30,392 nucleotides of DNA from a virus. Shown in pieces: positions 1 through 30,392 of this stretch. The translations under genes and the position numbers were made by a program. Numbering within the stretch: the first letter of the stretch is position 1; each line of letters opens with the position of its first letter. Location of the stretch: the IMG/VR virus record IMGVR_UViG_3300022907_000066, positions 1 through 30,392 of that record, one strand, 5' to 3'. The notes beneath the pieces were generated by a model. The model was not told the DNA's origin, did no database searches, and saw nothing but the letters and a program-made list of their open reading frames with translations.

Positions 1-691
1 CAGTAGTTGCGAACAGCTTGGCATACTCCTTCTGAACCAGTCTACCTGGGTGTACTAGGTCTCTACCCATAACGCCAATAGCGTGTCCCCCTTGCATTCC
101 AATAGCAGGGTGTATCATATACATGTTAGCACCAATTGAGTCACAAATACCCTTGATGCCACATAGAGCCGTGGAGTTTAGTAAAAAGGCATTCTCCTGA
201 CTCAACATTGTCATGGCTACTTCATCAGACGGGTCACTCCAACCCCCGTGTGGCGCCCAAGTAGAATCGTGAGGGTAAAAATACTCTATGCGATCAAACC
301 CTGGAGCTAGGATATAGACATTCTTGGGCTTGAGCAGTAGAGCAAAATGCATCGCTATACGAAACGCGCCCATCAGCCCATGTCCAGGCATACCGAAGTT
401 GTAGATGTGTCTATCAGTCAGTCCCCCCAACATACTAGGCCAAGTGTCTTCCTTATGCACTCCCATGCCATATGTGAAACTACAGCCTAGAGCCATGTCG
501 CCTTGGAGTCGGTAGTCTCGCTCTTCCCTGAAGCCATACTCATTGGTAGTGTAATTTAGGCTGTATGCTTTAGCCTTGTTATCCCAGCCGTGAGTTTTCA
601 GTGCATCACGGTCTTGGTTGAGATACATCTCCTCGGTATCACCTGTCATCCATGCAGAGTTGTAGTTACAAGGTTCAGATCCGAATAGCAT
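1..691 (-). CDS. SGNH/GDSL-like hydrolase, C-terminus cut by window edge
   Basis: This reading frame is open from an ATG at 689-691 to the window edge (about 230 residues), so the C-terminus is missing. Around residue 71 it carries ALGCSFTYGMGV, which fits block I of the SGNH hydrolases with Ser71 as the nucleophile. Near the visible end it has GRDLVHPG, which fits the block V Asp-x-x-His. Enzymes of this superfamily usually remove acyl groups from sugars or lipids; the substrate here is not visible. The next gene upstream (709-1455) is a clear paralogue: both share a GW segment, a [NE]x[YH]GFR segment, the block I region and a GRDLxxPGR-type end. The gap to that gene is only 17 bases, so the two are probably co-transcribed. 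No strong ribosome binding site is seen. Confidence 0.7.
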   Translation of the reverse strand, partial: MLFGSEPCNYNSAWMTGDTEEMYLNQDRDALKTHGWDNKAKAYSLNYTTNEYGFREERDYRLQGDMALGCSFTYGMGVHKEDTWPSMLGGLTDRHIYNFGMPGHGLMGAFRIAMHFALLLKPKNVYILAPGFDRIEYFYPHDSTWAPHGGWSDPSDEVAMTMLSQENAFLLNSTALCGIKGICDSIGANMYMIHPAIGMQGGHAIGVMGRDLVHPGRLVQKEYAKLFATT

Positions 692-708
692 ACTTCGAGG
701 GCGTTTTA

Positions 709-1455
709 TCAATCAAGTTGCCCCATGCGCTTCAGTACTTGGTATGAGACATATCGATGCTGCCTTCTACCAGGACTCATTAGGTCTCTGCCGTAGTCAG
801 GCTCGTCGAGTAGTTCTACCTCAGGAGATATGTGAATAAAGGTAGAGTTAAACTGATTACACAATGATTGCATAGCCCTGAGTACCATGTCCCGTCTAAT
901 CTTTTCCATTGGTCGCACATCACCTGGGATGAATTCGCTTATAAGCTCCTCACCCTCAAATCGCTCCCATTGGCTCAAGGAGTCATGCTGCTCCTGCAAT
1001 ACTACATACTCCGACTGTAGCTGCGGTAACCACGCGAGAAGCAGCCTATACTGCGATTCTAGCGACGAATTGGGTTTAGCTAGTGTGATTGCACGATGCC
1101 CTAGCTTACTAGCCACTAGATGAGGCCAAGTCATGGGTTCTGGTACGCCTACACCGAAAGCCATGTTAGACCCTAATGCGATCACCGCGCGTGGTGCAGC
1201 AGCAAAGGGCATTTCATTGCAGCGGAATCCGTGTTTGTTGATTCGATACCTAATGTCCACGGTGTCATGATCAAGGGGACTTGTTATACTCCAGGGATAC
1301 TCGCCGTTAGACATCTCTTCCCAGCCATTGGCTAGAAGCTCTTCTGGTTCGTTTTCCTTGTTGAATTCGTACCGTAGTTCCGTGTCGGACTCTATGAATT
1401 TAGCTGAATAAGGTTCGACTTCCTGTCCACTGGCGTAATAATAAAAGTCTTCCAT
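709..1455 (-). CDS. Degenerate SGNH-like paralogue, probably catalytically dead
   Basis: This 248-residue protein aligns by eye with its downstream neighbour (1-691). The shared landmarks are KHGFR near residues 74-78, ALGSNMAFGVGV at 93-104, a TWPHL/TWPSM segment just after it, and GRDLMSPGRRQH near the C-terminus. Where the neighbour has the block I serine this protein has Asn97, and where the neighbour has His in DLVHPG it has Ser. Both expected catalytic residues are therefore replaced, although Ser96 lies one position away. The gene is intact and full length, so it is not an obvious pseudogene. A non-enzymatic role, such as glycan binding or partnering the intact paralogue, is an inference. 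Its start codon follows directly on the stop of the gene at 1456-1644. Confidence 0.65.
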   Translation of the reverse strand: MEDFYYYASGQEVEPYSAKFIESDTELRYEFNKENEPEELLANGWEEMSNGEYPWSITSPLDHDTVDIRYRINKHGFRCNEMPFAAAPRAVIALGSNMAFGVGVPEPMTWPHLVASKLGHRAITLAKPNSSLESQYRLLLAWLPQLQSEYVVLQEQHDSLSQWERFEGEELISEFIPGDVRPMEKIRRDMVLRAMQSLCNQFNSTFIHISPEVELLDEPDYGRDLMSPGRRQHRYVSYQVLKRMGQLD

Positions 1456-1644
1456 TTAGAGGTTTCTCATATCCCTGTAGAAGTCCTTCTCACAGTTCGC
1501 CCAAGATTCAGGTCGCTGTTTTAGCCAGCACATAACAATAGCCATGCCTACAGCCTGACCTTTGGCACCACCGAAGTATCTGCCTGTGTAGTACGATATG
1601 AAAGTGCAGGTAAATGTTATTGCAGTTAGAGTGATCTCATCCAT
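1456..1644 (-). CDS. Small membrane protein of unknown function
   Basis: This 62-residue protein has a hydrophobic N-terminal half (about residues 5-40) that could form one or two membrane segments, with a glycine-rich stretch GRYFGGAKGQAVG inside it. A charged C-terminal tail follows. I do not recognise a family. It sits in a tight run: its start lies inside the end of the gene at 1626-1847 (19 bases shared), and its stop touches the start of the SGNH-like gene at 709-1455. Translational coupling with its neighbours is likely. Small membrane proteins are common in early and accessory regions of T4-like phages, but no role can be assigned. Confidence 0.55.
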   Translation of the reverse strand: MDEITLTAITFTCTFISYYTGRYFGGAKGQAVGMAIVMCWLKQRPESWANCEKDFYRDMRNL

Positions 1645-1847
1645 TCCTTAAGGCTCCCTTTTTTTAATGCTTCACCGAAAGACTCATCTTCCAGTTGCTC
1701 GTAAATGTGAATTAGGAAGCCACGATTATTGTTCGTGTATTCCTCGTAGGTCAATAATTCATCACCCCATTCACCGCGCTCCTCGCAGTTCCTATGGTAC
1801 ATCTTGCGACAAAAAGATTCAAACTGTTCCAGTGCATAAACGCTCAT
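1626..1847 (-). CDS. Small acidic protein of unknown function
   Basis: This 73-residue protein is rich in Glu, Tyr and aromatic residues and is probably soluble and helical. It contains two cysteines near the N-terminus (around FCRKMYHRNC), too few to claim a metal site. No family is recognised. It overlaps the HAD-type gene upstream by 29 bases and the small membrane gene downstream by 19 bases, so all are probably read from one transcript. The long overlaps leave its start somewhat uncertain; the ATG giving MSVYALEQ is the only one near the beginning. Confidence 0.5.
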   Translation of the reverse strand: MSVYALEQFESFCRKMYHRNCEERGEWGDELLTYEEYTNNNRGFLIHIYEQLEDESFGEALKKGSLKEWMRSL

Positions 1848-2427
1848 AGTTTACCTCTATATAGTTGTAAATCATTTCCCAGCCCTTCACCAGAGTGAAG
1901 TCTCCTTGGTCGTGCATGTTATATTTATGCTCGATCAATAAAGTTTCATAACCTAGAGCAGCACCTACCCTAGCGTTTGTAGTTTTGTCCTCGATCCAGA
2001 TACTGTCAGCATACTTTGCCTGTAGCTCCTCGAGGATATCATCCTTGTCAGCACCACAAGGCAAGCATATAACTTCCTCGAAAGTGTTATCGCCAAATAA
2101 CTTAGCAAGGTTGCGCTCTCTCAGTTTCTTTGCATAAGGATCGTCGCTTAGGCTAGTGACCGCTACAAACTTGACCTGTAGCTTTTCGTGCAGCAGCTTG
2201 ATATAGTACTGCGCGTCACGGAGCGGAGGAAGAAAGCCTATTGCAGCCGAAGAGTTGAATTGCTCGACTAGTTTCTTTGACAACGACTTCTCCATGCCAT
2301 ACCGAGTGTCGATGCCGTAGTGCTCCTTGTATCCAGGAACCTGGGTGTGACCGCGATGATCCATCCATACTGTAAAGCCTTCTTCCCAGTCAAGTACACA
2401 TCCGTCTATGTCAGTTAGTACAATCAT
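1819..2427 (-). CDS. HAD-superfamily phosphatase, possibly a 5'-nucleotidase
   Basis: The N-terminus reads MIVLTDIDGCVLDW, the DxDG nucleophile motif of haloacid dehalogenase phosphatases (Asp6 nucleophile, Asp8 acid/base). VAVTSLSDD near the middle fits motif II with its Thr/Ser. The basic KKLRERN segment could supply the motif III lysine. WIEDKTTN fits the acidic motif IV. At 202 residues it matches small cytosolic HAD enzymes; deoxynucleotide 5'-nucleotidases share the DxDGVxxD start, but the substrate is inferred. Such an enzyme could tune nucleotide pools next to the phage's own dNTP synthesis. It overlaps the exported-protein gene upstream by four bases (ATGA type). Confidence 0.75.
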   Translation of the reverse strand: MIVLTDIDGCVLDWEEGFTVWMDHRGHTQVPGYKEHYGIDTRYGMEKSLSKKLVEQFNSSAAIGFLPPLRDAQYYIKLLHEKLQVKFVAVTSLSDDPYAKKLRERNLAKLFGDNTFEEVICLPCGADKDDILEELQAKYADSIWIEDKTTNARVGAALGYETLLIEHKYNMHDQGDFTLVKGWEMIYNYIEVNYERLCTGTV

Positions 2428-2786
2428 TTACACCTGCCCCATCTACCGCACTCATACGCCTGACGCTTTGCTTCGTTAAAGGCTGCGCGTTCTCGCTCAT
2501 ACACACCCATCTGGTATGCACAATCTATGCGGTTGCCTCGACATCTGAAACGAGGGTACCGCTTATCAAAGGGATACCATGTTCCTGAGGAACTGTAATA
2601 ACCCATGCTAGAGTATTCCTCATAGCCAGAGTACGCTGGACTATACGACTGCCTGTCGCTCCACCACTTACCAACTAGGATGCCAGTAACGCCGATAGCA
2701 ACCTTGTCACTAGTGCTACTAGCCTCTACTGATTGTGAAACACCTAAAGCCGCGATGATTACCGCGGCAATTGCTAATTTTTTCAT
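2424..2786 (-). CDS. Small exported protein with signal peptide
   Basis: This 120-residue protein begins with a clear Sec-type signal: MKK, a hydrophobic core rich in Ala, Ile and Val, and a probable cleavage site after VEA around residues 20-22. The mature part is rich in Tyr, Ser and Gly, followed by an Arg-rich end with four cysteines that could form two disulfide bonds in the periplasm. A short glycine/valine stretch (VAIGVTGILVG) right after the signal may be a second hydrophobic patch. No family is recognised. Periplasmic phage proteins of this size sometimes act in superinfection exclusion or lysis control, but nothing here proves that. The stop overlaps the HAD gene start by four bases. 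Confidence 0.6.
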   Translation of the reverse strand: MKKLAIAAVIIAALGVSQSVEASSTSDKVAIGVTGILVGKWWSDRQSYSPAYSGYEEYSSMGYYSSSGTWYPFDKRYPRFRCRGNRIDCAYQMGVYERERAAFNEAKRQAYECGRWGRCK

Positions 2787-2794
2787 TGTATCTC

Positions 2795-3178
2795 CTAAAC
2801 CGTTGTGTACCCTTTGCCGTATCGGCCTACTTCCATATGTATATAGAAAGCAGTGTCGAAGTAATCGACCATTGCGTCGGAGTTGTCATACCAACCGCGA
2901 CCCACTTTAGCAGGGGCAGACTTGATAGTGGTAAGGATCTTGTCAAACATACCCTTGTACTCGCCATACATGTTCGTATGATAGTGGTTGATAGACTGAA
3001 AACCAGAGCCAGTGAATTGCTCACCGACAGTTTCTAGCAGACCCTTGGGCCCTTTAGTGAGAGAGACGGAAACGGCTAGTCCGCCAGAGGATTTACGAAC
3101 CGAGAAACGATACTTAGGGAACTCCTTCTTGAGTTCTTCACGAATCGCCTTAACTTCAGTTGCTGATATATAAGCCAT
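2795..3178 (-). CDS. LPD29-like protein of unknown function
   Basis: The protein (127 residues from the ATG at 3176-3178) opens with MAYISATEVKAIREELKK, followed by FPKYRFSVR and a strand-rich middle. It ends with YFDTAFYIHMEVGRYGKGY. This order (IREELK, FP..FSVR, then a YFDT-type end) matches my memory of the LPD29 large polyvalent protein-associated domain found in many phages and mobile elements. That assignment rests on pattern memory only. The function of the family is unknown. A GTG nine bases upstream could add MNF, but AGGA is placed better for the ATG. The gene lies downstream of promoter 3414-3442 and of a GC-rich hairpin at 3217-3239. Confidence 0.6.
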   Translation of the reverse strand: MAYISATEVKAIREELKKEFPKYRFSVRKSSGGLAVSVSLTKGPKGLLETVGEQFTGSGFQSINHYHTNMYGEYKGMFDKILTTIKSAPAKVGRGWYDNSDAMVDYFDTAFYIHMEVGRYGKGYTTV

Positions 3179-3198
3179 AAAATTCACATCCTAACAAT

Positions 3199-3239
3199 AA
3201 AAAAAGAAACAGTCATGCGCGGTATCGACACAGCCGCGC
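3199..3239 (-). terminator. GC-rich hairpin followed by U-tract, possible weak terminator
   Basis: On the minus strand GCGCGG (3234-3239) pairs perfectly with CCGCGC (3217-3222) across an 11-base loop, and a T-rich tract follows at 3199-3205. The tract starts about 11 bases after the stem, farther than in a standard intrinsic terminator. It lies between the 43-residue gene and the LPD29-like gene, so it could be an attenuator or an RNA-stability element instead. Confidence 0.35.
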
Positions 3240-3252
3240 TCCTGCCGTAACG

Positions 3253-3384
3253 CTACACCATAACTGCTGACTCCAACTTTAATTTGAATATCTTCATTTC
3301 AAGTTGTGCGATGCGAATAGGGCATACCTCAGACTTGAGTTTTGTTTCTAGCAACTGAAGAAATTCTTTTTTCGTATATCGCAT
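3253..3384 (-). CDS. Very small protein (43 residues), probable early gene
   Basis: A 43-residue frame runs from ATG at 3382-3384 to TAG at 3253-3255. The product starts MRYTKKEFLQLLETKLK and is a basic, probably helical peptide with one cysteine. It is supported by context, not by homology. A good purine-rich ribosome binding site (GAGAGAGAAAA) lies just upstream, and a complete TTGCGT-17-TATAAT promoter sits at 3414-3442. The same promoter/RBS arrangement precedes the gene at 3894-4115. Without this gene the stretch 3188-3481 would be unexplained. Chance cannot be excluded at this length. Confidence 0.5.
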   Translation of the reverse strand: MRYTKKEFLQLLETKLKSEVCPIRIAQLEMKIFKLKLESAVMV

Positions 3385-3385
3385 A

Positions 3386-3479
3386 ACTTTTCTCTCTCAA
3401 CTTTTGAACTACTATTATATGACAATCTGACCCTAAACGCAACCTTTTTATCACGTTTTCTTAGAACCTTTTGTTATAT
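3386..3479 (-). repeat. Promoter/RBS cassette, copy A
   Basis: This stretch of about 94 bases resembles 4117-4213. Shared blocks on the plus strand are TTTTCTCTCTCAAC, ACTATTATATG, CGCAACCTTTTT and CCTTTTGTTATAT, in the same order and nearly the same spacing. Read on the minus strand, it contains an A-rich upstream region, a promoter and a strong ribosome binding site. Confidence 0.7.
3414..3442 (-). promoter_or_regulatory. Sigma70-type promoter A (TTGCGT-17-TATAAT)
   Basis: On the minus strand, TTGCGT (3437-3442) is followed after 17 bases by TATAAT (3414-3419). It is preceded by an A-rich stretch that could act as an UP element. It should drive the 43-residue gene and the run 3187-709. The same layout recurs at 4148-4176. 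Confidence 0.7.
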
Positions 3480-3481
3480 GC

Positions 3482-3829
3482 TTATAACGTTCTGATCATA
3501 TAAGCAGGCTTAGAAGGGTCCAGAATAAGCTCTGGGTTAGTCACCTCGAGCACCTCGTAAGGGTTGTTTTTCTTTAGTTGCCATTTCTCAATGACTGGGC
3601 GACCGGACTCGTCCTCGTCCACAACGATGTAAGCAACGGTCTTTTTGACAGTCGCATAACGATAGCCAGGAGCACCACCAGCCGTGTCACCGACCCACAC
3701 TAGATGAGGAAAGCAGCACCACTCGCTACAGTTCTCTACCCTATCAGTGTTATTAGAGTACTCAAAGTACTGTCCATGATCCTTCTCAGTGAAGCATCCA
3801 ATAGGGTTGACCGTGTGAGTGTAGTACAT
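3482..3829 (-). CDS. Hypothetical protein
   Basis: This 115-residue protein has an aromatic and cysteine-rich first half (a cysteine near residue 12 and a SEWCCF cluster) and a strand-rich second half, including KKTVAYIVVDEDESGRP and KWQLKKNNPYE. I recognise no family. It is probably cytosolic, as no signal or membrane segment is seen. It lies second in the short unit that starts at promoter 4148-4176. Its stop codon directly abuts the upstream end of promoter cassette copy A, so the two units follow each other without a spacer. Its position among small genes under a sigma70-type promoter suggests early expression. Confidence 0.5.
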   Translation of the reverse strand: MYYTHTVNPIGCFTEKDHGQYFEYSNNTDRVENCSEWCCFPHLVWVGDTAGGAPGYRYATVKKTVAYIVVDEDESGRPVIEKWQLKKNNPYEVLEVTNPELILDPSKPAYMIRTL

Positions 3830-3893
3830 ATTTAAAGCCTTTTCATTGCAGCAATTGAAATTCTAAGAACCTGAGACTCGGAGCAGCCTAGAG

Positions 3894-4115
3894 TCAGCAG
3901 AGCTGTACTATGCGGTCTGCTGGACTGACGTAACCAGTGTAGCAATCAGCCAGGTAATCAAACTGATCTGTATAGTTGTCTGGCGCTTTGCCCAGCATGT
4001 TCATGTGTACATCTGCATCCACATAGTTCCAATTAACTGATCCATCTTCCCACAGGTTCTCAGTACTGGTTACTGCTTTATTGAATGCTCGGGCTATCTG
4101 TGTTGATATAATCAT
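3894..4115 (-). CDS. Small hypothetical protein, probable early gene
   Basis: This 73-residue acidic protein (beginning MIISTQIARAFNKA) contains several Asp, Asn and Tyr residues and no recognisable motif. The start is well supported by the purine-rich ribosome binding site GAGAGAGAAA just upstream, which is part of promoter cassette copy B. It is the first gene after promoter 4148-4176. The 64-base gap to the next gene (3830-3893) contains a short inverted repeat, GACTC/GAGTC, but no T-run, so no terminator is called there. Confidence 0.5.
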   Translation of the reverse strand: MIISTQIARAFNKAVTSTENLWEDGSVNWNYVDADVHMNMLGKAPDNYTDQFDYLADCYTGYVSPADRIVQLC

Positions 4116-4116
4116 A

Positions 4117-4213
4117 TTTTCTCTCTCAACTCGACTTTTGAAACACTATTATATGCTATATTGGTGCCCTTCGCAACCTTTTTTTCGCCTTTTTTTAGAT
4201 CCTTTTGTTATAT
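4117..4213 (-). repeat. Promoter/RBS cassette, copy B
   Basis: This is the second copy of the cassette at 3386-3479. It has the same block order with a small insertion between the CTCTC block and the TTTTGAA block. At its far end the conserved TTGTTATAT runs into a plus-strand TATAAATA box, so this copy also borders a divergent promoter. Confidence 0.7.
4148..4176 (-). promoter_or_regulatory. Sigma70-type promoter B (TTGCGA-17-TATAAT)
   Basis: On the minus strand, TTGCGA (4171-4176) and TATAAT (4148-4153) are separated by exactly 17 bases, with an A-rich region upstream. It serves the genes 3894-4115 and 3482-3829. Confidence 0.7.
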
Positions 4214-4218
4214 AAATA
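4211..4218 (+). promoter_or_regulatory. T4-type late promoter box TATAAATA
   Basis: A perfect TATAAATA lies on the plus strand 31 bases before the ATG of the homing-endonuclease-like gene. By the T4 late convention transcription would start near 4224. It is divergent from promoter B. It is the only late box I found on the plus strand, matching the only plus-strand gene. Confidence 0.6.
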
Positions 4219-4249
4219 TGCAATAACCATTGATTTGAGTATATACAAT

Positions 4250-4774
4250 ATGGCTAGAGCAAGCAGGTTTTTTCTCTTCCTGACGCGATCCGAGTACTGG
4301 ATTGTCGATGAAAACACCCTACAAGAGGTCCCCAAGCCACGCGAGATGATCATCAAGCAGTCCACTGTAGAAGGTGTGCGAGACTATGTGATCATTGCTA
4401 ACAAGCAAAACCTTCCTATTGTAGACCGCTGTAGAGACAGGACAGCTTGGCACACTCCAGAAGGAAGACAACGTATTAGAGAAGCCAAGCTAGGAGAGAA
4501 TCACCCAGCAGTGCAGAAAGGGCGCAGTCAGGAGTTCCGAGATAAAGTATCCAAGACTATGAAAGGCACCCGTCGAGGTGAGTTTAACCCTATGTACGGT
4601 AGAAAGCATAAGCCTTCTACAATACGCAAGATTCGTGAATCAGCCTACAGTAGATCTAAGCGAAAGTGGTGCGTCGAACCCACTGGCAAAATGCATCTCG
4701 TTGAATTAGATGGATTTGAGCTACCAGCGGATTGGCAATGGGGTCGTTACTATGACCCATATCGCCCTGACTAG
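4250..4774 (+). CDS. NUMOD3-type homing-endonuclease relative, catalytic domain not visible
   Basis: The protein has 174 residues from the ATG at 4250; a TTG at 4205 would extend it but overlaps the late promoter box. The centre contains two NUMOD3-like DNA-binding repeats, GENHPAVQKGRSQEFRDKVS and GEFNPMYGRKHKPSTIRKI. The basic C-terminus ends in ELPADWQWGRY, a pattern typical of the tail of such proteins. I see neither a GIY-YIG nor an HNH motif in the first 80 residues, so it may be a remnant, or it may have a diverged nuclease domain. It is the only plus-strand gene, has its own late box, and shares its terminal CTAG with the stop of the convergent gene at 4771-5271. This fits insertion of a selfish element. 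Confidence 0.7.
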   Translation: MARASRFFLFLTRSEYWIVDENTLQEVPKPREMIIKQSTVEGVRDYVIIANKQNLPIVDRCRDRTAWHTPEGRQRIREAKLGENHPAVQKGRSQEFRDKVSKTMKGTRRGEFNPMYGRKHKPSTIRKIRESAYSRSKRKWCVEPTGKMHLVELDGFELPADWQWGRYYDPYRPD

Positions 4775-5271
4775 GCGACTGATTTCTTTGGAGACCTTTT
4801 CTTTCGCGGTTTCTTTTTTACAGGGACATTATACTCCTCTATACCCAATGCGGGCAACAGAGTCTCTAACTGAGGACATAGCTCTAGCAGCGTCCCGTCT
4901 TTAGCAGCCGTCAACCACTTAGCTTCCATATGATGTAAGCCTTCCAATACCTGCATCCAGTTAGCCTCTCGCTTCCAATCAACCAGCTTTTGCATATTGC
5001 CATTAGGATCAGAGAATGCATTTATACGTCTCCATTCCATCTGGATAGTTGTATCACTCATTCCTGCAGGGATATCTTCATCCAGTTTGATTGTATCTGG
5101 CATACCGCTGGGCAGCCCCCAGTCAACTTTTTGCGCTCCAACACCCCATCGCACGATAGACACCAAGGTCTGGTTGTTTTCTGCCCATTGCTTGAGCCTT
5201 GCTACCTGTGCGTCTACACCTTCAGCTTTGAATACCCATTCAAACCCTTCGTCCACTTGTCTAAACTTCAT
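4771..5271 (-). CDS. Conserved phage protein, possibly DUF6433, with basic tail
   Basis: This 166-residue protein has a distinctive central block: VRWGVGAQKVDWGLPSGMPD, then IQMEWRRINAF and MQKLVDWKREANW. These resemble a conserved unknown family that I remember beside RNase H in marine T4-like phages (possibly DUF6433). The C-terminus is strongly basic (KKKPRKKRSPKKS), suggesting nucleic-acid binding. The gene starts two bases after the stop of RNase H and should be co-translated with it, which hints at a role in DNA replication or repair. No enzymatic motif is recognised. Its stop shares CTAG with the convergent NUMOD3-type gene. Confidence 0.65.
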   Translation of the reverse strand: MKFRQVDEGFEWVFKAEGVDAQVARLKQWAENNQTLVSIVRWGVGAQKVDWGLPSGMPDTIKLDEDIPAGMSDTTIQMEWRRINAFSDPNGNMQKLVDWKREANWMQVLEGLHHMEAKWLTAAKDGTLLELCPQLETLLPALGIEEYNVPVKKKPRKKRSPKKSVA

Positions 5272-5273
5272 TC

Positions 5274-6152
5274 TTAGAAATCCTCCGCGACATCAATCAT
5301 GCCTTTCAATTTGTATTTAATAAAATAATTTAAGAGTTGACCCTTATCTTTATTTAGTTGCCGTTGATATGACGATATAATCTCTTCCTTTATATCCGCT
5401 GGAGTCATGCTTAGATCTACAAGTTGCTTGTTGCGCACATAGCCAGCAGCCATATCACCTGTCACAAAATCCTCGGGTGACATCTTCTTCCACTCAGCCA
5501 ATAGAACCTTGCGAATTGGCTTTTGCCTCTTATCAGTGACAAAGGTATCATCGTCGCTCAAGATATTAGGCACACCATCACCCTTGTCACCCTGGATGAT
5601 ATGTTCCATCAAAATAGCATGTGCCGATTCTTCAATCTTTATCATCTTTTTCTTGACAGGTGAGTATTGATGCACGTTTGGCCACTTCTGCAATTGATTG
5701 AAGTCATGGTCACCAGATATAATCAATAACGGCTCAGCTTCCTCGAACAACACGCCTTCTTTAGCGGTTTGACTGTACGCCGCTAGTGCGCCGATAACAT
5801 CGTCAGCCTCAGCACCATCTACATCGATCACAGGGTAAGGTAGGAACTCATCTATCTCATTGCGTATCGCGTTCAGTGCTTCAAAGATGCTAGGCCAATC
5901 AAAGCCTGAATCGTCGCGCACTTTTCTGCGGGAGGCCTTGTAGTAAGGGAACACTTTCTTGCGCCAATAGTGTCGATTGTCGCATGCGATGACAAGATCA
6001 CCAAACTCATTGCCGAACCTAGTCTTGTATCCACGTATGGCATTCAAGATCATGTGTCGTAACAGAGGTACATTTACCTCAACATCAGTTCTGCCGCGAA
6101 TCTCGCCCATGAAGGTCGAAATCGCGGTTTGATTGAAATCTACTACTATCAT
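5274..6152 (-). CDS. rnh: RNase H / FEN-1-type 5'-3' exonuclease
   Basis: This 292-residue protein (T4 RNase H has about 305) shows the ordered acidic motifs of the FEN-1/T4 RNase H family. They are IVVDFNQ at the N-terminus, ACDNRHYWRKKVFPYYKASR with the bridge-region basic residues, VDGAEADDVIGAL, IISGDHDFNQL, and GDKGDGVPNI of the helix-hairpin-helix. These aspartates bind the two metal ions. In T4 the enzyme removes RNA primers and trims flaps on the lagging strand, working with the gp32 single-strand-binding protein. That role fits the gp61-type primase encoded at 16458-17480. The start overlaps the end of the 6149-6664 gene by four bases, so translation is probably coupled. Transcription is likely from promoter 6692-6720. 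Confidence 0.93.
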   Translation of the reverse strand: MIVVDFNQTAISTFMGEIRGRTDVEVNVPLLRHMILNAIRGYKTRFGNEFGDLVIACDNRHYWRKKVFPYYKASRRKVRDDSGFDWPSIFEALNAIRNEIDEFLPYPVIDVDGAEADDVIGALAAYSQTAKEGVLFEEAEPLLIISGDHDFNQLQKWPNVHQYSPVKKKMIKIEESAHAILMEHIIQGDKGDGVPNILSDDDTFVTDKRQKPIRKVLLAEWKKMSPEDFVTGDMAAGYVRNKQLVDLSMTPADIKEEIISSYQRQLNKDKGQLLNYFIKYKLKGMIDVAEDF

Positions 6153-6664
6153 GCCATTAACTCCTCAAGACCTTCAGGCTGCTCACCCCAGACATATCCT
6201 ACATCAGGATAATAGATACCTTTAGTACGTTTAGGTTCGCCATCAGGGTAGTATGCCATAGCAACAGATCGCCATGTCATTCTATGCTCTCGGTCTCTGC
6301 CGTAATAGTTATCAATCCAATCACCGCCTTGCAAATATGCGTTCATAGCATTGATGTAGGCAGAAACAGATGCAGCCTTAGCTTCAGCACCTTTTATTCC
6401 TGATCGTATCTCGCGCCCGTGAGATGATAGCAAATCTTTGTTGAATTTGATCCACTCACGGACCTTGTTGAATGAGAGCGAATCGTCTTCATCCAATGCA
6501 AGGACCTTAGGGTGAATGTTTTTGTACTGAGGGGGATTAGCAGCTTGCCGCGCTGCTCTAGCCTTAGCTAGACGTTCAACGGCAGCTGCCTTTTGTTCAA
6601 CAGTCATCGGCTTGCGTTTTTTGCGTACCTTTTTCTGCTCTGGTTCTTGTCTTTGTCGTGCCAT
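6149..6664 (-). CDS. Conserved protein of unknown function, basic N-terminus
   Basis: This 171-residue protein starts with a highly charged stretch (MARQRQEPEQKKVRKKRK), followed by an Ala/Arg-rich helix. A conserved-looking core comes next: IHPKVLALDEDDSLSFNKVR, then a YINAMNAYLQGGDWIDNYYG segment. The end is aromatic (YYPDVGYVWG). I remember related proteins in front of RNase H in marine T4-like phages, but not a function. The basic N-terminus could contact nucleic acid. It is the first gene after the consensus promoter 6692-6720, with the ribosome binding site AAGGAG about eight bases before the start. It is probably co-expressed with RNase H. Confidence 0.6.
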   Translation of the reverse strand: MARQRQEPEQKKVRKKRKPMTVEQKAAAVERLAKARAARQAANPPQYKNIHPKVLALDEDDSLSFNKVREWIKFNKDLLSSHGREIRSGIKGAEAKAASVSAYINAMNAYLQGGDWIDNYYGRDREHRMTWRSVAMAYYPDGEPKRTKGIYYPDVGYVWGEQPEGLEELMA

Positions 6665-6691
6665 GATGGACTCCTTTGATTGTTACTATGT

Positions 6692-6720
6692 ATTATATAG
6701 TAACAGGAGTCTAATGTCAA
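6692..6720 (-). promoter_or_regulatory. Consensus sigma70 promoter (TTGACA-17-TATAAT)
   Basis: A perfect TTGACA (6715-6720) and a perfect TATAAT (6692-6697) lie 17 bases apart on the minus strand. The TGA inside the -35 box is the stop codon of the upstream gene at 6717-6974. It should drive 6149-6664, rnh and the gene at 4771-5271. Confidence 0.85.
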
Positions 6721-6974
6721 GCAGTAATTGAGTTGATTCGGTCTAATTTGACCGTTCTCCAACCAAGCAATGCAGGAACCCATACCACAATCTGATCGTC
6801 ACGCTTCTTTTTATCAGAGTTAGAATCATTTGCTTCAGTCAAAGCAGGAACATCACCTTCTTTTAATGTAGCAACAAATTCTCTCTCAGTTTCATCCATT
6901 TTTTGGAAGTTGATCGTGACTTCACCAGCCTGTAGTAGAGCGATTAGTTCATCGCGCGTTTCTTTGATACCCAT
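6717..6974 (-). CDS. DUF2693 / WYL_2-like small beta-barrel protein
   Basis: This 85-residue protein has the pattern I associate with DUF2693 (later described as a WYL_2, Sm-like SH3 barrel). It has an N-terminal helix (RDELIALLQAGEVTINFQK), then TEREFVATLKEGDVP, a charged linker, and a closing VVWVPALLGWRTVKLDRI. The family is widespread in phages and its role is not established; the fold suggests nucleic-acid or ligand binding. It is a single-gene unit between two consensus promoters: 7003-7031 drives it, and the next one begins inside its stop codon. The ribosome binding site GGAG is well placed. Confidence 0.65.
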   Translation of the reverse strand: MGIKETRDELIALLQAGEVTINFQKMDETEREFVATLKEGDVPALTEANDSNSDKKKRDDQIVVWVPALLGWRTVKLDRINSITA

Positions 6975-7002
6975 CTTCTATCTCCGTTTAATTGAGTGTA
7001 TC

Positions 7003-7031
7003 ATTATAACTAGAATGCAACACCATGTCAA
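7003..7031 (-). promoter_or_regulatory. Consensus sigma70 promoter (TTGACA-17-TATAAT)
   Basis: TTGACA (7026-7031) and TATAAT (7003-7008) are both perfect and 17 bases apart on the minus strand, in the 83-base gap 6975-7057. It drives the DUF2693-like gene and probably the genes behind it. Confidence 0.85.
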
Positions 7032-7057
7032 TAAAGTGTTTGACCATTCGGAATTAA

Positions 7058-7732
7058 TCACTTGATCCATTGCAATTTCTCTTGTAGATTGGGCACATCC
7101 TTTCTCAGTCTTGCAAAAGGGATGTACCCTACTGCCAATGTCTTATCTGTCAGGTCATAAGATAAATCATATTTATCAATAAAGTTCTTTGCGCGGCTCA
7201 TAAACTTCTCTTCAACTATCATATCTGAGCCTAACCAACAGAAAAAGTTTGGTCGCGCTAGTGTCTGGGGCTCAATCGTACCATGAGGATCATCAGACAT
7301 TACTGCTTCCGCGAAATGCCTTGCGACATGAGGATACATGACATACAGGTATCCGTATTTTCTATCTACTGTAAAGAAATCGTAATCACTATCCTGCAAT
7401 TCTATAGCTGAGTTGCCGTTTCTGTATCCCCATCTGGGAGGATAGGATTGCTCGACTCTCTCATAATAGTGAATCAAGTCATTTAGTTTGGAGTACAGTG
7501 GATTTTTGGCTCTATTATCAACCGTTTCTTCATGCACCGTATTTATATCAGTGTACACGATACCCAAATCATTACAGGTCGCATAAATCTCTGCTTCAAT
7601 AGACTCTAGCCTGACATCATCCTCATAGTATTCTTCAGACTCCCACAGTTGATTTTCTAACAGAGTCATGTATCGATCAGAGAAAGAATTGTTGATCGTT
7701 TCCCACTCTACGCCATGAAAAGTTAGCTCCAC
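7058..7732 (-). CDS. Hypothetical protein in the radical SAM block
   Basis: This 224-residue acidic, aromatic-rich protein begins MELTFHGVEWETINNSF. It has no signal peptide, membrane segment or motif that I recognise. Tyr and Trp are abundant (for example YYERVEQSYPPRWGYRNG and YGYLYVMYPHVARHF), and histidines sit in the second half. Its start overlaps the dehydrogenase-like gene upstream by ten bases, and the reading order is radical SAM, SDR, then this gene. The close coupling suggests that it acts in the same process, perhaps as substrate, carrier or accessory protein. It is the last gene of this block before promoter 7003-7031. Confidence 0.5.
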   Translation of the reverse strand: MELTFHGVEWETINNSFSDRYMTLLENQLWESEEYYEDDVRLESIEAEIYATCNDLGIVYTDINTVHEETVDNRAKNPLYSKLNDLIHYYERVEQSYPPRWGYRNGNSAIELQDSDYDFFTVDRKYGYLYVMYPHVARHFAEAVMSDDPHGTIEPQTLARPNFFCWLGSDMIVEEKFMSRAKNFIDKYDLSYDLTDKTLAVGYIPFARLRKDVPNLQEKLQWIK

Positions 7733-8334
7733 GGTTCACCGGTTTCATTCAACAGTTTACCTGACCTATCTGAGGTTAGTTTCATTATAGTTTCATACAT
7801 TACAGGCGCAAAGAACGGCGAGTTGCCGAAGTGTTTTGGCGCTAGACCATAGTAATTTTTACTCTTCTGGGTAGAGAATGATTTCATCATGTGATAGCTA
7901 TATGCCTTATCCGCCGCGTAACCACCTAGAATGAAACCATCGGTTCTTGCACTTGGGTGTAGCACTGGAGATAACATCCAAACAATTTTAGAGTTCTCTG
8001 TAACCTCTATGTATTGTGCGATATAATATGATAGTTGTACATTGTTAAAGAATGCACGGTTCCAATGTTCTAGTTGTACGTTTTCTTGTACGATGTCATT
8101 AGGCGACCCCCCACCATTTTGATTGAACACCACTACATCATAATCCTTGTCAATCTTTGGTATGATATCGCCTGTTGATACATGATGCCAGTTAACAGGT
8201 ATAACTCGGTCAGCTTCAATATCCGTATTGCCTGTAATAACGTGGACCTCATCACCGTATTCTTTTGCTGTTGTCGCCAACTGTGCGCCAAATTTAGAAC
8301 CACCGCCGACAATTAGAATTTTAGACTGTGCCAT
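7723..8334 (-). CDS. Short-chain dehydrogenase/reductase-like protein
   Basis: The protein (203 residues) begins KILIVGGGSKFGAQLA, a Rossmann nucleotide-binding loop (Gly at 10-12 and 16). Asn85 and Asn98 fall in the region where SDRs have a structural Asn. Ser122 (MLSP), Tyr139 and Lys143 (YAADK) match the Ser-Tyr-x-x-x-Lys catalytic set. It is shorter than the usual ~250-residue enzyme and seems to lack part of the C-terminal substrate loop. It probably acts on a small sugar or carbonyl substrate with NAD(P)H, but the substrate is not visible. It overlaps the radical SAM gene upstream by 14 bases, so the two are likely translated together. AAGGAA is well placed before its ATG. Confidence 0.7.
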   Translation of the reverse strand: MAQSKILIVGGGSKFGAQLATTAKEYGDEVHVITGNTDIEADRVIPVNWHHVSTGDIIPKIDKDYDVVVFNQNGGGSPNDIVQENVQLEHWNRAFFNNVQLSYYIAQYIEVTENSKIVWMLSPVLHPSARTDGFILGGYAADKAYSYHMMKSFSTQKSKNYYGLAPKHFGNSPFFAPVMYETIMKLTSDRSGKLLNETGEPWS

Positions 8335-9436
8335 GAATTTTTCCTTCGTTTTGATATATTTGTTCCATTACCGTTTGCTTGTCTGTTGACACCCCACAGT
8401 TCTGCCAGCAGACAACACAGGATTTAGACTCCCAGCTATCATGCACCCATTTATAAGGGTCGTCTGCGAGTATTTCTTTAAGAGATCTGTCATGCAGAGA
8501 CAATCGCTTGTCCTTGAATATGTCAATCATCTGTGCTTTCGGGAACAATTGATTGAATCTTGGGTGCATACTCAGATGTCCGAAATGCACACAAGGGTAC
8601 ACTGTGCCGTCAGCGGCTATGCGTATCTCAACACCATTACGATGTGAGAAGCATTTGATGTCTCCTGGTGTGTCTGCATACCGTGTTTCTACCTTTTCTT
8701 TGATTGTAATGTATTGAACATCTTCTGCCTTATAATTAGGAGGGGTTGCAGGGTATGTATTTTGTATGTAGCTCTCATCAATCGGTTCTAATTCATACAG
8801 CACATTGTAGTCGGCATCCTTGACTTTCATGTTGCCTTTCTCAAATCCCTTAGGATATTTCACAGTCACATCTAGGAAGCCCATCTCCCACGCTAGATAC
8901 CTTACGTCCGCTACCTGATGCTCGTTGTGCTTGAATATCAAAAAGTCCCAGTATGCATTGCCGCCGTTGTCGATAAACGCTCCAGCATTTGCCATTACCT
9001 TATCCCACTTGACATTTCTGCGGTAAAGATGATTTGTATCCTCTAGCCCGTCGATGGAGAATATCATCTTGCGCTGCTCTCGGTGTGAGAATAGTTTTCC
9101 TAGTTCGCCCCACCAATTGGAATTGCGCATACCCCCGTTGGTATTAAGATGCACTGAGGCTTCAGGGTTGTGTGTCAGCACATAATCTAGTATCAGCAGC
9201 AGATCTGGGTTTGTTCCAGCATCACCATAATCACCAGAGCAGGTCCAGTTGTCAATGCGGGCACAAAAGTCAGCAGGAAACCAATCCTTGAATTGATCAA
9301 AGGTTATGTATGTAGGTTTGAGTTGTTTGTTGACAACGCTGGACATGTCCTCATATCGAGGACACCAAGCACATATAGAATTGCAGAGGCTGGACAGTTC
9401 TATATTCACAAAGTTTACATCATCATAATTCCACAT
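8321..9436 (-). CDS. Radical SAM enzyme with C-terminal SPASM/twitch-like cysteines
   Basis: This 371-residue protein carries CNSICAWC near the N-terminus (Cys18, Cys22, Cys25), the CxxxCxxC site for the SAM-binding iron-sulfur cluster. After a TIM-barrel-like middle (LNTNGG, IFSIDG), the C-terminal part holds more cysteines. They include IKCFSHRNG, GTVYPCVHFG and CVVCWQNCG, a SPASM or twitch arrangement for auxiliary clusters. Proteins of this type often modify peptides or, in some cases, sugars or nucleotides. A dehydrogenase-like gene and an unknown gene follow in the same unit, and a second radical SAM gene lies at 10740-11717. No precursor peptide is obvious. It is intact and full length. 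Confidence 0.85.
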   Translation of the reverse strand: MWNYDDVNFVNIELSSLCNSICAWCPRYEDMSSVVNKQLKPTYITFDQFKDWFPADFCARIDNWTCSGDYGDAGTNPDLLLILDYVLTHNPEASVHLNTNGGMRNSNWWGELGKLFSHREQRKMIFSIDGLEDTNHLYRRNVKWDKVMANAGAFIDNGGNAYWDFLIFKHNEHQVADVRYLAWEMGFLDVTVKYPKGFEKGNMKVKDADYNVLYELEPIDESYIQNTYPATPPNYKAEDVQYITIKEKVETRYADTPGDIKCFSHRNGVEIRIAADGTVYPCVHFGHLSMHPRFNQLFPKAQMIDIFKDKRLSLHDRSLKEILADDPYKWVHDSWESKSCVVCWQNCGVSTDKQTVMEQIYQNEGKIHGTV

Positions 9437-9439
9437 AAT

Positions 9440-10384
9440 TTAGCTTTTCCTGTCAACCAACCAATCTAAGTTTTTTAGCTTCTTTCTTTCAGCCGGGTTG
9501 AGAGATACCCCGTTTGCTACCTTAGTCAATAGCGCCTTGTCTTCATCCATGATTTCGTCTCGCATTGAGGATGCTTCTGGCTCAGGCTCTACCATCATTT
9601 CAGCTTCTGTTGCATCGTCACTAAGCGATAAAAACTCTATACGACCGCCTGTGTGCGCCATGTACTGCATATTAGCAGCAACCACTAGTAGAATAGCAAG
9701 AGGATCAAACACTAGTACTATCGCAATGATGACTGCCCTGACTGCCGCCTCTAGATTCTCCCTGCCATTGTCATATATCAGGTCTGCTATGTATTTGATA
9801 GGTCCTACTTCTACTTCAAACGCTCGTACTTCAGACTGTAACTCCGAGCGAGTGTCATAGAGTAAATCATTTGCATCTTCAGCCGCATCGATTATAGCTC
9901 GCATTGCCGTGCGCTCTTCTTTCTGTTCGTTTCTCGCGTCCAATCCTCTTGTCACATAGCCTAGCTCAGTGTATCGATCTAGTGTCGCGTCGAAGTTGTC
10001 TAGGGTAGTCTGTGCGCGTTGTATCTCTTTATCGTTTGATGCTATGCGAGTATCAATCCGTTCTATCTTCGCAGTCGCATCACCGCTTTCAATGCCTTGA
10101 TCAATGTGAGCCTTAGATAGAAAGCCGAAAATGCCCATAGATGTGATAATGGACAGTACAATAACTGCTGGCACAAAGTATAGTTTGATCAGTAGGTTTG
10201 CAGTCTCCCAGTTTCGGTACAGCCATGATGCTGTTACTAGTTTAGCAACCTCTAACACTACACCCATTGCTGCAATAGAATACGCCGCAGCAGGGAAAAT
10301 AGCCATCAGACCTACGATAGAAAAGTACCCAGCTACAGCGGAAACTCCGAGGGCGGATATTGCAAGCAAGATTATAAATGGCAT
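9440..10384 (-). CDS. Multi-pass membrane protein with central coiled coil
   Basis: The protein (314 residues from the ATG at 10382-10384) has three hydrophobic segments in the first 90 residues. A long charged heptad-rich stretch follows (about 95-190, for example IERIDTRIASNDKEIQRAQ). A fourth membrane segment (AVIIAIVLVFDPLAILLVV) comes next, and then an acidic tail and a basic end. GGAG lies six bases before this ATG; the in-frame ATG 12 bases earlier overlaps that site and is less likely. I do not know the function. Similar topology occurs in membrane proteins of marine T4-like phages. It sits between the two radical SAM genes and overlaps the end of the GIY-YIG gene. Confidence 0.6.
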   Translation of the reverse strand: MPFIILLAISALGVSAVAGYFSIVGLMAIFPAAAYSIAAMGVVLEVAKLVTASWLYRNWETANLLIKLYFVPAVIVLSIITSMGIFGFLSKAHIDQGIESGDATAKIERIDTRIASNDKEIQRAQTTLDNFDATLDRYTELGYVTRGLDARNEQKEERTAMRAIIDAAEDANDLLYDTRSELQSEVRAFEVEVGPIKYIADLIYDNGRENLEAAVRAVIIAIVLVFDPLAILLVVAANMQYMAHTGGRIEFLSLSDDATEAEMMVEPEPEASSMRDEIMDEDKALLTKVANGVSLNPAERKKLKNLDWLVDRKS

Positions 10385-10707
10385 TTCGGGCTCCATTCAG
10401 GTATTTTTAGATCCTTTAGATGTGAAAGACGCAACCTAACATTCCACATATCATTCAACATTTTCTCATCGTGGCGATTCTCCCACTGGAGGATTGCCTC
10501 GACACATTTAGCCCAGGACTTCATTTCAAATTCAGCAATAGTTTCTTTCACTAATTCACCTTCATACTGTAGCACATATTTGGATGAGCCATAGTATTTC
10601 TCATAAAGTTTCTGCGTCTTGCCACTATAACCTATATAGTAATCACCGTTGGGAAAGTATGTACAATAGACGCGGTGTACTTGCTTCTCTTTCTTCTTCT
10701 TTGCCAT
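10372..10707 (-). CDS. Small GIY-YIG nuclease
   Basis: This 111-residue protein starts with a lysine cluster and then has VYCTYFPNGDYYIGYSGKT, a GIY-YIG motif with YC in place of IY, followed by KYYGSSKYV. This is the usual continuation with the conserved Gly-Ser. A later Glu (in WENRHDE or nearby) could be the metal ligand. The size corresponds to a stand-alone GIY-YIG domain without DNA-binding repeats. Such proteins are often homing nucleases or their remnants in T4-like phages. It lies between a radical SAM gene and the membrane-protein gene and overlaps the latter. A hairpin at 10717-10733 sits just upstream of its start. Confidence 0.75.
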   Translation of the reverse strand: MAKKKKEKQVHRVYCTYFPNGDYYIGYSGKTQKLYEKYYGSSKYVLQYEGELVKETIAEFEMKSWAKCVEAILQWENRHDEKMLNDMWNVRLRLSHLKDLKIPEWSPKCHL

Positions 10708-10716
10708 AACAATCTC

Positions 10717-10733
10717 ATAGTGTAATGCACTAT
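10717..10733 (-). promoter_or_regulatory. Hairpin before the GIY-YIG start
   Basis: ATAGTG (10717-10722) and CACTAT (10728-10733) pair over a five-base loop. The hairpin ends about ten bases before the ATG at 10705-10707, beside the weak GAGA ribosome binding site. An AATAAATA sequence overlaps it upstream. It could limit translation or stabilise the RNA. Confidence 0.35.
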
Positions 10734-10739
10734 TTATTG

Positions 10740-11717
10740 CTATAGATTATGTACAATTTTCCCTGATTGTATCTCAGATGCTAGATCATTTTTAAACTGT
10801 GTCACAAGTTCCTGATACTCAGCGTGATCTGGGTGCAGTAAGTTGTCAACCTTCTGACGCTTGTATAGTGCAGGATCTTGCGACCAATGCTCTACATTAA
10901 AAAAGTTGTACTTAACATTGTGATTGGTCAGTGTGCGTTCCACTAGGTCATAACATTCTCGTATCTCTCTGAAATTCAAATCATGCACACAGTACCATAT
11001 TGTAAGATTGCCGACGGACTTTTCATTCATGAATTCTAGGTTGCGCATGAGCAAGTCGAAGTTGCCTCCCTTGCGCACTACCTTGTATGTGTCATAACGT
11101 GCAGCATCCATAGATATGTTTAGGTCTAGGATAAAATCTTCTGCTAAATGTTTGATCTCTTCCCACTTCTGCATCAGCAACAGCCCATTGGTATGCATTC
11201 GTATCTGCATCAGTTGTGGGTAAGTTTCTCTGCTAATGTTCTTTAGCATCTCAAATGATTTTTTGCTGTAAAGAGGGTCGCCCGAAGCTGTAGTTGCTAG
11301 AAACTTTATCTTGTCAGAAAACTCCTGAACCTCGTCGTAGGAGTCTCTCTGCTGTTTGCTCTCTAATATGAAATCGTTTCTACATGTAGGGCATGCTAGA
11401 TTGCAAACATCATCCTCGCACATTTCTACTGCGCTAGGATATTCTTCAATTTGCAGTGCTTCTTTAGGATAGAAGACTCGAGGAGAACCACCCTCCCTGT
11501 ATGTTTTCAGGTAAGGGCAGTTGTCGCCACAGTAACTATATGAGCCGTCGAGTACGCTCTCCCTGATTGCATTGATCTCAGGGCTATTGAAACGCTCAAC
11601 TATTGTGTCGCCTGACAGCTTAGGGTGTGTCCCCCATGTAGGATTGCATATCACTTGCTCTCCTGTTTGTAGAAACACTGCCCACTTGAAAGGCATTGCA
11701 CAATATTTTTCGCTCAT
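10740..11717 (-). CDS. Radical SAM enzyme with N-terminal SPASM-like domain
   Basis: This 325-residue protein has the radical SAM cysteine motif CNLACPTC at Cys105, Cys109 and Cys112, unusually far from the N-terminus. Before it lies a domain with CAMPFKW (Cys6), VICNP (Cys24), a FNSPEINAIRES segment and YCGDNC (Cys63, Cys67). This is the layout of a SPASM cluster domain, normally found at the C-terminus. The order SPASM then radical SAM is known in some bacterial families but is uncommon. The substrate is unknown. The small gene at 11729-11929 lies directly upstream and could be a partner; this is only inference. The start is supported by GAGG four to five bases upstream. Confidence 0.85.
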   Translation of the reverse strand: MSEKYCAMPFKWAVFLQTGEQVICNPTWGTHPKLSGDTIVERFNSPEINAIRESVLDGSYSYCGDNCPYLKTYREGGSPRVFYPKEALQIEEYPSAVEMCEDDVCNLACPTCRNDFILESKQQRDSYDEVQEFSDKIKFLATTASGDPLYSKKSFEMLKNISRETYPQLMQIRMHTNGLLLMQKWEEIKHLAEDFILDLNISMDAARYDTYKVVRKGGNFDLLMRNLEFMNEKSVGNLTIWYCVHDLNFREIRECYDLVERTLTNHNVKYNFFNVEHWSQDPALYKRQKVDNLLHPDHAEYQELVTQFKNDLASEIQSGKIVHNL

Positions 11718-11728
11718 ATTACCTCATA

Positions 11729-11929
11729 CTATGACTCATCTTCACCATAGCGACCACGCTCACGATTGCCGTCGCCGTTCAGTTCCGTGAGATCTTGTTG
11801 TTTAAATTTAAAATTCTGCTCATCTCGTATGTGGGAAGTCTTGTCTTTAACAAATATCTCGTCCCAGTTGTTTGCAAACGTTTCGTTATTTACAAATGCC
11901 TTACGCCGGGTGCTACCTTTTCCATTCAT
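11729..11929 (-). CDS. Small MNGKGS-type phage protein
   Basis: This 66-residue, strongly polar protein begins MNGKGSTRRKAFVNNETF and continues with a NWDEIF segment. This combination recurs in many small phage proteins whose role is unknown, so the family memory is clear but without function. The tail is rich in Asn, Gly, Arg and Glu and looks disordered. It is preceded by a perfect late-type box at 11958-11965 and the ribosome binding site AGGAG about nine bases before its ATG. The gene ends 11 bases before the radical SAM gene and should be co-transcribed with it. Confidence 0.65.
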   Translation of the reverse strand: MNGKGSTRRKAFVNNETFANNWDEIFVKDKTSHIRDEQNFKFKQQDLTELNGDGNRERGRYGEDES

Positions 11930-11957
11930 TGAATCAATCTCCTACAGTTTAAACTTT

Positions 11958-11965
11958 TATTTATA
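11958..11965 (-). promoter_or_regulatory. T4-type late promoter box TATAAATA
   Basis: A perfect TATAAATA on the minus strand lies in the 73-base gap 11930-12002. The predicted transcript would begin near 11952 and carry a leader of about 23 bases with a GGAG ribosome binding site before the ATG at 11929. Confidence 0.6.
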
Positions 11966-12002
11966 GTCAATCACTGCTGAAAAAGAGTATTTCAATATAT
12001 TC

Positions 12003-12176
12003 TTAGGATTCAACAGTCTCGTCTGGGTCTAACCAATCCTCATCAATCGAGTCTTCTATGTCAAGTGATGCACCGCAAAACGGGCACCACTCAACTGGAT
12101 AGAATTTATCATCCATTGTATGCTCGATACAAAATGAGGACTCGCATGCCTCGCATTCTAATAATCTTGTCTTCAC
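12003..12176 (-). CDS. Small zinc-ribbon protein
   Basis: The protein has about 57 residues from a GTG at 12174-12176. It contains CEAC and, 20-odd residues later, CPFC, the two-knuckle pattern of a zinc ribbon, followed by an acidic tail (DIEDSIDEDWLDPDE). The GTG overlaps the TGA of nrdB in GTGA and has GGAA six bases upstream, so translational coupling to nrdB is likely. A second GTG at 12186-12188 would add four residues. The function is unknown; small zinc ribbons may bind nucleic acid or proteins. Confidence 0.6.
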   Translation of the reverse strand: MKTRLLECEACESSFCIEHTMDDKFYPVEWCPFCGASLDIEDSIDEDWLDPDETVES

Positions 12177-13156
12177 GCCGCGTTCCACACATCTGACCAG
12201 TCACCTGACAATGCACCTCTAGCATAATCAGTTGCTCGGTTCTCAAAAAAGTTTGTATGCGTAGGCGCATTGATCATCTCTTCTACCCATGGTAGAGGAT
12301 TCTTCTTCACTTTGTAAATGCCCTTAAGTCCAAGACTTATCAATCTGCGGTCACAGATATACTTGATATATTTCTTAACATCTTCTGGAGTCAGGCCTTC
12401 CATTGGACCCAACGCAAAGGCGAGATCGATAAACTTCTCTTCAAGTTCAACCATCTGTTCTGCAATTGTGTAGATCTTACCTTTTAGATCGTCGTTCCAT
12501 AGATCTAAGTTCTCTTCTACATATGTTCGGAACAGTTTGATCATTGACTCAGCATGCATTGTCTCATCAACAATTGACCAAGTGATGACCTGACCCATGC
12601 CTTTCATCTTACCATGACGCGGAAAGTTCAACAACATAATGAAAGAGGAGAATAATTGCATACCCTCAGTGAATGCAGAGAATGCTGCGATATTGGTTGC
12701 TACAGATTCTTTTGTGCCATTAGTGTTTGCTAAATTAGTGAAGTAATCATGCTTGTCTTTCATAGCATCATACTCTAGAAACTCGTTATAGGTGCTCTCC
12801 GGCATCCCTAAGGTCTCAATCAAGTGTGCGTATGCTGCAACGTGCAGTGCTTCTCTGGCAGCGAATCCTGACAACATCATGCGTACTTCAGGCTGTGGGA
12901 AGTAAGGTAAATAGTTTGTGACATACCCACCTGCTACATCAACATCGCCTTGTACAAAAAATCTAAAGATGTTCGTTAGGAAGCCCTTCTCAGCTTCATT
13001 TAGTCGATTCTTCCAGTCCTTGACATCTTCAGCCATAGGGACTTCGGTGTGCAACCAGTGTGATTGCTCATGCTTTAGCCATGCGTCATATGCCCATGGA
13101 TAGTTAAAAGGTTTAAAGTAATCTCGGTTATCTTGTAGATTTAATTTCTTCGCCAT
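12173..13156 (-). CDS. nrdB: Ribonucleotide reductase class I, beta subunit
   Basis: The protein (327 residues from the ATG at 13154-13156) is the radical-generating subunit that pairs with NrdA. EALHVAAY contains the E-x-x-H metal ligands and, four residues after the His, the Tyr that would carry the radical. VDETMHAESM supplies the second E-x-x-H. GDVDVAGGY holds the likely first Asp ligand. The start is chosen because AAGGA lies five bases before the ATG; longer frames run into the late promoter box at 13195-13202. A glutaredoxin gene and then the large-subunit gene lie upstream, so the order of transcription is nrdA, queC-like, glutaredoxin, nrdB. The enzyme provides dNTPs for phage DNA synthesis. 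Confidence 0.95.
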   Translation of the reverse strand: MAKKLNLQDNRDYFKPFNYPWAYDAWLKHEQSHWLHTEVPMAEDVKDWKNRLNEAEKGFLTNIFRFFVQGDVDVAGGYVTNYLPYFPQPEVRMMLSGFAAREALHVAAYAHLIETLGMPESTYNEFLEYDAMKDKHDYFTNLANTNGTKESVATNIAAFSAFTEGMQLFSSFIMLLNFPRHGKMKGMGQVITWSIVDETMHAESMIKLFRTYVEENLDLWNDDLKGKIYTIAEQMVELEEKFIDLAFALGPMEGLTPEDVKKYIKYICDRRLISLGLKGIYKVKKNPLPWVEEMINAPTHTNFFENRATDYARGALSGDWSDVWNAA

Positions 13157-13194
13157 ATGTGTCCTTTCGATGTTAGTGTTCATAACGAGCAACG

Positions 13195-13202
13195 TATTTA
13201 TA
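13195..13202 (-). promoter_or_regulatory. T4-type late promoter box TATAAATA before nrdB
   Basis: A perfect TATAAATA on the minus strand lies between the glutaredoxin stop and nrdB. A start near 13189 would give a leader of roughly 33 bases with the AAGGA site. A late box before nrdB is unexpected, so its activity is uncertain. Confidence 0.5.
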
Positions 13203-13206
13203 GTTT

Positions 13207-13392
13207 CTAGTTTTCTACTGCCCATTCGATCAGTTCGGTGTAACCACCGATAAACTCATCATCGATGTAGATTTGAGGCACTCTACCCTCAGGCTGTTCT
13301 TCCTCAGTATACTCAATGTCCATACCCTGTAGAAACATTTTAGCTTCAGTGCAAAATTTGCAATCGTCGCGTGATTTAATTAATACCTTCAT
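13207..13392 (-). CDS. Glutaredoxin
   Basis: This 61-residue protein (ATG at 13390-13392) is short for a glutaredoxin, yet it has the key features. MKVLIKSRDDCKFC carries the redox pair Cys11 and Cys14 after the first strand. GRVPQIYIDDEFIGGYTEL contains the cis-proline (VP) and the GG turn that bind glutathione or the partner thiol. The GGGAGGAAAG ribosome binding site is the strongest of the window. It overlaps the QueC-like gene by 17 bases. Its position between nrdA and nrdB, and the C-terminal CVAC of NrdA, support the role of reducing ribonucleotide reductase, as T4 NrdC does. Confidence 0.9.
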   Translation of the reverse strand: MKVLIKSRDDCKFCTEAKMFLQGMDIEYTEEEQPEGRVPQIYIDDEFIGGYTELIEWAVEN

Positions 13393-13987
13393 CTTTCCTC
13401 CCAATTTCGTTAAAAGCCCATGCACGTTCTTTGCACCAAGGGCAGTACCCGCATCTACCCTCATCTTTCTCAGTGCAAGAATGCGTGATGTTCATTATAT
13501 CATACGCAATGCCTAAATCAAAGGCTAATTGTACCGTTACATCCTTAGTGTAATCAAAGAAGGGCTGAATGCATAAATGCTCTGCTCCCCAGCTGCTAGG
13601 ATGCTGCCGCTGATGCTCAGGTGCCATGCCATCATAATACTTATTCGTACCTACATATACTACATCAGCGTGATTGTCTTTGATGATCTCCCAAAGCCCA
13701 CTTCTCACATACCTAGATACATCTTCAGCAGTGACGCTGCCTACAAGTGTAGTTTCACCTTCATAGCCAGATTGCTTTATGACTTCATTAGCCCATCTTT
13801 GAGCACCATCTATCTTAGGGACAGTGTACGGTTTGCACTCCTGTCCTCTTTTCTTGCACTCGTTATACACGATGTGCCACAGCACCGCGCTATCCCAACC
13901 ACCTGATACTGAAACGGCTATGCGTTTATCGTGGGGGATAGCATCTGCAATTACTTCAGCCTTCACACGCCACACAATTGTCTTCAT
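13376..13987 (-). CDS. QueC-like 7-cyano-7-deazaguanine synthase (PP-loop enzyme)
   Basis: The protein (203 residues from the ATG at 13985-13987) has SVSGGWDSAVL, the PP-loop that binds ATP pyrophosphate. Its C-terminus has a Cys followed by EGRCGYCPWCKERAWAF, which matches the four-cysteine zinc site and Arg/Phe end of QueC. QueC converts carboxy-deazaguanine into preQ0, used for queuosine in tRNA or for deazaguanine bases in phage DNA. It is a little shorter than the usual ~230 residues. No folE, queD, queE or DNA transglycosylase gene is visible in the window, so the pathway would need other loci or the host. It overlaps nrdA by 32 bases and glutaredoxin by 17. Confidence 0.75.
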   Translation of the reverse strand: MKTIVWRVKAEVIADAIPHDKRIAVSVSGGWDSAVLWHIVYNECKKRGQECKPYTVPKIDGAQRWANEVIKQSGYEGETTLVGSVTAEDVSRYVRSGLWEIIKDNHADVVYVGTNKYYDGMAPEHQRQHPSSWGAEHLCIQPFFDYTKDVTVQLAFDLGIAYDIMNITHSCTEKDEGRCGYCPWCKERAWAFNEIGRKDEGIN

Positions 13988-15755
13988 CAATCAAACTCTG
14001 CATATCAATTTCTTTGATTATTTGTCGCTCAACTCGCTTCGACACCTTGTCTGCCTTACCCAACTTCTCGGAACGACAGTAGTACAGCGTTTTCAGACCT
14101 TGCTTCCACGCTAGATAGTGTGCAGCATGTAGGTACTTGATGTTCACATCAGGGCGGAAGAATAGATTGAGTGATTGCGCTTGGTCAATAAACTTCTGTC
14201 GATCAGCCGCGTGTTCAATCACCCAGCGTTGATCAATCTCCATAGCTGTCTTGTACACATCCTTTTCCCAATCAGTCAAAAAGGACAGTTGCTGTACAGA
14301 ACCATCGTTTGCTATGATTGACGACCAAGTTTCATCATAATCGACTTTTTCACCTGCTGAAATTCGCTCTTTAATAAGACCATCCAAATGCTTATTTTTG
14401 TTGAGGAAGGCACCCGATATGGTGTCTTGCCTGTAAGCGTTCGCCCTAAATGGCTCAATGGACGGCGAAGTGTTTCCCATAATAATACTAGAACTAGCGT
14501 TGGGAGCGATAGCCATAACATGACTAAATCTTCGCCCTGTGCCCTTCGCATCAGGAGCCTCACCTCTAGCATTCCCAAGTTGTAAATTCGCTTCATCTAA
14601 CTTTCCTCTTATCAGTTTGAACATTCTCATGTTTGCACCCTTGGCTACAGCACTTTCCCAAGGAAGATTTTTCTTTTGCAGGTAGGCATGAAAGCCTAGT
14701 GCGCCGATACCAATGCTACGTTCTTGTGTAGCAGAGAATATTGCACGGGCTACAGTATCAGGAGCTTCATCGATGAAGTACTGTAGCACATTATCTAGCA
14801 TTTCTGCCATGTCTTTTAGAAACTGTGGGTCTTTTGACCATGCATCGTAGTGTTCTAAGTTGACAGATGAAAGGCAACACACTGCGGTTCGTTGCTCGTT
14901 TGTAGGTAGAATGATCTCAGAGCATAGATTGCTTTGATGAATCTTCAGTCCCAAATCTTTCTGAAACTGAGGCATCGTTCGATTGCTTGTATCGATGAAA
15001 TGTAGATACGGTTCGCCTGTTTCCATTCTCAATTCTAGTATCTTCTGCCACAAGTACTTGGCTGATACAGTCTCACGAATAGCTCCGGAGTGTGGGTCAC
15101 ATAAGTTCCAGCCATCATCTGCTTCTGGGTCAACCATACATCGTTCAATGATTTCCATGAATCTGTCAGTGATGTTGATACCGTGATGTAAGTTTAGGCA
15201 ACGCAGATTTTGATCACCAGTGGGCTTACGCATATCGAGGAACAAGAGTATATCTGGATGGCTGATATCGAGGTAAGCGGCATAACTTCCGCGTCTAGTT
15301 TTGCCTTGTCGATAAGCCAGGGTACTTGCATCGTATGTTTTGAGGTGAGGTAAGACACCAGTTGACTTGTCGCCTGCGCTGCGAATACCAAAGCCAATAC
15401 CAACACCGCCACCAAGCATACTGAGCCACGATGTTTCTGAATAGTTTTGAACAAGTCCTTCAGCAGTGTCTTCGATGAAATTAAGGAAGCAAGATATAGG
15501 CATGCCTCTTTTGTTTTTACCAAACGAGAGAATTGGGGTTGAATAAGAAAGCCAGTGTTTCGACGCATAATCGTATAATCTTTGTGAGTGTTCAGGTGAT
15601 GATCCAAATTGTTTGCTGACATAGGCAAACCTATGTTGAGGGCTAGTCTCATCGTCACGCATGTAACTTTCTTGTAGACGTTGAGCGCCTAGCTTATCAA
15701 ATAGTTCATCGCGTGATAAATCTATTTGTAGCCCCATATATTCTTGTTTTGCCAT
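13956..15755 (-). CDS. nrdA: Ribonucleotide reductase class I, alpha subunit, without ATP cone
   Basis: The protein has 599 residues from the ATG at 15753-15755. It reduces ribonucleotides with NrdB and carries the catalytic landmarks. GMPISC and AVCCLSSVNL hold the active-site thiol pair, NLCSEI has the thiyl-radical Cys with its Asn and Glu, and TLYYCR has the two radical-relay tyrosines. The C-terminal CVACEG has the cysteines that are re-reduced by glutaredoxin. E. coli NrdA has about 760 residues; here the N-terminal ATP-cone region is missing, so inhibition by dATP at the activity site is probably lost. The AAAGAG site lies before this ATG; an upstream in-frame start is less likely. Confidence 0.95.
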   Translation of the reverse strand: MAKQEYMGLQIDLSRDELFDKLGAQRLQESYMRDDETSPQHRFAYVSKQFGSSPEHSQRLYDYASKHWLSYSTPILSFGKNKRGMPISCFLNFIEDTAEGLVQNYSETSWLSMLGGGVGIGFGIRSAGDKSTGVLPHLKTYDASTLAYRQGKTRRGSYAAYLDISHPDILLFLDMRKPTGDQNLRCLNLHHGINITDRFMEIIERCMVDPEADDGWNLCDPHSGAIRETVSAKYLWQKILELRMETGEPYLHFIDTSNRTMPQFQKDLGLKIHQSNLCSEIILPTNEQRTAVCCLSSVNLEHYDAWSKDPQFLKDMAEMLDNVLQYFIDEAPDTVARAIFSATQERSIGIGALGFHAYLQKKNLPWESAVAKGANMRMFKLIRGKLDEANLQLGNARGEAPDAKGTGRRFSHVMAIAPNASSSIIMGNTSPSIEPFRANAYRQDTISGAFLNKNKHLDGLIKERISAGEKVDYDETWSSIIANDGSVQQLSFLTDWEKDVYKTAMEIDQRWVIEHAADRQKFIDQAQSLNLFFRPDVNIKYLHAAHYLAWKQGLKTLYYCRSEKLGKADKVSKRVERQIIKEIDMQSLIDEDNCVACEG

Positions 15756-15765
15756 ATGTTTCTCT

Positions 15766-16464
15766 TTATTTTTGAATGATGATATCATTTAGTGCTGAAA
15801 TGACTGAGGGAAAATGTGCCCCCATGATGGACCAGCAAGCGGATGCAATTTCTGCGTGTTCTTTCTGCGTACCGTTTCCCATGCGTAACTCACAGTAGTG
15901 AATCCATGATCGCAAACTACCTGCCATATACAGAACGGTTTCTGTGTTGCCTTCTGGTAGAACGGCTCTTGCTTGTTCTTTTGCGATACCCTTATCTAGG
16001 GCCCATTCGTAAGTCTCTTGCGCTCTTCTAATAAGATCTTTCTGCTTCATGTTCCAATCTTCAGCGATCCTATCACCTTCTTTGTACAAAGGATGCTGAT
16101 CCAACTCAATAGAGTTTTGTCTATTCTTTGGATCTTGCATTCTGCATTCTCGCTCTACAAAATTAGTAGCTTTAGCATAACGTTGACTAAATTCTTGGAA
16201 GCTAAAACTACGATGGCGCAGTATTTGCTTTGCGATGTCCCGTGTTGTTGTAATCTCAATTGTCATGTGAACCATTTCAAAAGGAGACCAGTGATTTTCG
16301 TTGATTAAATATTTCAGTAATTTCGGTGCTGTTTCTTTGTTCGATTGGTTAGCTGGGTTGCTCACTCTAGCCGCATATGCTACCAGCTCTTCGGCGGTGT
16401 TGCAGTCTGTTGTTGCATTTGGCTTGCTCAATGCGATCAGGTTGACCTTGCTCATAATTAACAT
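15766..16464 (-). CDS. thyX: Flavin-dependent thymidylate synthase ThyX
   Basis: This protein of about 232 residues contains RHRSFSFQEFSQRY, the ThyX signature RHRxxSxxExSxRY, which binds FAD and dUMP. SPFEMVHMTIEI and the later ARAVLPEG and MRNG-like (LRMGNGTQKEH) segments also fit. ThyX makes dTMP from dUMP using methylene-tetrahydrofolate and reduced flavin. It replaces the unrelated ThyA-type enzyme of T4. Two ATGs are possible, at 16462-16464 and at 16453-16455 (MSKVNL); neither has ideal ribosome binding site spacing. The first overlaps the primase stop by seven bases. It completes a dNTP-supply cluster with nrdA, glutaredoxin and nrdB. Confidence 0.95.
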   Translation of the reverse strand: MLIMSKVNLIALSKPNATTDCNTAEELVAYAARVSNPANQSNKETAPKLLKYLINENHWSPFEMVHMTIEITTTRDIAKQILRHRSFSFQEFSQRYAKATNFVERECRMQDPKNRQNSIELDQHPLYKEGDRIAEDWNMKQKDLIRRAQETYEWALDKGIAKEQARAVLPEGNTETVLYMAGSLRSWIHYCELRMGNGTQKEHAEIASACWSIMGAHFPSVISALNDIIIQK

Positions 16465-17480
16465 TTCTTCCAGTTAGTAAATTTTAGTTCTGCTGTGAGA
16501 TTTTTATATGTATTATCATTTATAATTTTCTGAATTTCTAGGGGCTTCATGCCGTCTAGAACCATCTCATTTATGTCTTTACCTGCGATTGAGTCAGGCC
16601 AGATACATATAGAAAACCCGTCTTTGATATACTTATACATCAGTTTACATAGCTCTAAATTCTTAGGCTGATTATCAAACACAATAGTAGTGAGCGATAA
16701 AGGCAAGTTCAATCGTTCAATCTGATTGAAAGCAACACCTGCGCATGCAATAGCGTTGTCTAAGAATAGACTATCAAGAGGACCCTCAACTACAGTGATA
16801 GGCTGTGTCTTATCAACCGTATCGAGTCCAAATACTGTAGGAGCAGACTCATCTACTTTTACCATGATGTATCGTAACGCTTCACCTCTCATCGCTCGTA
16901 AGGTGACGCCTGTGAGTCTCCCATGCTCATTGCAGAAGGGTATCACAAGTCTAGGTTCGCTAGTTGTTATTGATGCCCTGTACTTGTTATTCAGTTGCAC
17001 AATGTCTCGCACATCAGAAATGTAGTACAGTCGCTTTGTAGCTTCATCAGGAAGCATCCGAGAGTCACAGTATTCTACTGCCTCATGATCATAAGGTAGT
17101 GAGTATACTGAGTCAAAAAGATTCTGCCATAGAGGCTTAAAGGGAGGGGGATTGTCAAACACTGTCTTCACTCTAGCTTCAGTGCCAAACTTCTTCGCGC
17201 TGCCACCTGTAGCATAACGTTCTAGGACATATTCTTTGTACAACAGTCCGTCTAGCTGCTTGAGCATAGACCCAAAGTGTGCGCTGTGTTGACAGTTGTG
17301 GCACTTATACATCAGGTCTTCTCCTTTGCGAAAGAAGTAACCTCGCATCTTGCGTTTGTTTTTTTGTGAGTCACCACAGATAGGGCAACGAACATTCCAG
17401 AGAAAGTTATCTTTCTTCTTGAATAGCTCGAAACGATGGGTGATTTGCGTCAGAAATTTGATATCAATATATAAGCTCAT
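16458..17480 (-). CDS. 61: DNA primase, T4 gp61 type
   Basis: This 340-residue protein is close in length to T4 gp61 (about 340). The N-terminus has a zinc site, CPICGDS and, about 30 residues later, CHNC, used to read the template. The centre has VVEGPLDSLFL, the TOPRIM glutamate motif, and later IVFDNQ and IWPDSIAGKDINEM, which fit the DxD part of TOPRIM. The enzyme makes RNA primers for the lagging strand with the gp41-type helicase, which is not in this window. RNase H encoded at 5274-6152 would remove these primers. It is the first gene after promoter 17488-17516. Confidence 0.92.
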   Translation of the reverse strand: MSLYIDIKFLTQITHRFELFKKKDNFLWNVRCPICGDSQKNKRKMRGYFFRKGEDLMYKCHNCQHSAHFGSMLKQLDGLLYKEYVLERYATGGSAKKFGTEARVKTVFDNPPPFKPLWQNLFDSVYSLPYDHEAVEYCDSRMLPDEATKRLYYISDVRDIVQLNNKYRASITTSEPRLVIPFCNEHGRLTGVTLRAMRGEALRYIMVKVDESAPTVFGLDTVDKTQPITVVEGPLDSLFLDNAIACAGVAFNQIERLNLPLSLTTIVFDNQPKNLELCKLMYKYIKDGFSICIWPDSIAGKDINEMVLDGMKPLEIQKIINDNTYKNLTAELKFTNWKKC

Positions 17481-17487
17481 AACAAGT

Positions 17488-17516
17488 ATTATACTGCATA
17501 CTGACTAAGATGTCAA
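17488..17516 (-). promoter_or_regulatory. Consensus sigma70 promoter (TTGACA-17-TATAAT)
   Basis: A perfect TTGACA (17511-17516) and TATAAT (17488-17493) lie 17 bases apart on the minus strand. The TGA in the -35 box is the stop codon of the gene at 17513-18007. It should drive primase, thyX, nrdA and the genes that follow. Confidence 0.85.
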
Positions 17517-18007
17517 GAAATCATTTCCAATATGGTCGAAGCGTTTGCAATGAGAAAACCTACTACCATAGCACCGCCCATAACTAGCCATTGTCGCTGT
17601 TCTAGTTGTACTACTCTATCTTCTAGCTTGTTAACGTCTTCCACACTCTCGCGGATACTGTTTCTTATCATACTTTTGAGTTGATCAATAGCTTCCATTA
17701 CTCTGCGGGTGTCCTCTTTCATCTCTGATTGCAACTCTCTACCCTGCGTAGTAATTCTTGAATGTATTTCCTTATTAGAATTTTCAACATCTTTTCGTCT
17801 TGATTCAAACAACGAAAATATTTCGTTTTGTTTAGTGCTATGTGTGTTCAATTTTGCTTCGTGTACAGCAAGCATTTGATTCACTGCATTTGAAATGTCA
17901 GTTATTTTCTCAATAGCGGTGTCCATGCGGTGAAACAGTTGCCCCATTTGTTTCACATCGTTTTCGACAATTGCTAATCGAGTTTCGTATTCGCTATTAG
18001 TTGACAT
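17513..18007 (-). CDS. Coiled-coil protein with C-terminal membrane anchor
   Basis: This 164-residue protein is almost entirely heptad-like coiled coil from about residue 5 to 135 (VENDVKQMGQLFHRMDTAI and onward). It ends in one membrane segment, WLVMGGAMVVGFLIANAST. The N-terminus is cytosolic by composition. The layout resembles phage XhlA-type or other tail-anchored coiled-coil proteins, but no family can be assigned. Its stop codon is part of the -35 box of the promoter for primase. Its start overlaps the upstream gene by 11 bases, with AAGGAA as ribosome binding site. Confidence 0.6.
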   Translation of the reverse strand: MSTNSEYETRLAIVENDVKQMGQLFHRMDTAIEKITDISNAVNQMLAVHEAKLNTHSTKQNEIFSLFESRRKDVENSNKEIHSRITTQGRELQSEMKEDTRRVMEAIDQLKSMIRNSIRESVEDVNKLEDRVVQLEQRQWLVMGGAMVVGFLIANASTILEMIS

Positions 18008-18530
18008 TTTCCTTCTTTCGTTTCTTCTTTCGTTGAACCATAGGCATGAAAACTGGATCGCGACCTGGCTCTCTTTGGTCTGCGGGTCCAGTACCTATAC
18101 CAGCAATGCCGCCACCGCCTACACCCATTTCTTCCATATGAAAGTTTTTGAATGTGAGCATATCATTATGTTCTAAAAGTTTACTTTGTGCCTGAACAGC
18201 TTCTTCTGTCATATAAAGGTCGAGGAGAGATTCCAGTTCTCCCTGATCGTGATCCATCTCTGATGATTCACGCAGTATAGCAATAGCGGCTGCAAATGTC
18301 AAGAGTCTTTTTGCGTTTCGATCAGGGGATTTCATAAGTGCTTTCTGCACCTTGAATACAAATCTTTGTAGAAGTGAATATGAGTCGAGTTCTTCGGAAG
18401 ACTGAGGATCTTTTAGCTTCTCTCCGTCCTTATCAATGATACCCATTCTGAAGGCATCGCTACGTTCAATTGGGGTAGCCAACATTCGGAGTATTCTATA
18501 TGCTACTACCGCATCTACAAAACGTGACAT
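17997..18530 (-). CDS. Conserved phage protein of unknown function, possibly virion-related
   Basis: This 177-residue protein starts MSRFVDAVVAYRILRMLATP and continues with ERSDAFRMGIIDKDGEKL, then a helical region. It ends in a Gly-rich loop (GVGGGGIAGIGTG) and a basic tail (RKKKRKK). I remember the AYR.L..L.TP...DAF..GIIDKDG pattern from conserved proteins of marine T4-like phages near structural genes, without a known role. The gene shares one base with the stop of the upstream gene (TAATG) and overlaps the coiled-coil gene downstream. It is probably made together with the 122-residue protein at 18530-18898. Confidence 0.6.
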   Translation of the reverse strand: MSRFVDAVVAYRILRMLATPIERSDAFRMGIIDKDGEKLKDPQSSEELDSYSLLQRFVFKVQKALMKSPDRNAKRLLTFAAAIAILRESSEMDHDQGELESLLDLYMTEEAVQAQSKLLEHNDMLTFKNFHMEEMGVGGGGIAGIGTGPADQREPGRDPVFMPMVQRKKKRKKENVN

Positions 18531-18898
18531 TACAGCTTCCTCAGTGTTTCTAGTACATACCCATCTAATGGTATATACGGCTCGTTGCTTCCTATCTGTT
18601 CTAGTGGCACTCTATTGATGAATACTAGAAATGACTTTAAAATCGCCCAATACTTTTCTTCTATTCTAAAGAAAAGCAAGGGAGTTGCCGCATTATCAAA
18701 AACATTGTACAACACCGTCAAGTGATTGAGTATTAATCTTTCACTCAATACACCCGAAGTTTCGTAACGTCGGAAGAGTCTTTTGACATACTTGAATCTT
18801 TTCAAGTCATCTTCCATATCAGCCATCCCTTCACACGCCGGGTTGTTATAGTTTTTAATTGCGAAAATTAAATAATTTTCATCATTTAGTTCAGTCAT
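18530..18898 (-). CDS. Conserved phage protein of unknown function
   Basis: This 122-residue, probably all-helical protein has NYLIFAIKNYNNPACEGMAD, then LKRFKYVKRLFRRYETSG and ERLILNHLTVLYNVF. It ends with KYWAILKSFLVFINRVP. I recall the same motif order in marine T4-like phages next to structural genes, but the function is unknown. No ribosome binding site is obvious before the ATG, and the gene follows the putative fibre gene by nine bases. It is coupled to 17997-18530 through a TAATG overlap. Confidence 0.6.
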   Translation of the reverse strand: MTELNDENYLIFAIKNYNNPACEGMADMEDDLKRFKYVKRLFRRYETSGVLSERLILNHLTVLYNVFDNAATPLLFFRIEEKYWAILKSFLVFINRVPLEQIGSNEPYIPLDGYVLETLRKL

Positions 18899-18907
18899 TC
18901 ATATTGG

Positions 18908-19351
18908 TTACGTTGACGTAGCCGTTCCACCTATCATATACCATTTCGTGTTAGTATATATAAGCGTCGCGGTCTTGCCAGCGGCATCAAATACGATTGT
19001 GTCCTGTGCTAAATCTGAGTCATCCAATGTTAATGTATTGCTACTTGTGTTAGATGTGCAGATAATTACCTTTATTTGGCCTTCTACACCAGCTGCAATA
19101 GTCAGTGTACCGGCACTTGTAGCATTCGTAATGTAACTGATATTAGTAGCAACTGAGACAGCACCTGGTTGGGTTATTGTCTCAGCTCCTGTTAACGATA
19201 CCTTACCCGAGAAACTGGCAGGTGTAGCAATTGCTGAAAAGAAATTAGCCACTGTAATCTTATTGTTCGCACTACTACGAGCTAATACGATATTATCTGT
19301 ATTAGCGGTTGTAGTAACTGCGGTCAACTCACTGATTTTTTGATCTGCCAT
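18908..19351 (-). CDS. Probable virion fibre or surface protein
   Basis: This 147-residue protein starts MADQKISELTAVTTTANTD, an N-terminus very common in phage fibre and neck-associated proteins of marine phages. A repetitive strand-rich body rich in Thr, Ser, Ala and Ile follows. It ends with a KWYMIGGTATS motif typical of fibre C-termini. There are no catalytic residues. It is likely a small trimeric or decorating structural protein. TAGGAG lies well placed before its ATG. It is followed by two more strand-rich proteins upstream in the same unit, which suggests a structural group. Confidence 0.6.
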   Translation of the reverse strand: MADQKISELTAVTTTANTDNIVLARSSANNKITVANFFSAIATPASFSGKVSLTGAETITQPGAVSVATNISYITNATSAGTLTIAAGVEGQIKVIICTSNTSSNTLTLDDSDLAQDTIVFDAAGKTATLIYTNTKWYMIGGTATST

Positions 19352-19361
19352 TTTCTAACTC

Positions 19362-19802
19362 CTAGGTGATTTCGTTGTCAAAATCTATAGTAAAATGCTC
19401 ATCAGCAGGATATAGCTTAGACGTAACAGTGACTGAATGTTCAGTATTGTGCGCCAATCGTTCTACCAATAATGCATGATCCGTAGTATACACTATGGGA
19501 TCTGCTTCGGAACATTTAAAGTATGTTACCAACGTATCACCTAATGCGTTCTCAGTGCTCCATACGGCGCCGTGTTGACAGTTCAAATTAGCCTCACAAT
19601 CTCTATGGGGATTTACATCCCCCATATCGTGCAGTGACCAATCAGATGCTAATGTATCATCAGCGACTACGCCATATATTGCATTGAGTTCGGTAGCGTA
19701 GTCTTCTCCCTGTCTAGAGGCAGCTTCATACGTATCCTTGAAGAAGGATGTACCATCTTCCTTCACTTCAGTAATTACTAACACTCTTCGTGAGATTGTC
19801 AT
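19362..19802 (-). CDS. Hypothetical protein in the structural group
   Basis: This 146-residue acidic protein (MTISRRVLVITEVKEDGTSF) is strand-rich with four cysteines, two of them in ANLNCQHG and YFKCSEAD. No family is recognised. It lies between two probable virion proteins with only short gaps (10 and 4 bases), so it is likely part of the same structural or tail-associated set. It could be a small virion or assembly protein. There is no signal peptide or membrane segment. Confidence 0.5.
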   Translation of the reverse strand: MTISRRVLVITEVKEDGTSFFKDTYEAASRQGEDYATELNAIYGVVADDTLASDWSLHDMGDVNPHRDCEANLNCQHGAVWSTENALGDTLVTYFKCSEADPIVYTTDHALLVERLAHNTEHSVTVTSKLYPADEHFTIDFDNEIT

Positions 19803-19806
19803 GAGA

Positions 19807-20595
19807 TTATGCCTCTGTCAACGTTGCCGCAGAAGATGTTACGCTATCAGCACCTGTAGCAGAAATAATCACGCGGTACTGATATGTATCAAGACCAGTG
19901 TTATCAGAAACAGCTAGTGTAGCAGTAGTGAAGTCGCTGTATACTGCGCCATCAATTGTACCGTCAACCGTAACCCAGTTAGAACCACTGTCCAGAGAAC
20001 GTTCCCATTGGAATGTCTGTGTGCCGCCTGTGCCAGTGATAGTAGATACCACTGCGAATGTTACTGCCGTGCCTGTTGCATCAGATCGACTTGCAGGTTG
20101 CGTAGTAATAGCAATGCGGAAGTCTTCAAAGACTACATCTTCAGCATCACCCGTGATGCCGTTCTTAGACATAGCAACAAGTGTTTCAACAATTTTCCGA
20201 GAGCCGTTAGTGCGAACATGCACCCAACCAGCGTGTGCGGCACCCTCAACATCGTTGTTGGCTGCCATTTCGTTTTCGTCAACACCAAAAACTGTTTCGG
20301 ATGAATATCCACCAACAGAGTTAAAGCTCATCATTGTCGGCTTTTCGCTCAATGTGTAAGAAGCACCAGCTGATTGAGCAACAATAGCTGCACCAGCTGT
20401 ATCAGCGTCAACAACTGTTGCATTCGTATCATCAGCAATAGCTGTGATTCTAAAATCAATGGAGTTGGCAGTGAGGATATCACCTACTGCGGCTTCCGTA
20501 GTAAAGGCAGTTGATGTGCCTGTTACAGCTCCATCAGTGCCAAGGGCGATAGTGCCCGATGCAGTTTTGTTGTCTGCTTTTCCCCAACCTGACAT
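19807..20595 (-). CDS. Probable virion protein with C-terminal Ig-like domain
   Basis: This 262-residue protein starts MSGWGKADNKTASGTIALG, a beginning that I know from structural proteins of marine T4-like phages. A strand-rich body contains GDILTANSIDFRITAI. From about residue 165 a typical Ig-like fold follows: ITTQPASRSDATGTAVTF, FQWERSLDSGSNWVTVDG, and YQYRVIISATGADSV, with Trp and Tyr in the expected places. Ig-like domains in phages sit on capsid decoration or tail fibres and help adhesion to cells or glycans. The ribosome binding site AAAGGAGA is strong. It follows the 446-residue gene by 11 bases. Confidence 0.7.
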   Translation of the reverse strand: MSGWGKADNKTASGTIALGTDGAVTGTSTAFTTEAAVGDILTANSIDFRITAIADDTNATVVDADTAGAAIVAQSAGASYTLSEKPTMMSFNSVGGYSSETVFGVDENEMAANNDVEGAAHAGWVHVRTNGSRKIVETLVAMSKNGITGDAEDVVFEDFRIAITTQPASRSDATGTAVTFAVVSTITGTGGTQTFQWERSLDSGSNWVTVDGTIDGAVYSDFTTATLAVSDNTGLDTYQYRVIISATGADSVTSSAATLTEA

Positions 20596-20606
20596 ATGAT
20601 TCTCCT

Positions 20607-21947
20607 TTAAAAGTTTGTGTCTTTAGCATGTTGTGTAATTTGTTGTACATACGCCCGCATGTTCTGATCCACTACAGACTCTACTTCAGGAGTCTGGGTC
20701 TCAACTACTTCAGGCTCAATAATCTCGTTCGCATCCAAGTCGCTTTCTTGCATAGTTCCTTTAGGCGACATCATTTTACCTTGTGTCGCGCTAGTATTAT
20801 GAGGAGCAGCGTTGCGTTTGGACTTTTGGTATTCGTTGTATTCTTTACGTCTTTTAGCATTAGCCATTTTCTCAGCAGGAGTCATGTCGCTGACTTTTTT
20901 CTTGACAGCGGGCGTAGACTTCATTAAAGATGCGCGGGCTGCTGGATTGCTCATGTTGCTTGGACCAGCGTCTTTACCAAATCCTTTCAACTTGATAGCT
21001 TCGTCAATCTCGGTGTCTTCGTTCTTTGCTTTATGTGCAGCATCGACTGTAGTGAAGAATTTCTTCTTCTCATCGTCATCCATTTGATCAAGTGATTTGC
21101 CAGACTTCTTCAGCATGGCAGCGAACTTCTCTTTGTAACTCATTTCCATTACTGGTTCCTCTGTTGTGTATTCTACGCTCTCTGATTTCCAACCACCACC
21201 TGCTTTCTTATATTCTTTAGCAGCCCAGCCGTTAGCGTAGGCAGAGGGGTAAACGTCAAACTTAGACTTAGCAGCAGAAATTTTAGATGCCCAAAGTTTA
21301 GAATCAGTTGGTGTGTTCTTTTCTTCGATTGTTTCCAATTCTTCTTTTTGCAACTTTCTTGTTGTGCTAGAATATGTGTTCAATTCGTAAGGATGTGAAC
21401 CGCCTTTGTTGTAAACTTGCATATGAATCATATGCTTCTTACCGCTTTTGTGTGTAGCAGGAATGTTTACTCGGGTTGTCTTACCTGAACCAGGACGCTT
21501 GGAATCCAATCCAATGTGCTGTGCTTTGTCATCTTGCGAAGATGTTAGACCGCTTTTAGCGTGATGGTCAAATGCGTGATTGACAGCATCAGTGTATGAC
21601 TTATGTCCAGTCTTATATGACTCGCTGAACATATCAAGTTCAAATTCTTCTTCGGTGAGTTCAGCTTCTTCTGTCTGATAGCGTGTTTTTTGTGTGTGCA
21701 TTTTCGCTTTCTGAAATACAGTGTCATCGCCTGTTACAATGTACATCAGCGAGTCCATTACTTTAGCAACAGCGGCACGCTCAGTTGGTGCGAGTGTTTG
21801 CCCTGCTTGTAATTTATCTAAACCGCGATGCAGCATTGGAAGTTGTGCAGGTGACATCATACCTTGACGCACTAGCATGTCTAGCTTTCTCATTCGGTCT
21901 GTCTTTTCTCCAAGCAATACGCGCTTGATAGCAGGAATATCCGACAT
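20607..21947 (-). CDS. Large conserved phage protein with basic modules, probably virion-associated
   Basis: The protein has 446 residues from the ATG at 21945-21947, preceded by GGAG at six bases; the longer frame starts at a TTG. It begins with a helical N-terminus (residues 1-85). The middle contains KFDVYPSAYANGWAAKEYK, a motif that recurs in several large proteins of marine phages. Further parts are rich in Lys, Glu and Met and look modular or disordered, and the end is acidic. No catalytic motif is visible. A late-type box at 21975-21982 points to late expression, and its size and composition suggest a structural or scaffold-like protein. A virion role is inferred. Confidence 0.6.
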   Translation of the reverse strand: MSDIPAIKRVLLGEKTDRMRKLDMLVRQGMMSPAQLPMLHRGLDKLQAGQTLAPTERAAVAKVMDSLMYIVTGDDTVFQKAKMHTQKTRYQTEEAELTEEEFELDMFSESYKTGHKSYTDAVNHAFDHHAKSGLTSSQDDKAQHIGLDSKRPGSGKTTRVNIPATHKSGKKHMIHMQVYNKGGSHPYELNTYSSTTRKLQKEELETIEEKNTPTDSKLWASKISAAKSKFDVYPSAYANGWAAKEYKKAGGGWKSESVEYTTEEPVMEMSYKEKFAAMLKKSGKSLDQMDDDEKKKFFTTVDAAHKAKNEDTEIDEAIKLKGFGKDAGPSNMSNPAARASLMKSTPAVKKKVSDMTPAEKMANAKRRKEYNEYQKSKRNAAPHNTSATQGKMMSPKGTMQESDLDANEIIEPEVVETQTPEVESVVDQNMRAYVQQITQHAKDTNF

Positions 21948-21974
21948 GTGTTTCTCCAAGTATTTGTTTAATTA

Positions 21975-21982
21975 TATTTATA
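21975..21982 (-). promoter_or_regulatory. T4-type late promoter box TATAAATA
   Basis: A perfect TATAAATA on the minus strand lies in the 39-base gap between the hydroxylase-like gene and the 446-residue gene. Transcription should begin near 21969, giving a leader of about 22 bases with a GGAG site. Confidence 0.65.
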
Positions 21983-21986
21983 AGAA

Positions 21987-22526
21987 TTAAGAAATCACTA
22001 AATGGATTCTTGGCTCCCATCCAGCATTATAGACGAAATGTGGGCGTGTAGTGTCTAACTTATAGAAATGCTTATTTATGGGGAGATGTTCATACTGCAT
22101 ATTTTCAATAGTTTCTGTCGAATCTACGCATGCAAAGAACGCCTTTGGACTTGTTTTGATAGGATAATGGAATCTAGGATTAGGATCTGCGTGAAGAGGA
22201 AGCCCCATACCGGGTCCTAAACGCAGATATCTAACTCTAGTCAGTCTAAGATTGACAGCATCAGAGAGTACATCAACAGTTGCTTTGGTATACGCAGGAG
22301 CTTTCTCATGCCAAAAACTGTAACGTTCATATACTTCATCGATATTTGTTACAGTACGCAAATCAAGGTTATCAAACATGTCCGCACCCCTGAGATTTAT
22401 CCCACTGCCATTAACAGTCAACAGAGAAGGCCATTCTTCGTTCCCGAAAAGGTCTGTTGTTAGTGCTTCATATTCTTCTAAAATTACTTGGTGGTCAACT
22501 AATACATCATCAATTATTTCAATCAC
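21987..22526 (-). CDS. Aspartyl/asparaginyl beta-hydroxylase-like 2-oxoglutarate dioxygenase
   Basis: This 179-residue protein has the core of the AspH-type dioxygenases. LHADPNPRFHYPI holds the His and Asp ligands of the iron and the RxHxPI-type strand. A later HFVYNAGWEPRIHLVI carries the distal His and an Arg that could bind 2-oxoglutarate. The N-terminal half has no known motif. Enzymes of this family hydroxylate Asp or Asn side chains or small molecules. The phage substrate is unknown; a modified virion or host protein is inferred from its position among late genes. The gene follows the small 88-residue gene by 15 bases. Confidence 0.75.
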   Translation of the reverse strand: MIEIIDDVLVDHQVILEEYEALTTDLFGNEEWPSLLTVNGSGINLRGADMFDNLDLRTVTNIDEVYERYSFWHEKAPAYTKATVDVLSDAVNLRLTRVRYLRLGPGMGLPLHADPNPRFHYPIKTSPKAFFACVDSTETIENMQYEHLPINKHFYKLDTTRPHFVYNAGWEPRIHLVIS

Positions 22527-22541
22527 TTTTTCTTCCGTCTG

Positions 22542-22808
22542 TTAACAATTCCAACGTCTGCGGGCAGCCTTGCCCCGCTCACCTGTCCATCCTCTAGATC
22601 TAGCGCAAAATGATTTACGCCTACCAGCAGCCTTGCTGCCTTTCTTCAGTTTGCTGGGGGGTGTAGTAACAGCAGTCTGTAGATTGCCCCCTGTTCTTCG
22701 GTTCTCAGCATCTACGCCTTTCTGTGTCAGACCAGCGCCATCTTCAGTAGGTCGCTTGTGACCAGACTTAATGCCTTCTTCTACTATGTATTCGATAAAT
22801 GAAATCAT
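22542..22808 (-). CDS. Small basic protein, DUF6321-like
   Basis: This 88-residue protein has the sequence GLTQKGVDAENRRTGGNLQT, then PSKLKKGSKAAGRRKSFCAR, and ends in ARRRWNC. From memory this matches DUF6321, a small basic family in marine phages and bacteria that ends in WNC. No function is known. The arginine and lysine content suggests contact with DNA or RNA. Its start overlaps the stop of the kinase-containing gene by four bases (ATGA), so translation is coupled. The first 12 residues are hydrophobic-acidic (MISFIEYIVEEG), a start that I also associate with several phage proteins. Confidence 0.65.
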   Translation of the reverse strand: MISFIEYIVEEGIKSGHKRPTEDGAGLTQKGVDAENRRTGGNLQTAVTTPPSKLKKGSKAAGRRKSFCARSRGWTGERGKAARRRWNC

Positions 22809-25201
22809 CTTTTCTTGACCTTAAACTTCTTAGCTTTGTACTTACTCGCAGTACCGCCTTTCGTTATCTTAAATTTCTTAGCTTTTTGAGACTTTTTATT
22901 GCCTTTACTTTTTAAACGGCCAATTTCTGCTTTGCGAACAGTAGGAATCATTCGCTGTGCCAATTTAGTAACAATTGGTGCGAATCTTACTAACATTTTT
23001 TCAAGTCTCGCCTTCTCAGCGGGAGGCATTGTAGATGTATCTCTACCTCTTGCAAGTCGCTTCTTCATCATGTTTCTAGCACCGCGAGATGCCTTTCTTT
23101 TGATACGAGCTGGGTCAGATGCCATGCCTCCGCGTCGGCGTCGAGCAACAGATAGTTTTTGCTTGTTTCTTCTAGCGTTAAATCTGCGCTTCATTCTGCC
23201 TTGAATAGAAAGTTCTTCGGTAACATTAATGTCATCATGCACATCAACTTCTGTGTAGTCGTCCTCTTCATCGTACACGCCCAGATCAACAAGATCGTCA
23301 TAATCCATGTTGTCTATTTCATCATACAAATCATCGATGTCTTCTTGCTTTAATCCAGTCGTTTCTATTTCATCCATATAGGACATGAAATCTTGTTCTT
23401 CTTTGACTGAAATCGGAGTCTTAATTGGCTTGATGTCTTCGGTCTTCTTCTTCTCACCGGGTGTCATCTTTTTATAGTATGCAGTAGCTTCTGGTGTGCC
23501 CCATTCGTACTTATATTCTTCTGCAACCATCTTAGCAAGTGTTCGTGCATCAACCTTAGTTGTAAGCATATCTTTGGTTACTTGCAGTGCGTAGTATTCT
23601 GGGCTGTGCCTGAGAACATTGCCTTTCTTTTTCTTCTCAGCATCCATCATCTTCTTTAGCATCTTTGCTGCTTGCTTGTACTGCATCTTGTACACTGTCC
23701 TAGCGAGAGGATCAAGCATCCATCTAGGTGCTTCTGAAATATCAGACTTAGTTCCGATTTCTTTCGTTACAGGATTAATCTTAGCAGCGAAGCCCTTTTT
23801 CTTTTCTCTCTTTTTACTCAACCGTCTCTGTTCAAGTGACTTTGCAGGCTTCAGTTTTGGTAGAGTATATCCTTCTTTTTGGCTTTGCAATTTTGCTGCA
23901 ATAGCCATTTGTGTTCTTTTCTGTTTGGACTTGCCTTTGAATTGCGGTGCGTCAGACTGTCTAAAGTCCTTGATAACGTCACCCATAGACATGTCTTTTA
24001 CTTTTTCGTACATGATTGTGCCGTCTTCTTTGACACAGTTAGGAACGATTCGGTCCCCTTTCCAGCATGCTTCTTCAACATCTGTCTTGACCATGATAGG
24101 CTTGCCACCTTTGCCTTTACGATCTGCAACAGGATCTTTCCTGCGCTTTCGTCTAGCAGAGGTTGCTCGGTCATCTTTGTCCATGCTGTGTGCTTTTGAT
24201 CTAGGCATGCACTTAGGCTTACCTTCTCCAGGCTCTCTTGCACAATCACCTTTAATTTCTCCGTCGGTGCCAACTCTTACCCAGTCACCTTTCTTACCTT
24301 TTCCGAACCACTTTCTTAAATCTTCTTTGAGTTTCATCTTTGCGGTTAAACGTCTTTGTATAGAAGTAGGAAGTTCTTTGAAGTGAAAAAGTTTTTCGCT
24401 TGAGTCAGTGTGCTTTTCGCCAGTCATTACTTGACCTTTGTGTGCGTGTTGCAGTCCTGTCCATTCTTTGCCGTCTTTAGTGTAGTGACCTACAGATTTC
24501 CAGGAATGTTCTTCACCTTCTTTCAAGCCGCGCTGCTTCTTTTGGGATTGAATCCATCTCTTCGCTGCTGGCTTACTAGGAGGGGTGCGAATAAACTGAC
24601 CTATCTTTCGATATACTGAAAGAGTAGCACCTTGGATATTTCCTGCGTTTGAGTTATCAACAACGTGAAAATTATTGTCAAACATATTTTGAAACTTACC
24701 GATGTTCTTTTGAACATCTTTCCACATACTTTCAACTTGCTTTTCAGGAAGAGTTCTTTCTCTTTTCTTATTGCGTGATTGTGCAGTGTCTAGGTCAGTA
24801 TTGACAAAAATCATCGCAACTTCATACCCTAGTTTCTTTAGCGCAGTCGCTTGCTTTTGAATCTTGCCAAAGTCTTTACCAGTACCATCAATGACTAGAC
24901 CTAATCGTCCATTCATGTAGCCTACTTGCTTGTTACCAGTAATCGCTTTTGCTTTTCCTCGGATTGCTTGTCCCTTATCAGAGAATATATCCTTGGGGGT
25001 TGCTTCTAGTCCCGCTTTCTTCAACAGATGCTCAAACGTATCATCAGAGTTTACTAATTTCAACCCGAATGAAGTCAGAGCCGTCTGCCCTACGATAAAT
25101 GATTTACCAGAACCTGGTCCGCCAGCTAGAAAGACTGCCTTGAAGATGCCAGGATCATTTATACCTTCTGCCAACTGTACTGTGTCTTTAAATTTTTGCA
25201 T
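22805..25201 (-). CDS. Large modular protein: N-terminal P-loop kinase, basic C-terminus
   Basis: This 798-residue protein begins with a P-loop kinase domain. AVFLAGGPGSGKSF is the Walker A loop (27-34), LVNSDD follows at about 50, and VDNSNAGN lies near the domain end. The fold resembles zeta-toxin or polynucleotide kinase types. Next come a linker, a basic cysteine-containing region (WFGKGKKGDWVRVG, then RRKRRKDPVADRKGKGGKP) and an acidic region near residues 640-670. A long Arg/Lys-rich tail begins at LSIQGRMKRRFNARRN and ends with two KAKKFK repeats. The tail resembles proteins that I recall labelled capsid/scaffold in marine T4-like phages. It combines a catalytic and a nucleic-acid- or capsid-binding part; its exact role is unknown. 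The ATG is only five bases from a late box. Confidence 0.75.
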   Translation of the reverse strand: MQKFKDTVQLAEGINDPGIFKAVFLAGGPGSGKSFIVGQTALTSFGLKLVNSDDTFEHLLKKAGLEATPKDIFSDKGQAIRGKAKAITGNKQVGYMNGRLGLVIDGTGKDFGKIQKQATALKKLGYEVAMIFVNTDLDTAQSRNKKRERTLPEKQVESMWKDVQKNIGKFQNMFDNNFHVVDNSNAGNIQGATLSVYRKIGQFIRTPPSKPAAKRWIQSQKKQRGLKEGEEHSWKSVGHYTKDGKEWTGLQHAHKGQVMTGEKHTDSSEKLFHFKELPTSIQRRLTAKMKLKEDLRKWFGKGKKGDWVRVGTDGEIKGDCAREPGEGKPKCMPRSKAHSMDKDDRATSARRKRRKDPVADRKGKGGKPIMVKTDVEEACWKGDRIVPNCVKEDGTIMYEKVKDMSMGDVIKDFRQSDAPQFKGKSKQKRTQMAIAAKLQSQKEGYTLPKLKPAKSLEQRRLSKKREKKKGFAAKINPVTKEIGTKSDISEAPRWMLDPLARTVYKMQYKQAAKMLKKMMDAEKKKKGNVLRHSPEYYALQVTKDMLTTKVDARTLAKMVAEEYKYEWGTPEATAYYKKMTPGEKKKTEDIKPIKTPISVKEEQDFMSYMDEIETTGLKQEDIDDLYDEIDNMDYDDLVDLGVYDEEDDYTEVDVHDDINVTEELSIQGRMKRRFNARRNKQKLSVARRRRGGMASDPARIKRKASRGARNMMKKRLARGRDTSTMPPAEKARLEKMLVRFAPIVTKLAQRMIPTVRKAEIGRLKSKGNKKSQKAKKFKITKGGTASKYKAKKFKVKKR

Positions 25202-25206
25202 ACAGC

Positions 25207-25214
25207 TATTTATA
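25207..25214 (-). promoter_or_regulatory. T4-type late box TATAAATA, five bases before the kinase-gene ATG
   Basis: A perfect TATAAATA on the minus strand is separated by exactly five bases from the ATG at 25199-25201. By the T4 convention the box spans -13 to -6, which places +1 on the A of the ATG. The TAA within the box (25210-25212) is the stop of the lysozyme gene. Confidence 0.65.
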
Positions 25215-25656
25215 CATTTTCGAGTCTGCTCATTAAACGTTCAGCACGATTAGTTACTTGCTTGTGCCAGTTGCTATCTCTACCTTCTACAGCAGCAGTA
25301 GCCCAGTCGCCCTCAGCAATAGCGGCATTCATTTTCTTGAATTGGCTGAGTCTTGGACGACCCATGTTAAACATCATGTTAACCAGGATCTGTTGGACCT
25401 CATCTGGATACTCTCCAAAGCTCCCTTCTCCGTATAGATGTTCACACTCGGAGATGGCAGTGTCAAGGTCTCGTTGAAAACACGCCCTAACTCTTTCTTC
25501 GTCAATTGGAGTTCCAACTGGCCTTCCGAATTCCTCGTCACTTTCTGTGATAAGATGACCGACTCCAAAGGTTGGATAGCCGAGGTGGTCGTTATAGATG
25601 ACATATTCTACACCTTCGTCAATTTTTAGTTGTTCAAATACTGCGTCACGGTTCAT
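25210..25656 (-). CDS. T4-type lysozyme (endolysin, GH24)
   Basis: This 148-residue protein is similar in length to T4 lysozyme (164). Near the N-terminus LKIDEGVEYVIYNDHLGYPTF carries the catalytic Glu, Asp and Thr in the same spacing as Glu11, Asp20 and Thr26 of T4 lysozyme. GVGHLIT follows, as in the family. The C-terminal part with NMMFNMGRPRLSQFKKM and NWHKQVTNRAERL also fits. It cuts the bond between N-acetylmuramic acid and N-acetylglucosamine in peptidoglycan. It has no signal peptide or membrane segment, so a holin would be needed, and none is obvious here. It could act at lysis or as a virion enzyme. It overlaps the NMNAT-like gene by four bases. Confidence 0.9.
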   Translation of the reverse strand: MNRDAVFEQLKIDEGVEYVIYNDHLGYPTFGVGHLITESDEEFGRPVGTPIDEERVRACFQRDLDTAISECEHLYGEGSFGEYPDEVQQILVNMMFNMGRPRLSQFKKMNAAIAEGDWATAAVEGRDSNWHKQVTNRAERLMSRLENV

Positions 25657-26261
25657 AGGTGCTCCTGTAAAAATTTGCTGAATGACTGATATCTAGAGTC
25701 GCCTTCTTTTAATTGCATTCCCTGCCGTACAGCGTTGAACATTTTCTTTGCCGCTGCGTCACGCGCTCTGGGATTAAGGCCCTTCTTAAAATTTGTATAA
25801 TCGTTTTCTGATGCGTATTGACGCATCTTAGTCCCACTGATTCCCGCCACACCCTCAGCATCAGGATCTCTTTCTCCTGCTGAAACTACTTTAACCTCTT
25901 TGAAGTTGAAGTCTTTGCCGTTGTACCTATCTATGAGTCTCTGGAACTCTAACACTCTGTCAGAGCCAGCGATCATTACAACATGGGTGTAGCCTTCCTG
26001 ATCCATCTTCTTCAAGTGTGCCATAAAATGAGGTTGCGCCTTAGAGGACGCCTCGAATTTTACGTTTGTATGTATTGACTTTAAGTAGTCGATCTTCTGT
26101 TGTGCAGTGAGAGGATTCTTGTGCTTGTCTTGTGAGTGACTTACTATGACTCTATGGTCAGCGCGGCGTTTCTGTGCCTCACTCACAACCTTATCAACAA
26201 GTTTGCTGTGTCCTGTCGTGGGCGGGTTCAGTCGCCCGAATGCGAATACTATCTGCTTCAT
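25653..26261 (-). CDS. NMN-adenylyltransferase-like nucleotidyltransferase
   Basis: This 202-residue protein starts IVFAFGRLNPPTTGH, where TTGH is the (H/T)xGH motif of the nucleotidyltransferase alpha/beta phosphodiesterase superfamily. GISGTKMR later matches the ISxTxxR motif that binds the ATP phosphates. MIAGSDRVLEF in the middle is also typical. The best-known members join an adenylyl or cytidylyl group to NMN or a phospho-substrate; the NadM/NMNAT type would make NAD+. A C-terminal extension of about 45 residues is basic. It overlaps both neighbours by four bases, so it is made together with the lysozyme and the KxDG protein. The substrate is inferred. Confidence 0.8.
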   Translation of the reverse strand: MKQIVFAFGRLNPPTTGHSKLVDKVVSEAQKRRADHRVIVSHSQDKHKNPLTAQQKIDYLKSIHTNVKFEASSKAQPHFMAHLKKMDQEGYTHVVMIAGSDRVLEFQRLIDRYNGKDFNFKEVKVVSAGERDPDAEGVAGISGTKMRQYASENDYTNFKKGLNPRARDAAAKKMFNAVRQGMQLKEGDSRYQSFSKFLQEHL

Positions 26262-27511
26262 CTATCCCATGCCTTAATTGCAGTAAAGTTGTTAAAACTA
26301 AATTCCATACGATCAACAAGTTTGACGGCTGAACCTGAGATTCTATCGATAGCGACATACCCTTCAGGAGCAGTTACCTTGAACCCATTTGCAGTTCTGA
26401 TAAACGTACCTGCAAGTTGTTTTACCTGATTCAATTTATTTGTGATCATTTCCTTTGCTGCAACAACCGCTATTTGAAATTCAGTCACTGCAACAAGTAA
26501 CGGCTGTAGCCGCTTCAATTCGTTCAGCATTGCATCTTTTTTCTGTGTAAGCACATCTTTAGATGATTGCTGCTTTAGCTTTCCGATCTCAGAATCATAC
26601 TTAGTAGCTACCCATTTCAGATAGTCACTTGCGTGTGATTTAGAATTTGTAACTTGCTGTTGTCCGCGCACTTTAGAGTTCTGATACGTCTTATAACTTG
26701 CACCTATCATTTTACCCTGCATGCTGGCTTGCAGTGAATTAAAGTTCTTTAATTGTGCTGCGTTCACACCGCGCAGTTTAGTTCCTATGGTAGAAATCAA
26801 TGCAGTAATCGCAGTGGTCTCCGCCTTAGTAAACGTAGCAGTACCTGACTCATCTTTATAAGTCGCATCATCCATCCATACAGATGAAGACTTCCTAAGA
26901 CCTTTGATGTTGGCACCAAAGGATGCTGTCATATCCTGCAGCGAGTTTCCCGAATACGATGTGTGCCATACGATACCTATCTTGCTTTGTTTAATTTTTA
27001 CGTCCAGTGGCGTCCCTACTGGGACTGCATAGACAATTGTATTAGGTTGAAAAGTCGTGTATCGTTGTCCATCTATCGTGTCAGATTCCAAGTCGCTTGA
27101 AGTAAACATCAAGTCGCCTTGCAATACGTTTTTGATCCCTAGCTTGCTAAACTCAGCTAATGCTATTTTAAACTTAGGCTTGAGTGAAACGGGTAGCTTA
27201 GGATCAGAGTCTATCTCCTTGTTGCTTTTATATAGCAGTGGAGTCTTATTGAATACAGATTTCTTAGCGACAAAAAATTTGCCGTCGGAAGGATCTGTAC
27301 CAGCAAATATTGCGGGTGCGCCATCCCATTTTACTGTCATGTTGACAGAGGATCGGGAAGATCCTGCAAGCATGTCGCGCAGTGAACGTAAAAAGTTTAC
27401 AGCCGATCTTGCACCAACGATACCAAAGTTTAGGATATCATCTTCTAGGTGCTCTAGGTGTAAATTTTTGCCTTGGGCATCTTCGGTGATGTATGTACTT
27501 AGCGATTTCAT
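26258..27511 (-). CDS. DUF6267-like protein with ligase-type KxDG motif
   Basis: This 417-residue protein has the start NLHLEHLEDDILNFG, then NFLRSLRDMLAG, which matches my memory of DUF6267 in marine T4-like phages. Residues 59-66 (TVKWDGAP, Lys61) look like motif I (KxDG) of DNA/RNA ligases and capping enzymes. FFVAKKSVFNK follows at 79-89, LQGDLMF at 130-136 (an E/D-containing strand) and IGIVWHTSYSG later. This order resembles a covalent nucleotidyltransferase, though I cannot locate motif V with certainty. The C-terminal half is helical and basic. The start lies five bases from a late box. The role is unknown; a nucleic-acid-joining or adenylylating activity is an inference. Confidence 0.7.
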   Translation of the reverse strand: MKSLSTYITEDAQGKNLHLEHLEDDILNFGIVGARSAVNFLRSLRDMLAGSSRSSVNMTVKWDGAPAIFAGTDPSDGKFFVAKKSVFNKTPLLYKSNKEIDSDPKLPVSLKPKFKIALAEFSKLGIKNVLQGDLMFTSSDLESDTIDGQRYTTFQPNTIVYAVPVGTPLDVKIKQSKIGIVWHTSYSGNSLQDMTASFGANIKGLRKSSSVWMDDATYKDESGTATFTKAETTAITALISTIGTKLRGVNAAQLKNFNSLQASMQGKMIGASYKTYQNSKVRGQQQVTNSKSHASDYLKWVATKYDSEIGKLKQQSSKDVLTQKKDAMLNELKRLQPLLVAVTEFQIAVVAAKEMITNKLNQVKQLAGTFIRTANGFKVTAPEGYVAIDRISGSAVKLVDRMEFSFNNFTAIKAWDR

Positions 27512-27516
27512 GTTAT

Positions 27517-27524
27517 TATTTATA
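27517..27524 (-). promoter_or_regulatory. T4-type late box TATAAATA, five bases before the KxDG-gene ATG
   Basis: A perfect TATAAATA on the minus strand lies exactly five bases before the ATG at 27509-27511, the same geometry as at 25207-25214. Its TAA (27520-27522) is the stop codon of the SGNH hydrolase gene. Confidence 0.65.
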
Positions 27525-28149
27525 ACGATCTCAGTTTTGCAATTATCATATCTGCAATGATTTTATGCCCCAATTCATTAGGATGATTGTCACCTGGTAT
27601 GAAGTAATCGTGCTGTACATTGTTCATTGCATTTTTGTCAGCTACCCTTAGATTGTCTTCCCAAACTTCAGTGCCCAATAGAAGGTGTGTCAAACTTTTT
27701 TTGCGATCCAAGAATACTGAATCAGGTATGTCAAAGAAAGGTGCAATCTCTAGGTTGCCATAGTTATGTGCCAAGACAAGTTTCATTCCTTTGTCTTTAG
27801 CTAGATTGATCAGAGTATAGATGAACAGTGAGTGATGATAGACGTACCATTCTCTATAGCTGTGTATTTCGAGAATCGAAAGTTGTTCAGGGCAGTCGTT
27901 AAAAATGCTTGAGGTTTGATAATCGCGTTGAATATTGTACCATCGAGTATCGGGGGGAATGATTACTACAAGTGAATCACCTTCTTTAAATTCGGGGCTT
28001 TGTTTTAATACATCTGCTGTTACATGACCCATTGAAGATGCAGAAATACCTTTGTTGATGACTTCACCCTCAAAATGATCCGAGAATCTTTTTTCCTTTT
28101 CTTTTAGACCGTATCCTGCAGCCCAGCTATCCCCGAATACCCATATCAT
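27520..28149 (-). CDS. SGNH/GDSL hydrolase, catalytically complete
   Basis: This 209-residue protein starts MIWVFGDSWAAGYG, block I of the SGNH family with Ser8 as nucleophile. INKGISASS supplies the block II Gly, AHNYG the block III Asn, and PGDNHPNELGH the block V Asp and His. It is therefore likely to be an active esterase or O-deacetylase, unlike the protein at 709-1455. It lies next to a glycosyltransferase and a sugar dehydrogenase, so deacylation of a host or virion glycan is a reasonable guess. The start overlaps the coiled-coil gene by four bases (ATGA). The stop is contained in the late box for the next gene. Confidence 0.8.
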   Translation of the reverse strand: MIWVFGDSWAAGYGLKEKEKRFSDHFEGEVINKGISASSMGHVTADVLKQSPEFKEGDSLVVIIPPDTRWYNIQRDYQTSSIFNDCPEQLSILEIHSYREWYVYHHSLFIYTLINLAKDKGMKLVLAHNYGNLEIAPFFDIPDSVFLDRKKSLTHLLLGTEVWEDNLRVADKNAMNNVQHDYFIPGDNHPNELGHKIIADMIIAKLRSL

Positions 28150-28475
28150 TCATCCACTTCCTTTTTCTTTCTTGGAGTCTTCTTCTTGCCTTTCTCGTAC
28201 AGGTTCAGTTCTCTCTCTAAATGTTTTATTTTGATTGCCATTTCCAGTTGCTCGGCAGCCATCTTGTTGATTCGATCATTGTACTCTTGATCCTGTAATT
28301 CCCAAGATTTGTTCTGCCGTACAAGTTCTGCATATGATTCAGTCAATTCAGCGTTCTTCTCTGCTAACATTCCTACACGTTGCACATATAAGCCGTACAA
28401 GTCGGCGTGTTCCCTCATCAAAAACTCACGGATATCTCGCAAGCGTATCAATTCTTTCTCTTCATTCTCTATCAT
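28146..28475 (-). CDS. Coiled-coil protein of unknown function
   Basis: The protein (109 residues from ATG 28473-28475, MIENEEKELI) is nearly all helical and charged, with heptad-like repeats throughout (for example LAEKNAELTESYAELVRQNK). It ends in a basic tail (KGKKKTPRKKKE). This ATG overlaps the TGA of the glycosyltransferase in ATGA, and GGGA lies a suitable distance upstream; an in-frame ATG 15 bases earlier is less likely. No family is recognised. It could be a structural spacer, chaperone or partner of the neighbouring enzymes. Confidence 0.55.
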   Translation of the reverse strand: MIENEEKELIRLRDIREFLMREHADLYGLYVQRVGMLAEKNAELTESYAELVRQNKSWELQDQEYNDRINKMAAEQLEMAIKIKHLERELNLYEKGKKKTPRKKKEVDE

Positions 28476-29242
28476 ATTAATTTTTCCCATTCAAAATCAA
28501 TGAACGATTTAGTTTCCCACTGGCTGCGAGTCTCATTGCGCGTACCAATTATACTATTTAGCACTTCTAATTCGTCTTTGTAAATTCTAGGATGATACAT
28601 GATCATGTTTTCATTGTCATATGTTGGCTTGTCTACATCGTTGGTCATTACACTCTTTCTTCTGCCACGTTTGTCAATGAGTACATTTGGCATGAGAGTC
28701 TTTACCATATAGGTGCTAAGTTTTTCAAGAAACATTTTGTCGCCGTAGTGCATCCCTGCGTACTCCTCATCATATCCGTATGATTCTAAGAAGTCTTTAC
28801 GTCTGATACAAAAATCATTGATTGATTCTTCACATCTACCTATGTAGTCTTGCTTAAAGTTTCTCCAGAAGGTAAAGTATTGTTTCAGTGTCGAGGTCTG
28901 GGTTGCTTTGAATAATTCGTATGCAACGCCTTGATCCATGTACATATCGATATCAGTAAAATAGCACCACACAGTTTTAGATTCCTGTGCAGCTAGATTC
29001 CTACAGCCATGAGAGTTGAATCCGATGTCTTCTTTTACACGATATAGGGATACAGGTAAATCGTCAGCATAGAGTCTAACGATTGGTTCGGCGGGGTATT
29101 TCATTGAGCCATCATCAACAATTAGCAGAGAGGTGAAATGATCCTTATCAAAATTCTCTAATAGTTCTTCTAGAAATTCTGGCTCGTTATAATATGTTGT
29201 GATGTAGGTAATGTCAGGGTGACCATACCAAGGCCCTTTCAT
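28472..29242 (-). CDS. Family 2-type glycosyltransferase (GT-A fold)
   Basis: This 256-residue protein has the GT-A landmarks. DITYITTYYNEPEFLEELL is the start with the nucleotide-binding pocket, LLIVDDGS follows, and CYFTDIDMYM has the DxD-type metal site. FCIRRKDFLESYGYDEEYAGMHYGDKMF fits the acceptor region with the GxxxED-type acid. It transfers a sugar from an activated nucleotide sugar; donor and acceptor are not visible. The sugar dehydrogenase at 29554-30375 could help to supply UDP-glucuronate-like donors. The start overlaps the small conserved gene by four bases. No membrane segment is seen, so it acts in the cytosol, perhaps on a phage protein or a host glycan precursor. Confidence 0.8.
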   Translation of the reverse strand: MKGPWYGHPDITYITTYYNEPEFLEELLENFDKDHFTSLLIVDDGSMKYPAEPIVRLYADDLPVSLYRVKEDIGFNSHGCRNLAAQESKTVWCYFTDIDMYMDQGVAYELFKATQTSTLKQYFTFWRNFKQDYIGRCEESINDFCIRRKDFLESYGYDEEYAGMHYGDKMFLEKLSTYMVKTLMPNVLIDKRGRRKSVMTNDVDKPTYDNENMIMYHPRIYKDELEVLNSIIGTRNETRSQWETKSFIDFEWEKLI

Positions 29243-29553
29243 CCAGTAGGACCCCCGATCTTGTTGTTCACCTTTTGTACAATGTCACGCACCTTAACAG
29301 ACTTTGGATCTTTCTTTCCATGTGTACTTGCTAGTGCGCTATTAGGATTCGCATCTGAGATTTTAGATAGGACTTCCTTGAAGCCATTATCAGTCTTAGT
29401 TCTATCACCGGTGCCATGAACGGTAGATGGTGCACCTGATAGAAATCTTTCTATGTGAGGATTTTCTTCAAGATAGTCCACTGATGATTGCCATGACATT
29501 ATATCATCCCATTCTTCACCAGTGTCTTTATTTCTAAACGAGTATGTTGGCAT
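29239..29553 (-). CDS. Small conserved phage protein (MPTYSFRNKDTGEE type)
   Basis: This 104-residue protein starts MPTYSFRNKDTGEEWDDIMS and has a YLEENPHIERF segment. I recall this N-terminus from marine T4-like phages. It looks like an FmdB-type beginning (PTY.F...C) but lacks the zinc cysteines. The second half is Lys/Asn rich and probably flexible. Its function is unknown. GGAG precedes the ATG at a good distance. It is flanked by the sugar dehydrogenase (no gap) and the glycosyltransferase (four-base overlap). Confidence 0.6.
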   Translation of the reverse strand: MPTYSFRNKDTGEEWDDIMSWQSSVDYLEENPHIERFLSGAPSTVHGTGDRTKTDNGFKEVLSKISDANPNSALASTHGKKDPKSVKVRDIVQKVNNKIGGPTG

Positions 29554-30375
29554 TCACGGTCTCCATTGAGTATCATTTATATATAACGCCGTAGCGAATA
29601 GATTGCCGCCAGTACCTGTCTCAGAGATTGTCTTCTCAGTCAGTGTAGCCGCATGACCTAGATCTTTCGGTAAGCATTTGCCGCCAAACCCTGCCTTGCC
29701 ATCGGGACCTGGTACGTCCCAGTGAGAGTTTGCGAGTACAGGATCGTCTGTCAGCATCTCAGATAAGTCGCTGTAGTTCACCCCTGCTACCTCGCATGCC
29801 TCGCTCAGTTGATTTGCAACAGCCACAGTCATAGCAAGTGCAGTATTTCTAGCGACCTTATACATGCAAGCAAGCTCACTATTGACAAACAAGATGCGTT
29901 TACCTGTATGCAATGCATTCATTAGATTGACTATTCGGCAGTTTGCAGCGCCTGAAGGAATCGGCAACCAGGGCGCAACGGCTGCTACTTTAGCACCAAA
30001 GATTAGTGGAAGCGCAGGATCATCAACATCGGACTTCCAAGAGCTTTCACGCAAAAACTCAGGCATGAAAATTGTTCTCTCAGGAAATCGATAGACATGG
30101 TCAGGGCCAAGAGTAGACCGGATGACAGGCACACAAGTGTTAGGAAGTATAAGGGCTTCCTGAACGGCAACACTTGCGTCTAAGGCGCCTGTCTCCGGAT
30201 TAGTCGGAGTAGGAACACATATGAATGCAAACTCGATCTCATCCCATACAGGATCGTCCAGCTCAATCGAATACCCTAGTAAAGGGTCATGAATAAAAAT
30301 TTCACTGTCGCCTCGTTGCAACAGGTATTCAGTTGCTTTTCCGACGAAGCCGTAACCTATAATTGCTACTTTCAT
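29554..30375 (-). CDS. UDP-sugar 6-dehydrogenase-like protein, short form
   Basis: This 273-residue protein has the Rossmann start MKVAIIGYGFVGKATEYLL (GxGxxG). It then has FICVPTPTNPETGALD, typical of UDP-glucose/GDP-mannose dehydrogenases. MPEFLRESSW and YKVARNTALAM contribute the catalytic Lys/Asn. GFGGKCLPKDL has the catalytic Cys of the family. Family members usually have 380-450 residues; here the C-terminal UDP-binding domain is absent, and the protein ends after NDTQWRP. Similar short forms occur in phages. It would oxidise a nucleotide sugar to a uronate with NAD+, but activity without the last domain is uncertain. TAGGAG lies six bases before the ATG. Confidence 0.8.
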   Translation of the reverse strand: MKVAIIGYGFVGKATEYLLQRGDSEIFIHDPLLGYSIELDDPVWDEIEFAFICVPTPTNPETGALDASVAVQEALILPNTCVPVIRSTLGPDHVYRFPERTIFMPEFLRESSWKSDVDDPALPLIFGAKVAAVAPWLPIPSGAANCRIVNLMNALHTGKRILFVNSELACMYKVARNTALAMTVAVANQLSEACEVAGVNYSDLSEMLTDDPVLANSHWDVPGPDGKAGFGGKCLPKDLGHAATLTEKTISETGTGGNLFATALYINDTQWRP

Positions 30376-30392
30376 AATGTACTCCTAGAAAA

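What the first reader, a model, noticed from the sequence alone, without database searches (positions are those of the whole stretch)
22805..27511. Kinase, NMNAT-like enzyme and ligase-like KxDG protein in one late cluster
22805-25201 has a P-loop kinase domain, 25653-26261 the (H/T)xGH and ISxTxxR motifs, and 26258-27511 a KWDGAP motif followed by GDL and other strands resembling covalent nucleotidyltransferases. Kinase, adenylyltransferase and ligase-type activities together are reminiscent of RNA repair or NAD-dependent joining. In T4 such repair counters host tRNA cleavage, but the domain architectures here differ. The late boxes suggest action at packaging or in the virion.
Basis: partly seen in the sequence, partly recalled or inferred. 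Interest (0 to 1): 0.6.

Follow-up and report, generated by a model that had tools for sequence, protein, structure and literature searches.

The report
Tagged ligase-like enzymes packed in phage heads
A marine T4-like phage carries a late gene cluster with a previously unrecognised ligase-type enzyme and an NAD-synthase-like partner, and these and their neighbours share a ten-residue label like the one phage T4 uses to load proteins into its head, which suggests a ready-made enzyme kit delivered with the viral DNA.

Summary
The KxDG protein (26258-27511, Pfam DUF6267, no known function) is very probably a divergent covalent nucleotidyltransferase of the ligase/capping superfamily. Lys61 and candidate motifs III, IV and V are invariant in 81 relatives, and for a compact family member (27-28% identical) the 50 best PDB fold matches are all ligases or capping enzymes, although none is individually significant. 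Its partner is the NMNAT-like protein: adjacent in most relatives, and fused to it in cyanophage S-PM2. The kinase is an optional member, with no evidence of being a polynucleotide kinase.

The proteins share a tag, F-x-x-[FY]-[LIV]-x-E: N-terminal on DUF6267 and DUF6321, a looser form on the kinase, C-terminal on the NMNAT. It matches the T4 internal-protein capsid-targeting sequence MKTYQEFIAE, occurs on 23 sequence-unrelated families around DUF6267 genes, and is otherwise rare. NMNAT homologues are mass-spectrometry-proven virion proteins, and T4-type late boxes precede DUF6267 and the kinase.

Best reading: enzymes loaded into the head and delivered with the DNA. Substrate (RNA, DNA or NAD-linked) is undetermined; T4-type tRNA repair is not shown. 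DUF6267 itself has not been seen in a virion proteome that I could read.

The parts
26258..27511 (-). DUF6267 protein, ligase/capping-like covalent nucleotidyltransferase (predicted)
   Evidence: Pfam PF19782 E=7e-98; AF2 model pLDDT 87.6, pTM 0.83; fold searches
27482..27511 (-). N-terminal tag MKSLSTYITE; predicted removal after E10
   Evidence: E10 in 74 of 81 relatives; positional pattern M-x-x-[FL]-x-x-[FY]-[LI]-x-E; residues 1-18 have pLDDT below 50; T4 IPII/IPIII start MKTYQEFIAE
27320..27331 (-). Motif I K61-W-D-G (predicted adenylated lysine)
   Evidence: K61, D63, G64 invariant in 81/81 and across the 27-30% identical short subfamily
27110..27121 (-). Motif III-like Q131-G-D-L (Asp in place of the usual Glu)
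   Evidence: Q131, G132, D133 invariant 81/81
26345..26365 (-). Motif IV-like E383-GYVAID
   Evidence: E383, G384 invariant; T4 Rnl1 has EGYVAV at its motif IV
26309..26326 (-). Motif V-like V396-K-L-V-D-R401
   Evidence: K397, R401 invariant
25653..26261 (-). NMNAT-like nucleotidyltransferase
   Evidence: CTP_transf_like above cut-off; 19 of 22 relatives hit NCBIfam TIGR00482 NMNAT at E<=0.1, best 1.8e-5
26208..26219 (-). (H/T)xGH motif, T15-T-G-H18
   Evidence: T15, G17, H18 invariant
25821..25841 (-). ISxTxxR motif, ISGTKMR
   Evidence: S142, K145, R147 invariant
25662..25682 (-). C-terminal tag FSKFLQE of the NMNAT-like protein
   Evidence: 19 of 19 unique C-termini of stand-alone relatives carry F..[FYL][LIV].[EDG]; 0 of 269 other C-termini
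25210..25656 (-). Lysozyme-like protein between NMNAT and kinase
   Evidence: Phage_lysozyme E=1.5e-8; PHROG 13211 baseplate hub/tail lysozyme E=5e-25
22805..25201 (-). P-loop kinase fused to a long basic C-terminal region
   Evidence: AAA_33 and Zeta_toxin above cut-off; middle matches PHROG 727, the family of S-SCSM1 gp029, annotated virion protein
24632..25168 (-). Kinase domain proper (about residues 12-190)
   Evidence: Walker A, N39-S-D41 and R131/R135/R137 (alignment numbering) invariant in 16 relatives
25166..25201 (-). N-terminal tag-like MQKFKDTVQLAE before the conserved (E)GxNDP (looser form)
   Evidence: Relatives: MEKTFKDFIPLEEGVNDP, MEFKDFISEGVNDP, MLTFDQFVNETELTEGVNDP
22542..22808 (-). 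DUF6321 protein with tag MISFIEYIVEE
   Evidence: PF19846 E=9e-10; tag present in relatives; the DUF6321 domain also ends S-SCSM1 virion protein gp029
27517..27524 (-). T4-type late promoter box TATAAATA before DUF6267
   Evidence: 7 in window vs 1.3 expected; also upstream in close relatives
25207..25214 (-). Late box TATAAATA before the kinase

Best explanation
The cluster encodes head-packaged enzymes. Late in infection DUF6267, the NMNAT-like protein and variable companions (kinase, DUF6321 and others) are made, and a short terminal tag F-x-x-[FY]-[LIV]-x-E, like the T4 capsid-targeting sequence, brings them into the prohead core. The T4-type prohead protease probably trims N-terminal tags after the Glu, and the enzymes enter the next host with the DNA. 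There DUF6267 acts as a covalent nucleotidyltransferase: Lys61 takes AMP from ATP or NAD and passes it on, most likely to a nucleic-acid 5' end for sealing. The NMNAT-like partner supplies or recycles the dinucleotide or prepares the substrate. Well supported by sequence and prediction: ligase-like fold, invariant candidate catalytic residues, portable tag, DUF6267-NMNAT linkage, late promoters. Inferred: packaging of this phage's proteins, cleavage, delivery, AMP transfer, and a nucleic-acid substrate.
For: Fold: all 50 best PDB matches of the compact DUF6267 model are DNA ligases, RNA or tRNA ligases or capping enzymes (model). For the window model, ligases recur among the top 50 PDB matches and an Atu_ph07 RNA ligase appears in BFVD at E=5e-3, probability 0.98. 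Catalytic residues. Partnership: NMNAT found near DUF6267 in 70/81, 79/80 and 47/80 loci, one 597-aa fusion in S-PM2, one PHROG profile covering both. Packaging: the cyanophage citidylyltransferase T4-GC190, encoded directly after DUF6267 in Syn1, is an S-SM1 virion protein by mass spectrometry (PMC3037559). The S-SCSM1 NMNAT is in the virion (PMC9602691), begins MKSFLQFLKE, and is the only N-tagged gene of 282. Tag: 23 unrelated families; enrichment; genome-wide rarity; C-terminal version 19/19; T4 parallel. Late boxes.
Against: No single PDB match is significant (best E=0.066, low TM-scores). Profile comparison to three phage RNA ligases failed, and a profile search of PDB sequences found none. 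DUF6267 has not been reported in a virion proteome that I could read; the short, untagged S-SCSM1 copy is annotated 'hypothetical', not 'virion'. Cyanophage DUF6267 proteins carry no tag. HTVC008M has only a shortened tag on DUF6267. The tag is not shown to target anything in these phages. The NMNAT tag is C-terminal here, unlike T4.
Confidence: 0.55

Rival explanations
1. RNA (tRNA) repair kit as in T4: the kinase heals 5' ends and DUF6267 seals host tRNA cut by anticodon nucleases; packaging would give protection before phage genes are expressed.
For: Ligase-like fold including T4 Rnl1 and Rnl2 among matches; motif IV EGYVA resembles T4 Rnl1; kinase family AAA_33; weak kinase-domain matches to L-seryl-tRNA(Sec) kinase.
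Against: Kinase absent from most loci; best profile matches are adenylate kinase and zeta toxin; no 3' phosphatase or 2H enzyme in the cluster; no RNA-ligase family match. The NMNAT partner is not explained.
Confidence: 0.2
2. DNA nick or end sealing of the incoming genome, with NMNAT regenerating NAD for an NAD-using ligase.
For: HTVC008M, Melnitz and Syn1 lack recognised ATP- or NAD-dependent DNA ligases; many of the top fold matches are DNA ligases; link to NMNAT.
Against: No detectable OB-fold domain after motif V (only about 16 residues follow); hosts provide LigA; DLP_6 has both an ATP-dependent DNA ligase and DUF6267; use of NAD untested.
Confidence: 0.2
3. NAD restoration against host NADase defences: kinase (as ribosylnicotinamide kinase) plus NMNAT make NAD, as NadR does in one protein; DUF6267 has an accessory role.
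For: NMNAT-type matches; NadR is a HIGH nucleotidyltransferase fused to a P-loop kinase and phages use NAD salvage (PMC9503650); kinase and NMNAT adjacent in HTVC008M.
Against: NMNAT matches are far below equivalog cut-offs; kinase usually absent; DUF6267 is the most constant partner.
Confidence: 0.2
4. The tag and proteins are structural or scaffolding, or the enzymes act during head assembly rather than after delivery; or the NMNAT-like enzyme makes NDP-sugars.
For: Long basic tails resemble internal head proteins; a HIGH-superfamily role in NDP-sugar synthesis has been suggested for cyanophages (PMC7824862); glycosyltransferase and sugar genes lie just upstream in the window.
Against: Invariant candidate catalytic residues in DUF6267, NMNAT and kinase argue for active enzymes; the virion location of NMNAT fits poorly with sugar metabolism.
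Confidence: 0.15

Closest known systems
T4 internal proteins IPII/IPIII with capsid-targeting sequence (CTS)
   Same: N-terminal decapeptide MKTYQEFIAE has the same pattern as the tags here; late expression; a prohead protease is present in the tagged or NMNAT-bearing cultured relatives checked (HTVC008M, S-SCSM1).
   Different: In T4 the CTS is described only on IPII and IPIII and not on other core proteins (PMC9958956). Here it is on 23 unrelated families including enzymes, and at the C-terminus of stand-alone NMNATs.
Covalent nucleotidyltransferase superfamily (T4 Rnl1/Rnl2, DNA ligases, capping enzymes)
   Same: KxDG lysine, motif III, IV and V candidates in order, predicted fold.
   Different: No detectable sequence similarity; Asp in motif III; roughly 45-residue conserved N-terminal helical part with HxEHxED; large helical insert between the motif IIIa region and motif IV; no visible C-terminal OB or RNA-ligase domain.
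Cyanophage NMNAT/cytidylyltransferase virion protein (T4-GC190; S-SCSM1 gp281)
   Same: Homologous protein (38% identity), same gene neighbourhood, virion mass spectrometry evidence (PMC3037559, PMC9602691).
   Different: Window protein is short with a C-terminal tag; S-SCSM1 has an N-terminal tag and additional regions.
NadR (NMNAT + ribosylnicotinamide kinase)
   Same: Combination of a HIGH nucleotidyltransferase and a P-loop kinase.
   Different: Separate genes, kinase closest to zeta toxin/AAA_33, kinase not constant, ligase-like protein added.

Membership tests
Covalent nucleotidyltransferase superfamily (ligases/capping) | Nucleophilic Lys in KxDG (motif I), invariant in the family | tested here: met
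   K61/D63/G64 81/81 and across a 27-30% identical subfamily
Covalent nucleotidyltransferase superfamily (ligases/capping) | Motifs III (acidic), IV (EG), V (K) in order | tested here: met
   D133 (Asp, not the usual Glu), E383-G384, K397 invariant; assignment by order and by resemblance to T4 Rnl1 EGYVAV, not by alignment
Covalent nucleotidyltransferase superfamily (ligases/capping) | Nucleotidyltransferase fold | tested here: inconclusive
   50/50 top PDB matches of the compact member, recurring in the window model, but none below E=0.05 individually
Covalent nucleotidyltransferase superfamily (ligases/capping) | Lysyl-AMP/GMP formation | not testable with these tools
   needs an assay
RNA ligase (Rnl1/Rnl2, PF09414) | Family sequence profile match | tested here: not met
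   Pfam scan gives only DUF6267; hhalign to three Atu_ph07 RNA ligases gives probability below 2%
NAD+-dependent DNA ligase | PF01653 adenylation domain | tested here: not met
   Pfam scan of the protein gives no PF01653; none in six cultured genomes of the group
T4-type capsid-targeting sequence | About ten N-terminal residues with the IPII/IPIII pattern ending in (L/I)xE | tested here: met
   DUF6267 and DUF6321 in the window; kinase only in looser form; NMNAT has it at the C-terminus
T4-type capsid-targeting sequence | Directs the protein into the head and is cut by the prohead protease | not testable with these tools
   indirect only: S-SCSM1 NMNAT with this tag is a virion protein
NMNAT (HIGH-superfamily adenylyltransferase) | (H/T)xGH and ISxTxxR motifs | tested here: met
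   invariant T15-x-G-H18 and S142..K145..R147 in 22 relatives
NMNAT (HIGH-superfamily adenylyltransferase) | Curated NMNAT equivalog score | tested here: not met
   17 bits vs 341; 14.7 vs 112; substrate therefore open
Polynucleotide kinase | Closest relatives are 5'-OH polynucleotide kinases | tested here: not met
   PDB profile hits: adenylate kinase, zeta toxin, L-seryl-tRNA kinase; no PNK

The most novel reading that the evidence does not exclude
Marine and other T4-like phages use a portable shipping tag, placed at either end of a protein, to load a variable kit of enzymes into the head. Its core is a new ligase family (DUF6267) working with an NMNAT-like enzyme on nucleic acid or NAD-linked substrates at the moment of DNA entry. 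The tag would let cargo be predicted from sequence alone.
Probability: 0.4. Interest if true: 0.8.

Novelty: new variant of a known kind. Interest (0 to 1): 0.63.

Why it matters
DUF6267 occurs in over 400 deposited phage records and in many more environmental contigs without any assigned function. A ligase-like identity plus an NMNAT partner gives it a directly testable chemistry. The tag on 23 unrelated families extends a T4 feature described so far for two small proteins to a general loading label, so that injected cargo of ocean phages could be read off genomes. It also offers a rationale for NMNAT-like proteins repeatedly turning up in cyanophage virion proteomes.

Tried and rejected
Sequence searches of PDB with DUF6267 (single sequence; profile), with NMNAT (single; profile) and with the whole kinase protein gave nothing meaningful; a kinase-domain profile worked. 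hhalign of DUF6267 against three phage RNA ligases was uninformative because those templates are single sequences. Attempts to gather RNA-ligase relatives in viral contigs found only the source phage. Structure search with the full window model was diluted by the helical insert, which led to modelling the compact subfamily. Rejected: the tag as an artefact of conserved DNA (synonymous codons differ); the tag as a common feature of all phage genes (0 of 235 non-virion S-SCSM1 genes, 1 of 440 cyanophage neighbours, only the DUF6267 gene with the tight form in all of DLP_6). Enrichment p-values are not used as probabilities, because related loci are not independent and the N-terminal test allows several start codons. 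In S-SCSM1 alone the tag-virion association is a single case (Fisher p=0.17). Supplementary proteome tables (S-SM1 Table S8, Atu_ph07 Table S5) could not be read, so whether DUF6267 (T4-GC71) and the Atu_ph07 kinase homologue gp053 are listed is unknown; gp053 lies inside a 46-gene cluster of which 29 products were detected.
Full report
WHAT IS THERE. The window is a fragment of a T4-like (Kyanoviridae-type) marine phage. Around the finding lie ribonucleotide reductase, thymidylate synthase, primase and a head-protein family gene. Near matches to known phages are absent at DNA level; the closest cultured relative by DUF6267 is Methylophilales phage Melnitz (64% identity). The three reported ORFs are real and correctly placed. 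Order on the minus strand: SGNH hydrolase-like, DUF6267, NMNAT-like, lysozyme-like, kinase, DUF6321, Asp/Arg-hydroxylase-like, then a long ORF and a head protein.

DUF6267 IS LIGASE-LIKE. Pfam knows the KxDG protein only as DUF6267 (E=7e-98). In 81 diverse relatives K61, D63, G64, Q131, G132, D133, N157, Y161, H183, T184, E383, G384, K397 and R401 are invariant. Read in order these fit motif I (KWDG), III (QGDL), a IIIa-like region, IV (EGYVAID) and V (VKLVDR) of ligases and capping enzymes; T4 Rnl1 has EGYVAV at motif IV. A compact subfamily of about 294 residues, 27-30% identical to the long form, keeps the main residues. AlphaFold2 models are confident (87.6 and 90.3 mean pLDDT). For the compact model all 50 listed PDB matches are DNA ligases I/III/IV, archaeal and NAD-dependent DNA ligases, T4 Rnl1 and Rnl2, editosome, Naegleria, archaeal and tRNA ligases, and capping enzymes. 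Each match is weak (best E=0.066), but no other fold appears. The window model shows the same superfamily diluted by other hits, and BFVD adds an Atu_ph07 RNA ligase at E=5e-3. Sequence methods do not reach this superfamily. Departures: Asp in motif III, a conserved N-terminal helical part (HxEHxED), a helical insert of about 180 residues, and no obvious C-terminal domain.

THE PARTNER IS THE NMNAT-LIKE PROTEIN. NMNAT was found in the locus in 70/81 close relatives, 79/80 cyanophage loci and 47/80 DLP_6-type loci, and never near the compact form; kinase in 21/81, 0/80 and 5/80 (flanks are finite, so these are lower bounds). In S-PM2 (LN828717) one 597-aa ORF holds both domains; the older record NC_006820 has it split between two ORFs. 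PHROG 455 covers both. The catalytic motifs of the NMNAT-like protein are invariant, but it scores far below NMNAT equivalog cut-offs, so the substrate is open.

THE KINASE. It has an AAA_33/zeta-toxin-type domain with invariant Walker A, N-S-D and arginines. Its best profile matches are adenylate kinase, zeta toxin and L-seryl-tRNA kinase. It is fused to regions shared with S-SCSM1 gp029, annotated as a virion protein. It should not be called a polynucleotide kinase on this evidence.

A SHARED TERMINAL TAG. DUF6267 in the non-cyano lineages begins M-x-x-F-x-x-[FY]-[LI]-x-E with free variation between the fixed positions. The window DUF6321 protein begins MISFIEYIVEE. Kinases begin with looser forms such as MEKTFKDFIPLEE|GVNDP. 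Stand-alone NMNATs carry the motif at the C-terminus (19 of 19 unique ends, 0 of 269 other C-termini), while long NMNATs lack it there and begin with related sequences such as MKKFSEIIEA. T4 IPII and IPIII in the same database begin MKTYQEFIAEA; [quoted passage not shown] PMC11690488; PMC3012670). After removing the tag, the 181 tagged ORFs near DUF6267 fall into 23 families without detectable similarity. Tagged neighbours number 25/513 and 59/493, against 4/3454 and 4/2897 internal methionines, and 1/440 in cyanophage loci. In whole genomes the tight form is rare: only the DUF6267 gene in DLP_6; in Melnitz the DUF6267 gene, its upstream neighbour, a RimK-type ATP-grasp gene, and one frame starting at a TTG.

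VIRION EVIDENCE. T4-GC190 citidylyltransferase is an S-SM1 virion protein (PMC3037559); in Syn1 it is encoded directly after DUF6267. In S-SCSM1 the syntenic block gp089, gp282, NMNAT gp281, gp280, gp279 and gp277 is annotated as virion proteins from mass spectrometry (PMC9602691). The NMNAT begins MKSFLQFLKEAAESG and is the only N-tagged gene of 282. DUF6267 itself has no such record that I could read, and the short untagged S-SCSM1 copy is not annotated as virion.

LATE EXPRESSION. TATAAATA is enriched in the window and lies 5 nt before the ATGs of DUF6267 and the kinase. Close relatives keep the box at similar or longer distance. If the box works as in T4, these two transcripts would start at about the ATG.

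INTERPRETATION. The simplest account joining these facts is a set of late, head-packaged enzymes delivered with DNA, with a DUF6267-NMNAT core. Ligase-like fold: about 0.85. Tag as packaging signal: about 0.7. Action on nucleic-acid ends: about 0.4. RNA repair as in T4 is one option among several.

Noticed in passing
L366:82-1131 (Melnitz-3, MZ577098.1): A RimK-like ATP-grasp protein starts MTQKFSQFITEEPKEQ, i.e. with the same tag, away from the DUF6267 cluster: another candidate packaged ligase-type enzyme.
   Followed up: partly
window 25653-26261 and L001-L080: The tag sits at the C-terminus of stand-alone NMNATs but at or near the N-terminus of long NMNATs: an apparent move of the label between protein ends.
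   Followed up: yes
window 25201 and 27511: TATAAATA ends 5 nt before the ATG in both genes, so T4-type late transcripts would begin at about the start codon (leaderless?).
   Followed up: partly
NC_006820.1 103037-104222 vs LN828717.1 93497-94678: The S-PM2 fusion gene is split into two ORFs in the older record but open in the newer one; the '390-aa cytidyltransferase' entry is probably a fragment of the fusion.
   Followed up: partly
L250:2407-3291 and L258-L337: A compact DUF6267 subfamily (about 294 aa) without tag and without NMNAT nearby, so the family also has a life outside the cluster.
   Followed up: partly
window 27520-28149: An SGNH-hydrolase-like gene replaces, in the window and a few close loci, the conserved gene that precedes DUF6267 in cultured relatives.
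   Followed up: no
window 8321-9436 and 10740-11717: Two radical-SAM proteins near ribonucleotide reductase, one with a weak SPASM-domain match.
   Followed up: no
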